Of a DNA stretch of 64,000 nucleotides, positions 1 through 64,000 are shown piece after piece. The notes beneath the pieces were generated by a model. It had not been told where the DNA came from. It worked only from the letters and a program-made list of their open reading frames with translations, and ran no database searches. Position 1 is the first letter of the stretch. Each line of letters starts with the position of its first letter. Where the stretch lies: the NCBI RefSeq assembly GCF_041107455.1, contig NZ_JBGBPY010000001.1, positions 2,604,001 through 2,668,000 of the forward strand. Direction: 5' to 3'. The DNA is from Rhodanobacter humi (GTDB lineage Bacteria > Pseudomonadota > Gammaproteobacteria > Xanthomonadales > Rhodanobacteraceae). Position numbers and translations under genes: made by a program.

Positions 1-188
1 GCGCGTTCGAGCGCTTCATGGTCGGCTTCAGCCAGAACGCCGGCGTCGAACTGCTGCAGTCCTGGGGCGTGCGGTTGCCGCCGTGGTTCGCGCAGATCCA
101 CGCGCTGGCGCCGGAGCTGTCGCTGCTGCGCGATGCGAAGGCCGGCACGCCGAACGTCTACGCGTACTGCTTCTGCTCGCCGCATTGA
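1..188 (+). CDS. C-terminal fragment of an unidentified protein
   Basis: An open frame enters from the left edge and ends at TGA 186-188, giving about 61 residues that finish in YAYCFCSPH. The piece is rich in aromatic and Leu residues and has two closely spaced Cys near the end. Codon use is GC-rich like that of the neighbours, so it reads as a real 3' end. I do not recognise the family and do not assign a function. The start lies outside the window. Confidence 0.55.
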   Translation, partial: AFERFMVGFSQNAGVELLQSWGVRLPPWFAQIHALAPELSLLRDAKAGTPNVYAYCFCSPH

Positions 189-246
189 GCGGCGCGTCGC
201 GCAACCGGCGTGTCGCTGCGGAACCGACGGTCGCGCGGCTGCTGGC

Positions 247-312
247 GTAGGTCGGGATTCATCCCGACAACGCTTTTCCCGAGGCATCGGGTCGGGATGA
301 ATCCCAACCTAC
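247..312. repeat. REP-type inverted repeat
   Basis: Two 22-nt arms (247-268 and 291-312) are inverted copies with one or two mismatches. Each begins GTAGGT and carries a TCGGGAT core. They flank a 22-nt centre. This is the layout of short palindromic REP elements scattered between genes in Xanthomonadales. The right arm contains the stop codon of the minus-strand ABC ATPase, so it may also form that gene's 3' hairpin. Confidence 0.75.
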
Positions 313-1148
313 GGCGACTCCACCGTGGCGTGGTACCAATCGCCGTGCCGCGTCACGCGCACCGGCATGCCGAACGTCTCACCCAGCGCGGCGTCGGTGA
401 GCGTGACGGCCTTGTCGCCCTGGTGCAGCACGCGGCCATCCTTGAGCAGCAGCACTTGGCCGATCTCGGGGAGGATTTCCTCGACATGGTGGGTCACCAG
501 CAGCAAGGTGGTGCCGCCGCGGGCCAGCACACGCAGGCTTTCCAGGAAGCGGCGGCGGCTGGCGGGGTCCAGCCCCGCGCAGGGTTCGTCCAGCAGCAGC
601 GCGCGCGGGTGGTGCACCAGGGCGCGGGCGATCAGCACGCGGCGCGCCTCGCCGGTGGACAGGCTGGCCATGGCGCGGCCGATCAGCTGGCCGGCGCCGA
701 GCTGTTCCAGCGCCGTCCGCGCGCGTTCGTGCATATCGTCGCTGACGCGATGATCCAGGCCGAGGCCGCGTGCGGCGAAGAAGCCGGAGACCACCGCCTC
801 GAACACTTCCAGCGGCACGTCGCTGGTGTAGTCGTTCTGCAGTGCGGGGGAGACGATGCCCAGCAGCCCGCGCAGCTCGGCCACATTCCAATGCGTGCGG
901 CCGAACACGCGCACCGGGTTGCCACCGTCGCTCGGCACCAGCGGATACAGCTGGCGCGCGACCAGCTGCACCAGGGTGGACTTGCCCGAGCCGTTCGCGC
1001 CGAGGATCGCAGTGTGTCGGCCCGCCTCGACGCGCAGGCTGAAACGGTCCAGCGCGGGGCGGCCGCCGCGCAGCACGGTGGCGTCGTTGATCTCCAGCAA
1101 TGGCAGGGTGGAGGCATTGGTGGCGTCGGCATTCATGCGTCGAACCAT
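309..1148 (-). CDS. ABC transporter ATP-binding protein (solo ATPase, YlmA-like)
   Basis: About 279 residues making one ABC nucleotide-binding domain. Visible motifs are Walker A GANGSGKST, a Q-loop region with SPALQ, the signature LSTGEARR, Walker B ALLLDEP followed by D-loop GLDPAS, and an H-loop in LLVTHHVEE. It should hydrolyse ATP on the cytoplasmic side. No permease or binding protein is adjacent, so the cargo cannot be inferred. The family resembles the YlmA/ModF-like stand-alone ATPases. The start is uncertain: in-frame ATGs lie at 1163, 1148 and 1136. I chose 1148 because a G-rich stretch precedes it. The stop lies inside a REP palindrome. Confidence 0.85.
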   Translation of the reverse strand: MVRRMNADATNASTLPLLEINDATVLRGGRPALDRFSLRVEAGRHTAILGANGSGKSTLVQLVARQLYPLVPSDGGNPVRVFGRTHWNVAELRGLLGIVSPALQNDYTSDVPLEVFEAVVSGFFAARGLGLDHRVSDDMHERARTALEQLGAGQLIGRAMASLSTGEARRVLIARALVHHPRALLLDEPCAGLDPASRRRFLESLRVLARGGTTLLLVTHHVEEILPEIGQVLLLKDGRVLHQGDKAVTLTDAALGETFGMPVRVTRHGDWYHATVESP

Positions 1149-1328
1149 GCCGGCAAACCCCATGGCCTGCAAGGCGTACGGACGTCGAGACGTCCAAACG
1201 AAGCGCGGTGGATTGTCGAGAAAGCGCTTTCCTGCGCTTTCCCGACTCGCTTGGCCCGGTGTGGCCGGGCCAAGCTCCGCCGATCCGGCGCGTGCGCGCC
1301 CGACCGGCGAGCGATCCATCCATGGATC

Positions 1329-1365
1329 GCAGTAGCGGGCTGTCTTGTGGCAGCCCGCTACTGCG
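1329..1365. terminator. Perfect hairpin, possible terminator of the lipoprotein gene
   Basis: A perfect 15-bp stem (1329-1343 with 1351-1365, core AGTAGCGGGCTG) closes a 7-nt loop. It overlaps the stop codon of the minus-strand lipoprotein gene. No T-run follows on either strand, so it could equally be a REP-like palindrome that limits 3' decay. Confidence 0.45.
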
Positions 1366-1582
1366 TCTGCGCCTCGATCTGCTTGCGCTGGTCCTCGGCC
1401 TGCTTGTCCACGATCTTCTGCACGTCCTTCGCGCGCTGTTCGTCGGCCTTCATCGCATCCCACGGCGTGGCAACGCGGCTGCTGGCGGCGGCAGCGGGTT
1501 GCGCGGCGGCTTGCGGTGTCGGCGGCTTGCCGGAACAGGCGGCGAGGGCGAGCAGGCACAACAGTGGCAGCATGGTTTTCAT
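1358..1582 (-). CDS. Small exported lipoprotein
   Basis: 74 residues. The N-terminus MKTMLPLLCLLALAAC is a type II signal peptide with lipobox LAAC at Cys16, so the mature protein should be lipid-anchored. The rest is Ala/Pro-rich and then a charged helix (about residues 41-74) rich in Lys, Gln and Asp with heptad-like spacing. The start at 1582 is supported by GAGGG about 7 nt upstream and by the signal peptide. A longer reading frame upstream lacks these signs. No domain recognised. It is divergent from the SDR gene. Confidence 0.75.
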   Translation of the reverse strand: MKTMLPLLCLLALAACSGKPPTPQAAAQPAAAASSRVATPWDAMKADEQRAKDVQKIVDKQAEDQRKQIEAQTQ

Positions 1583-1661
1583 CGCAGGGCCCTCGTCGGA
1601 TGCAGGCTTCGAGTGTCCCGCCGTGCGCCCGTGCCAGCAAGGCCTCGTGTAAGCTCGCCCC

Positions 1662-2444
1662 ATGAACAGCCGCATCGACGCCTGGCAGCTGCATGGCCAT
1701 ACCGCTCTGATCACCGGCGCCAGCAAGGGCATCGGCTACGCCACGGCGCGCGAGCTGGCCGGGCTGGGCGCGAACCTGCTGCTGGTGGCGCGCGACGAGG
1801 ACTACCTCGAACAGGTGCGCGTCGAGCTGGCCGACGAGCATGACGGCATCGACGTGTACGCGCTGGGCGCCGACCTCGCCGAGGCGGAGGACCGGCTTGC
1901 GGTGTTCGACTGGGTGGCCGATCTCGGCCTGCCGCTGTCGCTGCTGGTCAACAACGCCGGCGGCAACCTGCCGAAGCCGGCGCTGGAGTATGGCGACGAC
2001 GACCTGCGCGCGATCTTCGAGCTGAACCTGTTCGCGGCGTTCGAGATGTGCCGGCTGGCGCATCCGCAGCTGGTGCAGCATGCGAACGCGGCGATCGTCA
2101 ACGTGGGTTCGGTGTCCGGCATCACCCACGTGCGCACCGGCGCCGCCTACGGCATGAGCAAGGCCGCGCTGCACCAGCTCACCCGCAACCTCGCCGCGGA
2201 GTGGGCGGTGGACGGCATCCGCGTCAACGCGGTGGCGCCGTGGTACATCCGCACCCAGCGCACCGACACCGCGCTGGCCGACGAGGATTACCTGGAGGAA
2301 GTGCTGGACCGCACGCCGCTGCGCCGCATCGGCGAGCCGGAGGAAGTGGCGGCAGCGATCGCCTTCCTGTGCCTGCCCGCGGCCAGCTACATCACGGGCC
2401 AGGTGCTGGGCGTGGACGGCGGCTTCCTCAATTACGGCTTCTGA
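1662..2444 (+). CDS. SDR family oxidoreductase (tropinone-reductase-like)
   Basis: 260 residues of a classical short-chain dehydrogenase. It has TGASKGIG (NAD(P)-binding, about residues 19-26), NNAG, the catalytic Ser in NVGSVSG, YGMSK (Tyr-x3-Lys pair) and a C-terminal GQVLGVDGG. The overall sequence pattern fits the tropinone-reductase-like group, whose bacterial substrates are mostly unknown. Expected to be a soluble tetramer using NAD(P)H. It stands alone: the lipoprotein gene is divergent and a REP repeat follows the stop. Confidence 0.9.
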   Translation: MNSRIDAWQLHGHTALITGASKGIGYATARELAGLGANLLLVARDEDYLEQVRVELADEHDGIDVYALGADLAEAEDRLAVFDWVADLGLPLSLLVNNAGGNLPKPALEYGDDDLRAIFELNLFAAFEMCRLAHPQLVQHANAAIVNVGSVSGITHVRTGAAYGMSKAALHQLTRNLAAEWAVDGIRVNAVAPWYIRTQRTDTALADEDYLEEVLDRTPLRRIGEPEEVAAAIAFLCLPAASYITGQVLGVDGGFLNYGF

Positions 2445-2466
2445 CCTTCTTGCCGCAGGAGCGGCC

Positions 2467-2534
2467 GTAGGAGCGGCCGTAGGAGCGGCTTCAGCCGCGA
2501 TTCCCGCAGCCATCGCGGCTGAAGCCGCTCCTAC
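2467..2534. repeat. REP element with partial tandem unit
   Basis: Two partial units starting GTAGGAGCGGC (2467 and 2479) lead into a near-perfect inverted repeat with arms 2479-2500 and 2513-2534. The sequence class (GTAGGAGCGGCTTCAGCC) is a very common intergenic palindrome in Xanthomonadales. The right arm carries the TAG stop of the minus-strand gene at 2531-3169, so the element lies between two convergent genes and could form a hairpin in both transcripts. Confidence 0.8.
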
Positions 2535-3169
2535 GGTCCGCCGCAGCCTTGCAGTTGCGCACGCAGTTCGGTCTCGCGCCGGAGCAGCGGCGGCTGGTCG
2601 CTCTTGAAGGCGCGGCCGAGCTGGTGTTCGTTCTCCGCCCAGTCCTTGCGTAGCACTTCGCAGACTTCCTGCGGGTCCAGCTCGCGGCAGCGATCCCGCA
2701 CGAAGGTGTAGTAGCCCGAAACCATCGCGGCATTGGGCTGGTCGCGACCCATGCGGTTCCCTGCGTTGTATTGCTGAGTCAGTGAGGTGGGCACGCCGAC
2801 GATGCCCAGCGGCGCGTAGTAGCCGGGCGGTTGGCCGTTGGGGCTGACGTAGGTCTTGCCGTCGGTGGCGCGCACGCACTGGTACAGCACGGGTATCGGC
2901 GCAGCGGGCGGTGGCGGAGGTTCCGGTGCCGCCGCGATGGCCGGTGGCGCACCGGCGGCCGGCGTCGGCGCCGGTGGTGCGGGTTCGGGTGCCGGCGGCG
3001 CGTCGAGGGTGATCCGGCGCTGGGCTTGCGCGCCGGGGCAGGGCGTGGACTGGTAGCTGGCTTCGCCGTGCGCTCCCGTGCATCGGTACACCGTCTGCGC
3101 GAGGCAGGGCGCCGACAGGCCGGCGCCGAGCAGCGCGAGGAAGGTGGGCAGGGCAGGCAGGTGCGGCAT
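2531..3169 (-). CDS. DUF4124-like exported protein
   Basis: 212 residues. A cleavable signal peptide (MPHLPALPTFLALLGAG to about residue 25) precedes a short DUF4124-type segment, VYRCTGAHGEASYQSTPCPG, with its two Cys. A Pro/Ala-rich linker (about 55-90) follows, then a second Cys-containing segment LYQCVRATDGKTYVS resembling a repeat of the first. The C-terminal half is helical and charged. Envelope localisation is inferred; the molecular role is unknown. It lies 23 nt downstream of the DegV gene on the same strand and is probably co-transcribed with it. Confidence 0.75.
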   Translation of the reverse strand: MPHLPALPTFLALLGAGLSAPCLAQTVYRCTGAHGEASYQSTPCPGAQAQRRITLDAPPAPEPAPPAPTPAAGAPPAIAAAPEPPPPPAAPIPVLYQCVRATDGKTYVSPNGQPPGYYAPLGIVGVPTSLTQQYNAGNRMGRDQPNAAMVSGYYTFVRDRCRELDPQEVCEVLRKDWAENEHQLGRAFKSDQPPLLRRETELRAQLQGCGGP

Positions 3170-3192
3170 CGTGCGTTCCGCCGAACCGAGGC

Positions 3193-4137
3193 TCAGAAGG
3201 CGGCCTCGTGCTCCTCGGCGGCAAAGCCCAGCGTCACCGCGCCTTCGCCCACGTTGACCATGCCGGTGATGCTCATCGGCGCCTCCAGCAGGGTGACGCC
3301 GCATTCCTCGCAGGCCGCGCGCAGGCCGGCGTAGCCGGGCAGGTGCGACAGCACGGCGAGGTCGCCGCCATAGCTGGCGCAGACCATCGGCACCAGCAGG
3401 CCGGCGCGCACGCGGGCGGCGGCGTAGTCGAACAGCTGCTGCGCGCCCTGCTCGAAGCCGCGCGCCTTGCCCACCGGGCCGGTCTCGCCGCGGAAGCAGC
3501 GCAGGATCGGCTTGATGTCGAGTGCCGAGCCCAGCATCGCGCTGAACAGGCCCACGCTGCGGTCGTTCTTCTTCTTGGCGCGGGCGCGCAGGTAGTACAG
3601 GTCGCGCGGCAGCATGTAGCCGTAGCTGTGCTGGGCGATGTGGTTGAGCCGCTCGCGGATCGTGGCCGGCGCCTCGTCGGCGGCGATCAGCCGGGCCGCC
3701 TCCCAGATCGCCGGCGCGGCGCCGGCGAAGATGTTGCGGGTGTCGATCACCCGCAGCAGGAACGGGCCGGGGATGCCGGCCGGTTCGCGCACCTCGCGGT
3801 AGCCGCGCAGCACCGCGAAGCTGGCGCGCACCACGTTGTCGTGGATCGGGCTGCGGGTGGCGGTGATGGTGAGGCAGAACACGCAGTCCTGCTCCAGCAC
3901 CAGCCGCCCCAGGAACAGCTGCTGCACTTCCTCCGCCGTGGTCGGCTCGGTTTCCGCCGAATGGCTGCGGCTGCCGAGGCGGCGGTTGATGAAGCGCTGG
4001 ATCTCCGCCGGGTCGCGGTCGTCCATGAAGGTCTCGCCGTCCACCTTCACGGTGATCGGCAGCACGGTGATGCGGTGCTCTGCAAGAAACGCCTGCGGCA
4101 GGTCGCAGGCGGCGTCCATGGTCAGCCCCATGCGCAT
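3193..4137 (-). CDS. DegV family protein
   Basis: 314 residues matching the DegV/fatty-acid-binding EDD-fold family. The start MRMGLTMDAACDLP, the central ITATRSPIHDN (ligand-carboxylate contact region), KPILRCFRGETGPVGKARG and the C-terminal SITGMVNVGEGAVTLGF are typical. Members bind a long-chain fatty acid; FakB proteins present it to a FakA kinase. No fakA-like kinase is visible here, so the function stays open. The start at 4137 is preceded by GAGGGGG at good spacing. Divergent from amn, with about 180 nt between them. Confidence 0.85.
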   Translation of the reverse strand: MRMGLTMDAACDLPQAFLAEHRITVLPITVKVDGETFMDDRDPAEIQRFINRRLGSRSHSAETEPTTAEEVQQLFLGRLVLEQDCVFCLTITATRSPIHDNVVRASFAVLRGYREVREPAGIPGPFLLRVIDTRNIFAGAAPAIWEAARLIAADEAPATIRERLNHIAQHSYGYMLPRDLYYLRARAKKKNDRSVGLFSAMLGSALDIKPILRCFRGETGPVGKARGFEQGAQQLFDYAAARVRAGLLVPMVCASYGGDLAVLSHLPGYAGLRAACEECGVTLLEAPMSITGMVNVGEGAVTLGFAAEEHEAAF

Positions 4138-4315
4138 GTGTCATCCCCCTCAGAATGGCGTTCGCAACATAACACGCGGATGCGCCGAATTCCGGTCGGC
4201 GGGCGCCGGCGCGCCTGCGTGCATACATAATGTGGGCAGACCCGAGGTTTCCGCCGGCGTGGCGTCGCCGGCATCCTCCGCCGGCGCGGAGGCCACCCGC
4301 ACAAGGCAAGACCGC

Positions 4316-5107
4316 ATGAAAGAGAAGCAAGAGATCGTCGCCAATTGGCTGCCCCGCTACACCGGCACTCCGCTGGAGCAGTTCGGCCAGCACATCCTGC
4401 TCACCAACTTCGGCCACTACGTGGACCTGTTCGCCGACTGGCACGGCGTGGAGGTGCATGGCCGCGACCGCCCGATGCCGAACGCCACCGCCGACGGCAT
4501 CACCCTGATCAACTTCGGCATGGGCAGCCCCAACGCGGCCACCGTGATGGACCTGCTCGGCGCGATCGCGCCGAAGGCCGCGCTGTTCCTGGGCAAGTGC
4601 GGCGGGCTCAAGAGGAAGAACCAGATCGGCGACCTGGTCCTGCCGATCGCCGCGATCCGCGGCGAGGGCACCAGCAACGACTACCTGCCGCCCGAGGTGC
4701 CGGCACTGCCCGCGTTCCAGCTGCAGCGCGGCGTCTCCACCATGATCCGCGACCTCGGCCACGACTACTGGACCGGCACCGTCTACACCACCAACCGCCG
4801 GGTCTGGGAACACGACGAGGACTTCAAGGCCTACCTGCGGCGCACCCGCTGCATGGCGGTGGACATGGAGACCGCCACCATCTTCGCGGCCGGCTTCGCC
4901 AACCAGATCCCTTGCGGCGCCCTGCTGCTGGTCTCCGACCAGCCGATGATCCCGGAGGGCGTGAAGACCGAGGCCAGCGACCGCAAGGTCACCGAGAAGT
5001 ACGTCGAGGCGCACATCCGCATCGGCATCGAGGCGCTCAAGCTGGTCCGCCGCAACGGCCGCAGCGTGAAGCACCTGCGCTTCGAGGAGGATGGCGAGGG
5101 GGAGTGA
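4316..5107 (+). CDS. amn: AMP nucleosidase (short form)
   Basis: 263 residues of the PNP/UDP phosphorylase fold. The N-terminus KQEIVANWLPRYTG, followed by HILLTNFGHYVDLF, FLGKCGGLK and MAVDMETATIF, is characteristic of AMP nucleosidase, which hydrolyses AMP to adenine and ribose-5-phosphate in the cytoplasm. It is the short form, without the extra N-terminal domain of the about 480-residue enterobacterial enzyme. The ATG at 4316 agrees with the conserved family start and has AAGG upstream. Monocistronic by appearance. A decayed gene follows. Confidence 0.88.
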   Translation: MKEKQEIVANWLPRYTGTPLEQFGQHILLTNFGHYVDLFADWHGVEVHGRDRPMPNATADGITLINFGMGSPNAATVMDLLGAIAPKAALFLGKCGGLKRKNQIGDLVLPIAAIRGEGTSNDYLPPEVPALPAFQLQRGVSTMIRDLGHDYWTGTVYTTNRRVWEHDEDFKAYLRRTRCMAVDMETATIFAAGFANQIPCGALLLVSDQPMIPEGVKTEASDRKVTEKYVEAHIRIGIEALKLVRRNGRSVKHLRFEEDGEGE

Positions 5108-5219
5108 GGCGGGTCCGCCGACGCAGGGCGGCCCGCTTGCGTCGGGTGGTCGTTCCCTGCTGATCATGCGTGCTTCCTTACCGGGCGACCGGGAGGAAGC
5201 GCGAAGGCTGGAGTTCGCG

Positions 5220-6466
5220 ATGACAGAGCGGCAGACGGGCCTGGCGGCGGATTTCCGAGAGCGGGCGCGATTCGCGCTGGGCCGCGGCGACGAGGCGCTG
5301 GCGGAACAGTCCTTCGCCCGCGTGCTGGACAGCGAGCCCGGCGACCTGGAGGCGCTGCAGTTTTTGGCCGCACGCCATTTCGAGCGCGGCGAAGCCGCCC
5401 GGGCGATCGAGCACCTGCAGCTGGCGCATCGTGCCCACCCGCGCGAGCCGGGGGGGGGGGGGCTGCACCAGCTGGGCACGGTGCGGATGGCGCTGGCGGA
5501 TCATGCGGGCGCGGCCGCCGATCTCGACAAGGCGCTGGCGTTGGCGCGGCGGATGTTCGTGGCCCGCCTGCGGCTTGGCGTGGCGCTGGCTCAACGACGC
5601 GACCACCGCGCCCGGCATCCGCGCAGCGGTGCAGCATGCAATGCGCCTCGTGGATGCTGGGCGGCACGCCTTGTTCGACGGCATGCTGGAACCGCTGCGC
5701 GAACGCTACGACCACTCGGAACTGCGCCGTGTCGAGCAATGCCTCGCGATCTACCTGCACGAGCAGCCGGCGAACCTGCCCGATCTGCGGCAGCAGCCGA
5801 AATTCCCGTACTTCCCCGGCATTCCCAGCCGGACCTATTACCCGCGCGAACGCTTCCCCGAACTCGAGGTGCTGGAGGCGGGCGCCGCCGCGATCCGCGG
5901 GGAACTGCGTGCTGTGCTGGAGTAGCCGCGGGATCTGGAAGCCTTCCTCAAGACCGGCACACGGGAGCAACTGGAGACCATGCTGCACGGCTCGGGCGCG
6001 CAGCCGGCGGCGTGGGACGCGTATTTCCTCTACCACCACGGGCAGCGCTACGACGCGCACTGCGCGGCCTGCCCGCAAACCACCGCGCTGGTCGAGCGGA
6101 TGCCGTTGTCGCGGATCCGCGAACACGGGCCGGAGACGCTGTTCTCGGTGCTGCGCCCCGGCACCCACATCCTGCCGCACCGCGGTGTCACCAACACGCG
6201 CCTGGTCGCCCACTTGCCGCTGATCGTGCCGAAGGGTTGCGCGCTGAACGTGGGCGGGGAGATTCACGAGTGGCAGGAAGGCCGCTGCGCCACCTTCGAC
6301 GACACCTTCGAGCACGAGGCCTGGAATCGCAGTGACGAGACCTGCGTGGTGCTGATCTATGGACTGCTGGAACCCCGACCCCAGCGAGTCGGAGCGCACC
6401 GCCATCGCCACCTTGGTCGCCGGCATCGGCGACTTCAACCGCAGTTGCGGGTTGCCGGGGGAGTGA
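5220..6466 (+). pseudogene. Decayed TPR / aspartyl-asparaginyl beta-hydroxylase gene
   Basis: The frame from ATG 5220 encodes TPR-like helices for about 120 codons. Around 5585 the reading continues only in the next frame (WLNDATTAP onward), apparently after an internal deletion. That frame meets TAG at 5923-5925, continues through FLYHHGQRY, LPHRGVTN and FEHEAWN (the likely iron-binding His motifs of the 2-oxoglutarate hydroxylase fold), then needs a +1 shift near 6361 to reach DCWNPDPSE and the TGA at 6464-6466. Together these are three lesions. A run of 13 G at 5450-5462 lies inside the TPR part but keeps the frame. The intact family couples TPRs to an Asp/Asn beta-hydroxylase domain. The neighbouring receptor and sulfotransferase genes suggest it once belonged to that module. 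Confidence 0.8.
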
Positions 6467-7032
6467 GGTGAGGCCTGGCGTGGCGGGTTTCGAATGCCGC
6501 ATTGGCATGATCCAGTCAATGCAACAGGCCATGTGCTGACTGCGGTTGCCTGATATTTCGCGGATGTTGTTGCCGTAAATATGTGCGGCCGAGGCGAAAT
6601 TTCAAATAAGCATTATGGCCGGTCAGATTGCCGCCGATGCAAGACGGTGCATGTCATTGCATGCAACGACATGGATCATGCACATATCGAGGTTGCCATG
6701 TTGCAACGCGATCGTTCGTGCGTAATTTTGCGCAAGATGCGCAGCATATATCGTTTGCCTCGGCATGCCGAAAGATATTGCGTAAACGGTTGGTTTATAA
6801 AGGATAAATCGTGATTTCTTGTTTGTTGACTTTGCGTTAGACGGATGTTTACTGTCGGTGCGCTTCTAGCGATGTGCTGGATGCAATGCGGTTGCTGCGA
6901 CTCGACATGGTTTCGTTCCAGATGGGTATGCGCACTGGGGCAGTGCGCAGGAGCCGGACAGAGCCAGGCAGACACCGTGTCGGCCAGCAATCAGAAAAAT
7001 GTCGTCATTTTCACTGGGGAGTTTTTAATCTC
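6467..7032. other. Long AT-rich intergenic/leader region before the first receptor
   Basis: 566 nt with no convincing gene. From about 6550 to 6860 the base composition drops well below that of the neighbours. A conserved promoter-like block lies at 6811-6853, and the rest of the stretch to 7032 would be a leader of about 180 nt. Its last part, GGGGAGTTTTTAATC before the ATG, is repeated almost exactly ahead of the second receptor. A 77-codon open frame at 6581-6814 has no ribosome site or recognisable similarity and is not called. Confidence 0.6.
6811..6853 (+). promoter_or_regulatory. Candidate promoter of receptor 1 (duplicated block)
   Basis: A block containing TTGACT (6826-6831), a 16-nt spacer and TTTACT (6848-6853) is repeated at 10701-10743 with only a few changes, while the flanking DNA differs. 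That conservation in two copies, with a -35-like hexamer, makes it the best promoter candidate for the receptor gene. Confidence 0.5.
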
Positions 7033-10000
7033 ATGAATTCCATGAAGTTCAACAACAGGGCGCGTCGCTCCACGGCGCGTCGCACCGCGCTGGCTCTGGC
7101 CATCGCCGCAGGCGTCGGTTTGTCCGGGCAGGTGCTGGCACAGGCCACCACCGGTTCCGTGTTCGGTACCGCGCCGGTGTCGGCGGGCGAGACGGTTCGC
7201 ATCGTCAACAACGCGACCGGCCTGACCCGCGAGGTGGCGGTCGGCAGCGATGGCCGTTATGGCGCCAACCAGTTGCCGGTGGGCGACTACACCGTGTCGC
7301 TGATGCAGGGCGGCAATGCCGTTGCCACGAAGGACCACGTGACGGTAAGCGTGAGCGGCGGTACGCAGGTGCCGTTCGCTACCGCTGAAGGCGGCAAGAA
7401 CGTGCAGAACCTCTCCAGCGTCACGGTCACGGCCAACTCGCTGCCGTCGATCGACGTGTCCTCCACCCGCCAGACCTCGGTGATGACCGCGCAGCAGCTG
7501 AAGGTTCTGCCGCTGGCGCACAGCGCCGAGGCGATCGCGCTGCTCGCTCCCGGCGTGAACCTGGGCGGTGGCACCCTCGGCAATGGCCCGACCGGTACGC
7601 CGCTGGTTTCCATGGGTGGCAACAGCGTCGTGGAAAACGCCTATTACCTCAACGGCTTCAACACCACCGACCCGATCGGTGGCGCGGGCGGCGTGGCGCT
7701 GCCGTACTTCGCCATTGCCGAGCAGCAGACCATCACGTCCGGCTACGGTCCCGAGTACGGTCGTTCGACCGGCGGCGTGATCAGCCAGATCGGCAAACGC
7801 GGCAGCAACGACTTCCATGCCGGTGTGATGGTGTCCTGGCGTCCGGATTGGGCCCAGGGCAACTTCGACAACGTGTATTACATGAATCCGCGGACGCCGG
7901 TGGGTGCCGTGGACAGCAACGGCAACCCTACCTTGGCCGCCAGCCAAGGCAGCACGGCCTATGCTCCCGGCTACGGCCGGATCCAGACGGGCAAGCGGCA
8001 GAACAGCAACTGGTCGACGGTGTATGACGCCTACGTCAGCGGCCCGCTGATCAAGGACAAGCTGTTCTTCTACGTCACGGCCGAATGGCAGCACGACAGC
8101 GACCAGAGCGGCGTGCAGAACTTCGGCATCACGTCGCCGCAGGGCTACTTCCAGTCGAGGGCTTTCAAGAGCCCCAAGATGTACGGCAAGTTGGACTGGA
8201 ACATCAACGACAACAACGTGCTGGAGTTGACGGGCGTCCAGAGCCAGAACCAGGAGCTCAGCAACAACTTCTACAACTACGATTACACGAACCAGAAGGT
8301 CGACAACCTCTACGGTCCGGGCGTGACGACCAAGGATACCTTCAAGATCGGCATCCTGAAGTACACCTCGTATATCACCGACAGCCTCACGCTCGAAATG
8401 CAGTATGGCGTGATGAGCGGGGAGTATTTCAGTGGCCTGAGCGGCGTAAACGCGGCCCCGGTGACCTTCACGGGAGTGCCCGTGCCGGCGGGCGTTACCG
8501 TTCCGAACCTGGTTGACACCACCATCGGCAACCCGGGCCACACCACCAAGGACGCCAACCTGCGCGTCGACTTTGACTGGAAGATCACGGCCGACCACGA
8601 CCTCAAGTTCGGCATCGACAACATCCAGTATCGGGACGATGACGACGGCACCTCGATCCTTGGCGGCGGTGCCTACAACTACGTACAGGGCATTCCGTCC
8701 ACTTTCTCGAACTCGCCTTTCATCGGCAGCCCGGGTTTCGGCAATTACGTCGTCGAATCCCTTGTACAACAGAACGTCACGATTGCGGCCCGCCAGAAGG
8801 CGCAGTACGTGGAAGACCGCTGGCAGGTCACGCCCAACCTGTTGCTTGACCTTGGCCTGCGCAACGACCAGTTCGAAAACACCGGTCCCGGTGGTCTTGC
8901 CTACGTGAAGGAAACCAGCCCGCAGTGGGCGCCGCGCCTGGGCTTCAGCTGGGACGTGTTTGGTGACAGCACGTTCAAGGTCTTCGGTAACGCGGGGCGT
9001 TACTACTTGGCGTTGCCGGCGGGTCTGGCCGCACGCAACTCTGCGTTCGGCTCGATCAACGGCACCATCGTCTCCACCTACACGGGCATGACTGCGACGG
9101 GTGTGCCGACCGGGCTGACTCCGCTTCCGGTGGCGCCGATTCCGGGTGTGACACTCCCGCCGGGGTATTTCTCGTCGGATGGCGAGAATGGTCTCGTCGG
9201 CAACATCAAGGACTATGCCTCGACCAACCTCAAGCCGCAGTATCAGGATGAATACGTGCTGGGCTTCCAGAAGATGCTCGGCGACACCGGTCTGGTGCTC
9301 GGCTCGCAGGCGACCTTCCAGAAGGCCGGCAATCTCGTGGATGACACCGACGTCGCAGTTACGGATGCCAATGGCAATCTCGTTAACGTCATTGCGGGTC
9401 TGGTCAATCCGGGCAAGACCAATTACATCCCGCAACCCGGCGGTGCGATCACGTGGGACCCGAACACGGGCGCCGGGATTTATACGCAGGATCGACCGTT
9501 CATCGGATTCCCGAAGCCGTCGCGCAAATACTACGCTCTGGATACCTATCTGGAACACACTTGGGACGGCAAGTGGTTCGGCAAAATCGACTACCTGTTC
9601 TCCAGGTCGTACGGCAGCACCGAAGGTCCGACCGACACCGCGATCGGGCAGATCACGAACCAGACGAATGGTGGTTTTTCGGGTTCGACCACGGCGCAGT
9701 GGGATTTCCCGAACCTCATGGCATACGCCAACGGTGAACAGGCCAATAGCCACCGCCACACCATCAAGGCCTTTGGCTCGTATGCCATCACGCCGGAATG
9801 GATGGTCAGCGGCACCTTCATCATGCAGTCGGGTGCGCCGAACGTGTGCCTGAGCGGTTACGGCTCCGTAATTGATCCGGACGCGTACAACGGCCCCTAT
9901 CAGCACTTCTGCGGTGGTGTACCGAGCGCCTATACGGGCCTGACGGGCCCGGGCTACCCGGGTCAGCCGCCTAACAAAGATGGTTCGTATAACCCCATCG

Positions 10001-10302
10001 GGACGGGTGGCATGCCGTCGCCCCCGGGGACCAGTGGCCATACTCCGTGGACCCACCAGCTCAACCTGAGCTTGACGTACACGCCGGAATGGGCGAACAA
10101 GCACCTCACCTTGCAGTGGGAAGTGCACAACGTGTTCAACGAGCAGAAGGCGACGCTGTACTACACCCAATACGCCATTGGCAACGGTGGCACGGCCAGC
10201 GGCGCCAATGCGGGCACGTTCCTGTACAACCCGGTCTACCATACCGCGCAGTCGACGGAAGCGCCGCGCTACATGGACTTCAACGTGAAGTACGAGTTCT
10301 AA
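7033..10302 (+). CDS. TonB-dependent receptor, Oar-like, copy 1
   Basis: 1089 residues of an outer-membrane TonB-dependent receptor. A signal peptide (about residues 1-37, ending VLAQA) is followed by a carboxypeptidase-regulatory-like/CNA-type beta domain (about 38-125). Next comes a TonB-box-like SSVTVTA segment, a plug with LNGFNTTDP and YGPEYGRSTGGVISQIGKRG, and a long beta-barrel rich in aromatic strands that ends in KYEF. This architecture belongs to the Oar/OmpA-related receptors. The substrate is unknown; in related organisms these take up peptides, glycans or metal complexes. The start at 7033 follows a GGGGAG about 12 nt upstream. An in-frame ATG at 7042 is possible. Confidence 0.9.
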   Translation: MNSMKFNNRARRSTARRTALALAIAAGVGLSGQVLAQATTGSVFGTAPVSAGETVRIVNNATGLTREVAVGSDGRYGANQLPVGDYTVSLMQGGNAVATKDHVTVSVSGGTQVPFATAEGGKNVQNLSSVTVTANSLPSIDVSSTRQTSVMTAQQLKVLPLAHSAEAIALLAPGVNLGGGTLGNGPTGTPLVSMGGNSVVENAYYLNGFNTTDPIGGAGGVALPYFAIAEQQTITSGYGPEYGRSTGGVISQIGKRGSNDFHAGVMVSWRPDWAQGNFDNVYYMNPRTPVGAVDSNGNPTLAASQGSTAYAPGYGRIQTGKRQNSNWSTVYDAYVSGPLIKDKLFFYVTAEWQHDSDQSGVQNFGITSPQGYFQSRAFKSPKMYGKLDWNINDNNVLELTGVQSQNQELSNNFYNYDYTNQKVDNLYGPGVTTKDTFKIGILKYTSYITDSLTLEMQYGVMSGEYFSGLSGVNAAPVTFTGVPVPAGVTVPNLVDTTIGNPGHTTKDANLRVDFDWKITADHDLKFGIDNIQYRDDDDGTSILGGGAYNYVQGIPSTFSNSPFIGSPGFGNYVVESLVQQNVTIAARQKAQYVEDRWQVTPNLLLDLGLRNDQFENTGPGGLAYVKETSPQWAPRLGFSWDVFGDSTFKVFGNAGRYYLALPAGLAARNSAFGSINGTIVSTYTGMTATGVPTGLTPLPVAPIPGVTLPPGYFSSDGENGLVGNIKDYASTNLKPQYQDEYVLGFQKMLGDTGLVLGSQATFQKAGNLVDDTDVAVTDANGNLVNVIAGLVNPGKTNYIPQPGGAITWDPNTGAGIYTQDRPFIGFPKPSRKYYALDTYLEHTWDGKWFGKIDYLFSRSYGSTEGPTDTAIGQITNQTNGGFSGSTTAQWDFPNLMAYANGEQANSHRHTIKAFGSYAITPEWMVSGTFIMQSGAPNVCLSGYGSVIDPDAYNGPYQHFCGGVPSAYTGLTGPGYPGQPPNKDGSYNPIGTGGMPSPPGTSGHTPWTHQLNLSLTYTPEWANKHLTLQWEVHNVFNEQKATLYYTQYAIGNGGTASGANAGTFLYNPVYHTAQSTEAPRYMDFNVKYEF

Positions 10303-10358
10303 GCCACACCCTCCCAGCTCATGCCGTCGCGAGCAGCGGCATGAGGGAAGGAGATGCA

Positions 10359-10402
10359 GAAACGAACAAGGCCGCCGGGCAACCGGCGGCCTTGTTCGTT
10401 TC
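10359..10402. terminator. Bidirectional terminator
   Basis: A perfect 20-bp inverted repeat (10359-10378 with 10383-10402; core AACAAGGCCGCCGG) has a 4-nt loop and A/T-rich outer ends, so each strand ends in a short T-rich tail. It lies between receptor 1 and the convergent sulfotransferase remnant. A second, weaker hairpin (10318-10345, CTCATGCCG arms) precedes it. Confidence 0.85.
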
Positions 10403-10625
10403 AGCGCCCCAATCTTTCGCGAAGTGGCTGCAGCCATGCCAGATACGGCGCGCTGTGCGCCGTGTCGGTGCGGATGGGCTCGCGCACCTGCGCCGCGCTC
10501 GCCGTACTGAGCACTTCGCGCCGGGTCCGATGCGGTGCGAGGCAGGCGGGGTCGAAGGGCGGTTCGCAGAACGTGAGCAGGTGATGGATCTGCGTTTCGG
10601 ATTGCAAGGAGGTTTTGGCAAGAGC
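10401..10625 (-). pseudogene. C-terminal remnant of a TPR-sulfotransferase
   Basis: The minus frame encodes about 72 residues that align without gaps to the last part of the intact sulfotransferase at 14237-15799, including FDPACL, REVLSTASAAQVR and DTAHSAPYL. The TPRs, the 5'-PAPS loop and the 3'-phosphate loop are missing, so no activity is expected. Similarity fades near 10625. The position directly after a receptor and its terminator mirrors the intact gene after receptor 2, which shows that the receptor-sulfotransferase pair was duplicated and one enzyme copy was deleted. Confidence 0.85.
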
Positions 10626-10700
10626 GGCGGAAGCCGACGGGCATGCAAATCGTAAATTCATGCTTATAAGCAGAAATATAATGCGTTTATGCATGAATTC

Positions 10701-10743
10701 GTAATTTCTTGATCGTTGACTTTGCGTTAGACAGATGTTTAAT
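10701..10743 (+). promoter_or_regulatory. Candidate promoter of receptor 2 (duplicated block)
   Basis: Second copy of the conserved block: TTGACT at 10716-10721, a 16-nt spacer, TTTAAT at 10738-10743. The following leader (10744-10971, about 229 nt) has no gene that I can support and ends with the same GGGGAGTTTTTAATC motif as copy 1. Apart from these shared parts the leaders differ. Confidence 0.5.
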
Positions 10744-10971
10744 CTCGGTATGCACCAAGGCAGTTAGCATGCAGGCTGTGACCACGATCTTGCGATGGAT
10801 GATCCCGGTTCGGATGTTTCTGAAGAGATGTCTGGCCTGTTAGCTCGACTTGCTTGATTTCCGGTGCCGCGCTTTAGGGGGCATGGCGGGTCTCTGGCGG
10901 GTGCCGAGACACTGCCGTGCCTGCCTGCAGTTCAAAAGTCATCTTTATCTCGCTGGGGAGTTTTTAATCTT

Positions 10972-13900
10972 ATGAATGCCATGAAGCTCAATAATGTGGC
11001 GCGCCGTTCCGCGGCGCGCCGCACCGCGCTGGCTCTGGCCATCGCCGCGGGCGTCGGCTTGTCCGGGCAGGTGCTGGCGCAGGCCACCACCGGTTCCGTG
11101 TTCGGTACCGCGCCGGTGTCGGCGGGCGAGACGGTTCGCATCGTCAACAACCAGACCGGCCTGACCCGCGAGGTGGCGGTCGGCAGCGACGGTCGCTATG
11201 GCGCCAACCAGTTGCCGGTGGGTGATTACACCGTGTCGCTGATGCAGGGTGGCAACGTGGTTGCCACGAAGGATCATGTGACGGTGAGCGTAGCGGGCGG
11301 TACGCCAGTACCGTTTGCCGTTGCCGAAGCCGGCAAAAACGTGCAGAACCTCTCCAGCGTCACGGTCACGGCCAACTCGTTGCCATCGATCGACGTGTCC
11401 TCCACCCGCCAGACCTCGGTGATCACCTCGGAGCAGCTGAAGCAGCTGCCGCTTGCGCGCAATGCCGAGTCCATCGCCGTGCTGGCGCCGGGCGTCGCCG
11501 GCGGCAACGCCAGCCTCGGCACCGGCCCGGCCGGCACCCCGCTGATCTCCTTCGGCGGCGACTCGACGGCTGAGAACGCCTACTACATCAACGGCTTCAA
11601 CACCACCGACCCGGTGGGCAACGCGGGCGGCATCGCCCTGCCGTACTTCGCCATCGCCGAGCAGCAGACCATCACCTCCGGCTACGGCGCCGAATACGGC
11701 CGCTCCACCGGCGGCGTGATCAGCCAGATCGGCCACCGCGGCGGCAACGACTTCCATGCTGGCGCCTATGTGACTTGGGCGCCGACTTGGGCGCAAAGCG
11801 GCTACGACAACATCTACTATGCGAACCCGGCGTCGACCACGGCGGGCCAGCAGCCAGGCGACATCTACGTCAATCGCCGCAAGAACGAAGACTGGAGCAC
11901 GGTTTACGACGCCTACATTTCGGGCCCGCTGATCAAGGACAAGCTGTTCTTCTACATCACGGCCGAGGCCCAGCACGACAGCGGCAAGAGCACTGGTTCG
12001 GTCAATGCGCCGTACTACAACTCGCACAGCATGAGCTTGCCCAAGCTCTACGGCAAGCTGGACTGGAACATCAACGACAGCAACGTTCTTGAAGCCACCT
12101 ACGCCTCGAGCAAGGCCGAAGACCTCTCGAACAACGCCTACAACTACGACTACAGCAACAACCGCATCGGCAGTTTCAACTCCATCAACAACCCGCTGTA
12201 CTCGAGCAAGTTCGACATCGGCATCCTGAAGTACACCTCGTACATCACCGACAACCTCACGCTGAGCGTGCTGGCCGGCAAGATGAAGAGCACGTACTAC
12301 AGCCAGCAAGTGCCCTATGCGGGCTTCGACAAGATGCTGGCGGGCGTGTCTAGCGTTTCAAGGCAGAATCCGACCGTTCCGGGTGCTGGCAACACGAACA
12401 ACAACCCGCTGACCATCCCTTCTCCGGACCACAAGTCCACCGAGAACAACTTCCGTCTGGACCTCGACTGGAAGCTGGGCGATCACGACGTGAAGTTCGG
12501 TATCGACAACATGCGCAGCACGGACAAGAGCGACGGCAGCCAGAGCGCCGGTCCGGGGTATTACTGGATCTATGGCAAGGAAGGGTCGAAGAACTTCTCT
12601 TCGCCTACCCTGTCGTGCAACGCACTGGGCCAGTGCGTCGACAACCCGATCAACTACCCCAACGGCGGCGCGGTGGGCGGCAACAGCTACTACGTCGTGA
12701 AGCGGACCTATGGCGGCGTGGCCTCGTTCACGGTGGAGCAGAAGGCGCAGTACGTCGAGGACAACTGGCAGGTCACGCCCAACCTGCTGCTGAACCTCGG
12801 CCTGCGCAACGACCAGTTCACCAACTACAGCGCCGGCAATCAGCCTTACATCCGGGAGACCTCGCCGCAGTGGCAGCCGCGCCTGGGCTTCAGCTGGGAC
12901 ATCTTCGGCGACAGCAGCGCCAAGCTGTACGGCAACGTGGGGCGTTACTACCTTGCCTTGCCCACGGGTTTGGGCGTGCGCATGGCAGGCGCCAATGCCT
13001 ACCTCAACGAGTACTACACCTACTCGTCCATCGATTCGAACGGCATTCCGCAGGGCCTGACCCAGGTTCACACGAGCGCGACGCCATACTCGCCCGACGG
13101 CGAGTACGGCACGCCGAAGGATCCGAAGACGATTGCCGCCTCGGATCTGAAGCCGATGTACCAGGACGAGTACGTGCTGGGCTTCCAGAAGACGCTCAAC
13201 GCGTTCGGCCAGGCGCTGGTCTGGACCTCGCAGGCGACCTACTCGAGGATGAACAACATCATCGATGACACCGGTACGGTCAACATGCCTGCCGACGCGG
13301 ATCCGGTCGCGTTCCAGACGGACATCCTGGTCAATCCCGGCCGTAGCAACAAGGTGCGCTACCTGGCGACCGACGGTACCTACAAGACCTACATCTGGAA
13401 CCCGCACACCGCGTCCGCTGCAGGAAATGTCGTGGGCTTCCCCGCGGCGTTCCGCAAGTACTACAGCCTGGAAGAAGCCCTCGAGCATCCGTGGGACGGC
13501 AAGTGGGCCGGCAAGATCGACTATGTGTTCGCCAAGAGCTACGGCACCACGGAAGGCCCGACCTACTCGCCGCTCGGCCAGATCTCCAATGCCTCGGCTG
13601 CTGCGGGTGGCGGCCAGTCCGCCTCGATCAGCGAGGCTTGGGACTTCCCCGAGCTGATGCAGTACTCGAACGGCGAGCTGCCGAACTCGCATCGTCACAC
13701 GCTGAAGGCCTACGGCACCTATGCGATCACTCCCGAGTGGTTGGTCAGCGGCCTGTATATCGTTCAGTCGGGTGCACCCATCACCTGCCTGGGCGCTTGG
13801 GGACCGGGCCAGACCGATCCCGACGGCTACGGCGAGGCTTATCACTGGTGTGATGGCCAGCCGTCGCCCCCGGGCAAGGCCGGTCATACACCATGGACCC

Positions 13901-14133
13901 ACAAGCTCGATCTGTCCGTCAGCTACATTCCGGAGTGGGCCGGCAAGCACTTGACTCTGCAGGTGCAGGTCCAGAACGTGTTCAACGAGCAGCACGACAC
14001 GGCTTACGTCGTCACCCACGATGGTGTGGGTGGTGCGCCGGACACCGCGTACAAGCTGCCGATCGGCGGTGTGACGGGCTATGCGGTGGAGCAGCCGCGG
14101 TTCGCGGAGTTCAGCGTCAAGTACGACTGGTAA
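10972..14133 (+). CDS. TonB-dependent receptor, Oar-like, copy 2
   Basis: 1053 residues with the same plan as copy 1: signal peptide, carboxypeptidase-regulatory-like N-domain, TonB-box-like SSVTVTA, plug with INGFNTTDP and YGAEYGRSTGGVISQIGHRG, and a beta-barrel ending in VKYDW. The first about 140 codons are almost identical to copy 1 even at third positions, whereas the barrel has diverged strongly, especially in loops (for example the Cys-containing loop LSCNALGQCVDN). The pair therefore probably recognise different ligands. The start at 10972 matches that of copy 1. Confidence 0.9.
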   Translation: MNAMKLNNVARRSAARRTALALAIAAGVGLSGQVLAQATTGSVFGTAPVSAGETVRIVNNQTGLTREVAVGSDGRYGANQLPVGDYTVSLMQGGNVVATKDHVTVSVAGGTPVPFAVAEAGKNVQNLSSVTVTANSLPSIDVSSTRQTSVITSEQLKQLPLARNAESIAVLAPGVAGGNASLGTGPAGTPLISFGGDSTAENAYYINGFNTTDPVGNAGGIALPYFAIAEQQTITSGYGAEYGRSTGGVISQIGHRGGNDFHAGAYVTWAPTWAQSGYDNIYYANPASTTAGQQPGDIYVNRRKNEDWSTVYDAYISGPLIKDKLFFYITAEAQHDSGKSTGSVNAPYYNSHSMSLPKLYGKLDWNINDSNVLEATYASSKAEDLSNNAYNYDYSNNRIGSFNSINNPLYSSKFDIGILKYTSYITDNLTLSVLAGKMKSTYYSQQVPYAGFDKMLAGVSSVSRQNPTVPGAGNTNNNPLTIPSPDHKSTENNFRLDLDWKLGDHDVKFGIDNMRSTDKSDGSQSAGPGYYWIYGKEGSKNFSSPTLSCNALGQCVDNPINYPNGGAVGGNSYYVVKRTYGGVASFTVEQKAQYVEDNWQVTPNLLLNLGLRNDQFTNYSAGNQPYIRETSPQWQPRLGFSWDIFGDSSAKLYGNVGRYYLALPTGLGVRMAGANAYLNEYYTYSSIDSNGIPQGLTQVHTSATPYSPDGEYGTPKDPKTIAASDLKPMYQDEYVLGFQKTLNAFGQALVWTSQATYSRMNNIIDDTGTVNMPADADPVAFQTDILVNPGRSNKVRYLATDGTYKTYIWNPHTASAAGNVVGFPAAFRKYYSLEEALEHPWDGKWAGKIDYVFAKSYGTTEGPTYSPLGQISNASAAAGGGQSASISEAWDFPELMQYSNGELPNSHRHTLKAYGTYAITPEWLVSGLYIVQSGAPITCLGAWGPGQTDPDGYGEAYHWCDGQPSPPGKAGHTPWTHKLDLSVSYIPEWAGKHLTLQVQVQNVFNEQHDTAYVVTHDGVGGAPDTAYKLPIGGVTGYAVEQPRFAEFSVKYDW

Positions 14134-14200
14134 GAAGACAACTCCCTCGCCTGGCGTCATCGCAAGTCGATGCCGTCAGGGGGAGGCGAGAAGCAGGATA

Positions 14201-14232
14201 AACAAGGCCGCCGGGAAACCGGCGGCCTTGTT
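14201..14232. terminator. Bidirectional terminator
   Basis: Perfect 14-bp stem AACAAGGCCGCCGG (14201-14214) with its inverse at 14219-14232 and a GAAA loop. It serves receptor 2 and the convergent sulfotransferase. It is the same terminator sequence as at 10359-10402, another trace of the duplication. Confidence 0.85.
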
Positions 14233-14236
14233 CGTT

Positions 14237-15799
14237 TCAGTGCGCCAACCGCTCCCGCAGCGGCTGCAACCACTCCAGATATGGCGCGCTGTGCGCCGTG
14301 TCCGCGCGAATGGGCTTGCGCACCTGCGCCGCGCTCGCCGTGCTCAGCACTTCGCGTTGGGTCTGGTGCGGCGTGAGGCATGCGGGATCGAAAGGCAGCT
14401 CGCAGAACGCGAGCAGGCGGCGGATCTGCGCTTCGGGCTCGCGTACCAGTGTTTCGTAGGAGTAGTCGAGCACGTGCTGCGGATGGCGTGCCAGCCAGAA
14501 CGCGCTGAGGCGTTCGTAGTCGCGGTAGTGCTCGGCCATCTCGTCGAGGTCGTAGCTGTAATGCACGCCGTGCCGGAACAGGTGGCGGTAGCAGGAGAAG
14601 CAGGTTTCCACCGGATCACGGTGGCAGTGGATGATTCTTGCGCCGGGCAGCATCAGGCGTACGGCGCCCAGCAGTGGCCAGTTGGCGACGTTCTTGTCGG
14701 TGAAGCGAGGGCTTCGCTCGCGCCAGCATGCGGTACGGGCGAGGTAGTCCTTGCCGAGTCGGTGCCAATCGTCGGTGGTGGCTGCGCTTGCCCACTGCGG
14801 GAAGGGCTGGCCGCGGCGGCGCGATTCGTCTTCGATGACCTGCGGCAGGTCGGGAATTTCGTTGGCGCCCTCGACGTCGGGATGCGTGGCGAGGATGTGC
14901 TCGACCAGGGTGGAACCCGAGCGCGGCATGCTGGCGATGAAGATGACTTCGTGACCCAGCGTGGAGTCCATCGGCTCGGGTAGCGGGGCGCTGAAGACCG
15001 CCATGATGCGGTCGACCCGCGCGCGCGCGGCGTCGGCGTCCCATTCCACCTGGCGCCGTTTGGCCGCGTTCGCCTGGCGCAGCGCTTCAAAGGCGCCGGC
15101 GTAGTCCTGCTGGTCTTCCAGCGCGCGGAACAGGCTGAAGCCGAGCATCACCTGCGTGTCGGGCGGCAGGCCCGGCTGACGCAAGGAGTTGCGGATCGGC
15201 TCGATGTCGGCCGGCCCCAGCGATTCGGTCTTGAGATTGGCCAGGCCATGCCATGCTTCGGCGCACCCGGGTTGCTGGCGCAGCACGTGCCGATACTCGG
15301 CCACGGCGTGCGGAATGTCGCCTTGCATGGTGGCGATGTCGGCCACGCCGATGCGGGCCAGCACGTGTTGTGAGTCCAGCATCAGCGTGTGGCGAAAGGC
15401 CTCATCGGCATCGCGCAATTGGCCCCGCTGTTTCAGTGCCTTGCCAAGGTTGTACCAGTTCGATGCCTGCCCGGGCGCCAGCTCACAGGAGCGACGCAGA
15501 TGAATCAGCGCTTCGTCCAAGGCGCCGGCATCGTGCAAGGCGCAGCCCAGATAGGTCCGCATGTTGGCGTCGGTGGGCCGTTGCGCTACGGCCTTGCGCA
15601 GCCAGTCGGCAGCCTTGGCGGCGTGGCCACTCATCAGGCAGGCAACGCCGTACAGGTATTGCGCGTCGACCAGCGCGGGATTTGCTGCCAGCACCTGCGT
15701 CAGCGCGTGCTCGGCGTGGTCAAGCCGGCCTTGGCCGAGCGCCTTGCCGGCTTCCGCCATCAACTGGCCGATATGGGCGGAGGTTGGAGGCGAAGACAT
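14237..15799 (-). CDS. TPR-containing sulfotransferase
   Basis: 520 residues. The N-terminal half (about 10-245) is a run of TPR helices for partner binding. The C-terminal half is a PAPS-dependent sulfotransferase domain. The 5'-phosphosulfate loop is MPRSGSTLVE (about 291-300) and the 3'-phosphate-binding region is IHCHRDPVETCFSCYR (about 390-405). It should transfer sulfate from PAPS to an acceptor, perhaps a protein or peptide held by the TPRs, but the acceptor is not known. It starts 3 nt after the stop of the glutaredoxin fusion gene, so the two are co-transcribed, and it converges on the receptor 2 terminator. Confidence 0.88.
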   Translation of the reverse strand: MSSPPTSAHIGQLMAEAGKALGQGRLDHAEHALTQVLAANPALVDAQYLYGVACLMSGHAAKAADWLRKAVAQRPTDANMRTYLGCALHDAGALDEALIHLRRSCELAPGQASNWYNLGKALKQRGQLRDADEAFRHTLMLDSQHVLARIGVADIATMQGDIPHAVAEYRHVLRQQPGCAEAWHGLANLKTESLGPADIEPIRNSLRQPGLPPDTQVMLGFSLFRALEDQQDYAGAFEALRQANAAKRRQVEWDADAARARVDRIMAVFSAPLPEPMDSTLGHEVIFIASMPRSGSTLVEHILATHPDVEGANEIPDLPQVIEDESRRRGQPFPQWASAATTDDWHRLGKDYLARTACWRERSPRFTDKNVANWPLLGAVRLMLPGARIIHCHRDPVETCFSCYRHLFRHGVHYSYDLDEMAEHYRDYERLSAFWLARHPQHVLDYSYETLVREPEAQIRRLLAFCELPFDPACLTPHQTQREVLSTASAAQVRKPIRADTAHSAPYLEWLQPLRERLAH

Positions 15800-15802
15800 G
15801 GG

Positions 15803-16702
15803 TCAGGCTGAGTGCCACGCCTCCATGCCGCCCGCCACGTTGTGCACGTGGCTGAAGCCGTGCGCGGCGAAGCGTTCGGCCACGCCCTGGCTGGAGATGC
15901 CGCGCTGGCAGATGAAGGCGAGTTCGGTGTCTTTGGGCAGGGCGGCGAGCGCCTCGTAGCCTTCGTCCTCGAGGATGCGCGCCTGCGGCAGCGCGGGCAG
16001 CTGGGCGCGCGCGGCGGCGGGGCGTACGTCAATCAATGTGATGCTGTCGGCGGCGAGGCGCTGCTGCAGTTCCTGCACGTCCATCGACTTCACTTCCTGC
16101 GCGCCGGGGAATTTCAGGCTCAGGCCCTCGCCCTGCACGGTGGAGACCCAGTCGATCACGATGCCCTTGGCACGCTGGGCGCTGGCCGGGTCGAAGTGCA
16201 CTTCCAGGCCGTTGGCGTGGGCGACGATGTCGTGCTCGCTGGCCGGCGCGAGCTGGAAGCCGGCGCTGTGGTCGGGGCCGATCTCCAGGTGCAGCGCGAG
16301 GCCCTGCGCGTTGGCCGTGCCTTCGCGGATCGCCTTGGCGGCGGCGTCGGTGATGGTGATCGCGGGTGGCGTGCGATCCGGCGCGGCGAGGCCGAACAGT
16401 GCGTGCAGTTCGCCGCTGCCGTACATCTGGCGGATGATGTCGGCGCCGCCGACCAGCTCGCCTTCGACGTAGAGCTGCGGGATCGTGGGCCAGTCGCCAT
16501 AGGCCTTGATGCCTTCGCGGATCTCCGGATCCTCCAGCACATTGACCGTGTGGTACTCCGGCAACAGCTCATTGAGCGTGTTGGTGGCGGCGGCGGAAAA
16601 GCCGCAGGCCGGCTGGAGCCGGTTGCCCTTCATGAACAGCACCACGCGGTGGCTCTTGAGCAGGGATTCGATGCGTTCGCGGGTGGCGGTGTCGAGGGAC
16701 AT
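15803..16702 (-). CDS. Monothiol glutaredoxin / A-type-like / rhodanese fusion protein
   Basis: 299 residues in three parts. Residues 1-105 are a Grx4-type monothiol glutaredoxin with PACGFS (Cys33) and the GSH-site WPTIPQLY and GGADI. Residues about 115-205 look like a HesB/IscA fold (ITITDAAAKAI, VHFDPASAQRAKGIVIDW) but without the ligand Cys residues. Residues about 212-299 are a rhodanese domain with active-site loop CQRGISS (Cys265). A role in cytoplasmic iron-sulfur or persulfide transfer is inferred from the families. GGAG lies about 8 nt before the ATG at 16702. It is the upstream gene of the operon with the TPR-sulfotransferase. Confidence 0.85.
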   Translation of the reverse strand: MSLDTATRERIESLLKSHRVVLFMKGNRLQPACGFSAAATNTLNELLPEYHTVNVLEDPEIREGIKAYGDWPTIPQLYVEGELVGGADIIRQMYGSGELHALFGLAAPDRTPPAITITDAAAKAIREGTANAQGLALHLEIGPDHSAGFQLAPASEHDIVAHANGLEVHFDPASAQRAKGIVIDWVSTVQGEGLSLKFPGAQEVKSMDVQELQQRLAADSITLIDVRPAAARAQLPALPQARILEDEGYEALAALPKDTELAFICQRGISSQGVAERFAAHGFSHVHNVAGGMEAWHSA

Positions 16703-16761
16703 GGGAAACTCCGAAGGGGACGCGCAATGATACCGCCGATATGCGGCGCCGCCGCGCGGCT

Positions 16762-17379
16762 TCAAGCCGCAGGCGCGGCCGCCAGCATGGCGCGGACCGC
16801 CGGCAAGGCGGCTTCGGTCCACAGCGCGTATTGCGCGGCCGAGGGGTGCAGGCCGTCGTCGGCGAGCAGGGTGGGGCGGGTGCGCGAGATCGGCGCGATG
16901 TCCACCCAGCGTGCGCCGAGCTGCAGGGTCTCCTGGCGGGCCGTGGCGTTGTAGGCGTCCAGCTCGCTGGCGATGCGCGCGATGTCGCGGCCGCTGTCGC
17001 GTGCGAACGGGGTGACGCCCCAGTCCGGAATTGACAGCACCAGCACGCGTCCGGCGCGCGCGTCAGCCAGCGCGATCGCGCGCTGCAGCAGGCGGCGGAA
17101 CTCCCCGCGGTATGCCTCAACGTCGCGGCCGCGGTACTGGTTGTTGACGCCGATCAGCAGGCTGACCAGGTCCCAGGGCGGCGCGAAGCCGGCCGCGTCC
17201 ATTGCGGCGGACAGCTCGTCGGTGGTCCAGCCGGTGGTGGCGAGGATGACCGGCTCGGCCAGCGGTACGCCCTCGCCGCGCAGCGCGGCGGCCAGCTGCA
17301 CGGGCCAGCGACCTGCCGCCGGCACGCTTTCGCCGATGGTGTAGGAGTCGCCGAGGGCGAGGTAGGTCATCAGCGGCAT
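16762..17379 (-). CDS. SGNH/GDSL hydrolase
   Basis: 205 residues with the SGNH blocks: GDSYTIGE (nucleophile Ser, block I), the block III-like GVNNQYRGR, and DGLHPS with catalytic Asp/His near the C-terminus. It has no clear signal peptide, so it is predicted to be a cytoplasmic esterase/lipase; the substrate is unknown. The start at 17379 (MPLMTYLALGD) is favoured. An ATG at 17370 would also keep the whole domain. The gene is followed at 59 nt by the glutaredoxin fusion gene on the same strand. Confidence 0.85.
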   Translation of the reverse strand: MPLMTYLALGDSYTIGESVPAAGRWPVQLAAALRGEGVPLAEPVILATTGWTTDELSAAMDAAGFAPPWDLVSLLIGVNNQYRGRDVEAYRGEFRRLLQRAIALADARAGRVLVLSIPDWGVTPFARDSGRDIARIASELDAYNATARQETLQLGARWVDIAPISRTRPTLLADDGLHPSAAQYALWTEAALPAVRAMLAAAPAA

Positions 17380-17393
17380 GCGGAGTCTCGATG

Positions 17394-17440
17394 CCCTTCT
17401 CCCTCTGGGAGAAGGCGGCGCGAAGGGCCGGGTGAGGGTG
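17394..17440. repeat. REP-like palindrome (CTTCTCCC type)
   Basis: CTTCTCCC and GGGAGAAG arms around a short loop are followed by GGGCCGGGTGAGGGTG. This arrangement is a widespread intergenic element in GC-rich proteobacteria. The rest of the 17380-17571 gap contains nothing else that I recognise. Confidence 0.6.
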
Positions 17441-17571
17441 CGGTGGAGTGTAGCGGCCGGGACGATTGAACCTGCATTCCTTCCCGGCATCGGATCGGCG
17501 TCGGGTCGGGGCGAAACCCGGTTCATGCCGGGTGCGGATTCCACGCCAATCAGGTTCCCGAGGGAGGGACG

Positions 17572-18984
17572 CTACAGCGGCGCGTCGAAACACGGCGGCC
17601 GACGCAGATACTCGCGCCGCGCCGAGCTCCACACGCCCAGCCCGAAGCCCAGCGTGACCAGCAGCAGGACACCGCCGCCAAGAGCGTGGCCCAACGCACC
17701 GAGCAGCCAGTAGCCGCCCCAGTACGTCGCCATCGCGTCCAGCGTCACGACCATGTCCACCAGACCGCGCCCGAGGCTGCTCTCCGGGCCGATCAGGTGC
17801 ACCGCCAGCGCGGTGAGGCTGGCGCCCACGCTCACGATGGCGGCGTCGATCAGCATGCGCACCGGCTCCGCGGCATGGGTGAGCACGATGCCCAGCCCGG
17901 TGTAGGCCACGGTACTGAGCACGGTGATCGGCACCAGCACCGTGAGCGCGTCGAGCAGGGTCTGCTGGTAATCGGCGCGCGTGCGCGGCGCCAGTGTGAG
18001 GTAGAGGTCGGCGAGGTTCGGCCGCATCTGCCGCATGCCGCGGCCGAGCTGCGGGAAGCGCGAGAGGCCCAGCAGGATCGCGTAGGCGCCCACCATCACC
18101 GCGTTGAAGCGTTGACGATGCATCACCGCGACGACGTAGAACGTGACCAGCGCCGCCACCAGCAGCAGGCGCAACGCGAGCGCCTGCGGGTTGTCGTGCG
18201 GCAGCAGCAGCCGGCGTACCAGCACCATGCGCAGATGCCACGAGGGCTTGCGGCGATAGCGCGCCAGCGCCTGTTCCATGGCGCGCTGCGAGGTGCCATC
18301 GAAGATCGTGCTGATGCGTCGCCCCAGCTTGCCGCGCCGCGCCGGCGTGCCATCGAGGCTGCGTGCACGCGAGCGGCCGAGTTGGGCGTTTTCCAGCGGT
18401 GATGCATCCGCTTCACGGTCGTCGATGCGCAGCATCGCGCGCAGGCTGAGGCTGGCGATCAGTACCGCCAGCAACAGCGCCAGCGGCACCGCCCACGGCG
18501 AGGCGACCAGCGCGCGGGCGATCTGGCTGGCCAGCCCCGGCTGCCAGCCGGCCAGGATGAACACACCCCAGACCAGCAGGTTGATGTAGCGCGCGGAACT
18601 GGCCGCCAGCCCGAGCGCGGCCAGCAGCAGGATCGCCGCGCCGCCCAGCAACGCGTGCGGCACGCCCAGCCACAGCGCGGCCAGCATGGGCAGCAGCGCC
18701 CACTGCGCGACCTGCAGCGTGCCCACCGTGGCGAGCCGCCTGCGAAAGCCGGGCAGCAGGAAGCTCTCCGGGCGGCACAGACCGCGCAGGCAGAGGCCGA
18801 GCATCGTGAACCAGAACCAGGCGCCGAAGCCGAACAGCATTGCCGTCGCGCCAGCCGCGTTCACGCCGAACGCGGGCACGCAACCCAGCGCCAACGCGCC
18901 GCCCAGCCATGCCAGCTGCATCAGCACCGCGATCACGGTGGTCTGCCGGCACGGCAGCAGCCACAGCTGCCACGCCGCTCTCAT
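17572..18984 (-). CDS. ABC-2 type membrane permease
   Basis: 470 residues with roughly ten hydrophobic segments in two groups (about 15-220 and 300-460), separated by a charged cytoplasmic stretch (ISTIFDGTSQ region). It is the membrane partner of the ATPase encoded directly upstream: its ATG overlaps that gene's stop by four bases (ATGA), so translation is coupled. The pair looks like an exporter. The substrate is not evident. No close named family was recognised for the permease. Confidence 0.8.
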   Translation of the reverse strand: MRAAWQLWLLPCRQTTVIAVLMQLAWLGGALALGCVPAFGVNAAGATAMLFGFGAWFWFTMLGLCLRGLCRPESFLLPGFRRRLATVGTLQVAQWALLPMLAALWLGVPHALLGGAAILLLAALGLAASSARYINLLVWGVFILAGWQPGLASQIARALVASPWAVPLALLLAVLIASLSLRAMLRIDDREADASPLENAQLGRSRARSLDGTPARRGKLGRRISTIFDGTSQRAMEQALARYRRKPSWHLRMVLVRRLLLPHDNPQALALRLLLVAALVTFYVVAVMHRQRFNAVMVGAYAILLGLSRFPQLGRGMRQMRPNLADLYLTLAPRTRADYQQTLLDALTVLVPITVLSTVAYTGLGIVLTHAAEPVRMLIDAAIVSVGASLTALAVHLIGPESSLGRGLVDMVVTLDAMATYWGGYWLLGALGHALGGGVLLLVTLGFGLGVWSSARREYLRRPPCFDAPL

Positions 18985-19901
18985 GCCAGCTCCACGAACA
19001 GGTCTTCCAGCGTGGGCGTCTCGATGCGCAGCGTGGCGCCTTCGCGCGTGGCCAGCGCGTGCAGGCTGTCGAGGTTCATGTCCTCCACCAGCAGTTGCGC
19101 CTCGTCGCCCTTCAGCGTGGCCTTGAGCAGACCCGCCGTCACCGGTGCCTGCGGCCAGCCGCCGGCGCGCACGAGTACCGCGCGATGCATGCGCTCGCGC
19201 AGCTCGGCCAGCGGGCGGGTGAACCGGATCGCGCCGTCGCGCAGCAAGCTGATGTCGGCGTCGGCGCGCTCGAGGTCGGCGGTGATGTGGGTGGAGAAGA
19301 TCACCGTCTTGCCCGGCGCCTTCATCAGTTCCAGCAGCTCGGCCATGAAGGCGCGGCGTGCCTGCGGGTCGAGACTGGCCACCGGTTCGTCCAGCACCAG
19401 CAGGTCCGGCTCGGGCGCGATCGCGCGCACGATCGCCAGCTTCTGCCGCTGGCCCTGCGACAGCTCGCCGATCTTCTGCTTCGGGTCGAGATCCCAGTCG
19501 CCGAGCAGGCGCGCGGCCAGCGCGTGGTTCCAGCGCGCGTAGAACGCCGCGGTGAAGTCGAGGTAGGCACGCACCTTCATCCACGGGAACAGGTCGAAGG
19601 TCTGCGGCACGAAGCCGATGCGGTGCATGCGCTCGCCGCCGGGCTCGGTCATCGGTTCGCCGAACAGTTCCACCGTGCCGGCGTCGATCGGCGAGAGGCC
19701 CAGCAGGCAGCGCAGCAAGGTGGTCTTGCCGGCGCCGTTGCGGCCAAGCAGGCCGATTACCCGGCCGGGCGGCACGTCCCAGGCTACGCCGCGCAGCACT
19801 TCGCGCTGCTTGAAGGATTTGCGCAGGCCGCGCACGCGCAGCACGGATTCGGTCCGCGTCTCGGCGACGGATGCTGCCGGTACGGTGGCGATGGTCGACA
19901 T
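18981..19901 (-). CDS. ABC transporter ATP-binding protein (ABC-2 exporter)
   Basis: 306 residues. The first about 220 form an ABC ATPase with Walker A GRNGAGKTT, Q-loop FVPQTF, signature LSQGQRQ, Walker B LLVLDEP and H-loop FSTHIT. A C-terminal extension (about 225-306) is typical of CcmA/drug-type exporters. It pairs with the overlapping permease gene downstream. The start MSTIATV at 19901 is chosen, with GGGGAG about 11 nt upstream. A TTG-initiated longer form is possible. Confidence 0.87.
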   Translation of the reverse strand: MSTIATVPAASVAETRTESVLRVRGLRKSFKQREVLRGVAWDVPPGRVIGLLGRNGAGKTTLLRCLLGLSPIDAGTVELFGEPMTEPGGERMHRIGFVPQTFDLFPWMKVRAYLDFTAAFYARWNHALAARLLGDWDLDPKQKIGELSQGQRQKLAIVRAIAPEPDLLVLDEPVASLDPQARRAFMAELLELMKAPGKTVIFSTHITADLERADADISLLRDGAIRFTRPLAELRERMHRAVLVRAGGWPQAPVTAGLLKATLKGDEAQLLVEDMNLDSLHALATREGATLRIETPTLEDLFVELA

Positions 19902-19948
19902 CCTTGCGCATGCTCCCCTTGATGAGGCGGCCAATGTGCCACGCAGGT

Positions 19949-20013
19949 GGGGTCAGAGTCAGTTTTCCTGACGTTTCGGCTTGACCGGGCGCTGCGGAAA
20001 TCTGACTCTGCCC
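19949..20013. repeat. Inverted repeat of the GGGTCAGAGTCAG type
   Basis: GGGGTCAGAGTCAG (19949-19962) faces CTGACTCTGCCC (20002-20013) across about 40 nt. This sequence type occurs as REP/RAYT-associated palindromes in many proteobacteria. No transposase is nearby, so it is a lone element between divergent genes. Confidence 0.6.
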
Positions 20014-20040
20014 ACTCACCGCCTCGCCTGACACCAGCCC

Positions 20041-20859
20041 ATGACCACCCTCAGCGGCAAGACCCTGTTCATCACCGGCGCCTCGCGCGGCATCGGCCTC
20101 GCCATCGCGCTGCGCGCCGCACGCGACGGCGCCAACGTCGCGATCGTCGCCAAGAGCGGCGTGCCGAATCCGAAGCTGCCCGGCACCATCCACACCGCTG
20201 CCGCCGAGATCGAGGCCGCCGGCGGCAAGGCGCTGGCGCTGCAGTGCGACATCCGCGACGAGGAGCAGGTGCGCGCTGCCGCAGCGCAGGCGGCCGAACA
20301 TTTCGGCGGCATCGACATCGTGGTCAACAACGCCAGCGCGATCTGGCTGGCCGGGGTGGAAGGCACGCCGATGAAGCGCTACGACCTGATGCACCAGGTC
20401 AACACGCGCGGCACCTTCCTCGTCACCCAGAGCTGCCTGCCGTACCTGAAGCAAGCGGCGAACCCGCACGTGCTGATGCTGGCGCCGCCGCCCAGCCTCG
20501 ATCCGAAATGGTTCGCGCCGCACACCGCCTACACGATCGCGAAGATGGGCATGAGCCTGTGCGTGCTGGGCATGAGCGCGGAGTTCGCGCCGCTGGGCAT
20601 CGCGGTGAACGCGCTGTGGCCGCGCACGGTGATCGCCACCGCGGCGATCGGCATGATCGCCGGCGTGCGCGCCGAGCAGTGCCGCCGGCCGGAGATCGTG
20701 GCCGATGCGGCGCACGCCATGCTGCTGCGCCCCGCGCGGGAATGCAGCGGCCGCTTCGCGATCGACGAGGACGTACTGCGCGAGGCCGGTGTGCACGATT
20801 TCGACCGCTACGCGGTGCGGCCGGGTTCGCCGCTGCTGCCCGACCTGTTCCTGGACTGA
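20041..20859 (+). CDS. SDR family oxidoreductase (HSDL2-like)
   Basis: 272 residues with TGASRGIG near the N-terminus, the HSDL2-specific insert KSGVPNPKLPGTIHT, VNNAS, and the active-site Tyr-x3-Lys in TAYTIAK. The C-terminal RYAVRPGSPLLPDLFLD is also family-typical. HSDL2-type enzymes are linked to fatty-acid or lipid metabolism, but the bacterial substrates are not settled. Soluble NAD(P)-dependent dehydrogenase. Monocistronic. A convergent oxidoreductase remnant follows immediately. Confidence 0.88.
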   Translation: MTTLSGKTLFITGASRGIGLAIALRAARDGANVAIVAKSGVPNPKLPGTIHTAAAEIEAAGGKALALQCDIRDEEQVRAAAAQAAEHFGGIDIVVNNASAIWLAGVEGTPMKRYDLMHQVNTRGTFLVTQSCLPYLKQAANPHVLMLAPPPSLDPKWFAPHTAYTIAKMGMSLCVLGMSAEFAPLGIAVNALWPRTVIATAAIGMIAGVRAEQCRRPEIVADAAHAMLLRPARECSGRFAIDEDVLREAGVHDFDRYAVRPGSPLLPDLFLD

Positions 20860-20866
20860 TCCGGCG

Positions 20867-21034
20867 TCAGAGTGCGCAGAGCGCCTGCAGCCGGTCGGCC
20901 AGGCGCAGGCTCAGCGCCACGATGGTGAAGGTGGGAAAGGTCCAGCCGCCGGTGGGAAACACCGAGCCGTCGGCGACGTGCAGGTTGGCCATGCCGTGCA
21001 TGCGACAGTCGTCGAGATGGAGCGCAGCAACTGC
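20867..21034 (-). pseudogene. C-terminal remnant of a GMC oxidoreductase
   Basis: Reading the minus strand from about 21034 to the TGA at 20867-20869 gives about 55 codons ending HVADGSVFPTGG...FTIVALSLRLADRL. This is the conserved C-terminal FAD/active-site end of glucose-methanol-choline oxidoreductases. The remaining about 450 residues are absent, replaced by the promoter region of the LON-domain gene. A dead fragment left after a deletion. Confidence 0.75.
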
Positions 21035-21050
21035 CCATTACACTGCCCGC

Positions 21051-21653
21051 ATGGCTGGACGTTCCTCCCGCGCCGAGCTGCCGTTGTTCCCGCTGTCCAC
21101 CGTGCTGTACCCGGGCGGGCGGCTGGAGCTGCGCATCTTCGAGCCGCGCTACCTGGACCTGGTGCGCGAGTGCACGCGCGACGAGCGCGGCTTCGGCGTC
21201 TGCCTGATCCTGCAAGGGCGCGAGACCGGCGAGCCGGCCTTGCCGGCCGCGGTGGGCACGCTGGCGCGCATCGTGGATTTCCACTACGACGCCGACGGCC
21301 TGCTCGGCATCGTGGCCGAAGGCGGCCAGCGCTTCCGGGTGCGACGCACGCGGGTACGTGCGGACGGCCAATTGCGCGGCGAGGTGGAGTGGTGGCCGGA
21401 GGAGGCGCCCGCGCCGGTGCCGGTCGAGCTCGCCCTGCTGCAGACGATCACCGAACGCCTGGTCGAGGTGATGGCGCCGCAGCGGAGGCAGGTGCCGCGC
21501 GAGTGCTACGACGACGCCCGCTGGCTGGGCTTCCGGCTGGCCGAGCTGCTGCCGCTGGGCGGCGACGAACGCCAGCGCCTGCTGGAACTGACCGATCCGC
21601 TGCAGCGCCTGGCCGAGCTGCGCGACATCCTGCCGCGTTTCCAGAAGGCCTGA
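21051..21653 (+). CDS. LON N-terminal (substrate-binding) domain protein
   Basis: 200 residues matching the stand-alone LON substrate-binding domain: ELPLFPLSTVLYPGGRLELRIFEPRY at the start (residues about 8-34), then GFGVCLI, and a C-terminal helical part with RLAELLPL and LLELTDPLQRL. It has no ATPase or protease domain. Such proteins are common, with unproven functions. Cytoplasmic. The ATG at 21051 begins just after the GMC remnant, with no obvious Shine-Dalgarno sequence. Confidence 0.87.
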   Translation: MAGRSSRAELPLFPLSTVLYPGGRLELRIFEPRYLDLVRECTRDERGFGVCLILQGRETGEPALPAAVGTLARIVDFHYDADGLLGIVAEGGQRFRVRRTRVRADGQLRGEVEWWPEEAPAPVPVELALLQTITERLVEVMAPQRRQVPRECYDDARWLGFRLAELLPLGGDERQRLLELTDPLQRLAELRDILPRFQKA

Positions 21654-21898
21654 CGCCATCCGCGCGTGCCGGTGGGCGGGGCAGGCGCATGTCGATCCGC
21701 ATCGGCGAAAGATCTTTCGAAGCGCCGCGTGCGCAAGGCCCATGTCGTCACCGACGCGGATGCATCCGCGTGCTGCTGTCATATCCGCGCCGTCCGGGCA
21801 GGATTACAATTCGCGCCGAATCACTTGCCTGATGGATCCGCCACACGGGTGTCGCGAAGGGGGGCGACACGTGGCGATCGAATCCGGGGGAGGGGAGT

Positions 21899-23242
<1,344 letters not shown>

Positions 23243-23282
23243 GCTGGTGTGACGGGCGGTGGGTGCCTTCGCCGATCCTTGT

Positions 23283-23305
23283 GCCGGATCGACCGCGGAT
23301 CCGGC
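23283..23305. terminator. Possible terminator hairpin
   Basis: GCCGGATC (23283-23290) and GATCCGGC (23298-23305) form an 8-bp stem with a 7-nt loop about 40 nt after the VpsR-like gene. There is no T-run. The rest of the 185-nt gap before argD holds nothing else clear. Confidence 0.3.
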
Positions 23306-23427
23306 GGTTGCCCGTGGGATAATGCCGGCCTCACGCGCATCACCGGGCCGGATCCTGCGATCGCGGACGTTTCGCGACGCTCCGGGCGAACACGGGAACC
23401 AGGTCGGGGCGCAACCTGGAGTGCCCC

Positions 23428-24666
23428 ATGCCGCAACACGATTCGACCCCGTCTTCCTCCCTGATCGATCTCGGCCAGCGCTACTGGCTGCCGGTGTACA
23501 AGCCGCGCGAGCTGGTGCTCGACCACGGCAAGGGCGCCCGGGTGTGGGACACGGAAGGGCGCGACTACGTCGACTTCGGCGCCGGCATCGCGGTGAACGC
23601 GCTGGGCCACCAGGATCCCGACCTGCTCGCCGCGCTCACCGTGCAGGCGCACAAGCTGTGGCACGCCAGCAACGTGTTCTACACCGAGCCGCCGCTGCGG
23701 CTGGCCGAGGAACTGGTGGGCGCGAGCGGCTTCGCCGAGCGCGTGTTCCTGTGCAATTCCGGCGCCGAGGCGAACGAGGCGGCGATCAAGCTGGTGCGCA
23801 AGTGGGCTGCCGCGCAGGGGCGCGCGCCGGAGAAGCGCGTCATCGTCACCTTCAAGGGCTCGTTCCACGGCCGCACCCTGGCCACCGTCACCGCCACCGC
23901 GCAGCCGAAGTACCAGGCCGGCTACGAGCCGCTGCCGCAGGGTTTCCGCTATCTCGACTTCAACGATGCCGCGGCGCTGGAAGCCGCGTTCGGCGCCGGC
24001 GACATCGCCGCGGTGATGCTGGAGCCAGTGCAGGGCGAAGGCGGCGTGCTGCCCGCCGCGCCGGGGTTCCTTAAACGCGTGCGCGAGCTGTGCGATGCGC
24101 ATGGCGCGTTGCTGGTGCTGGACGAGATCCAGTGCGGCATGGGCCGCACCGGCACGCTGTTCGCCCACGTGCAGGATGGCGTGCGGCCCGACATCGTGAC
24201 GCTCGCCAAGGCGCTGGGCTGCGGCTTCCCGATCGGCGCGATGCTGGCCGGACCGCAGGTGGCCGAGGTGATGCAGTACGGTGCCCACGGCACCACCTTC
24301 GGCGGCAATCCGATGGCCGCCGCGGTGGCGCGTACGGCATTGCGCAAGCTGGGCTCGCCCGAACTGCTGGCGAACGTGGTGGCGCAGGCGCAGGCGTTGC
24401 GCGACGGGCTGGCGGCGATCGATGCGGAACTGCGGCTGTTCGACGAGGTGCGCGGCCGCGGCCTGATGATCGGCGCGGCGCTCACCGCGGCGCATCGGGG
24501 CAAGGCCGGCGCGATCCTCGACCACGCCGCCGCGCACGGCCTGCTGCTGTTGCAGGCCGGCCCGGACGTGCTGCGTTTCGTGCCGCCGCTGACGATCGAC
24601 GGCGAGGAATTGGCGGAAGGCCTCAAGCGCCTGCATGCAGCCCTGCGCGCCTTCGCGCAAGCCTGA
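23428..24666 (+). CDS. argD: Acetylornithine / succinylornithine aminotransferase
   Basis: 412 residues of a class III PLP aminotransferase. Seen are the substrate region FGAGIAVNALGH, PLP-phosphate binding NSGAEANEAAIK, FHGRT, LDEIQCGMGRTG and the Schiff-base Lys in LAKALGCGFPIGAML, then TTFGGNPMA. These place it in the ArgD/AstC group, converting N-acetylornithine (or succinylornithine) and 2-oxoglutarate to the semialdehyde and glutamate. Without other arg or ast genes nearby, the two roles cannot be separated. GGAG sits 6 nt before the ATG. gloA follows at 18 nt and is likely co-transcribed. Confidence 0.88.
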   Translation: MPQHDSTPSSSLIDLGQRYWLPVYKPRELVLDHGKGARVWDTEGRDYVDFGAGIAVNALGHQDPDLLAALTVQAHKLWHASNVFYTEPPLRLAEELVGASGFAERVFLCNSGAEANEAAIKLVRKWAAAQGRAPEKRVIVTFKGSFHGRTLATVTATAQPKYQAGYEPLPQGFRYLDFNDAAALEAAFGAGDIAAVMLEPVQGEGGVLPAAPGFLKRVRELCDAHGALLVLDEIQCGMGRTGTLFAHVQDGVRPDIVTLAKALGCGFPIGAMLAGPQVAEVMQYGAHGTTFGGNPMAAAVARTALRKLGSPELLANVVAQAQALRDGLAAIDAELRLFDEVRGRGLMIGAALTAAHRGKAGAILDHAAAHGLLLLQAGPDVLRFVPPLTIDGEELAEGLKRLHAALRAFAQA

Positions 24667-24684
24667 GTACCGACGGAGAAAACG

Positions 24685-25104
24685 ATGAAATACCTGCACA
24701 CCATGGTGCGCGTGCGCGACATCGACGCCTCGCTGCGTTTCTATTGCGAAGGCCTGGGCCTGAAGGAAATGCGCCGCATGGAGAACGAACAGGGCAAGTT
24801 CACCCTGGTCTTCCTTGCCGCGCCGGACAGCCCCGAGGCCGAGGTCGAGCTGACGTACAACTGGGGTTCGACCGAGGATTACGGCAGCGCGCGCAACTTC
24901 GGCCACCTCGCGTTCCGCGTGGAGAACATCTACGCCACCTGCCAGCGCCTGCTGGACATGGGCTACACCATCAACCGCCCGCCGCGCGACGGCCACATGG
25001 CCTTCGTGCGTTCGCCCGACCTGGTCTCGGTGGAAATCCTGCAGGACGGCCATCTGCCGCCGGCCGAACCGTGGGTCTCGATGCCGAACACCGGGCAGTG
25101 GTAG
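24685..25104 (+). CDS. gloA: Lactoylglutathione lyase (glyoxalase I)
   Basis: 139 residues. The order of metal ligands fits glyoxalase I: His5 (MKYLH), Glu in VELTYNWG, His in NFGHLAF and Glu in VSVEILQDG. It isomerises the hemithioacetal of methylglyoxal and glutathione to S-lactoylglutathione in the cytoplasm. The length is normal for the Ni-type bacterial enzyme. GGAGAAAACG before the ATG gives a clear ribosome site. It converges with the regulator gene, whose stop begins at the very next base (25105). Confidence 0.92.
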   Translation: MKYLHTMVRVRDIDASLRFYCEGLGLKEMRRMENEQGKFTLVFLAAPDSPEAEVELTYNWGSTEDYGSARNFGHLAFRVENIYATCQRLLDMGYTINRPPRDGHMAFVRSPDLVSVEILQDGHLPPAEPWVSMPNTGQW

Positions 25105-25758
25105 TCAGCTTTCGCCGCGTGGCTTGCCGATGCGGAAGCGGCAGGCCTGGCCGCCGCGCAGCAGGCATTCCATGTGCTGGATCGGTCGCCCGGTAGCCGC
25201 TTCCATGAAGGCGAGGTCGAAGCGGCATACGTCCGGGTGCGCCTTGGCGAGCGCGTGGAACACGCAGTTGTACGCCTCGACCTGGGTTTCGCCGTCGCGC
25301 TGCACCGTGGTCGCCTCGTAGCCCAGTGCATCGAGCTGCTCGGCGAGCCGCGCGGCGATGGCGGCTTCGTCCGCGCCGTCGATGCGGCTGGCCGCGGAGT
25401 TGCCCAGCTCCTGCCCGATCGACGCCAGCAGTGCCTGCACGCCGGCCTTGCCGGCGCTGGCGTACAGGTGTTCGAGGATGCCGGTGGCGATCAATCCGTA
25501 GTTGCGCGGAAACAGTTCGCGGCCCGCCGGCAGCAGCAGGTAGCGCGCTTGCGGCCGTCCACCGGTGGGCTGCGCCGTGCCGCGCTCGACGTAGCCCGTG
25601 GCGATCAGCGCGGCAAGGTGTTGCCGCACCGCGTTGTGGGTCACGCCCAGCGCCTGGCACAGCGCTTCCACGCTGGCGCCCTGCGGCGCGGCCAGCAACG
25701 CCCGCAGCAGTTTCTGCTGGGTCTGGCCGAGCTGGCGCAGGGCGCTCACGGTTTTCAT
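25105..25758 (-). CDS. HTH regulator with Cys-rich C-terminus (SufR-like, COG2345 type)
   Basis: 217 residues. An N-terminal winged helix (about 8-75; VTHNAVRQHLAALIATGYVERG) is followed by a linker and a C-terminal domain with four Cys: C165-x12-C178-x19-C198-x7-C206. The C-x12-C start is the pattern of SufR-type regulators that hold an iron-sulfur cluster, so a cluster-sensing repressor is the leading guess. Its ATG overlaps the stop of the upstream exported-protein gene (ATGA), making a two-gene operon behind the dyad at 26470-26502. Target genes other than its own operon are not evident. Confidence 0.8.
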   Translation of the reverse strand: MKTVSALRQLGQTQQKLLRALLAAPQGASVEALCQALGVTHNAVRQHLAALIATGYVERGTAQPTGGRPQARYLLLPAGRELFPRNYGLIATGILEHLYASAGKAGVQALLASIGQELGNSAASRIDGADEAAIAARLAEQLDALGYEATTVQRDGETQVEAYNCVFHALAKAHPDVCRFDLAFMEAATGRPIQHMECLLRGGQACRFRIGKPRGES

Positions 25759-26411
25759 TGCACCTTGGTGGGGAACTGCGCGGCGATACCGCCGGCCAGC
25801 GCGTCGGCGATGGTGTTCATGTGTTCCTGCATCATCGCCCAGGTCTTCGCCTCGCCAGCCTTGTCGCCGCGCATGATCTCGCCGACCTGGCTCTGGTGAT
25901 CGGCCACATGCTCCAGCAGCAGGCCGTCGACGGTGGCCTCGGGCCAGTTCGCGGGATTGGCGCCATGGAGGAACTTGGCGATCTCGCCCGCGTTGGTGGC
26001 GAGTTCCTGCATGGCCTTGTCGGCAGCGGCCTTGTCGCCCGCGTGCGTGGCGTCGGTCAACGCCTTGACCCCGGCCCAGTGCCCGGCGAGCAGCTTCAGC
26101 ATGCCCGTGCCGGCGTCGGCGCCGTAGAAACCGGCCACGGCGTTGGCGATCTGCTTGGCGTTCGCGACCACGTCATCGGCGGCCTTGGTCGCCGCCGCCG
26201 CGTTGCCGGCTTCCACCGCCATCGCGTAGGCGCGGGTGTGCACGACGTGGCCGTGCCAGAGGCCGCGCAGCGCGGCGTGGAGTTTCGGCGCAGCCGGTGC
26301 CGCGGCGGCTTGCGGTGCGGCTTGCATGGCCGGCATGGCCGGCGCCGTCGTGCCGGCGAACGGCAGGCCAAGACCCAGCGCCAGGGCGCAGGCAAGGGTG
26401 AGGGATTTCAT
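25755..26411 (-). CDS. Exported four-helix His-rich protein of unknown function
   Basis: 218 residues. A signal peptide (MKSLTLACALALGLGLPFAG) and Ala/Pro linker precede two similar helical halves. The first has LRGLWHGHVVHTRAYAM, the second LLLEHVADHQSQVGEIM, and each half ends with a motif of the ANPANWPEA or IAAQFPTK type. The His positions recall metal- or haem-binding helical bundles, but no named function is known to me. It is also found as a cytoplasmic protein in other phyla. Here it is exported and translationally coupled to the SufR-like regulator, which suggests regulation by metal, redox or NO stress (inference). Confidence 0.75.
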   Translation of the reverse strand: MKSLTLACALALGLGLPFAGTTAPAMPAMQAAPQAAAAPAAPKLHAALRGLWHGHVVHTRAYAMAVEAGNAAAATKAADDVVANAKQIANAVAGFYGADAGTGMLKLLAGHWAGVKALTDATHAGDKAAADKAMQELATNAGEIAKFLHGANPANWPEATVDGLLLEHVADHQSQVGEIMRGDKAGEAKTWAMMQEHMNTIADALAGGIAAQFPTKVQ

Positions 26412-26469
26412 GAGTTGTACTCCTTATGATGGCAAGCCGACGGATGACGGCCGCACGCATTCTGTGCGC

Positions 26470-26502
26470 TTGCCACATATAGTAAAGGCGTATATGTGCA
26501 AA
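26470..26502. promoter_or_regulatory. Operator-like dyad upstream of the exported-protein/regulator operon
   Basis: TTGCCACATATA (26470-26481) and TATATGTGCAA (26491-26501) form an imperfect inverted repeat with a 9-nt centre. It lies about 60 nt upstream of the ATG at 26411, in a short AT-rich island. On the minus strand TTGCAC and TATGTG hexamers overlap it, so a bound repressor would block the promoter. It is the natural target for the operon's own winged-helix regulator. Confidence 0.6.
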
Positions 26503-26638
26503 GACTGTGTTTGCTTGGATAGACCCGAGCGCGGCACCGGGTTATGCGCGGGAAGAGGGCGGCGTGGGACTCGCCGGCGGCGCCGCGCAGACGTGCCAGC
26601 TGCAGGCATGGTGCACGCGACCGGCGCGAGCGCGCGAC

Positions 26639-27925
<1,287 letters not shown>

Positions 27926-27936
27926 CGATGCTTTAC

Positions 27937-28563
27937 TCAATCGGTGGGGTAGAGACGGGCGAAGCGCTGCGCAGCGGCGCATACGTCGGGCGCGGCGAAC
28001 ACCGCGGAGATCACGGCGAGGAAATCCGCGCCGGCTTCGACCAGGGATGGGGCATTGTCCGGCGTGATGCCGCCGATCGCCACCCGCGGCACGCCCAGCG
28101 TGGCGCTCTGCCGCAGCAGGTCCAGCGATGCGCGTACCGCCTGCGGCTTGGTGGGCGAGGGGAAGAACGCGCCGAACGCCACGTAGTCGGCGCCGGCGGC
28201 CGCGGCGGCACGGGCGCGTTCGAGCGAGTCGTAGCAGGACACGCCGATGATCGCGCCGGCACCCAGCGCCGCGCGGGCGGCGGCCACGTCGTCGTCGTCG
28301 CGGCCCAGGTGCACGCCGGCGGCGCGCACCGCGACGGCCAGCGCGACGTCGTCGTTGACGATCAACGGCACGGTGTGCGTGTCGCACAACTGCTCGAGCG
28401 CAGCGGCTTCGGCATGGCGTCGCGCGGCATCGGCGGTCTTGTCGCGGTATTGCAGCACCCGCGCGCCGCCGGCCAGCGCCTGCGCGACAGTCGCCGACAG
28501 GTCGGTGCGCGGGCCGTCGGTGATCGCGTACAGGCCGTGGCTGGGAAATAGGGAGTGGATCAT
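27937..28563 (-). CDS. thiE: Thiamine-phosphate synthase
   Basis: 208 residues of the TIM-barrel ThiE family: GLYAITDGP at the start, LQYRDKT (pyrophosphate site), [24 protein letters not shown] and a C-terminal [11 protein letters not shown] phosphate-binding loop. It joins HMP-PP and THZ-P to give thiamine phosphate. It is first in the thiE-hemL operon and divergent from rubredoxin. No TPP riboswitch features were recognised in the 112-nt gap. Confidence 0.93.
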
Positions 28564-28675
28564 GGCGCGAAGCTTCCGTGCGCCCGCAGGGGGCGATGGT
28601 GGGCGCCGCGTGCTTTCGCAACGGCAGGCGAGTTGCGAGAATGCACTATTCACCCTCGCACGAAGAAGCCCGACG

Positions 28676-28873
28676 ATGAGCCAGAGTTCCACCGAAACCA
28701 CCGCGCTGCGCAAATGGATGTGCGTGGTCTGCGGTTACATCTACGACGAGACGCTTGGCGTGCCGGAGGAAGGCATCGAACCCGGCACGCGCTGGGAGGA
28801 CGTGCCCGAGACCTGGACCTGCCCGGATTGCGGCGCCACCAAGAGCGACTTCGAGATGATCGAGGTCGACTGA
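28676..28873 (+). CDS. Rubredoxin
   Basis: 65 residues with both Fe-binding knuckles, [10 protein letters not shown] and [11 protein letters not shown], and the usual conserved [20 protein letters not shown] between them. It is a small one-electron carrier with a single Fe(Cys)4 centre, typically serving alkane hydroxylases or oxidative-stress enzymes; no partner gene is adjacent. The ATG at 28676 gives the standard length plus a short N-terminal tail. Followed by a long hairpin. Confidence 0.95.
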
Positions 28874-28945
28874 TCGCCGATGCCTGCCCGCGCCCGGCCC
28901 GTTTTCGCCATGTTTCCGCCTGCGAACGGGCCCGCCGATCCGCTG

Positions 28946-28989
28946 TGATGCTTCCACGCGCAAGCCATGCGCGTCATGCGGAAGCATCA
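28946..28989. terminator. Long two-part hairpin after rubredoxin
   Basis: Outer arms TGATGCTTCC (28946-28955) and GGAAGCATCA (28980-28989) enclose an inner stem ACGCGC/GCGCGT (28956-28961, 28969-28974). It could end the rubredoxin transcript, but the right arm also contains the only purine-rich sequence (GGAAG) before the small frame at 28992, so it may instead hide that frame's ribosome site. Confidence 0.55.
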
Positions 28990-28991
28990 CC

Positions 28992-29201
28992 ATGCAGCAG
29001 TTCATTCCGTTCGAAGACGACTGGGACATGCTCGACGCGATCCGTCCCGAAGCGTTGATCCCCTACCGCGTCGGCGTGGCGCTCGTCTCGCCCGCCGACG
29101 TCGCTCAGTCGACCGTTCCCAGCCTGCCCTCGATCGCCAGCGTGTCGCCGTTGCGCACGCCGATCCGCGCGGCCGTGCCGGCCGACAGCTCCAGCACGTA
29201 A
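28992..29201 (+). CDS. Small acidic hypothetical protein (doubtful)
   Basis: 69 codons starting MQQFIPFEDDWDMLDAIRPE. The first about 30 residues have an ordered acidic/aromatic pattern that looks protein-like, and GGAAG lies about 8 nt before the ATG. The 3' third runs antisense into the DUF192 gene (97 nt overlap), and its composition there looks like shadow coding. It may be a true small gene, or one whose real stop has been lost. Function unknown. Confidence 0.4.
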   Translation: MQQFIPFEDDWDMLDAIRPEALIPYRVGVALVSPADVAQSTVPSLPSIASVSPLRTPIRAAVPADSSST

Positions 29202-29560
29202 CGCGCAGGCCCCGCGCTGGGGTAGACCGGGCAGGGATCGGCTTTGCACGGTTGCACGTCGACTTGCGCCGACACCAGCTTGCGCTCGGCATCGAAGTAC
29301 AGGATGTCGAGCGGGATCAGCGTGTTCTTCATCCAGAACCCGCGTGGCGCCGTGTCGGGAAACACGAACAGCATGCCGTGGTCCGCGGCCAGCGATGTGC
29401 GCATCATCAGGCCATGCTCGCGCGCAGCCTCGTTGGTGGCGAGCTCCACCGAGTAGTGATGCCCGCGCAGGGTCACGCTGACGGGCGCGGTGTCGGCGGG
29501 ATACGCGCAGGCGTTGCCGCCCAGTGCCAGCAGCGCGGCGGCGAGCAGGAATCTCGGCAT
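29105..29560 (-). CDS. DUF192 family exported protein
   Basis: 151 residues. Signal peptide MPRFLLAAALLALGGNACA, then the DUF192 signature EHGLMMRTSLAADHGMLFVF, FWMKNTLIPLDILYFD and a C-terminal GVRNGDTLAIEG. The family is exported in most bacteria; its biochemical role is not established. The ATG at 29560 is chosen because the signal peptide begins there. It is divergent from the rrn promoter region. Confidence 0.87.
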   Translation of the reverse strand: MPRFLLAAALLALGGNACAYPADTAPVSVTLRGHHYSVELATNEAAREHGLMMRTSLAADHGMLFVFPDTAPRGFWMKNTLIPLDILYFDAERKLVSAQVDVQPCKADPCPVYPSAGPARYVLELSAGTAARIGVRNGDTLAIEGRLGTVD

Positions 29561-29753
29561 GGCGCGATGTCTCGTGTGGTCTATGGTCGGGGCAGTGTAG
29601 AGCCCACGCATCGTGGCGGCTTCGCCGAAAAATTTGCGTGCCGCCCCTTCCCAGTCGCGCGACGCAGCGCTATGATTCTCGCCCCTTCGACGAGCCGCCC
29701 TTCGTCGAAGGGTTCCTCGACAAACACGACGTGAAATTTTCTCCTCGCGCTTG

Positions 29754-29781
29754 TTGACGACAGGAAAAACCGATGTAGAAT
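29754..29781 (+). promoter_or_regulatory. rRNA operon promoter
   Basis: TTGACG (29754-29759), a 16-nt spacer and TAGAAT (29776-29781) form a strong sigma70 promoter, followed by a G/C-rich discriminator. An AT-rich stretch (AAATTTTCT) lies just upstream, like a weak UP element. It is about 220 nt before the 16S gene. Confidence 0.8.
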
Positions 29782-29834
29782 GGGCGGCTCACCGGGACGA
29801 AATGTCCCTTGGCGGAAAGTTCCGCGGTGGTTGG

Positions 29835-29844
29835 ATCTTTGACA
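29835..29844 (+). promoter_or_regulatory. boxA antitermination site
   Basis: ATCTTTGACA in the leader resembles the boxA core (TGCTCTTTAACA) of rRNA leaders that recruits the Nus factors. The position, between promoter and processing stem, is as expected. Confidence 0.6.
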
Positions 29845-29998
29845 GTGTGCACAGGTGAATTGTGTGGACGCCTTGCGCTGGCGGGTCGATGACCTGTCCA
29901 AGCAATGCAAGCGTCCCACCGAAAGAAAGTCAGTAATGAGTTTCAACGGTTGGGGTCACGCTTCAGAAAGATAGATCATCTTCGGATGGTCGAAAACT

Positions 29999-31539
<1,541 letters not shown>

Positions 31540-31620
31540 CGAGAACGACAGCGCGACTCGTCGCGCAAGACGTCCACACAAGACACCTGTATTTCACGTA
31601 ACGTCCCAGGAAAGCTTTCC

Positions 31621-31697
<77 letters not shown>

Positions 31698-31758
31698 TGA
31701 CCTGTGCACCTCCTGCGCAAGAAGCCGCACCTCCGTGTGCGGACTCTTCATCAGGCAT

Positions 31759-31834
31759 GGGGCCATAGCTCAGCTGGGAGAGCACCTGCTTTGCAAGCAG
31801 GGGGTCGTCGGTTCGATCCCGACTGGCTCCACCA
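31759..31834 (+). tRNA. tRNA-Ala (TGC)
   Basis: 76 nt including CCA. The acceptor GGGGCCA pairs with TGGCTCC (with a G-T pair), the anticodon loop is TTTGCAA (TGC), and the T arm is GGTTCGATCCC. Second tRNA of the 16S-23S spacer, co-transcribed with rRNA. Confidence 0.97.
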
Positions 31835-32019
31835 TGGCGACGCGTGAAATCCAAGCACACGAAAAGATTTGAAGCGAGGCGGCGTTGAGGCCGTTCTTGT
31901 GTTCTTTGAAAACTGGCAAACGAGTGACAAGCGTCTTGGTTCGAACCGAACCGAGACATGTGTTGAGGCACGTAACAGGTGGTTTGAAAGTATGGCCCCG
32001 AGGCGACTTGGGGTTATAT

Positions 32020-34898
<2,879 letters not shown>

Positions 34899-35006
34899 AT
34901 AACCCCAAGTGGCCTTCACCACGTTTCCCGGTACGTCAAACCCGGACGCTTGTCACTCGTTTGCCAAAGTATTGAAGCCGGCGCAACTGCGCTGCTTCAA
35001 CCCCTT

Positions 35007-35121
35007 CCCTGGCGGCCATAGCGCTGTGGTCCCACCCGATCCCATCCCGAACTCGGAAGTGAAACGCAGCCGCGCCGATGGTAGTGTGCATCTCGCATGC
35101 AAGAGTAGGTCACCGCCAGGG
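35007..35121 (+). rRNA. rrf: 5S ribosomal RNA
   Basis: About 115 nt beginning CCCTGGCGGCCATAGCG and ending ACCGCCAGGG, with the terminal helix CCCTGGCG/CGCCAGGG and the conserved loop CCCGAACTCGGAAGTGAAAC. It follows 23S by about 110 nt. Confidence 0.95.
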
Positions 35122-35132
35122 GCTTTATCCCT

Positions 35133-35172
35133 CAAACGCCTTCACCGATTCCGGTGAGGGCGTTTGTTTTTG
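35133..35172 (+). terminator. Rho-independent terminator of the rrn operon
   Basis: The arms CAAACGCC-TCACC and GGTGA-GGCGTTTG form a strong stem, followed by TTTTTG. It lies directly after 5S. Confidence 0.9.
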
Positions 35173-35656
35173 GGCGTGACGATTTCATGCGCGAATCATG
35201 TCGCCGGCCCCGGAATGACGTGTGCCCGGCGGCGCGCGCCGCTCGAATGCTGTTTCGCTTCAACGAAGGATTGCGGGACTCGAAGCAATCGGGCCAACCA
35301 GCCGCCTCGACGAGAGCGATCCTTCATACGCAACTCGACACGAAGGGCTATCGCAGTGATGGTCACTCGGGCGCGGTGCCGCGCGCACCAAAACAGGAAA
35401 GGCCGCTGCCGGTTCACCATGCGTACGCTGGAGCCACCGCATCGACGCGCATTTGGGGAATGGAAATGCGCGCGATCGTCCGGTACGGGCGATTGGATCG
35501 AACGAGCGGGATTGCTGTGCCAGGATGCGCACCCCGACGCCATGTGAAGCCGATGCTGGTCAAGGAGCACGAAAGCGCATCGATCGTTCGACACGCCATC
35601 GATCGCTGCGGTGGCCGGAGCACACACGGCCGCACGCATGAACCTGACGACCGGGC
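35173..35656. other. Gap between rrn and flagellar region
   Basis: 484 nt without a convincing gene. Several open frames run through it on both strands but none has a ribosome site or a recognisable sequence. The composition is slightly less biased than in flanking genes. I see no repeat, tRNA or promoter that I can support. Confidence 0.5.
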
Positions 35657-36931
35657 TTACTGCACGCTCTTCTCGTTCGCGCTGGCGTAGACCTGATCGG
35701 CCCATTGGGTGGCGTTGAGGTAGATCGTGGCCAGTCGCTGGATGCGCTGCGGGGGCACCTGCGCGCTGGTCAGCTCGTTCGCCTCCCAGGCGAGGATCTG
35801 CTGCAGGATCGCGCCGAACGGGCCGCTGCGGCCGGTCAGCGCGTCGCTGATCTCGGGCGCCAGCCGCAGCTGCGGCAGCAGGAATTCCATCGGCGCGCAC
35901 ATCAAGGTGTCCAGCAGCGAGAACAGCCCGACGGTGAACGCCATCTCGGCACTCCCGAGGGGCATGCCCTGGGCCAGTTCCTCGCACATGTGGGCGCGGA
36001 TCAGCGCGGCGCGCAACAGCTCCGGTGGACGATCGTCCATGCTGCACATCGCCATGGTGTCGACCCAGTTGCGCATGCGGGTGACGCCGAAGAAGATCGC
36101 GGCCTGCTGCACGGATTTCAGCTGCCGCGGCAATGCGAAGTAGGCCGAATTGACGCAGCTCAGCAGCTTGTAGCTGAGCACCGCGTCGTCGCGCACGATG
36201 TTGCCCAGCTCGACCGGACCCGGGTTGCTTTCGTGCAGCACGCCCAGCAGGCGCAGCATGCTGAGGCGGTTCGCGGTCAGCACGGGGACGGCCATCGGCT
36301 GCGGCACCAACAGATAACGTCCCTGCACCGCCTCCATCGGCAACGTCAGGCAGCGTTCGTAGGTGGGATGGTCGTTGACCTGGCCGGCGACCACGTGCAG
36401 TCCGCGCGCGTGCAGGTGCGCGGCGCGTTGCGCCAGCACTTCCGGCGCCAGCTGGCCCGCGTCGAGCCGGACCAGTTGCACCATCTGCAGCAGGGCTTCG
36501 AACGGCAGGCCGTGGTCGAGATCCTGATCGCCCACGTCCAGCATGAACTGGCAGCCGCGCTGCGCCATCGACTGCAGGCGCTTCATCAGCGCCGCGTCGT
36601 CGGCCACATGCGGTTGCAGCACCACGCCCAGGCGCGGCTGGTGCAGCAGCACGTCGGCGTCTTCCGGCAGCAGCTCGGCGGGCAGGTTGAGGAACGCGCG
36701 GTTGCCGCGCACCAGGCGGGTCAACGCACCGTCGGTGATCATCCCCAGCACGCTCTGCAGCAGGGTCGCTTCGTCGCCGCTTTCGCGATGGAACAGGATC
36801 TCGTAGGCAAACAGCTCGCGCTCGCGATTGAGCAGCGGCACGCGCATCACCGGCAGCGCCGGCGCGACGCCTTCGTAGATCGAGGGTTTGCTGGTGGCCG
36901 CGGGAGCGGCGGAAGTGGGGGAAGGGCTCAT
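35657..36931 (-). CDS. EAL-HDOD (YuxH-like) signalling protein
   Basis: 424 residues. The first half (about 25-220) is an EAL fold lacking catalytic motifs: the start reads FAYEILFHRE rather than EALLR, and the metal/base segment is FMLDVGDQDLDH. The second half (about 225-420) is an HDOD domain with YKLLSCVNSAYFALPR. Proteins of this type act as scaffolds in motility and c-di-GMP networks (for example YuxH-like motility regulators). It lies 98 nt downstream of flgN on the same strand, past a hairpin, so co-expression with the flagellar genes is likely. Cytoplasmic. Confidence 0.85.
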   Translation of the reverse strand: MSPSPTSAAPAATSKPSIYEGVAPALPVMRVPLLNRERELFAYEILFHRESGDEATLLQSVLGMITDGALTRLVRGNRAFLNLPAELLPEDADVLLHQPRLGVVLQPHVADDAALMKRLQSMAQRGCQFMLDVGDQDLDHGLPFEALLQMVQLVRLDAGQLAPEVLAQRAAHLHARGLHVVAGQVNDHPTYERCLTLPMEAVQGRYLLVPQPMAVPVLTANRLSMLRLLGVLHESNPGPVELGNIVRDDAVLSYKLLSCVNSAYFALPRQLKSVQQAAIFFGVTRMRNWVDTMAMCSMDDRPPELLRAALIRAHMCEELAQGMPLGSAEMAFTVGLFSLLDTLMCAPMEFLLPQLRLAPEISDALTGRSGPFGAILQQILAWEANELTSAQVPPQRIQRLATIYLNATQWADQVYASANEKSVQ

Positions 36932-36960
36932 GATCGGTCCGGCATCGCGTTTGACGGTGA

Positions 36961-36985
36961 AGCGGGCCGCGGCCAGCGGCCCGCT
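36961..36985 (-). terminator. Hairpin between flgN and the EAL-HDOD gene
   Basis: A perfect 10-bp stem AGCGGGCCGC/GCGGCCCGCT with a GGCCA loop, no T-run. It could attenuate flgMN transcription before the EAL-HDOD gene. Confidence 0.4.
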
Positions 36986-37029
36986 GGAGATGCCACCGTG
37001 CGTGCGGGCGGCGGGGTACTCAACTCGAA

Positions 37030-37476
37030 TCAGGCCGCCGCCAGCGGACGCGAACGTGCGCCGGCATGCAGTTCGCCGCTGCGGTCGTACAGCCCGCTGT
37101 CGCTGTCCGTCCCGGTCAGCACCGCGAGCGCCTGGCGCACCAGCTGCAGGCGCTGGCCGACGATGCCGCCGTTGCGCTGGTTGAGCCGGTGGCAGTGCTG
37201 CAGCGACTGCACGATCGCGGTCCAGTCCGGATCCGGCACGGCCGGAGCCTGCGGCTGTTCGCGCGCCAGCAGGCGACGCTCCGCGTCCAGCTGTTCCAGC
37301 TGCTGCATCAACGCCTGCTTGCGCGCGCCGGCCCGGTCGAGCGCCTCGATATCGCCACCGTCCAGCGCCGCGCGTTCGTCTTCGAGCACCTGCGCGAGCT
37401 GCTCCAGCCCGTGGCGCATCTCGCCCTGCACTGCGGCGAGCGCCTCGGCGAACTCCTGCCGCAGCGGCGGGCTCAT
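37030..37476 (-). CDS. flgN: Flagellar export chaperone FlgN
   Basis: 148 residues, almost wholly helical with heptad Leu spacing (LEQLAQVLEDERAALDGGDIEAL, then QALMQQLEQLDAERR) and the family-typical QRNGGIVGQRLQLVRQAL near the C-terminus. FlgN chaperones hook-filament junction proteins FlgK and FlgL to the export gate; both are encoded downstream in this window. Its ATG overlaps the flgM stop (ATGA). The identification rests on position plus the helical pattern. Confidence 0.85.
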   Translation of the reverse strand: MSPPLRQEFAEALAAVQGEMRHGLEQLAQVLEDERAALDGGDIEALDRAGARKQALMQQLEQLDAERRLLAREQPQAPAVPDPDWTAIVQSLQHCHRLNQRNGGIVGQRLQLVRQALAVLTGTDSDSGLYDRSGELHAGARSRPLAAA

Positions 37477-37796
37477 GCCTTGCCCGTGTCGCCGAGCTGC
37501 CGTTCCATCGCGATCATGCGGTCGGCGATGCGGCCGGCGTCGACCTTGTAGCTGCCGTCGGCCAGCGCCTGGCGCACGCGCTCCACCCGCTGCGTATCGA
37601 CCGGAGTGGCGTCGGTGCGCGCGGCCTGCTGCAACGCCTTGGCCGAATCGGTCAGCTTGAGCTGGTCGTCGGCCTTGGCCGCGGGCGCGCCGGCACCGGT
37701 GGCGCTGGCGGAGGATTCCGGCGCCGCGCTGTTGCCCGGCTGGCCGGCGGCTTGCGGAAGTTTCGGCAAGCCGTTGTTGGAAATGGTCGTATTCAT
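37473..37796 (-). CDS. flgM: Anti-sigma28 factor FlgM
   Basis: 107 residues. The N-terminal half is disordered and Ala/Gly/Ser-rich, as expected for a protein exported through the flagellar channel. The C-terminal part has the sigma28-binding helices (VERVRQALADGSYKVDAGRIADRMI). It holds FliA inactive until the hook is finished. A strong sigma28-type promoter lies 38 nt upstream, which gives the classic autoregulatory loop. First gene of flgM-flgN. Confidence 0.92.
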   Translation of the reverse strand: MNTTISNNGLPKLPQAAGQPGNSAAPESSASATGAGAPAAKADDQLKLTDSAKALQQAARTDATPVDTQRVERVRQALADGSYKVDAGRIADRMIAMERQLGDTGKA

Positions 37797-37833
37797 GCGT
37801 CCGTTCTCGCTGCGGAGTGGCCCTGTGAATGCT

Positions 37834-37860
37834 GCATCGGCCCGATGTTCGGAAACTTTA
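37834..37860 (-). promoter_or_regulatory. Sigma28-type promoter of flgM
   Basis: On the minus strand TAAA (37860-37857), exactly 15 nt, then GCCGATGC (37841-37834). The consensus is TAAA-N15-GCCGATAA, so only the last positions differ. It lies in the 100-nt gap between flgA and flgM. Confidence 0.8.
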
Positions 37861-37896
37861 GGGGCTGGGAGTGGGGTGTGGAAGGCATCGGCGATC

Positions 37897-38610
37897 TCAG
37901 GGCAGGGCCAGCACCACGCCGGGGGCATGGACCATGGCGTCGACCACCTTGCCCGAGCTCTCGTTGCGCACCCGCAGGCGGGCGCCATTGTCGCCGCTGC
38001 CCAGCGCCACGCCGTCGGCGCGCACCACGATGTCGCCCAGCCGGGCCACCACTTGCACGCGGTCGCCCGCCCGCACCATGCGCCGGCCGCCCAGTGCAGC
38101 GGGGGTGAGTACGCTGCCTTCGGGCAGGGCGCGGGCGAGGGTGCGCCCGGCCACTTGGTCGAGGTTGTCGAGGTAGCCGTAGCCGAGCCGGGTCACGTCG
38201 CGTTCCTCGGCGCGCACGTCCGCCGGACGCAGGCCGTCGCCGCGCAGCAGCGGCCGACTGGTCACCAGCACCGGACGGAACAGCTGCAGCTGCACCTGCA
38301 CGCGCACGGTCCAGCCACCACCCTGCGGGCAATGCACGGGCACGCTCAGGCGTGGCGCGGGACGGACGGCGTCGGCCAGCACGGCGCGCAGCGGCGCCGC
38401 GCAGGGCGCCAGCCGCAGGCGCGGAGCTAGCGGCTGGGCCTGGACCACGACGCGACTGCCCGGCAGGTCGAAACGCGCGTGCACGGCCTGTTCGGCGGCG
38501 GCGCGCACGGCATCGGGCGACGGCAGTGCGGCGAGGCTGCTGCCCGGCCACGCCAAGCCGAACCATGCCAGGGCAAGGCATCGGCCGACGCTGGCGCGGC
38601 TCGGGTTCAC
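37897..38610 (-). CDS. flgA: Flagellar P-ring chaperone FlgA
   Basis: 237 residues. A signal peptide (to about residue 27, GSSLAAL) leads into the FlgA fold, with a C-terminal SAF domain ([21 protein letters not shown] onward, ending [19 protein letters not shown]). It acts in the periplasm, assisting FlgI in building the P ring. The GTG start at 38610 overlaps the stop of the chemoreceptor gene (GTGA), so the two are translationally coupled. In this cluster flgA is separated from flgI and reads in the opposite direction. Confidence 0.9.
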
Positions 38611-39911
38611 GCGTCCGCCAGCAGGCTGTCGAGTTGCCCGAGCAGGGCATCACGGGCGGATTCGAGCTGCCGCGACAGCGCCGCGGCCTGCTCGGCCTCG
38701 CCGTCGCACAGCAGCGCGATGAAGCGACTGCCCTGCTCGCACAGCTGCATGCCGGCGTCGGCGAGACCGGCGCTGGCCGGATGCGCCGGTTGCAGCGCGC
38801 CCAGCCGTTCGACGCTGCGGCGGATCGCGTGGGTGTCGAACCAGCGGCGATCGAGTGCCGCCGGTTCGAGCAGGGCCAGTTCGGCCGCCTGGCGCAGATT
38901 GAGCGAAGCTTCGCGCACGGTCAGACTGAGGCTGCCGGGATCCTTGCCGCTGATGCCTTCCAGCCAATCCAGGCCCAGCCGGTGGGCGAGCAGCGCGGCG
39001 CGCTGCAGCGCATCGGACTGGCGCCGCGCCTCGCCGGCGCGACGTTGCACGGCGCCGAGCGCGGCCTGCACGCTGGTGGCGCGCGCATGCTGGGCGTCGT
39101 GGTTCTGTTGCAGCTTGTGCACACGCTCGCCGGCCGCGTGCAGCGCCTGATTGCCCGCATCGAGGGTGGTGCCCGACTGCGCCGCACCGGCCTGGGCGCG
39201 TTCCAGCTGCTGCAGGCTGTGCTGCACGTCGCCGTCCAATTGCGTGGAGAAGTCGCCGATCGAGCCGGTGACGCCCTCGATCTCGGCGGTGGTGAGGGTG
39301 GTCTTTTCCGCCAGCTGCTTGACCTCGTCGGCGACCACGGCGAAGCCGCGGCCGGCCTCGCCGGCGCGCGCGGCCTCGATCGCGGCGTTCAGCGCCACCA
39401 GGTTGGTCTGGTGGGCGATCTCCTGCACGGTGGCGGTGAGTTTGCGGATCTGTTCCACCTGCTCGGCCAGCTTGCTCTGGTTGCGGTTCATCGCCGCCAG
39501 CGCGCTGCGCAACAGGCGCAGCTGGCCGTCGAGTTCGCTGACATTGCCGCTGCCGGCCCGACTGGCCTGGCCGGCCCGGTCCAGTTCGGCGGCCACTTGC
39601 TGCAGCGCCGTCGAGATACCGGCGCTGCCATCCGTCAAGCGATCGACGCTGCCGCGGCCATCGGCGGCGGCCTGGTCGAGCGCCGCCTGCTCGCGCGCGA
39701 GCTGCTGCACCGCGGCCAGCACCAGGCCTTGCTGCTCCACGGCTTGCAGCGCCACCGCCGCCGGCGGCCGGCTGGCAATGCGCGCCAGCAGCGGCGCCAG
39801 CGCCTTCGCCGCGCGCGGATGCGTGCGCCGCAGCGCGGCCAGCCGTGCCTCGTCGCCGGTGACGGCGGCCTCCACCAGGAGGGCGAGGTGCCGATTCCAG
39901 ATCAGACTCAT
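38607..39911 (-). CDS. Soluble methyl-accepting chemotaxis protein
   Basis: 434 residues with no membrane segment and no HAMP domain. The signalling hairpin tip is at about 164-203: [35 protein letters not shown]. Helical arms surround it. The N-terminal about 90 residues and the C-terminal about 120 (from [15 protein letters not shown] onward) are helical and could sense a cytoplasmic signal. It should couple to CheA/CheW. It is the first gene of a chemoreceptor-flgA operon with its own sigma28-like promoter, divergent from cheV. Confidence 0.87.
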
Positions 39912-39961
39912 GGGACGAACATCACCTATGTCGAGTGTGTGGTGGGAGCTTGCAGGGGACT

Positions 39962-39988
39962 GCATCGTCCAAAACCGTCGCGGCTTGA
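39962..39988 (-). promoter_or_regulatory. Candidate sigma28-type promoter of the chemoreceptor-flgA operon
   Basis: Minus strand: TCAA (39988-39985), 15 nt, GACGATGC (39969-39962). This keeps the spacing and the CGAT core of the sigma28 consensus. It lies about 50 nt before the chemoreceptor start. Confidence 0.5.
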
Positions 39989-40030
39989 GAAAGCAATCCG
40001 CATGCCACCCATGGCGACCGGGGCGCGCGC

Positions 40031-40057
40031 TCAAGCGCGGCGCCGCGCGGTCGATAG
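40031..40057 (+). promoter_or_regulatory. Candidate sigma28-type promoter of cheV
   Basis: TCAA (40031-40034), 15 nt, GTCGATAG (40050-40057), six of eight positions of GCCGATAA. It lies about 50 nt before the cheV start and is divergent from the chemoreceptor promoter. Confidence 0.55.
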
Positions 40058-40105
40058 CGAACGCGTACGGCTGCCAAGGCGGCGGGCGATTCGCGAGGAG
40101 TCCGC

Positions 40106-41038
40106 ATGGGCGGCACGCTGCTGGAAAAGGTGGAGCAACATACCCGGCTGGCCGGCCACAACCGCGTGGCCATGCTGCTGTTCCGGCTCGGCGATGCGCA
40201 GCTGTTCGGCATCAACGTGTTCAAGGTGCGCGAGGTGATGCGCCGTCCACCGCTGGAGCGTATGCCGGGCGTGCATGCCCTGCTCGCCGGCAGCTGCGAC
40301 TACCGCGGGCAGACCATCCCGGTGATCGACCTCGCTGCCGCGCTCGGTTATCCGCCACTGCGCGACGAGGCATCGGCACACCTGATGGTCACCGAGTTCA
40401 GTCGCTCGGTGCAGGGCTTCCTGGTTGCCGACCTGCAGCGCATGGTGCAGTGCGACGGCGACAAGCTGGAGGCGCCCTCCGCCACGCTGGGCTTCGGTGC
40501 GCGGGTCAATGCCGTGACCCGCGTCGACGGCGCGCTGCTGGCGGTGGTGGACGTGGAGCAGGTGCTGGCCGGCATCGACGCGGCGCCGGCCGAGCTGTCG
40601 CTGCAGATGCAGCGCCTCGCCGACGCACACATGCTGGCGCCGCGGCGGGTGATGGTGGTGGACGATTCGCTGATCGCCCGCCGCCGCCTGGTCGAGCTGT
40701 TCAAGCAGATGAACATCGAGTGCGTGGTGGCGCAGGACGGTCGCGAGGCGCTCGAGCGCCTGCACGAACTGGCGGCCGCCGATCCGGCCGAAGGCGTCAA
40801 GCTGGTGGTCTCCGACATCGAGATGCCGCGCCTGGACGGCTATGCGCTGACCCGGGCGATCCGCGAGGCGCCGGCGCTGTGCCGGCTGAAGGTGGTGCTG
40901 CACAGCTCGCTCAGCGGCATCTTCAACGAGGCGATGGTGAAGGAGGTCAAGGCCGACGCCTTCGTCGCCAAGTTCCAGCCCGATCTGCTGGCGCACGCCG
41001 TGCTGGAACTGCTGCCGGCGGAAGCGCTGGCCGACTGA
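40106..41038 (+). CDS. cheV: Chemotaxis coupling/response protein CheV
   Basis: 310 residues. A CheW-like domain (about 15-165; [25 protein letters not shown]) couples receptors to CheA. A receiver domain follows (about 178-300) with [13 protein letters not shown], phospho-acceptor Asp in [15 protein letters not shown] and a Lys in VAKFQP. CheV adapts or adds a phosphate sink to receptor arrays. CGAGGAG lies just before the ATG. Followed by a strong hairpin and then the sigma54 promoter of flgB. Confidence 0.93.
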
Positions 41039-41066
41039 CGCGCGCGCCGCGTCAACAAACCGACTC

Positions 41067-41098
41067 CGCCTTGGCGTCGCCCGCGCGACGCCAAGGCG
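41067..41098. terminator. Hairpin terminator after cheV
   Basis: A perfect 14-bp stem, CGCCTTGGCGTCGC with its inverse, and a 4-nt loop. No T-run. A second hairpin (41101-41130, AACCCT/AGGGTT arms) follows at once, so this gap is highly structured. Confidence 0.6.
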
Positions 41099-41139
41099 CG
41101 AACCCTGCCAGGCCAGGCGTGGCAAGGGTTCCGGCGTGG

Positions 41140-41155
41140 TGGCATGCAACTTGCC
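41140..41155 (+). promoter_or_regulatory. Sigma54 promoter of the flgB operon
   Basis: TGGCATGCAACTTGCC matches the -24/-12 consensus TGGCAC-N5-TTGC, with correct spacing. It is 38 nt upstream of the flgB ATG. FleQ, encoded at the right edge, is the expected activator. Confidence 0.85.
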
Positions 41156-41192
41156 TCCGGCTCCATGCGGCAACCGCCCGCGGAGCAGACCG

Positions 41193-41600
41193 ATGAATCC
41201 CGTCCCGCAAAACCTGTTCGGCATCCATACCCAGGCGCTGGATCTGTGGCAGCGCCGTGCCGACGTGCTGGCCAACAACCTGGCCAATGCCGACACGCCC
41301 GGCTACCTCGCCCGCGACATCGATTTCCGCAAGGCGCTGGCCGCGGCCGGCGGTGGCGACGGCAGCAGCCTGGCATTGCAGGCGCCCAGCGCCGGACAGA
41401 TCGGCAGCGGACCGGGCACGGGCGCGGCGGCGCTGGCCTACCGCGTGCCGACGCAGCCCAGCATGGACGGCAACACCGTCGACGCGCAGGTCGAGCAGGC
41501 CGACTTCGCCGCCAACAGCGTGCACTACCAGGCCAGCCTTTCCTTCATCACCGCGCAGATCCGCATGCTGCGCACCGCCATCTCCGGAGGGCAGAGCTGA
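41193..41600 (+). CDS. flgB: Flagellar proximal rod protein FlgB
   Basis: 135 residues with the rod N-terminal signature VLANNLANADTPGYLARDIDF, and a C-terminal helix (VHYQASLSFITAQIRMLRTAI). It forms the first part of the rod above the MS ring. The ATG at 41193 gives the family start. Its TGA overlaps the flgC ATG (TGATG). First gene of the flgBCDEFGHIJKL operon. Confidence 0.96.
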   Translation: MNPVPQNLFGIHTQALDLWQRRADVLANNLANADTPGYLARDIDFRKALAAAGGGDGSSLALQAPSAGQIGSGPGTGAAALAYRVPTQPSMDGNTVDAQVEQADFAANSVHYQASLSFITAQIRMLRTAISGGQS

Positions 41601-42025
41601 TGTCGCTCTATTCCATCTTCAACGTGGCCGGCTCCGGCATGGCCGCGCAGTCGCTGCGGCTCAACACCGTGGCCAGCAACCTGGCCAACGCCGAGAGCGT
41701 GTCCGGCACGCCGGAAGGCGCCTACCGTGCGCGCGAGCCGCTGTTCGCCGCCGTGCACGCGCAGCAGCAGTCCGGCGGCAAGGATGCCGGCACCGCGCAG
41801 GGCGTGCAGGTGCTCGGCATCACCGAGAGCCAGGCCGCGATCCCGCAACGCTACGAGCCGGGCAACCCGCTGGCGAATGCGGATGGCTACGTCTACGCCA
41901 GCAACGTCAACCCGGTGGACGAACTGGTCAACATGATTTCGGCGTCGCGTTCGTACCAGAACAACGTCGAGGTGATGAACAGCGCCAAGCAACTGATGCT
42001 CAAGACCCTGACCCTCGGCCAGTGA
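41600..42025 (+). CDS. flgC: Flagellar proximal rod protein FlgC
   Basis: 141 residues. N-terminal NTVASNLANAES and C-terminal YVYASNVNPVDELVNMISASRSYQNNVEVMN identify FlgC. It assembles with FlgB and FlgF into the proximal rod. Translation is coupled to flgB by a one-base overlap. Confidence 0.96.
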   Translation: MSLYSIFNVAGSGMAAQSLRLNTVASNLANAESVSGTPEGAYRAREPLFAAVHAQQQSGGKDAGTAQGVQVLGITESQAAIPQRYEPGNPLANADGYVYASNVNPVDELVNMISASRSYQNNVEVMNSAKQLMLKTLTLGQ

Positions 42026-42035
42026 GCCCGCAACC

Positions 42036-42713
42036 ATGACCACCAGCGTGAACACCACCACCAGCGCCGCCGGCACCGGCAGCGCCGCTGGCGCGGCCAC
42101 CGCCGCGCTCGGCAACTCCATGAACCAGGCCGATTTCCTGAAGCTGCTCACCACGCAGTTGCAGTCGCAGGACCCGACCAACCCGATGGACAACTCGCAG
42201 TTCGTCTCGCAGCTGGCGCAGTTCAGCCAACTGGCCTCGATGCAGGACCTCAACACCAGCGTCAACAGCCTCTCCGGCCAGCTCACCAGTTCGCTGCAGT
42301 CCTCGCAGGTGCTCGGTTCGGTCGGCCTGGTGGGGCGCCACGTGCTGGTGCCGTCGGCGAACCTGAGCTACGCCGGCAGCGCGATGGACTGCGCGGTGGG
42401 CGTCACCGGCGCCACCGCCAACGTGCAGGTCGCGATCAAGGACGGTGCCGGCAAGGTGGTGCGCACGCTCGACCTCGGCACCCAGGCCGCCGGCCTCGCC
42501 CGCTTCAACTGGGACGGCATGGACGACAGCGGCGCGCCGGTGCCGCCGGGCGACTACAGCGTGACCGCCGCCGACGTCGGCGGCAACGCGCTCTCCACCT
42601 ACGTCGACGGCACGGTCAGCGGCGTGGGCTACGGCGGCAGCAGTGTGGGCACCTACGTGCAGGTGAGCGGCGTGGGCGGCGTGCCGCTCAGCGCGATCGC
42701 GCAGATCAACTGA
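42036..42713 (+). CDS. flgD: Flagellar hook capping protein FlgD
   Basis: 225 residues. The N-terminal hallmark LLTTQLQSQDPTNPMDN is present, then a helical region and a C-terminal Tudor/FnIII-like part (VVRTLDLGTQAAG, FNWDGMDDSGAPVPPGDYSV). FlgD caps the growing hook and is discarded later. The ATG at 42036 is 10 nt after the flgC stop. Confidence 0.96.
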   Translation: MTTSVNTTTSAAGTGSAAGAATAALGNSMNQADFLKLLTTQLQSQDPTNPMDNSQFVSQLAQFSQLASMQDLNTSVNSLSGQLTSSLQSSQVLGSVGLVGRHVLVPSANLSYAGSAMDCAVGVTGATANVQVAIKDGAGKVVRTLDLGTQAAGLARFNWDGMDDSGAPVPPGDYSVTAADVGGNALSTYVDGTVSGVGYGGSSVGTYVQVSGVGGVPLSAIAQIN

Positions 42714-42748
42714 TCGGCGGCAACAACCCTTCCAGCGAGGAACGATTC

Positions 42749-43969
42749 ATGGCACTCAACCAGGCTCTCAGCGGCATCAACGCCGCGCAGTCCGATCTCA
42801 ACGTGATCGCCAACAACATCGCCAACGCCAACACCGCCGGCTTCAAGGGCTCGCGCGCGGAGTTCGCGGACATCTATGCGGTCACCGGCATCAACCTCAG
42901 CGCCACCGCGGTGGGCAGCGGCACGCGGCTGACCAGCGTGGCGCAGCAGTTCGCCCAGGGCGACATCCAGACCACCGGCAACAGCCTCGACCTCGCGATC
43001 AGCGGCAACGGTTTCTTCGTGGTCAACACCGGCAACGGCTACGCCTACACCCGCGCCGGCGCGTTCCACCAGGACCCGGCCGGCAACGTGGTCACCCAGG
43101 ACAACAACAAGCTGCAGGTCTATCCCTACAGCACCGCCAGCAACAGCTTCGACACCAGCACGCTGTCCAACCTCAACCTGGTCACCGCGCAGAGTTCGGC
43201 CAAGCCCACCGCCACGGCGGTGGTGTCGTCGAACCTGCCGGCGGACGCCACCGTGCCGCCGCTGGCCTTCGACCCGACCAACCCGGCCACCTTCAACCAG
43301 TCGAGCACGTTCACCGTGTACGACAGCCTGGGTTCCTCGCACCAGGCCACCGCCTACTACGTGAAGACCGGCACCAACACCTGGAACGTGGACCTGTACG
43401 TGGACGGCAACAACGCCGGCACGCAGCCGCTGACGTTCGACAGCAGCGGCGCGCTGACCACGCCGGCCAACGGCATCGTCGGCTTCAACCCGGTGGCCTA
43501 CGCCAACGGCGCGAACCCGCAGACGCTGTCGATCAACTTCGGCAAGACCACCCAGTACGGCACCGGCTACGCCGCCGGCACGATCAGCCAGGACGGCTAC
43601 ACCGCCGGCGCGCTGTCCTCGATCGACATCGACAGCGCGGGCATCGTCACCGCGAACTACTCCAACGGCCAGAGCAGCAAGATCGGCCAGCTGGCGATGG
43701 CGAACTTCCAGAACGTGCAGGGCCTGCGCCAGCTCGGCAGCGCCAGCTGGATGTCCAGCACCGATTCCGGCACTGCGGTGATGGGCACGGCCGCCAGCGG
43801 CCAGTACGGCACGATCCAGTCCGGCGCGCTGGAGGAGTCCAACACCTCCGACACCACCCAGCAGCTGGTCGACATGATCCAGGCGCAGCGCAACTACCAG
43901 GCCAACGCGCAGGTGCTGTCCACCGACAACACGCTGGCCAGCACGCTGTTCAACGCCGTCTCGCGGTAA
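42749..43969 (+). CDS. flgE: Flagellar hook protein FlgE
   Basis: 406 residues with VIANNIANANTAGFKGSRAEF at the N-terminus, GNGFFVV (hook core), the FlgE middle domain (FTVYDSLGSSHQATAYYVK) and a C-terminal helix (QQLVDMIQAQRNYQANAQVLS). It polymerises to the universal joint outside the cell. GCGAGGAACG precedes the ATG. Confidence 0.97.
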   Translation: MALNQALSGINAAQSDLNVIANNIANANTAGFKGSRAEFADIYAVTGINLSATAVGSGTRLTSVAQQFAQGDIQTTGNSLDLAISGNGFFVVNTGNGYAYTRAGAFHQDPAGNVVTQDNNKLQVYPYSTASNSFDTSTLSNLNLVTAQSSAKPTATAVVSSNLPADATVPPLAFDPTNPATFNQSSTFTVYDSLGSSHQATAYYVKTGTNTWNVDLYVDGNNAGTQPLTFDSSGALTTPANGIVGFNPVAYANGANPQTLSINFGKTTQYGTGYAAGTISQDGYTAGALSSIDIDSAGIVTANYSNGQSSKIGQLAMANFQNVQGLRQLGSASWMSSTDSGTAVMGTAASGQYGTIQSGALEESNTSDTTQQLVDMIQAQRNYQANAQVLSTDNTLASTLFNAVSR

Positions 43970-43991
43970 GCATCGACCGGGGTAGCCAGCC

Positions 43992-44732
43992 ATGGATCGT
44001 TCCGTCTACCTCGCCATGACCGGGGCCACGCAGATCATGCGGGCCCAGGACGTGGTGAGCCACAACCTCGCCAACGCCACCACCACCGGCTTCAAGAGCG
44101 AGCTGGACGCGTTCGGCAGCCTGCCGGTGCAGGGGCCGGGCAGTCCCAGCCGGATCAACGCGGTGGCGCAGAGCCTAGGCCGCGACGACAGCCAGGGCGC
44201 GCTGCAGCAGACCGGCCGCGCACTGGACGTGGCGGTGCGCGGCTCGGGCTGGATCGCGGTGCAGGCGCCGGACGGCAGCGAGGCCTACACGCGCGCCGGC
44301 AACCTGCAGCTCACCGCCGACGGCACGCTCACCGACGCGGCCGGCAATCCGGTGCTCGGCAACGGCGGCCCGATCAGCATTCCCGACAGCGCGCAGATCG
44401 TGATCGGCAACGACGGCACGATCTCCAGCGTGCCGCTGGGGCAGGCGCCGAATACGCTCACCCAGGTCGACCGCATCAAGCTGGTCAACCCCGATCCCGC
44501 GCAGCTTTCCAAGGGCGCGGATGGCCTGCTGCACCTGGCCGGCGGCGGCAGCGCCGACGCCGATCCCGGCGTGCAGCTGGCGTCGCAGGCGCTGGAAGCC
44601 AGCAACGTCAATCCCTCGACCGAACTGGTGCGGATGATCGGGCTGTCGCGCCAGTACGAGATGCAGGTGCGCTCGATCAAGACCGCCGAAGACAACGCCG
44701 ACGCCAGCCTCAAGCTGCTGCAGGCGAACTGA
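43992..44732 (+). CDS. flgF: Flagellar rod protein FlgF
   Basis: 246 residues: VVSHNLANATTTGFKSELDAF near the start, the D1 core (GRALDVAVRGSGWIAVQ) and a C-terminal SNVNPSTELVRMIGLSRQYEMQ. Proximal rod subunit. About 22 nt after flgE. Confidence 0.96.
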   Translation: MDRSVYLAMTGATQIMRAQDVVSHNLANATTTGFKSELDAFGSLPVQGPGSPSRINAVAQSLGRDDSQGALQQTGRALDVAVRGSGWIAVQAPDGSEAYTRAGNLQLTADGTLTDAAGNPVLGNGGPISIPDSAQIVIGNDGTISSVPLGQAPNTLTQVDRIKLVNPDPAQLSKGADGLLHLAGGGSADADPGVQLASQALEASNVNPSTELVRMIGLSRQYEMQVRSIKTAEDNADASLKLLQAN

Positions 44733-44759
44733 ACCCCACACGCTTAGCGGAGCCCTCCC

Positions 44760-45545
44760 ATGTTCGCCTCTCTCTGGATCGCCAAGACCGGCCTCGACGC
44801 GCAGCAGACGCGCCTCGACGCCATCTCCAACAACCTGGCCAACGCCAGCACCACCGGCTTCAAGGCCTCGCGCCCGGCGTTCCAGGACCTGATGTACCAG
44901 AACCTGGGCCAGCCCGGCGCGCAAACCACCGAGCAGACGCAGTCGCCCTCGGGCCTGCTGATGGGCACCGGCGTGCGCGTGGTGGCGAACGAGAAGCTGT
45001 TCACCCAGGGCGCGATCAGCCAGACCGGCAACTCGCTGGACGTGGCGATCCAGGGCCGCGGCTTCCTGCAGGTGAGCATGCCCGACGGCACCACCGCGTA
45101 CACCCGCGACGGCTCGCTGCATACCGACGCCAACGGCCAGATCGTCACCGCCGACGGCTACGCGATCGAGCCGGCGATCACCCTGCCGCAGGGCGTGCAG
45201 AGCATCACCATCGGCAACGACGGCACGATCAGCGCCACCGTGCCGGGACAGGCCGCGCCGGTGCAGGTGGGCTCGCTGCAGCTGGCCGATTTCGTCAACC
45301 CCGCGGGCCTGCAGTCGATGGGCCAGAACCTGTACCTGGAGACCGCCTCCAGCGGCACCCCGCAGACCGGCCAGGCCGGCCTCAACGGCATGGGTACCCT
45401 GCTGCAGGGCTCGCTGGAGTCGTCCAACGTCAACGTGGTGGAAGCGATGGTGGACATGATCCAGACCCAGCGCACCTACGAGATGAACTCCAAGGCGATC
45501 AGCGCCGCGGACACCATGCTGCAGACCATCACCAACAAGACCTGA
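44760..45545 (+). CDS. flgG: Flagellar distal rod protein FlgG
   Basis: 261 residues with [20 protein letters not shown], the [10 protein letters not shown] segment typical of Flg[17 protein letters not shown] and the C-terminal [20 protein letters not shown]. It builds the distal rod that crosses the P and L rings. GGAG lies 8 nt before the ATG. Confidence 0.97.
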
Positions 45546-45556
45546 GGCCGACCGCC

Positions 45557-46231
45557 GTGCGCATCACCGCCGTTCTTCCGTGCCTTGCCGTCGTGCTCGC
45601 GCTGGCCGCGCTGGCGGGTTGCGCCGTCGTGCAACCGCAGCGCGACGACGCGCAATGGGCCGCCACCGCGCCGGTGGCGCCTGCCGCCGCGCCGGTGGCC
45701 GACGGCGCGATCTACCACGACGCGCAGGGCATGGAGTTGTTCACCGACCCGCGCGCGCACCGCGCGGGCGACATCCTCACCGTCGTGCTGGTGGAGAACA
45801 CCCAGGCGGTGAAGAAGGCCAACACCAGCACCAGCAAGACCAACAAGGACAAGATCGGTGCGCCATCGCTGCTCGGCCGCACGTTCAACAAGGCCAGCGT
45901 CGGCATCGACAGCGACCACAGCTTCGACGGCGGCGGCTCCAGCAGCCAGAGCAACCAGCTCACCGGCAACATCACCGTCACCGTGGCGCAGCGCCTGCCC
46001 AACGGCAACCTGCTGGTGCGCGGCGAGAAGCTGCTCACCATCAACCAGGGCCAGGAACTGATCCGCATCACCGGCATCGTGCGCCCGCAGGACATCGGCC
46101 AGGACAACACCGTGCCGTCCACCCGCGTCGCCGACGCCAAGATTTCCTACACCGGCCGCGGCAGCCTCGCCGACGCCAACACCCAGGGCTGGCTGTCGCG
46201 CTTCTTCAACTCCAAGTGGATGCCCTTCTAA
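45557..46231 (+). CDS. flgH: Flagellar L-ring lipoprotein FlgH
   Basis: 224 residues. Lipoprotein signal peptide ending LAALAGC (lipobox), then FlgH motifs HRAGDILTVVLVENTQA, LVRGEKLLTINQGQE and the C-terminal SYTGRGSLADANTQGWLSRF. Forms the L ring in the outer membrane. GTG start at 45557. The TAA stop abuts the flgI ATG. Confidence 0.96.
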   Translation: MRITAVLPCLAVVLALAALAGCAVVQPQRDDAQWAATAPVAPAAAPVADGAIYHDAQGMELFTDPRAHRAGDILTVVLVENTQAVKKANTSTSKTNKDKIGAPSLLGRTFNKASVGIDSDHSFDGGGSSSQSNQLTGNITVTVAQRLPNGNLLVRGEKLLTINQGQELIRITGIVRPQDIGQDNTVPSTRVADAKISYTGRGSLADANTQGWLSRFFNSKWMPF

Positions 46232-47437
46232 ATGAAACTCCACGGGCCCATGACCATGAAAGTCGCAGCGCAGTACGAGCGTGCGAACCCGCCCACCGCG
46301 TTCGCTCCCTCCCCTGCTCGACGGGGGAGGGTTGGGGTGGGGGGCTTCGCGGTGCTGCTCGTGCTTTGCCTCGCTTTCGTGTTTCCCGCCCACGCCGACA
46401 AGATCCGCGATCTCGCCTCGGTCGGCGGCGTGCGTTCCAACCAGCTGATCGGCTACGGCCTGGTGGTGGGGCTGGACGGCTCCGGCGACCAGACCACGCA
46501 GGCGCCGTTCACCACGCAGAGCCTGGAGAACATGCTGCAGCAGTTCGGCATCAACGTGCCGGCCAACGTGCGTCCGCAGCTGAAGAACGCGGCGGCGGTG
46601 ACGATCACCGCCGAGTTGCCGCCGTTCGCCAAGCCGGGCCAGACCATCGACGTCACCGTGGCCTCGATCGGCAACGCCAAGAGCATCCGTGGCGGCGAAC
46701 TCTTGATGTCGCCGCTGCGCGGCGCCGACGGCAACGTCTACGCGGTGGCCCAGGGCAGCGTGGTGGTGGGCGGCATCAGCGCGTCGGGCAAGAGCGGCTC
46801 CAGCGTGCAGAAGAACATCTCCGCCAGCGGGCGCATCCCGAACGGCGCCACGGTGGAGCGCAGCGTGGCATCCGCGTTCGCTTCCAGCGACGACTTGCGG
46901 CTGAACCTCAACACGCCGGACTTCACCACCGTCACGCGCATCGTCGGCACGATCAACCGCACCTACGGCGCGGGCACCGCGCGCGCGGTGGACGGCGGCA
47001 CGGTGGAAGTGCGCGTGCCGCAGGATCCCACCCAGAAGGTGGCCTGGCTGGGCACGATCCAGGACCTGGACGTGACCCCCGGCGCGCCGCCCGCGCGCGT
47101 GGTGGTGAACTCGCGCACCGGCACCGTGGTGATCGGCTCGGACGTGCGCGTCTCGGCGGCCGCGGTGGCGCACGGCGCGATCCAGGTGACGATCGGCGAG
47201 CAGCCGCTGGTCAGCCAGCCCGCGCCGTTCAGCAACGGCCAGACCACCGTGGTGCCGTCCAGCAACGTGCAGGTCAGCGAGGAGGGTGGGCACATGTTCA
47301 AGTTCGGCCCGGGCGTGAGCCTGGACACCATCGTGCGCGCGGTGAACCAGGTGGGCGCCTCGCCCAGCGACCTGATCTCGATCCTGCAGGCGCTGAAGCA
47401 GGCCGGCGCGCTGCACGCGGACCTTGTCGTGATCTAG
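46232..47437 (+). CDS. flgI: Flagellar P-ring protein FlgI with unusual N-terminus
   Basis: 401 residues. The mature protein starts near [24 protein letters not shown], the family hallmark, and carries [23 protein letters not shown] and the C-terminal [30 protein letters not shown]. It forms the periplasmic P ring. The N-terminus before the hydrophobic core ([17 protein letters not shown]) is about 40 residues longer than usual, partly encoded by a REP-like repeat (46305-46344). The ATG at 46232 is one base after flgH. An ATG at 46250 or 46259 may be the real start, but either would still include the repeat. Confidence 0.93.
46305..46344. repeat. REP-like palindrome inside flgI coding sequence
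   Basis: CTCCCTCCCC and GGGGGAGGG arms around a short loop, then TTGGGGTGGGG. This is the layout of a common intergenic repeat, but here it is read in frame as part of the FlgI leader (about residues [12 protein letters not shown]). Confidence 0.65.
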
Positions 47438-47441
47438 CGCC

Positions 47442-48473
47442 ATGAGCGATCCCGCGCTGTCCGCCAACGCCTCGCTGAGCACCTGGACCGAACTGTCCGG
47501 GTTCGACCAGCTGCGCGCGCAGGCACAGCGCGACGGCAAGGCGGCGCTGCCCGCGGTGGCGAAGCAGTTCGAGGCGCTGTTCACCCAAATGATGCTGAAG
47601 TCCATGCGCGCGGCCAGCGACAGCTTCGGCAATGCGCTGGGCGACAGCGATGCCGGCAAGGCCTACCGCGACCTGTTCGACCAGCAGCTCTCGGTGAGCC
47701 TGGCGCAGGGCGGCAAGGGGCTGGGTATCGCGCAGATGCTGATCCGCCAGCTGGGCGGAACGGCCACGCCCACGCCAGCTGGCACGGGCGCCGCGATCGG
47801 CACGCTGGGTGGCACCGGTGCGCCGGCGACGGCCAGTGCCGCGGACGACCCCGACGGCATCGGCGACCCCACCCAGCTGCCGGCCACGCCGGACCAGTTC
47901 CAGCGCCGCCTCGCCAACGTGGTGGAAGCCGGCCGCGAGATCGGCCGCAGTGCGATGAAGTGGCTGCCGCAGGACGCGCAGGAATTCGTGCGCGCGCTGG
48001 CGCCGTATGCCGAGGCCGCGGCGCAGAAGCTGGGCTTGTCGGTGCGCACCGTGCTGGCGCAGGCCGCGCTGGAGACGCAGTGGGGCAAGCACATGCCGCG
48101 CAACGCCGACGGCTCCACCAGCTTCAACCTGTTCGGCATCAAGGCCGGCGGCAGCTGGAACGGAAGCAAGGTGAGCGTGCCCACGCTGGAATACGAGGGC
48201 GGCGTGGCGGTGCGCAAGCATGCGCAGTTCCGCGCCTACGATTCGCCGGCGCAGTCGTTCAGGGACTACGCCAACCTGATCGCCTCCAATCCGCGCTATG
48301 CCGCCGCACGCGGGCATGGCGACGACGTGCGCGGCTTCGCCAGTGCGCTGGTGCGCGGCGGCTACGCCACCGATCCGTCCTACGCCGAGAAGATCAGCGC
48401 GGTCGCCAGCAGCCCGCAGATGCGCGCGGCGCTGGCCGCGCTCAAGAATCCGGCCGGCGGGCCGAACGAATAA
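47442..48473 (+). CDS. flgJ: Flagellar rod assembly protein / muramidase FlgJ
   Basis: 343 residues in two parts. N-terminal rod-capping domain (about 30-110; AVAKQFEALFTQMMLKSMR). C-terminal GH73 glucosaminidase (about 185-335) with AQAALETQWGKHMP (catalytic Glu), FNLFGIKAGGSW and YDSPAQSFRDYANLI. It opens the peptidoglycan for the rod. A Thr/Pro/Ala linker joins the parts. Four nt after flgI. Confidence 0.96.
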   Translation: MSDPALSANASLSTWTELSGFDQLRAQAQRDGKAALPAVAKQFEALFTQMMLKSMRAASDSFGNALGDSDAGKAYRDLFDQQLSVSLAQGGKGLGIAQMLIRQLGGTATPTPAGTGAAIGTLGGTGAPATASAADDPDGIGDPTQLPATPDQFQRRLANVVEAGREIGRSAMKWLPQDAQEFVRALAPYAEAAAQKLGLSVRTVLAQAALETQWGKHMPRNADGSTSFNLFGIKAGGSWNGSKVSVPTLEYEGGVAVRKHAQFRAYDSPAQSFRDYANLIASNPRYAAARGHGDDVRGFASALVRGGYATDPSYAEKISAVASSPQMRAALAALKNPAGGPNE

Positions 48474-48495
48474 GCGACCCCAGGAATCCCGTCCC

Positions 48496-50388
48496 ATGTC
48501 CAGCCTGCTCAACATCGGCGTTTCCGGCCTCAATGCCGCCCAGCTCGGCCTGAAGGTCACCGGCAACAACATCGCGAACGCCGGCACCGACGGCTACAGC
48601 CGCCAGAACACCGTGCAGGTGGACCGGGTGGGCCAGAACAACGGCCGCTACACCCTGGGCACCGGCGTGGACGTGATCGCGGTGCAGCGCGCCTACAGCC
48701 AGTACCTCACGCAGACGCTGTGGAGCACCAACAGCGCGCTGCAGGGCGCCACCACCAGCAACGACCTCGCCACCACGCTGAACGGCCTGCTGAAGAACAG
48801 CGGCAACCTGCAGAGCACGCTGGACAGCTTCTACGGCGGCTTCAACGCGGTGGCGAACGCCCCGGGCGATCCTTCCGCGCGCCAGGCGCTGCTGGGCAAC
48901 GCGTCGACGCTGGCGATGGCCTTCAACACCTTCGGCCAGCAGCTCGACCAGCAACGCACGCAGATCAACACGCAGATCACCGACGCCGTCGGCAGCGCCA
49001 ACTCGCTGGTCAAGCAGATCGCCGCGCTCAACACCAGCATCAGCCAGGCCGGCAACACCCAGCCCAACGACCTGCTCGACCAGCGCGACGGTCTGGTCAA
49101 GCAGCTGGCCGGCATCACCGGCATCTCGGTCGCCGCGCAGCCCGACGGCACGCTCAGCGTCTACAGCACCTCCGGCCAGGCACTGGTCAGCGGCAGCTAC
49201 GCCTACGGCTTCCAGGTCGGCAGCGACGCCTACGATGCCGGCAGCACCAGCGTGCTCGACGCCAGCGGCCACGACATCAGCTCGCGCCTCTCCGGCGGCA
49301 CGCTGGGCGCGCTGTTGAACTATCGGCGCAACACGCTGGACCCGGCGCAGAACCAGCTGGGCCGCGCCGCGCTGGCGCTGGCGCAGAGCGTCAACGCGCA
49401 GCAGGCCAAGGGCCTGGACTTGAACGGCAACCAGGGCGCTCCGCTGTTCAGCGTGCCCGCCCCGACCGTGGCGGGCGCAAGCGGCAACCAGGGCAGCGCC
49501 ACGGTGGGCGCCAGCGTGAGCGATCTCGGCGCGCTAACCAACGACAACTACGTGCTCACGTACACCGGCAGCGCCAGTGCGCCCTCGGTCCACGGCTGGG
49601 CGCTGGCTACCAGCAGCGGACGCACGGTGACGATGACTGCGAACGCCAACGGCACGCTGTCGGCCGAAGGCCTCACCTTCAGCGTGTCCGCCGGCGCCCA
49701 GGTCGGCGACAGCTTCCGGATCCGACCCACCCGCAACGCGGCCAGCGGCCTCGCGCTGGCCACCAGCGATCCTTCCGCGATCGCCGCGGCGGCGGCGTTG
49801 AAAGGCACCGCCGCCGGCACCAACACCGGCGGCGCGACCGTGAGCGCGGTGGGCGTGAGCGACAGCAGCAACGCGAACTTGTTCACCGGCGCCACGGTGA
49901 TGTTCGGTGCGGGCGGCAGCTACACCGTCACCGACGGCGCCGGCAACAGCACCACCGGCACGTACACCAGCGGCACGGCGATCCAGTTCGACGGCTGGAG
50001 CCTCAGCCTCGCCGGCACGCCGGCCAGCGGCGACAGTTTCAGCGTGGCGAAGAACAGCGGCGGCCTCAACGACAACAGCAACGCGCTGGACCTCGCCGGG
50101 CTCGCCAATGCCGGCGTGCTCGACGGCGGCCGCACCTCGGCGGTGGGTGCCTATGCGAACCTCACCAACCAGGTCGGCCTCGCCGGCAGCATGGCGAGCA
50201 ACGACCTCACCACCCAGACCGGCCTCTACAACCAGGCCGCCAGCGCCCAGCAGAGCTCGGCCGGCGTCAACCTCGACGAGGAGGCGGCTGGCCTGATCAA
50301 GTACCAGCAGGCCTACCAGGCTTCCGCGCAGGTGATCGCCACCGCGCAGACGCTGTTCACCAGCCTGATCGCCGCTGTGCAGAGGTAA
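48496..50388 (+). CDS. flgK: Hook-filament junction protein FlgK (HAP1)
   Basis: 630 residues. N-terminal VSGLNAAQLGLKVTGNNIAN and AGTDGYSRQ, long variable middle, C-terminal SSAGVNLDEEAAGLIKYQQAYQASAQVI: all FlgK signatures. First junction protein between hook and filament, exported with FlgN. It is at the long end of the family because of Gly/Ser/Thr-rich beta repeats (about 340-530). The start MSSLLNIG at 48496 is 22 nt after flgJ. Confidence 0.96.
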   Translation: MSSLLNIGVSGLNAAQLGLKVTGNNIANAGTDGYSRQNTVQVDRVGQNNGRYTLGTGVDVIAVQRAYSQYLTQTLWSTNSALQGATTSNDLATTLNGLLKNSGNLQSTLDSFYGGFNAVANAPGDPSARQALLGNASTLAMAFNTFGQQLDQQRTQINTQITDAVGSANSLVKQIAALNTSISQAGNTQPNDLLDQRDGLVKQLAGITGISVAAQPDGTLSVYSTSGQALVSGSYAYGFQVGSDAYDAGSTSVLDASGHDISSRLSGGTLGALLNYRRNTLDPAQNQLGRAALALAQSVNAQQAKGLDLNGNQGAPLFSVPAPTVAGASGNQGSATVGASVSDLGALTNDNYVLTYTGSASAPSVHGWALATSSGRTVTMTANANGTLSAEGLTFSVSAGAQVGDSFRIRPTRNAASGLALATSDPSAIAAAAALKGTAAGTNTGGATVSAVGVSDSSNANLFTGATVMFGAGGSYTVTDGAGNSTTGTYTSGTAIQFDGWSLSLAGTPASGDSFSVAKNSGGLNDNSNALDLAGLANAGVLDGGRTSAVGAYANLTNQVGLAGSMASNDLTTQTGLYNQAASAQQSSAGVNLDEEAAGLIKYQQAYQASAQVIATAQTLFTSLIAAVQR

Positions 50389-50391
50389 TCC

Positions 50392-51609
50392 ATGATCCGC
50401 CTTTCCACCAGCTGGATGTACCAGCAGTCGCTGACCACCATGCTCGACCAGCAGGGCTCGCTCGCTGCCACGCAGAACCAGGTGAGCAGCGGCCAGCGCA
50501 TCAACGTCGCTTCCGACGATCCGGCCGGCGCCACCCAGGCGGTGTCGCTCAACCACATCCTGGCCAGCACCGCGCAGTATTCCGCGAACATCGACGGCGC
50601 CAACGCGCGGCTCTCCACGGAGAGCAACACGCTCAGCTCCTTCAATTCGCTGCTCGACCAGGCGCGCTCGATGGCGCTGCAAGGCATCAACGGCACGCTG
50701 TCGACCGCCGATCGCCAGAACATGGCCACCCAGCTCACCCAGATCCGTGCGCAGCTGGTGCAGCTGGCCAACACCACCGACGCCAGCGGCAACGCGCTGT
50801 TCGCCGGCACCAGCACCACCAGCACGCCGTTCGTGCTCAACAGCGACGGCTCGGTGAGCTACACCGGCAACCGCGACAACCAGATGACCGCGATCGGCAG
50901 CGGCCTGCGCATCCCGAACAGCGACGAGGGCGCGGGCCTGTTCATGAACATCCCGGCCGGCAATGGCTCCTTCGTCGCCGCCGCGACGGCCGGCAACACC
51001 GGCAGCTTGCTGGTGGGCGCCACCAGCGTCACCGACAGCAGCGCCTGGAAGGCCGCTACCGCCGCCGGCCCGGTGAACTACCAGATCAGCTTCGACGCCG
51101 CCGGCAACTGGACCGCCACCGACGCCAACCACGGCAATGCGGTGGTGGGCACCGGCAGTTACCAGGACGGCGGCAGCATCAGCTTCAACGGCATGACCGT
51201 CGCCCTGAGCGGCACGCCCGCCGCCGGCGACACGATGAGCGTGAAATCCGGCCAGACCCAGGACGTGTTCGGCACGTTGACGAACATGATCAACGCGCTG
51301 AACGACGGCAGCCAGAACAACACGCAGCTCGGCAACACGATGAGCCGGCAGATCGAATCGATCGATCGCGCGCAGGACCAGGTCTCCAGCACCCAGACCG
51401 ACGTGGGCGGCCGCCTGAACCGCCTCACCCAGCAGAAGAGCACCTACAGCGACCTCACCCTGACCTACCAGACCACCCTCTCCGGCGTGCAGGACACCGA
51501 CATGGCCAGCGCCATCAGCAAGCTGATGCTGCAATCCACCGCCCTGCAGGCCTCGCAGCAGACGTTCGCGAAGGTGCAGGGGATGAGCCTGTTCAATTAC
51601 CTGAAGTGA
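50392..51609 (+). CDS. flgL: Hook-filament junction protein FlgL (HAP3)
   Basis: 405 residues with the flagellin-like N-terminus MIRLSTSWMYQQSLTTMLDQ and INVASDDPAGATQA. The C-terminal helix (LTYQTTLSGVQDTDMASAI, then LMLQSTALQASQQTFAKV) is typical. Second junction protein. It follows flgK by 3 nt and ends the main flg operon, though the acyltransferase gene follows at only 64 nt and may be read through. Confidence 0.95.
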   Translation: MIRLSTSWMYQQSLTTMLDQQGSLAATQNQVSSGQRINVASDDPAGATQAVSLNHILASTAQYSANIDGANARLSTESNTLSSFNSLLDQARSMALQGINGTLSTADRQNMATQLTQIRAQLVQLANTTDASGNALFAGTSTTSTPFVLNSDGSVSYTGNRDNQMTAIGSGLRIPNSDEGAGLFMNIPAGNGSFVAAATAGNTGSLLVGATSVTDSSAWKAATAAGPVNYQISFDAAGNWTATDANHGNAVVGTGSYQDGGSISFNGMTVALSGTPAAGDTMSVKSGQTQDVFGTLTNMINALNDGSQNNTQLGNTMSRQIESIDRAQDQVSSTQTDVGGRLNRLTQQKSTYSDLTLTYQTTLSGVQDTDMASAISKLMLQSTALQASQQTFAKVQGMSLFNYLK

Positions 51610-51673
51610 CGGGCCGCACGAGCCACAGCGGTTGCGGTGCGTTGGCCATTTCCCGAACGGGCACGGAGCAATC

Positions 51674-52357
51674 ATGATGCCTTCCCATCCGTTGCACGAC
51701 CCCACGCCGGATTTCGGGCGCCTGTACATATTCGGCGCAGGCGGCTTTGGCAGTGAGGTGGCGTGGCTGGCGGAACAGGCCTGGGGCGAGCGGGTCGAGC
51801 TGCGCCTGGTCGTGGATCATCCGCGTTATCTGACGGCACCGGTCAACGGCATTCCGGTCTCGCTGCTGTCGGAACTGCCGCCGCGCGACGACGCCCGTTT
51901 CGTCGTGGCGCTCGGCGATCCGTCGCAGCGGCGGAGTGCGGTGGCTGCCCTGATCGCCGCCGGGCATCGTCCGGCAACACTGGTTCATCCGCGGGTCGAG
52001 GCCTCGCGCTTTGTCGAACTGGGCGCCGGTACCGTGGTCTGCGCGCGGTCGACGATCACCTGCAATGTTTCAACGGGCGAGCATGTGCAGATCAACCTGG
52101 CGTGCACGATCGGACACGATGTGATCCTGGGCGATTACGCCACCCTTTCCCCGGGGGTCAACGTGTCCGGATGCGTGCGTGTCGGCCGCGATGTGTTCAT
52201 TGGCACGAATGCCTGCATCATCAACGGCAAGCCGGACCGGCCGCTGTCCATCGGCGATGGCGCGGTGATCGCCGCCGGTGCCTGCGTGACCAGGGACGTT
52301 CCGGCGAACTCGCTGGTTGCCGGCGTGCCTGCCGTCGTGAAAGGCCAGCGACCGTGA
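51674..52357 (+). CDS. NeuD/PglD-like sugar O- or N-acyltransferase
   Basis: 227 residues. N-terminal Rossmann-like part with LYIFGAGGFGSEVAWLAEQ, then a left-handed beta-helix of hexapeptide repeats (about 110-215; INLACTIGHDVILGDYATLS, GRDVFIGTNACI) with catalytic His in CTIGHD, ending in NSLVAGVPAVVKG. Such enzymes acylate nucleotide-linked aminosugars. Downstream of flgL and near the sugar aminotransferase, it probably acylates a dideoxyamino sugar for flagellin. GGAG is 7 nt before the ATG. Confidence 0.85.
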   Translation: MMPSHPLHDPTPDFGRLYIFGAGGFGSEVAWLAEQAWGERVELRLVVDHPRYLTAPVNGIPVSLLSELPPRDDARFVVALGDPSQRRSAVAALIAAGHRPATLVHPRVEASRFVELGAGTVVCARSTITCNVSTGEHVQINLACTIGHDVILGDYATLSPGVNVSGCVRVGRDVFIGTNACIINGKPDRPLSIGDGAVIAAGACVTRDVPANSLVAGVPAVVKGQRP

Positions 52358-52457
52358 CAATGCGTGTCCGCGCCGCTTCGCCGATCTCGCGAGGTCGAAG
52401 CCTGGTCGCGACAAAGCCATGTCATTCCCCATACTTTGCATAAGGAGCGCGTCAACC

Positions 52458-53144
52458 ATGTCGTCAAGCATTCCTGCCATCGATCTCCCCGGGCTCAAGA
52501 ACCTTCTGAGTGAAGCGAGAGTCCAGAAAGGCGTCGATGACATATGGGGCATGGTCGGTGGCATCTTCGAGCAGGCGCAAAAAGAACTGCCTGCGCAGCA
52601 CGCCATGTCGCGCAGGGAGCTGTCGTTTCATGACCATGTGAAGTTGCTCGGATACCTCTGTCTGCTGATCGGGGAGATTCCGGGCGACATCGTCGAAATC
52701 GGGGTCTGGAAGGGAAAGTCCCTGTGCTTCATGAGCCAGATATGCGGGCGGAAGCGGCGGATCTTCGGAATCGATCCGATGGAACTCGAGAAGCAGCCCG
52801 ACGAGCTGGGCTACTACCACGGCAAGCTGTTCCCCGAAGCCAAGCTGATTCGTGGCTATTCGGAGCTGGCGGCGGATCGCGTTTACGCCGAGGCGCCCAG
52901 GACCGTGCTTCTGCACATCGATGGCGGACACGCCGGTCGCAATGTCCTGCTCGATTTTCTCTTGTATGCACCGAGCGTTGTGGCCGGCGGCTTTGTCGTG
53001 TTCGACGACTACGGCGACCACCGCTATTCGCCTGAAGTCGGTCCCGCAGTGGACCTGCTCAGGGTGGGTGGCTACTTCAACGATTTCCATGTCCTTGGCA
53101 TTGTTCCCGGGTACGAGAACAGCTACCTGCTGCAGCGGAAGTAA
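52458..53144 (+). CDS. Class I SAM-dependent methyltransferase (TylF/Methyltransf_24-like)
   Basis: 228 residues. SAM-binding motif I is IVEIGVWKGKSLCFM, then GIDPME, LLHIDGGH (motif II region) and FVVFDDYGD. The TylF/CmcI-type group methylates sugars or small molecules in glycan and antibiotic pathways. TAAGGAG lies 10 nt before the ATG. The context (flagellar glycan island) suggests O-methylation of a flagellin sugar; the substrate itself is not visible. Confidence 0.82.
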   Translation: MSSSIPAIDLPGLKNLLSEARVQKGVDDIWGMVGGIFEQAQKELPAQHAMSRRELSFHDHVKLLGYLCLLIGEIPGDIVEIGVWKGKSLCFMSQICGRKRRIFGIDPMELEKQPDELGYYHGKLFPEAKLIRGYSELAADRVYAEAPRTVLLHIDGGHAGRNVLLDFLLYAPSVVAGGFVVFDDYGDHRYSPEVGPAVDLLRVGGYFNDFHVLGIVPGYENSYLLQRK

Positions 53145-53199
53145 TTTTTCCAGGTCCGGCCGGATCGTCAGCCGTCCAAGGCGGCGAGTCCGACGGGCA

Positions 53200-56100
53200 T
53201 CACCGATCCGGCATCCAGGCGTCACGCCAGGCGACCAGGTTGTCGCCGGTGAGCATCCAGTCGCGCTGCACCATCGTGCGCAGCGCGTCGCCCATCTTCG
53301 CGGTGGCGTCAAGGTCGCCAGCGTGCATGCGGATCGCGTCCACCCATTCCTTGAAGCGGTTGCGCACCCGCGTCACCGGCAAGTCGCCCCGGTAGCAGAC
53401 GATGTCGCTGCACACCACCGGGAAGCCGCAGGCGCCGTATTCGAGCAGGCGCAGGTTGCTCTTGCAGGCGTTGAACAGGTTGTCCTCCAGCGGCGCCAGC
53501 GCGAGGTCGAGATCGAGCGAGGCCAGGGCTGCCGGATACTTGTCGATGGGCACGCCGTCGTGGTGCTCGTGTACGTACGGACGCAGCTTCTCCGGGCACA
53601 TGCCGAAGAACACCCATTCGACCTCGCCGGCCAGCTCGCGCACCACGTCGGCGATCAGTTCCAGGTCGCCGCGGTGGCTGCTGCCACCGGCCCAGCCCAC
53701 ACGCGGTTTGGCGCCCTTGCGGCGCCGGCTGGCCAACTGTCGCCACCAGTCCATGGGCAGGCGGTTCGGCACCACGCGGATGTCGCTGTGCATGTCGGCG
53801 AACTGCTCGGCCAGTGGCGCGGTGGAAACCACGAAGCGATCGGTGAGTGCCACGGCCTTGCGCAGCGATTTCAGCACGTCCCTGGGGATGCCGTCGCGAT
53901 GCACGCTCTTGAGCGGCAGGTTGGGCAGGTAGTCGTCCAGCTCGTAGACCTTGAAGGCGCGGCTGAAGTCACGGTAGTCGCGCATGGTCTCGAGCTGGCT
54001 GTCGCTGAGCTGGCGCTGCAGCACGATGGTGGACGGCGCGTAGCGCTCCATCCCGATCGGCTCCAGGTGCATCGGTGCGATCGCGCCTTCGGCCAGTCCC
54101 TCCCGCTGCATGGCGTGGAACGGTTGCCGGATGCGGTAGTGGCCGCAGCCGTTGGCATCGGCGGCCACGCAGAACAGGCGGGGCAGCAGCGGCTGCTCGA
54201 AGGGCTGCCAGGCCTGCGGCCGGAGCTGGTCGAGGTCGAAGCCGTTGCCGGCCAGGCTGAGGTTGCGGTTGTAGGCCGGATCGCGTGCCAGCAGCGGCAA
54301 CCACTTGCGGTACATCGCCTGCTGCTCGCCCTTGAAGCGCGCGTGCTTGGCTTCCTGGGCGGTCTGGTCCACCTTGTTCTGGCTGACGCTGCCCTCGTGC
54401 ATCAGGCGCGCATAGGGCGTCCACACCGTGAGGTAGCCAGCCTGATGCACCTTGAGGCACAGGTCGACGTCGTTGTAGGAGACCTTGAAGTCCTGCTCGT
54501 CCAGCCCGCCGACTTCCTCGTACACCGACTTGCGGATCATCAGGCAGGCGGCGGTGACCGCGGTGTAGTTCTGGTCCACCTGCAGGCGGTGCATGTAGCC
54601 GGGCGCGTCCATGGGCTCGCCGATGAAGGGATGGTCGGCCGGCCCGCGCAGGCCAAGCACCACGCCGGCGTGCTGGATGCGCCCGTCGGGGTAGTGCAGC
54701 TTGGCGCCGACGATGCCCACCTCGGGCCGTTGCGCGTGGTTGAGCAGCGCCTCGATCCAGTCCTCGTGCAGCACTGCGGTGTCGTTGTTGAGCAGGACCA
54801 GGTATTCGCCGCGCGCCTGTGCCGCGGCGAAATTGTTGATTGCGGAGTAGTTGAACGGATGCGGCCAGCGCAGCACGCGCAACTGCGGGTTGTTCAGCCG
54901 CTCGATGCCGTCGAGATAGGCACACGCGGCCGGGTCGCGGCTGTCGTTGTCCACGATCAGCAGCTCGTAGTTCCTGTAGCTGGTCTTGGCGAGCAGGCTG
55001 TCGATCAGGCCGTTGAGCATCGGCAGCTGGTCGCGGGTGGGGATGATGATCGAGACCGGCGGCTGGCGATCGTGCAGGTAACGCACGCGATGGACGCCGG
55101 TCAAAGCGTCGGACGCGATTTCGTGGCGGATGCCCAGGCGGTCGAGATGGCCTGCCACGACTGCGGCGGCATGCTCGCGCACCGGTGGCGACGCCAGCCA
55201 TTGCGCGTAGGGTTGGCCGGCGCGGTACAGCACCTCGGCAAGATGTCCCACGGATTGCAGGCCATGTTGTTCGATGCTGCGGAACGCGAAGTCGTAATGG
55301 GCGAGCGGCCCGCGTTGCGCATTCAATCCGCCCAGTTCGAGCAAGGCTTCCCTGCGCATGGCCAGGGTGCGGCCCAGGTAGGGATAGCTGCGCAACATGT
55401 CCAGGTTCAGGTCGGGCTTGAGGATCGGCTGCCCGTAGCCATCGCCGACACGCGTGTCCTCGTCGACATAGCAGCAGGCGTGCTCCGGACGGGTGCCGGC
55501 GTTCTCGGCGAGCAGCAGCAGCGCATGCGGCGCCAGCTCGTCGCCGGCGAACAGCGGGAGCAGCCAGTCCGCGTCGCTGGCGGCGGCCAGTTCATTGAAG
55601 CGTTCGACCCAGTCGCCATGCAGCGATTGCAGTGCGGCGCCGGGGCAGGCGAGATCGTCACGATCCGACAGCACGGTCACGCGCAGGTCGCGATGCTGCT
55701 GCCCGGCGAGGCTGTCGAGGCTGGCCTGGACGTCGGCGGCCGTGCCGTCAGTGTCGATGACGACGACTTCCACGGAAAGCGGGGTCTGCCGGCCTTGAGC
55801 CAGCGCGGCGTGTTGCGGCGTAAGCCGCTGGGGCTGCAGCCAGTGGCGATAGATCTCTTCGGGGGTGGCGGCGCGGAAGCTGACGGCCGGATCCCGGCCA
55901 TCCTCCAGCACCGAACTGCGGAAATAGTCGCCGTGATGGACGGCGACGATTTCGTCCGTGTGGGCGTGGCGCACGCCCATGTCGAGCAGACGCTCCCACA
56001 AATCCCAGTCGCCCGGGTGGAAGTACTTCCAGCACCCGGGGTTGTAGCGGAAGGTCTTCAGCCCGGCGTGGTACAGGCTGCCGATGCGTGATATTTCGCT

Positions 56101-56739
56101 GAAGCGCGGGATGGCGCTGCCGACCACGCCCTGCTCGTTGCCGTCGTCGTCCAGGAAGCGGACGCGTCCGTGCGCCCATTCGGCGCGGTTTTCCCGTGCG
56201 GTGCGCAACAGGCTCGAAAGGTGATCGGGCAGGAATTCGTCGTCGTCGTCCAGATGGGCGATCCACGCGCCGCGGGCCACGCGCAGGCCGAAGTTGACCG
56301 GCTTGATGCCGGCCACGTACCACATCGGCCCCTTCGACGACGGGTATTTCCCGCGTCGGCGCAGGTTGTGGAAGCGTATGCGCGGGTCGTCCTGCGCGGC
56401 CGCATGCAGGATCGCCGCCTGCGACGCTTCCATGCAGTCGCCGACGATCAGCAGCTCCCAGTTCGCGTGATCCTGGCGCTGCACGCTCGGCAGCGTGCGC
56501 TGCACGATCAGCTCGGCACGGTTGTACGTGGGAACGATGACCGAGACCAGCGGTTGTTCGCCGTAGGCCGCCGCATAGTCGGGAGCGCGGCGGATGCGTT
56601 CGAGGCACGCCGCATCGCCGGCGCGGAGCCGCGTCTTTTCCCGCAGGGCATGTTCGTCGAAGAATTGCTGCATCAGTCCGATGCGCTGTTGCAGCTTTTC
56701 GCAGTGCTGCTGCAGCAGGGCCGTCTCGGTGTGGCTCAT
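53200..56739 (-). CDS. Giant multi-domain glycosyltransferase (flagellin glycosylation)
   Basis: 1179 residues. A GT2 domain (about 62-300; VSVIVPTYNR, DDDDEF as DXD-type site), a degenerate GT2-like segment (about 330-480), a second GT2 (about 560-810; VSIIIPTRD, VLLNNDTAV, SYNDVDLCLK) and a C-terminal GT4-like domain (about 850-1179; GWAGGSSHRGDLELI, CKSNLRLLEYGACGFPVV). The multi-domain layout resembles Fgt1-type flagellin glycosyltransferases of plant-associated bacteria. ATGA overlap with the upstream aminotransferase stop couples translation. It converges on the methyltransferase gene with a 55-nt gap. Cytoplasmic; flagellin is the likely acceptor. Confidence 0.85.
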   Translation of the reverse strand: MSHTETALLQQHCEKLQQRIGLMQQFFDEHALREKTRLRAGDAACLERIRRAPDYAAAYGEQPLVSVIVPTYNRAELIVQRTLPSVQRQDHANWELLIVGDCMEASQAAILHAAAQDDPRIRFHNLRRRGKYPSSKGPMWYVAGIKPVNFGLRVARGAWIAHLDDDDEFLPDHLSSLLRTARENRAEWAHGRVRFLDDDGNEQGVVGSAIPRFSEISRIGSLYHAGLKTFRYNPGCWKYFHPGDWDLWERLLDMGVRHAHTDEIVAVHHGDYFRSSVLEDGRDPAVSFRAATPEEIYRHWLQPQRLTPQHAALAQGRQTPLSVEVVVIDTDGTAADVQASLDSLAGQQHRDLRVTVLSDRDDLACPGAALQSLHGDWVERFNELAAASDADWLLPLFAGDELAPHALLLLAENAGTRPEHACCYVDEDTRVGDGYGQPILKPDLNLDMLRSYPYLGRTLAMRREALLELGGLNAQRGPLAHYDFAFRSIEQHGLQSVGHLAEVLYRAGQPYAQWLASPPVREHAAAVVAGHLDRLGIRHEIASDALTGVHRVRYLHDRQPPVSIIIPTRDQLPMLNGLIDSLLAKTSYRNYELLIVDNDSRDPAACAYLDGIERLNNPQLRVLRWPHPFNYSAINNFAAAQARGEYLVLLNNDTAVLHEDWIEALLNHAQRPEVGIVGAKLHYPDGRIQHAGVVLGLRGPADHPFIGEPMDAPGYMHRLQVDQNYTAVTAACLMIRKSVYEEVGGLDEQDFKVSYNDVDLCLKVHQAGYLTVWTPYARLMHEGSVSQNKVDQTAQEAKHARFKGEQQAMYRKWLPLLARDPAYNRNLSLAGNGFDLDQLRPQAWQPFEQPLLPRLFCVAADANGCGHYRIRQPFHAMQREGLAEGAIAPMHLEPIGMERYAPSTIVLQRQLSDSQLETMRDYRDFSRAFKVYELDDYLPNLPLKSVHRDGIPRDVLKSLRKAVALTDRFVVSTAPLAEQFADMHSDIRVVPNRLPMDWWRQLASRRRKGAKPRVGWAGGSSHRGDLELIADVVRELAGEVEWVFFGMCPEKLRPYVHEHHDGVPIDKYPAALASLDLDLALAPLEDNLFNACKSNLRLLEYGACGFPVVCSDIVCYRGDLPVTRVRNRFKEWVDAIRMHAGDLDATAKMGDALRTMVQRDWMLTGDNLVAWRDAWMPDR

Positions 56740-57932
56740 GGGTGGCATGTCCCGGCGGGATGGCTGCTCGTCGGCCGGATCGTGCCGGCCGCTTCGGCAA
56801 GCACGACAGCCAGCGACTCGCAGACGCGGCGGATCTGCGCCGTCGTGATGTCCAGGTAGAACGGCAGGCCGAGCAGGCGCTCCGAAAGCGAATGCGCCAC
56901 GGGTAATGGCTCGGCACCAAAGCTGGCGAAGGCGGGGTGGCGGTCGAGGGTGGGGCAGTACCATTGCCGCGTCTGGATACCGCGCGCCGCCAGCTCCTGC
57001 TGGATTTCCCGGGCGTGCACGCCGGATGGCAGCGCCACCACCAGGATCGGGTACACGCCACCCACCGCCTGTTCCTGCAGGACGACTCCCGGGCAGGATC
57101 GCTGCAGTTGCCTGAGGTAGCGCGCCTGCAGCGCGCGGCGCGAACGTTCGATGTCGGGCCATTGATCCAGCGAGGCCAGTGCGACGGCGGCGTGGTACTC
57201 GCTGAGCTTGCCGTTGCCGCCGGGGAAGAACACCTGGCTGCCGTGCTCGAGATCGATGCCGAAATTGCTCAGCGTGCGTATCCGCGCGGCCATCGCGCGG
57301 TCGCGAGTGACGACGAAACCGCCCTCGCCGGCGGCGAGCGCTTTCGTGGCGTGCAGGCTGAAGGCCACGTGGCAGCGCCGCGCGGCCTGCTGGTTGCCGA
57401 AGGCGCCCGCGGCATCGATGAGTACGGGAATGCCGGTGTCCTCGACGAAGCGATCCCACGCCGTGATGTCTTGCGCGAGCCCGAACGTTGCGACGGGCAT
57501 GACGGCGTCGATCCGTCGGGATGTCGCGATCCGCCGCGCGATTTCCGGTGTGAGCAGCCAGTTGCCGGCGGCCACGTCGGCGATCAGCGGCATGTGGCCG
57601 ACGCGGATGACGGCGGTGGCGGTGGCGACGAAGGTGAGTGCCGGCAGCAGTACCTGTGCGCCGGACGGAAGCTGCATGGCGCCCAGCGCCAGCTCGAGCG
57701 CGGCGGTGCCGCTGGACAGGCTGACCACGGCGGGACTGTCGCCGGGGTCGAGCTGCGTGGCCAGCCGCTGCTCCAGTTCGTTCGCGAGCGGACCGAAATT
57801 GGTGTACCAGCGCGCGGCATCGATGCGTCGAAGATACGGCAGCAACGCGTCGGCGTCCGGCAATTGCGCGCGCATCAACGGAATTGTCGAGGCGTGCCCG
57901 ATTGCCTCGTCCTGCATGGTGGCCGCTTGCAT
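56736..57932 (-). CDS. DegT/DnrJ/EryC1 sugar aminotransferase (VioA-like)
   Basis: 398 residues with PLP motifs SSGTAALELAL, LLPALTFVATATAV and the Schiff-base Lys in SLHATKALAAGEGGFVV. Family members convert dTDP-4-keto-6-deoxyglucose to the 4-amino sugar. In Pseudomonas syringae VioA makes the viosamine precursor for flagellin, which fits this locus. AAGG is 5 nt before the ATG at 57932. It heads the aminotransferase-glycosyltransferase operon, and a sigma54 promoter lies 80-95 nt upstream. Confidence 0.85.
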   Translation of the reverse strand: MQAATMQDEAIGHASTIPLMRAQLPDADALLPYLRRIDAARWYTNFGPLANELEQRLATQLDPGDSPAVVSLSSGTAALELALGAMQLPSGAQVLLPALTFVATATAVIRVGHMPLIADVAAGNWLLTPEIARRIATSRRIDAVMPVATFGLAQDITAWDRFVEDTGIPVLIDAAGAFGNQQAARRCHVAFSLHATKALAAGEGGFVVTRDRAMAARIRTLSNFGIDLEHGSQVFFPGGNGKLSEYHAAVALASLDQWPDIERSRRALQARYLRQLQRSCPGVVLQEQAVGGVYPILVVALPSGVHAREIQQELAARGIQTRQWYCPTLDRHPAFASFGAEPLPVAHSLSERLLGLPFYLDITTAQIRRVCESLAVVLAEAAGTIRPTSSHPAGTCHP

Positions 57933-58012
57933 GTGCCTTGCCTCGCGATGGAAGTTCCGGCGCTCGCGACATCGACGGTTTTACGTCGCGGAGCGGCCTT
58001 TCATCGGTTGGA

Positions 58013-58027
58013 GCAAGGTTGGTGCCA
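58013..58027 (-). promoter_or_regulatory. Sigma54 promoter of the aminotransferase-glycosyltransferase operon
   Basis: Minus strand TGGCACCAACCTTGC, an exact TGGCAC-N5-TTGC element. It is about 80 nt upstream of the aminotransferase ATG, so these sugar genes should be expressed with the FleQ/RpoN-dependent flagellar genes. Confidence 0.8.
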
Positions 58028-58177
58028 AGCCGTGGATCGGTCTGCAGGAGAGCTGTTGCGCCGACTTGAGGGTCCAGGCAACGCAAGGAGTTGTCGACAA
58101 GCCATACGACCGATACCTGCCGCAGGCAGGATCAGGCGCATATCCCGTGCCAACGCAAAGAAATTTCGGGAAATGAC

Positions 58178-58204
58178 TCAAGAAGCCCGCGCCACCGCCG
58201 AAAC
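58178..58204 (+). promoter_or_regulatory. Sigma28 promoter of fliC
   Basis: TCAA (58178-58181), 15 nt, GCCGAAAC (58197-58204). Correct spacing and core of the FliA-dependent flagellin promoter. It leaves a leader of about 80 nt ending in TAGGAG before the ATG. Confidence 0.8.
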
Positions 58205-58293
58205 ATCCCCTGAGGCGGTTGGCACTCCGGTCCAGGGGCACCGCCGGAGAAGGTATCCGACAGCTTCAAGACCGCTTAATTAGGAGACATCCC

Positions 58294-59484
58294 ATGTCAC
58301 TGGTCATCAACACCAACGTTTCCTCGCTGAACGCGCAGAACAACCTGACCAAGTCGCAGAGCGCGCTGGCCACCGCCACCATGCGCCTGTCCTCGGGCTT
58401 GCAGATCAACAGCGCCGCCGACAACGCCGCGGGCTTCGCGATCGCCCAGCGCTACACCACCCAGATCGGCGGCCTGTCCCAGGCCAGCGCGAACGCCTCG
58501 GACGCGATCAACCTGGCGCAGACCGCCGGCTCGGCGCTGGACCAGGTCACCGCCAACCTGCAGGCGATCCGCGATCTGGCCGTGCAGTCCGCCAACGGCA
58601 CCTACACCGCCTCGGACCGTTCCTCGATCGACCAGGAAGTGCAGCAGCGCCTGGCGGAAATCACCCGCATCGCCAACCAGACCTCGTTCAACGGTTCCAA
58701 GGTGCTGGATGGCTCGCTGGGCACCAAGAGCTTCCAGGTCGGCGCCGACGTGGGCCAGACCATCAGCGTGAATCTGCAGACCAGCGTGAAAGCTTCCGCG
58801 ATGGGCTCGATCGCCCAGATGGAGACCGGCAACCTGAGCGGTGCCTTCGTCGACGCCAGCGGCAACGCCCAGACGATGGACCTGAGCAAGATCTCCGTCA
58901 CTGGCACCGACGGCAAGTCCGTCACGCTTTCCGGCAAGGCCGGCAGCGTGCAGGACCTGGCCGACGCGATCAATGCCGCGGGCGCCACCGGCGTCAGTGC
59001 GGCGGTCGACGGCAAGGGCGGTGTCAGCCTGTTCGCCAACGGCAGTTTCACGGTGGCCGACAGCGGCGCGGCCGCAAGCGGCGCGGTGACCACCACTGCG
59101 ATCACCAGCGGCGCCTACGTGAACGGTTCCACCACGGCCACGGACGCCTCGGGCAGCATCGCCACCTCGGGTTCGCTGGCCACCGGCAACGTGCAGACCG
59201 TCAACAGCGCCAACGCGCTGATCTCCCAGGTGGACGTGGCCCTGAAGTCGGTGGCCGACTTCGCCGCCCAGCTGGGCGCGGTGCAGAACCGCTTCCAGTC
59301 CACCATCGCCACGGTGGCGGCGCAGTCCACCAACCTGCAGGCTTCGCGATCCACCATCCAGGATGCGAATTTCGCGGCCGAGACCGCGGCGCTGAGCAAG
59401 GCGAATGTGCTGCAGCAGGCAGGCATCTCGGTGCTGGCCCAGGCCAATGCCAATCCGCAGATGGCGCTGAAGCTGCTGCAGTGA
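58294..59484 (+). CDS. fliC: Flagellin FliC
   Basis: 396 residues. N-terminal MSLVINTNVSSLNAQNNL, RLSSGLQINSAADNAAGFAIA (the flg22-like region) and the C-terminal IQDANFAAETAALSKANVLQQAG, AQANANPQMALKLLQ. The middle (about 170-300) is short and Ser/Thr/Ala-rich, offering many O-glycosylation sites. It forms the filament. TAGGAG precedes ATG 58294. Only one flagellin gene is seen in the window. Confidence 0.97.
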   Translation: MSLVINTNVSSLNAQNNLTKSQSALATATMRLSSGLQINSAADNAAGFAIAQRYTTQIGGLSQASANASDAINLAQTAGSALDQVTANLQAIRDLAVQSANGTYTASDRSSIDQEVQQRLAEITRIANQTSFNGSKVLDGSLGTKSFQVGADVGQTISVNLQTSVKASAMGSIAQMETGNLSGAFVDASGNAQTMDLSKISVTGTDGKSVTLSGKAGSVQDLADAINAAGATGVSAAVDGKGGVSLFANGSFTVADSGAAASGAVTTTAITSGAYVNGSTTATDASGSIATSGSLATGNVQTVNSANALISQVDVALKSVADFAAQLGAVQNRFQSTIATVAAQSTNLQASRSTIQDANFAAETAALSKANVLQQAGISVLAQANANPQMALKLLQ

Positions 59485-59492
59485 CGGCGGCA

Positions 59493-59521
59493 GGAACCGC
59501 CCGCGCGATGCGGGCGGTTCC
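59493..59521 (+). terminator. Terminator after fliC
   Basis: GGAACCGCCCGC/GCGGGCGGTTCC, a perfect 12-bp stem with a 5-nt loop, 8 nt after the stop. Confidence 0.8.
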
Positions 59522-59529
59522 GTCTCGCG

Positions 59530-59553
59530 ATGGCGGCCCGTCCGGGCCGCCAT
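59530..59553. terminator. Second hairpin after fliC
   Basis: ATGGCGGCCC/GGGCCGCCAT, a perfect 10-bp stem with a GTCC loop, no T-run. Tandem to the first terminator. Confidence 0.5.
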
Positions 59554-59585
59554 TGTCCGAGGGTTTCAGGCAAAGCCCATGCGGC

Positions 59586-59601
59586 TGGCGTGAGTTTTGC
59601 C
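59586..59601 (+). promoter_or_regulatory. Sigma54 promoter of fliD operon
   Basis: TGGCGTGAGTTTTGCC: TGGC, 7 nt, TTGC, as in the flgB promoter. About 54 nt upstream of the fliD ATG. Confidence 0.82.
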
Positions 59602-59654
59602 TGTGATTCTTGAATCCCGGTCGATCGGGAGTGGATCACCACAGGAACAGTCCC

Positions 59655-61079
59655 ATGACCTCCATCTCCGGCGTCGGCACCACCACGACCACCACGGGCA
59701 CGGGCAGCACCAGCAACCCGGGCAGCGGCCTGCTCAGCTCGGCAGGCATCGGTTCGGGACTGGACGTCAATGCCATCATCACCGCGCTGGTCAATGCCAA
59801 GCAGGCCGGCCCGGCGCAGCAGATCAGCAGCCAGACCACGCAATTGCAGGCACAGGAGGCCGGGCTGACCGCACTGGGCAGCGCGCTGAACTCGCTGCAG
59901 ACCACGCTGGGCAAGCTCGGCAGCAGCCTCACTTTTACTACCTATGCAGCCACGCTGGGAAACACCGCACTGGGTACCACCAGCACCTTGCCCAACGCGC
60001 AGCCGGGCAGCTACAACCTGACGGTGAACCACCTGGCCACCGCGCAGACGCGGGCCAGCAGCGCCTATGCGTCGGGCAGCGCGGTGGGCGCCGGAACTTT
60101 GACGGTGAGCGTCGGCAACCAGTCGATGAACCTCAATGTCTCGGCGACCGATTCGATCAGCAGCATCGCCACGGCGATCAACCAGTCCAGCGGCAACCCC
60201 GGCGTGCAGGCCACGATCGTCAACGGTGCGAACGGCGCGCAGCTGCTGCTGACCTCCACCAAGACCGGCGTGGCCAATGCCTTCAGCGTCAGCGCGGGCA
60301 GCGGCAGCAGCGCGGGGCTTTCGTCGCTGGCCACCACGCTGAACACGGCCGGATCGAACGAGGCCAGCGACGCCAGCCTGAGCATCGACGGCATCGCGGT
60401 GACCAGCGCCAGCAACTCGGTCAGCGGCGCGCTGAACGGGGTCACCCTGAACCTGGTCGCCACCGGCTCCAGCACGCTGACGGTGAGCCAGGACACCAGC
60501 GCGGTGACCGGCGCGGTATCGGACTTCGTCAACGCCTACAACAGCTACATTTCCACCGTGGGCACGCTGAGCAGCTACGACCCGAGTTCCAAGCAGGGCG
60601 GGGTGCTGCTGGGCGACACCACGCTGATGTCGGTGCAGCGCCAGGTCAACAGCGTGCTGAGCAGCAGTGTGCCGGGCAACAGCATCGGTTCGCTGGCGGC
60701 GCTGGGCATCACGCGCAATGCCGACGGCACGCTGTCCTCCAACAGCAGCACGCTGGGCAGTGCGCTGCAGAGCAACCCGGGCGCGGTGCAGGACCTGTTC
60801 GCCGGCACCAACGGCTACGCCACCCGCCTCAACAGCATGCTGGACGGCTTCACCGCCAGCAACGGCATCCTCGCCACGCGCACCGCCAGCATCCAGAGCC
60901 AGCTCAGCAACCTGAGCCAGCAGTCGACGGCGCTCACCGCGCGCATGAACGTGTACGCGACCCAGTTGCGCCAGCAGTACACCGCGCTGGACACGCTGAT
61001 GTCCTCGCTCAACAACACCAGCAGCTACCTCACCAGCTCGCTGCAGGCGATGTTGAACAGCAACTCATCGAACAAGTGA
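59655..61079 (+). CDS. fliD: Flagellar filament cap protein FliD (HAP2)
   Basis: 474 residues. N-terminal D0 region with SAGIGSGLDVNAIITALVNAK, the middle AQTRASSAYASG and YNLTVNHLA, and a C-terminal coiled region (QSQLSNLSQQSTALTARMNVY). Caps the growing filament. AGGAA is 8 nt before the ATG 59655. Followed by fliS at 13 nt. Confidence 0.95.
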   Translation: MTSISGVGTTTTTTGTGSTSNPGSGLLSSAGIGSGLDVNAIITALVNAKQAGPAQQISSQTTQLQAQEAGLTALGSALNSLQTTLGKLGSSLTFTTYAATLGNTALGTTSTLPNAQPGSYNLTVNHLATAQTRASSAYASGSAVGAGTLTVSVGNQSMNLNVSATDSISSIATAINQSSGNPGVQATIVNGANGAQLLLTSTKTGVANAFSVSAGSGSSAGLSSLATTLNTAGSNEASDASLSIDGIAVTSASNSVSGALNGVTLNLVATGSSTLTVSQDTSAVTGAVSDFVNAYNSYISTVGTLSSYDPSSKQGGVLLGDTTLMSVQRQVNSVLSSSVPGNSIGSLAALGITRNADGTLSSNSSTLGSALQSNPGAVQDLFAGTNGYATRLNSMLDGFTASNGILATRTASIQSQLSNLSQQSTALTARMNVYATQLRQQYTALDTLMSSLNNTSSYLTSSLQAMLNSNSSNK

Positions 61080-61092
61080 CGGAGGCCCAGTC

Positions 61093-61515
61093 ATGACGAA
61101 CGCCTACATGCGCCAGGCCAGCGCGATGTACCAGCAGACCCGCGCCGAGGGCCGTGTGGAAGGTGCCGATCCGCACCAGCTGATCGCCATGCTGCTCGAC
61201 GGCGCGATCGAGCGCATCGCGCAGGCGCGCGTGCACCTGCGCCGCGGCGACGTGCCGGCCAAGGGCGCCGTGGTCACCAAGGCGGTGGCGATCGTGGGCG
61301 AGCTGCGCGCCAGCCTCAACCACGAGGCCGGCGGCTCGGTGGCCCAGCGGCTGGATTCGCTGTACGACTACGTCAATCGCCGTCTGCTGTTCGCGCAGCT
61401 CAACAATGACGACGAGGCGCTGGCCGAGTGCGCACGCCTGCTCGAACCGGTGCGCGACGGCTGGAACGGCATCCGCGACGCCTACCTCGCCGGGCGGGCC
61501 GGGAGCGCCGCGTGA
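61093..61515 (+). CDS. fliS: Flagellin export chaperone FliS
   Basis: 140 residues. YMRQASAMYQQTRAEG, DPHQLIAMLLDGAIERIAQA and LDSLYDYVNRRLLFAQLNND are FliS signatures. It binds the flagellin C-terminus before export. Its TGA overlaps the GTG start of the fliT-like gene. Confidence 0.95.
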   Translation: MTNAYMRQASAMYQQTRAEGRVEGADPHQLIAMLLDGAIERIAQARVHLRRGDVPAKGAVVTKAVAIVGELRASLNHEAGGSVAQRLDSLYDYVNRRLLFAQLNNDDEALAECARLLEPVRDGWNGIRDAYLAGRAGSAA

Positions 61516-61808
61516 CTGCGGGACACGTCCTGCTGGAACGCGCGCTGGCGGTCAGCGCCTCGATGCTGGCGGCGGCGCGCGAAGGCCACTGGGGCAGCCT
61601 GCCCGGGCTGGACGCCGAGCGCCAGCCGCTGCTGCGTGCCGGCCACCCGCGCGACACGCGCAGCCGCGAACTGCTGCAGCAGCTGCTGGCCTGCAACGAG
61701 GAAATGCTGGACCTGGCCGCGCGTGCACGCACCGAGGTCGCCGACGCGCTGGGCCGCCACGGTTACGCGCATCAGGCCCTGCGCACCTACGTCGACCTCG
61801 CCGGCTGA
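61512..61808 (+). CDS. fliT: FliT-like flagellar chaperone
   Basis: 98 residues, all helical (LLERALAVSASMLAAA, LLACNEEMLDLAARARTEVADAL). Size, helical content and place after fliS fit FliT, which escorts FliD. GTG start (61512) in a GTGA overlap with fliS. Sequence conservation of FliT is low, so the call rests mainly on context. Confidence 0.7.
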   Translation: MTAGHVLLERALAVSASMLAAAREGHWGSLPGLDAERQPLLRAGHPRDTRSRELLQQLLACNEEMLDLAARARTEVADALGRHGYAHQALRTYVDLAG

Positions 61809-61938
61809 GTACGGCGGCCGGTCGGCGCATCGCGTCATGGTCGCCGCGTGCTTGATCCGCGGGCGTCCGGCGAGCATCGTGCTGCGGCAACATCAGCCTT
61901 GGGCCGCCCGACGGCCCGGATAGCCACGCGGAGCCGAC

Positions 61939-62493
61939 ATGACTGCCAGCAGCTGGGACGAATTCGATCAACGCCTGAGCAGCGAGGAACACCTGCACGC
62001 CGACAGCGAGCCGCTGGCCTGGCCGCCGTCGCCGGAACTGCTGCAGCGGCTGGCCGAGCGCAACGCGAACACCCTGGCGACGCTGGCTGCGCTGGAGGAA
62101 CGCCGCGCCGACCTCGGCGACGACGACAACCCGTTGATGCAGGAAATACTGCGCATGGATGCCAAGCTCACCGCGCTGGTGGAGATCGTGAACCAGTTGC
62201 TGGCGCCCGCCGCCGCGCTGCCGCCGCGCCGGACGCTGCGCTTCAACGCGGTGGGCGCCGTGCTGCCGGCCGCACTGCTGCCGGCCGGCGAGGGCCTGCT
62301 GCTGCGCCTGCGCTTCGATGCCTGCCGCAGCCTGCCGCTGGAATTGGCCGGCCGGATGGTGCGCACCGCCGATGAAAGTCGGGGCTTCGTCGAGTTCGCC
62401 GTGCAGGGTGACGCGACAAGTGACGCGATTGAGCGCCTCGTGTTCCGCCATCACCGACGCAAAGTGGCAGAGGCGCGCCAGCAGCTCGGCTGA
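61939..62493 (+). CDS. PilZ-type protein with long N-terminal helix
   Basis: 184 residues. A long helix with Leu/Ala heptads (about 34-85; LLQRLAERNANTLATLAALE, IVNQLLAP) leads into a PilZ-like beta-barrel (about 95-165; RTLRFNAVGAVLP, LRFDACRSLPLELAG) and a basic C-terminal helix. The usual RxxxR / D-x-S-x-x-G c-di-GMP motif is not obvious. It resembles the atypical tetramer-forming PilZ protein XC6012 of Xanthomonas. Position between fliT and fleQ points to a motility role. Weak SD (GAGCC). Confidence 0.7.
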   Translation: MTASSWDEFDQRLSSEEHLHADSEPLAWPPSPELLQRLAERNANTLATLAALEERRADLGDDDNPLMQEILRMDAKLTALVEIVNQLLAPAAALPPRRTLRFNAVGAVLPAALLPAGEGLLLRLRFDACRSLPLELAGRMVRTADESRGFVEFAVQGDATSDAIERLVFRHHRRKVAEARQQLG

Positions 62494-62519
62494 CACTCCG
62501 ACGGAGTTGTCATTTCACA

Positions 62520-62535
62520 TGTGATATCGATCACA
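62520..62535. promoter_or_regulatory. CRP/Clp/Vfr-type binding site
   Basis: TGTGATATCGATCACA is a perfect palindrome of the TGTGA-N6-TCACA class. In Pseudomonas Vfr controls fleQ; in Xanthomonas the homologue Clp responds to c-di-GMP. It lies 306 nt before the fleQ start. Confidence 0.75.
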
Positions 62536-62726
62536 CTTGCGTGGTCCGGGCAGAGATTTTTTCGACGGCCGTCACGTGCTTCCGGATGGCTTCGTCACGG
62601 TACCGATTTTTCGCAAAGACCTTTCGTGTCATGCGCTTGCGGCAAACTCTTGCGCATGCCGGCGCGGCGCAGCCGCCGTTTTCATGCAGCCGGGCGACGC
62701 TTTGCCGTCGCGACCGCCGTCAAAGT

Positions 62727-62741
62727 TGGCCCCCTTGTTGC
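62727..62741 (+). promoter_or_regulatory. Possible sigma54-like element before fleQ
   Basis: TGGCCCCCTTGTTGC has TGGC, 7 nt, TTGC, the correct spacing, but the base after TGGC is C, not A. Weaker than the other three. Confidence 0.4.
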
Positions 62742-62841
62742 TCTTCGTTCATCAAGCCGGCGACGGAAAGCCGGCACTGACGAACAGCGCCCCCCGATGG
62801 AAGCCGAAGGGTCGCGACGAGTGCGGTAAGGAGAAGGGGCT

Positions 62842-64000
<1,159 letters not shown>

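What the first reader, a model, noticed from the sequence alone, without database searches (positions are those of the whole stretch)
5220..16702. A receptor - TPR-sulfotransferase - beta-hydroxylase module that may define an uptake and modification system
Two Oar-like TonB-dependent receptors, a TPR-sulfotransferase (intact plus a remnant), a glutaredoxin/A-type/rhodanese fusion and a decayed TPR-Asp/Asn hydroxylase lie together. Both modification enzymes pair TPRs with a catalytic domain and could act on a peptide or on the receptor. The families are established; their joint function is inference. This is my best candidate for an undescribed system.
Basis: partly seen in the sequence, partly recalled or inferred. 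Interest (0 to 1): 0.72.

Follow-up and report, generated by a model that had tools for sequence, protein, structure and literature searches.

The report
Receptor paired with a dedicated sulfotransferase
Rhodanobacter-like bacteria keep certain outer-membrane uptake receptors right beside a cytoplasmic enzyme that looks built to add sulfate to proteins, and in one receptor class the pair evolves as a single unit, hinting that these receptors may be chemically modified before export.

Summary
The glutaredoxin/rhodanese fusion is a flanking gene. In the window's own genome 7 of 7 long STs lie within 7 kb of a receptor. At order level, 43 of 60 TPR-hydroxylase loci hold both a receptor and a full-length ST, against 0 of 12 LpxO-like control loci. 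The core is receptor plus ST: in 71 of 75 adjacent pairs the ST lies on the receptor's 3' side. In the classical receptor class, receptor and ST distances correlate at r=0.97 where flanking genes give 0.14-0.34; for the window's Oar class the contrast is weaker (0.69 against 0.40-0.49). The hydroxylase is a looser accessory, normally beside a different receptor class, and dead here. Best reading: a cytoplasmic enzyme with OGT-like TPRs and a tyrosylprotein-sulfotransferase-like fold modifies its receptor before export. No acceptor residue was found and no chemistry shown; a peptide substrate remains possible.

The parts
5220..6466 (+). TPR-Asp/Asn beta-hydroxylase (PF05118), pseudogene; both presumed iron-binding His motifs are still readable in its pieces (motif recalled)
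   Evidence: Pieces in two frames plus a TAG; lesions against the intact L009 gene; intact relatives hit PF05118 at 4.7e-50 and human ASPH structures at about 1e-29
7033..10302 (+). Oar-like TonB-dependent receptor 1 (start codon chosen by me upstream of the signal-like region; longest ORF from 6874)
   Evidence: PF25183 1.3e-22, Plug, PF00593
10404..10628 (-). Remnant of the C-terminal part of a TPR-sulfotransferase, where the convergent partner of receptor 1 would lie
   Evidence: 80 bits, profile positions 180-246; convergent receptor-ST order as in L009 and L010
10972..14133 (+). Oar-like TonB-dependent receptor 2 (start codon chosen by me; longest ORF from 10864)
   Evidence: PF25183 6.3e-24, Plug, PF00593; 97% identical to the L009 copy
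14237..15799 (-). Intact TPR-sulfotransferase, 520 aa, convergent with receptor 2, about 100 bases between the two stops
   Evidence: PF13469 plus TPRs; model pLDDT 91; OGT/SPY-like TPR superhelix plus tyrosylprotein-sulfotransferase-like catalytic fold
15803..16702 (-). Monothiol glutaredoxin / A-type / rhodanese fusion: conserved flank, judged not part of the unit
   Evidence: TIGR00365 over its cut-off; present only in one of the gene contexts of the unit

Best explanation
A two-gene unit: a TonB-dependent receptor and a dedicated cytoplasmic TPR-sulfotransferase. Most likely the TPR superhelix binds an extended stretch of the unfolded, not yet exported receptor and the catalytic domain, of the tyrosylprotein-sulfotransferase kind, moves sulfate from PAPS to a side chain (Tyr most likely), so that the receptor reaches the outer membrane carrying sulfate. 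In related genomes further enzymes join as accessories: a TPR-Asp/Asn beta-hydroxylase, a small 2-oxoglutarate oxygenase and a hydroxylase-sulfotransferase fusion. In this window the unit was doubled, one sulfotransferase is reduced to a remnant and the hydroxylase has decayed. Shown here: families, fold, adjacency, order and orientation, co-divergence, absence of an obvious signal or membrane segment in the enzymes. Inferred: substrate, acceptor residue, timing, role in ligand binding.
For: Own genome: 7 of 7 long STs (TPRs seen in 6, the seventh not examined) within 7 kb of a receptor plug; 5 random loci did as well 0 of 20,000 times, rotating all seven 19 of 20,000; non-TPR STs 0 of 4. Order: TPR-hydroxylase loci, receptor in 44 of 60, full-length ST in 50 of 60, both in 43; LpxO-like controls 0 of 12. 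The 43 fall into 8 groups of gene context. 71 of 75 adjacent pairs have the ST on the receptor's 3' side (49 same direction, 22 convergent), 71 of 75 with under 300 bases between. ST subfamily follows receptor class: 3 changes on the tree over 66 labelled rows. Classical class: receptor-ST distance r 0.97, receptor-GRX 0.22 and receptor-AMN 0.15 over 12 loci each (receptor-GRX 0.34 in a 10-locus subset). Fold: TPR part like OGT/SPY, catalytic part like tick and human tyrosylprotein sulfotransferases; R293, E314, K369, R394 and S489 invariant in 16 STs, E314 aligning with the second Glu of the GEET stretch in 8w5z. No hydrophobic 19-residue segment at 1.9 or above in 166 of 166 STs and 37 of 37 hydroxylases.
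Against: No acceptor site found: Tyr conserved in ST-partnered Oar receptors are mostly shared by three close own-genome receptors without an ST neighbour, and no residue stands out in the classical class. Of 39 ST-selected regions only 21 hold a detected receptor; other STs stand by non-receptor genes, some of them exported proteins. For the window's own Oar class co-divergence is weaker: r 0.54 over 23 pairs, and in the shared gene slot 0.69 against 0.40-0.49 for flanking genes. Linked genes also co-diverge by shared descent. Sulfotransfer_3 does not fix the acceptor; one non-protein ST (CurM) also appears in the PDB list. 9 of 60 hydroxylase loci have neither receptor nor ST.
Confidence: 0.48

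Rival explanations
1. Peptide tailoring and uptake: the STs and hydroxylases modify a ribosomal peptide that is secreted and taken back through the receptor, as the sulfotransferase and TonB-dependent transporter of some methanobactin operons do.
For: Precedent seen in passages: MbnS with MbnT in methanobactin operons (PMC3621798); Asp beta-hydroxylation and TonB-dependent transporters in lasso peptide clusters (PMC9266682); PMC10040529 lists neighbouring cluster numbers with lasso B2, sulfotransferase, aspartyl beta-hydroxylase and PqqD.
Against: 71 of 75 pairs leave under 300 bases between receptor and ST. Among 382 small ORFs in 40 loci no family recurs across contexts except one that lies antisense to the hydroxylase. 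No exporter or leader-processing family recurs among the 45 commonest neighbour families printed, most of which carry no name. A precursor gene elsewhere in the genome is not excluded.
Confidence: 0.22
2. Intracellular conversion of the imported ligand: the receptor takes up a phenolic or peptidic compound and the cytoplasmic ST and oxygenases conjugate or detoxify it.
For: ST subfamily follows receptor class, as would be expected if each ST served one ligand; in one context aminopeptidase genes lie nearby.
Against: No inner-membrane transporter family was recognised as recurring with the unit (most families unnamed); the TPR superhelix argues for an extended polypeptide substrate.
Confidence: 0.17
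3. Linkage without common function: the genes sit together because this slot is a hotspot for receptors and STs, or because they are inherited together.
For: The slot between the GRX and AMN genes collects several receptors and STs; order and number vary.
Against: The unit occurs in 8 groups of context; within the same slot receptor and ST (classical class) co-diverge at 0.97 and not with the flanks; the remaining order (ST on the 3' side in 71 of 75) is not random.
Confidence: 0.13

Closest known systems
Tyrosylprotein sulfotransferases (human TPST1/2, tick TPST; PDB 5wri, 3ap3, 8w5z)
   Same: Catalytic fold (Foldseek) and sequence match 7e-9 to 8w5z over the catalytic part; PAPS-loop and acidic residue in register
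   Different: TPSTs are Golgi membrane proteins without TPRs (recalled); this one is a soluble-looking bacterial protein with an N-terminal TPR superhelix and sits beside a receptor gene
OGT and SPINDLY (TPR-scaffolded protein modifiers)
   Same: N-terminal TPR superhelix leading into a transferase domain
   Different: Catalytic domain is a sulfotransferase, not a glycosyl- or fucosyltransferase
Human aspartyl/asparaginyl beta-hydroxylase (ASPH)
   Same: TPR plus PF05118 in the intact relatives; C-terminal domain matches ASPH structures at about 1e-29
   Different: ASPH acts on EGF-like domains in the ER (recalled); here no EGF-like target is known and the window copy is broken. NCBIfam's nearest names, OlsC and LpxO, are lipid hydroxylases far below their cut-offs
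Methanobactin operons with MbnS and MbnT
   Same: A sulfotransferase encoded with a TonB-dependent transporter (PMC3621798, passages)
   Different: MbnS is PF00685 and acts on a precursor peptide gene in the operon; here TPR plus PF13469 and no precursor found
RaxST / RaxX of Xanthomonas (recalled, no call)
   Same: A bacterial sulfotransferase acting on Tyr of a ribosomal product
   Different: RaxX is a small secreted peptide with its own exporter; no such pair was seen here

Membership tests
Oar-like TonB-dependent receptor | N-terminal carboxypeptidase-regulatory-like domain, plug, PF25183 barrel | tested here: met
   for both receptors; PF25183 and Plug over their cut-offs, PF13620 below its own (27.4 and 28.9 against 32.3 bits)
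Tyrosylprotein sulfotransferase | TPST-type catalytic fold with PAPS-binding loop | tested here: met
Tyrosylprotein sulfotransferase | Catalytic Glu of the GEE(T) stretch (residue number recalled) | tested here: met
   E314 invariant in 16 of 16 STs, aligned with the second Glu in 8w5z
Tyrosylprotein sulfotransferase | Sulfation of protein Tyr | not testable with these tools
   needs enzymology
ASPH-like protein hydroxylase | TPR plus PF05118 in an intact gene | tested here: not met
   architecture met by relatives in L009 and L015, but the window copy is a pseudogene
Methanobactin/RiPP-type cluster | Precursor peptide gene linked to the tailoring enzyme and transporter | tested here: not met
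   (40 loci) and spacing; a distant precursor is not excluded
Conserved receptor-sulfotransferase unit | Adjacency beyond chance in own genome and across genera | tested here: met
Conserved receptor-sulfotransferase unit | Stronger co-divergence than with flanking genes | tested here: inconclusive
   clear for the classical class, modest for the window's Oar class

The most novel reading that the evidence does not exclude
Gram-negative bacteria have a receptor-dedicated post-translational modification pathway: cytoplasmic TPR-scaffolded tyrosylprotein-sulfotransferase-like enzymes, helped in some species by TPR Asp/Asn hydroxylases, a small 2OG oxygenase and hydroxylase-sulfotransferase fusions, decorate TonB-dependent receptors before export, each receptor class with its own sulfotransferase subfamily. 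The fusions suggest that hydroxylation and sulfation may act on the same substrate, perhaps even in sequence on a newly made hydroxyl group.
Probability: 0.4. Interest if true: 0.9.

Novelty: new variant of a known kind. Interest (0 to 1): 0.68.

Why it matters
Protein sulfation in bacteria is hardly known, and sulfation of outer-membrane receptors was not found in my literature searches (open-access full texts only). A sulfated receptor would change ideas on ligand specificity, phage and bacteriocin recognition and receptor evolution. It also gives a concrete, cheap test: one gene deletion and one mass measurement in a harmless soil bacterium.

Tried and rejected
Glutaredoxin fusion as a part: rejected, because it accompanies only one of the gene contexts.

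Acceptor site by comparing ST-partnered and unpartnered receptors: no usable signal. In one search the longest frame was taken for the unpartnered receptors and several were wrong frames; one search replaced them by profile-chosen frames, and only three of the six are close relatives of the partnered ones.

Model of the hydroxylase-sulfotransferase fusion: two-row alignment, mean pLDDT 42, not used.

Precursor peptide: none recurring across contexts.

Phylum-wide view: outside the order only 7 of 19 TPR-hydroxylase loci have a detected receptor and 4 of 19 a full-length ST; my receptor profiles were built on this order, so this may be an undercount.

First redundancy filter for the ST tree compared unaligned positions and removed almost nothing; one search used an aligned filter, which still kept 166 of 174 rows.

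Rows dropped or not fetched: of the hydroxylase matches I fetched 60 regions, taking the list downwards to G005 and leaving out G141, G251 and G059 and the weaker full-length matches below G005; the ST sample (39 regions) was about every third match, skipping those already inside fetched hydroxylase loci (ranks 2, 51, 72) and adding a few, so it is not strictly regular. Counts keep near-duplicate strains (for example L010 and L149). Gene calls are my own simple ORF calls.

Full report
What is there. The window lies in a 4.15-Mb Rhodanobacter-like genome: the closest relatives of its sulfotransferase found in genome contigs are from Rhodanobacter species, the best 90% identical. Between an AMP-nucleosidase-like gene (AMN; name recalled from its sequence) and a glutaredoxin/A-type/rhodanese fusion plus GDSL hydrolase lie a broken TPR-Asp/Asn hydroxylase, two Oar-like receptors, a sulfotransferase remnant and an intact TPR-sulfotransferase. 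Compared with the intact copy in L009, the hydroxylase has several separate lesions. The only other PF05118 match in this genome is a 320-aa frame of the LpxO-like kind (that label is my reading of its length).

Relatives of the locus. Of the eight ST loci found in genome contigs, six (L009-L014) carry an Oar-like receptor of this type in the fetched DNA; L015 carries a classical receptor at its edge and L016, cut by its contig, none by these profiles. L009 has two complete ST-receptor units and an intact hydroxylase. The window remnant sits where the ST partner of receptor 1 would be, so the window looks like a doubled unit that lost one enzyme (inference).

Own-genome statistics. Of 12 PF13469 rows (two of them in one frame) seven are long-ORF STs; TPRs were confirmed in six, the seventh was not examined. 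All seven lie within 7 kb of one of 36 receptor plugs. Five random loci matched this 0 of 20,000 times and rotation of the seven as a block 19 of 20,000 times; non-TPR STs gave 0 of 4. With Oar-like receptors alone it is 3 of 7 (rotation 265 of 20,000 at 3.5 kb).

Order-level neighbourhoods. TPR-hydroxylase relatives were sought in 299 genomes of the order (118 with a match, short LpxO-like matches included). In 60 fetched 20-kb regions a receptor was found in 44, a full-length ST in 50, both in 43, neither in 9. By group: both in 32 of 33 closest relatives, 1 of 12 more distant ones of the same family, and 10 of 15 from other families; the small 2OG oxygenase (PF13640) is in 4 of 45 and 10 of 15. 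Twelve LpxO-like control regions gave 0 for all. Outside the order: receptor 7 of 19, ST 4 of 19. The receptor in 38 of the 60 is a classical one (PF00593 and Plug); an Oar-like one is in 3. The 43 loci form 8 groups of gene context, 18, 14, 6 and five singles.

The unit is receptor plus ST. In an ST-selected sample of 39 regions a receptor is present in 21, and only 2 of 47 ST-selected loci hold a hydroxylase (three sampled ranks inside hydroxylase loci were skipped). In 71 of 75 adjacent pairs the ST is on the receptor's 3' side, with under 300 bases between in 71. On the ST tree, receptor class needs 3 changes over 66 rows (FastTree, local support only). Distances of classical receptors and their STs correlate at r 0.97, with the hydroxylase at 0.54, and with flanking genes at 0.15-0.22 (0.34 in a 10-locus subset). 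For Oar-like pairs the figures are 0.54 over 23 pairs, and in the shared slot 0.69 against 0.40-0.42 for the receptor and 0.43-0.49 for the ST with the flanks.

The enzyme. The model of the ST (pLDDT 91) is a TPR superhelix followed by a sulfotransferase domain. Foldseek gives OGT/SPY for the TPR part and tick and human tyrosylprotein sulfotransferases for the catalytic part. Sequence search of the catalytic part alone gives 8w5z first, 7e-9, and also the polyketide enzyme CurM. STs and hydroxylases show no strongly hydrophobic segment, so they are probably cytoplasmic; the same crude measure also misses most receptor signal peptides, so it is weak evidence. PF05118 and PF13469 are fused in one ORF in L012, L015, L050 and L072.

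Interpretation. A TPR-scaffolded protein sulfotransferase beside, downstream of, and in one class co-evolving with a receptor, with no room or candidate for a precursor peptide, most simply modifies the receptor before export. STs without a receptor neighbour sometimes stand by other exported proteins: a subtilase with PA and fn3 domains in L172, a DUF7933 protein in L178. That fits a wider role in modifying exported proteins, but others stand by no such gene. The acceptor is unknown.

Literature. Searches gave listings only, plus passages from three papers; none described this pairing. Subscription journals and preprints are not covered.

Noticed in passing
L012:17648-19492, L015:14848-16815, L050:2294-4276, L072:5381-7231: Single ORFs joining an Asp/Asn-hydroxylase-like domain (PF05118) with a sulfotransferase domain (PF13469), near TPR-STs.
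   Followed up: partly
window 53200-58086 (-): 1628-aa ORF with GT2 and GT1 glycosyltransferase domains within a run of flagellar-looking genes; possible flagellin glycosylation gene.
   Followed up: no
window 31621-31834: tRNA-Ile and tRNA-Ala pair in a stretch poor in long ORFs, probably inside an rRNA operon (inference).
   Followed up: no
L009:7456-8751: 431-aa protein with a signal-like N-terminus and no Pfam match, between two ST-receptor units.
   Followed up: no
L172:10946-14752 and L178:12627-16511: STs without a receptor neighbour stand beside exported proteins: a subtilase with PA and fn3 domains, and a DUF7933 protein.
   Followed up: partly
L109 (own genome C1:2451000-2470999): Three ST genes in a row beside one classical receptor.
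   Followed up: partly
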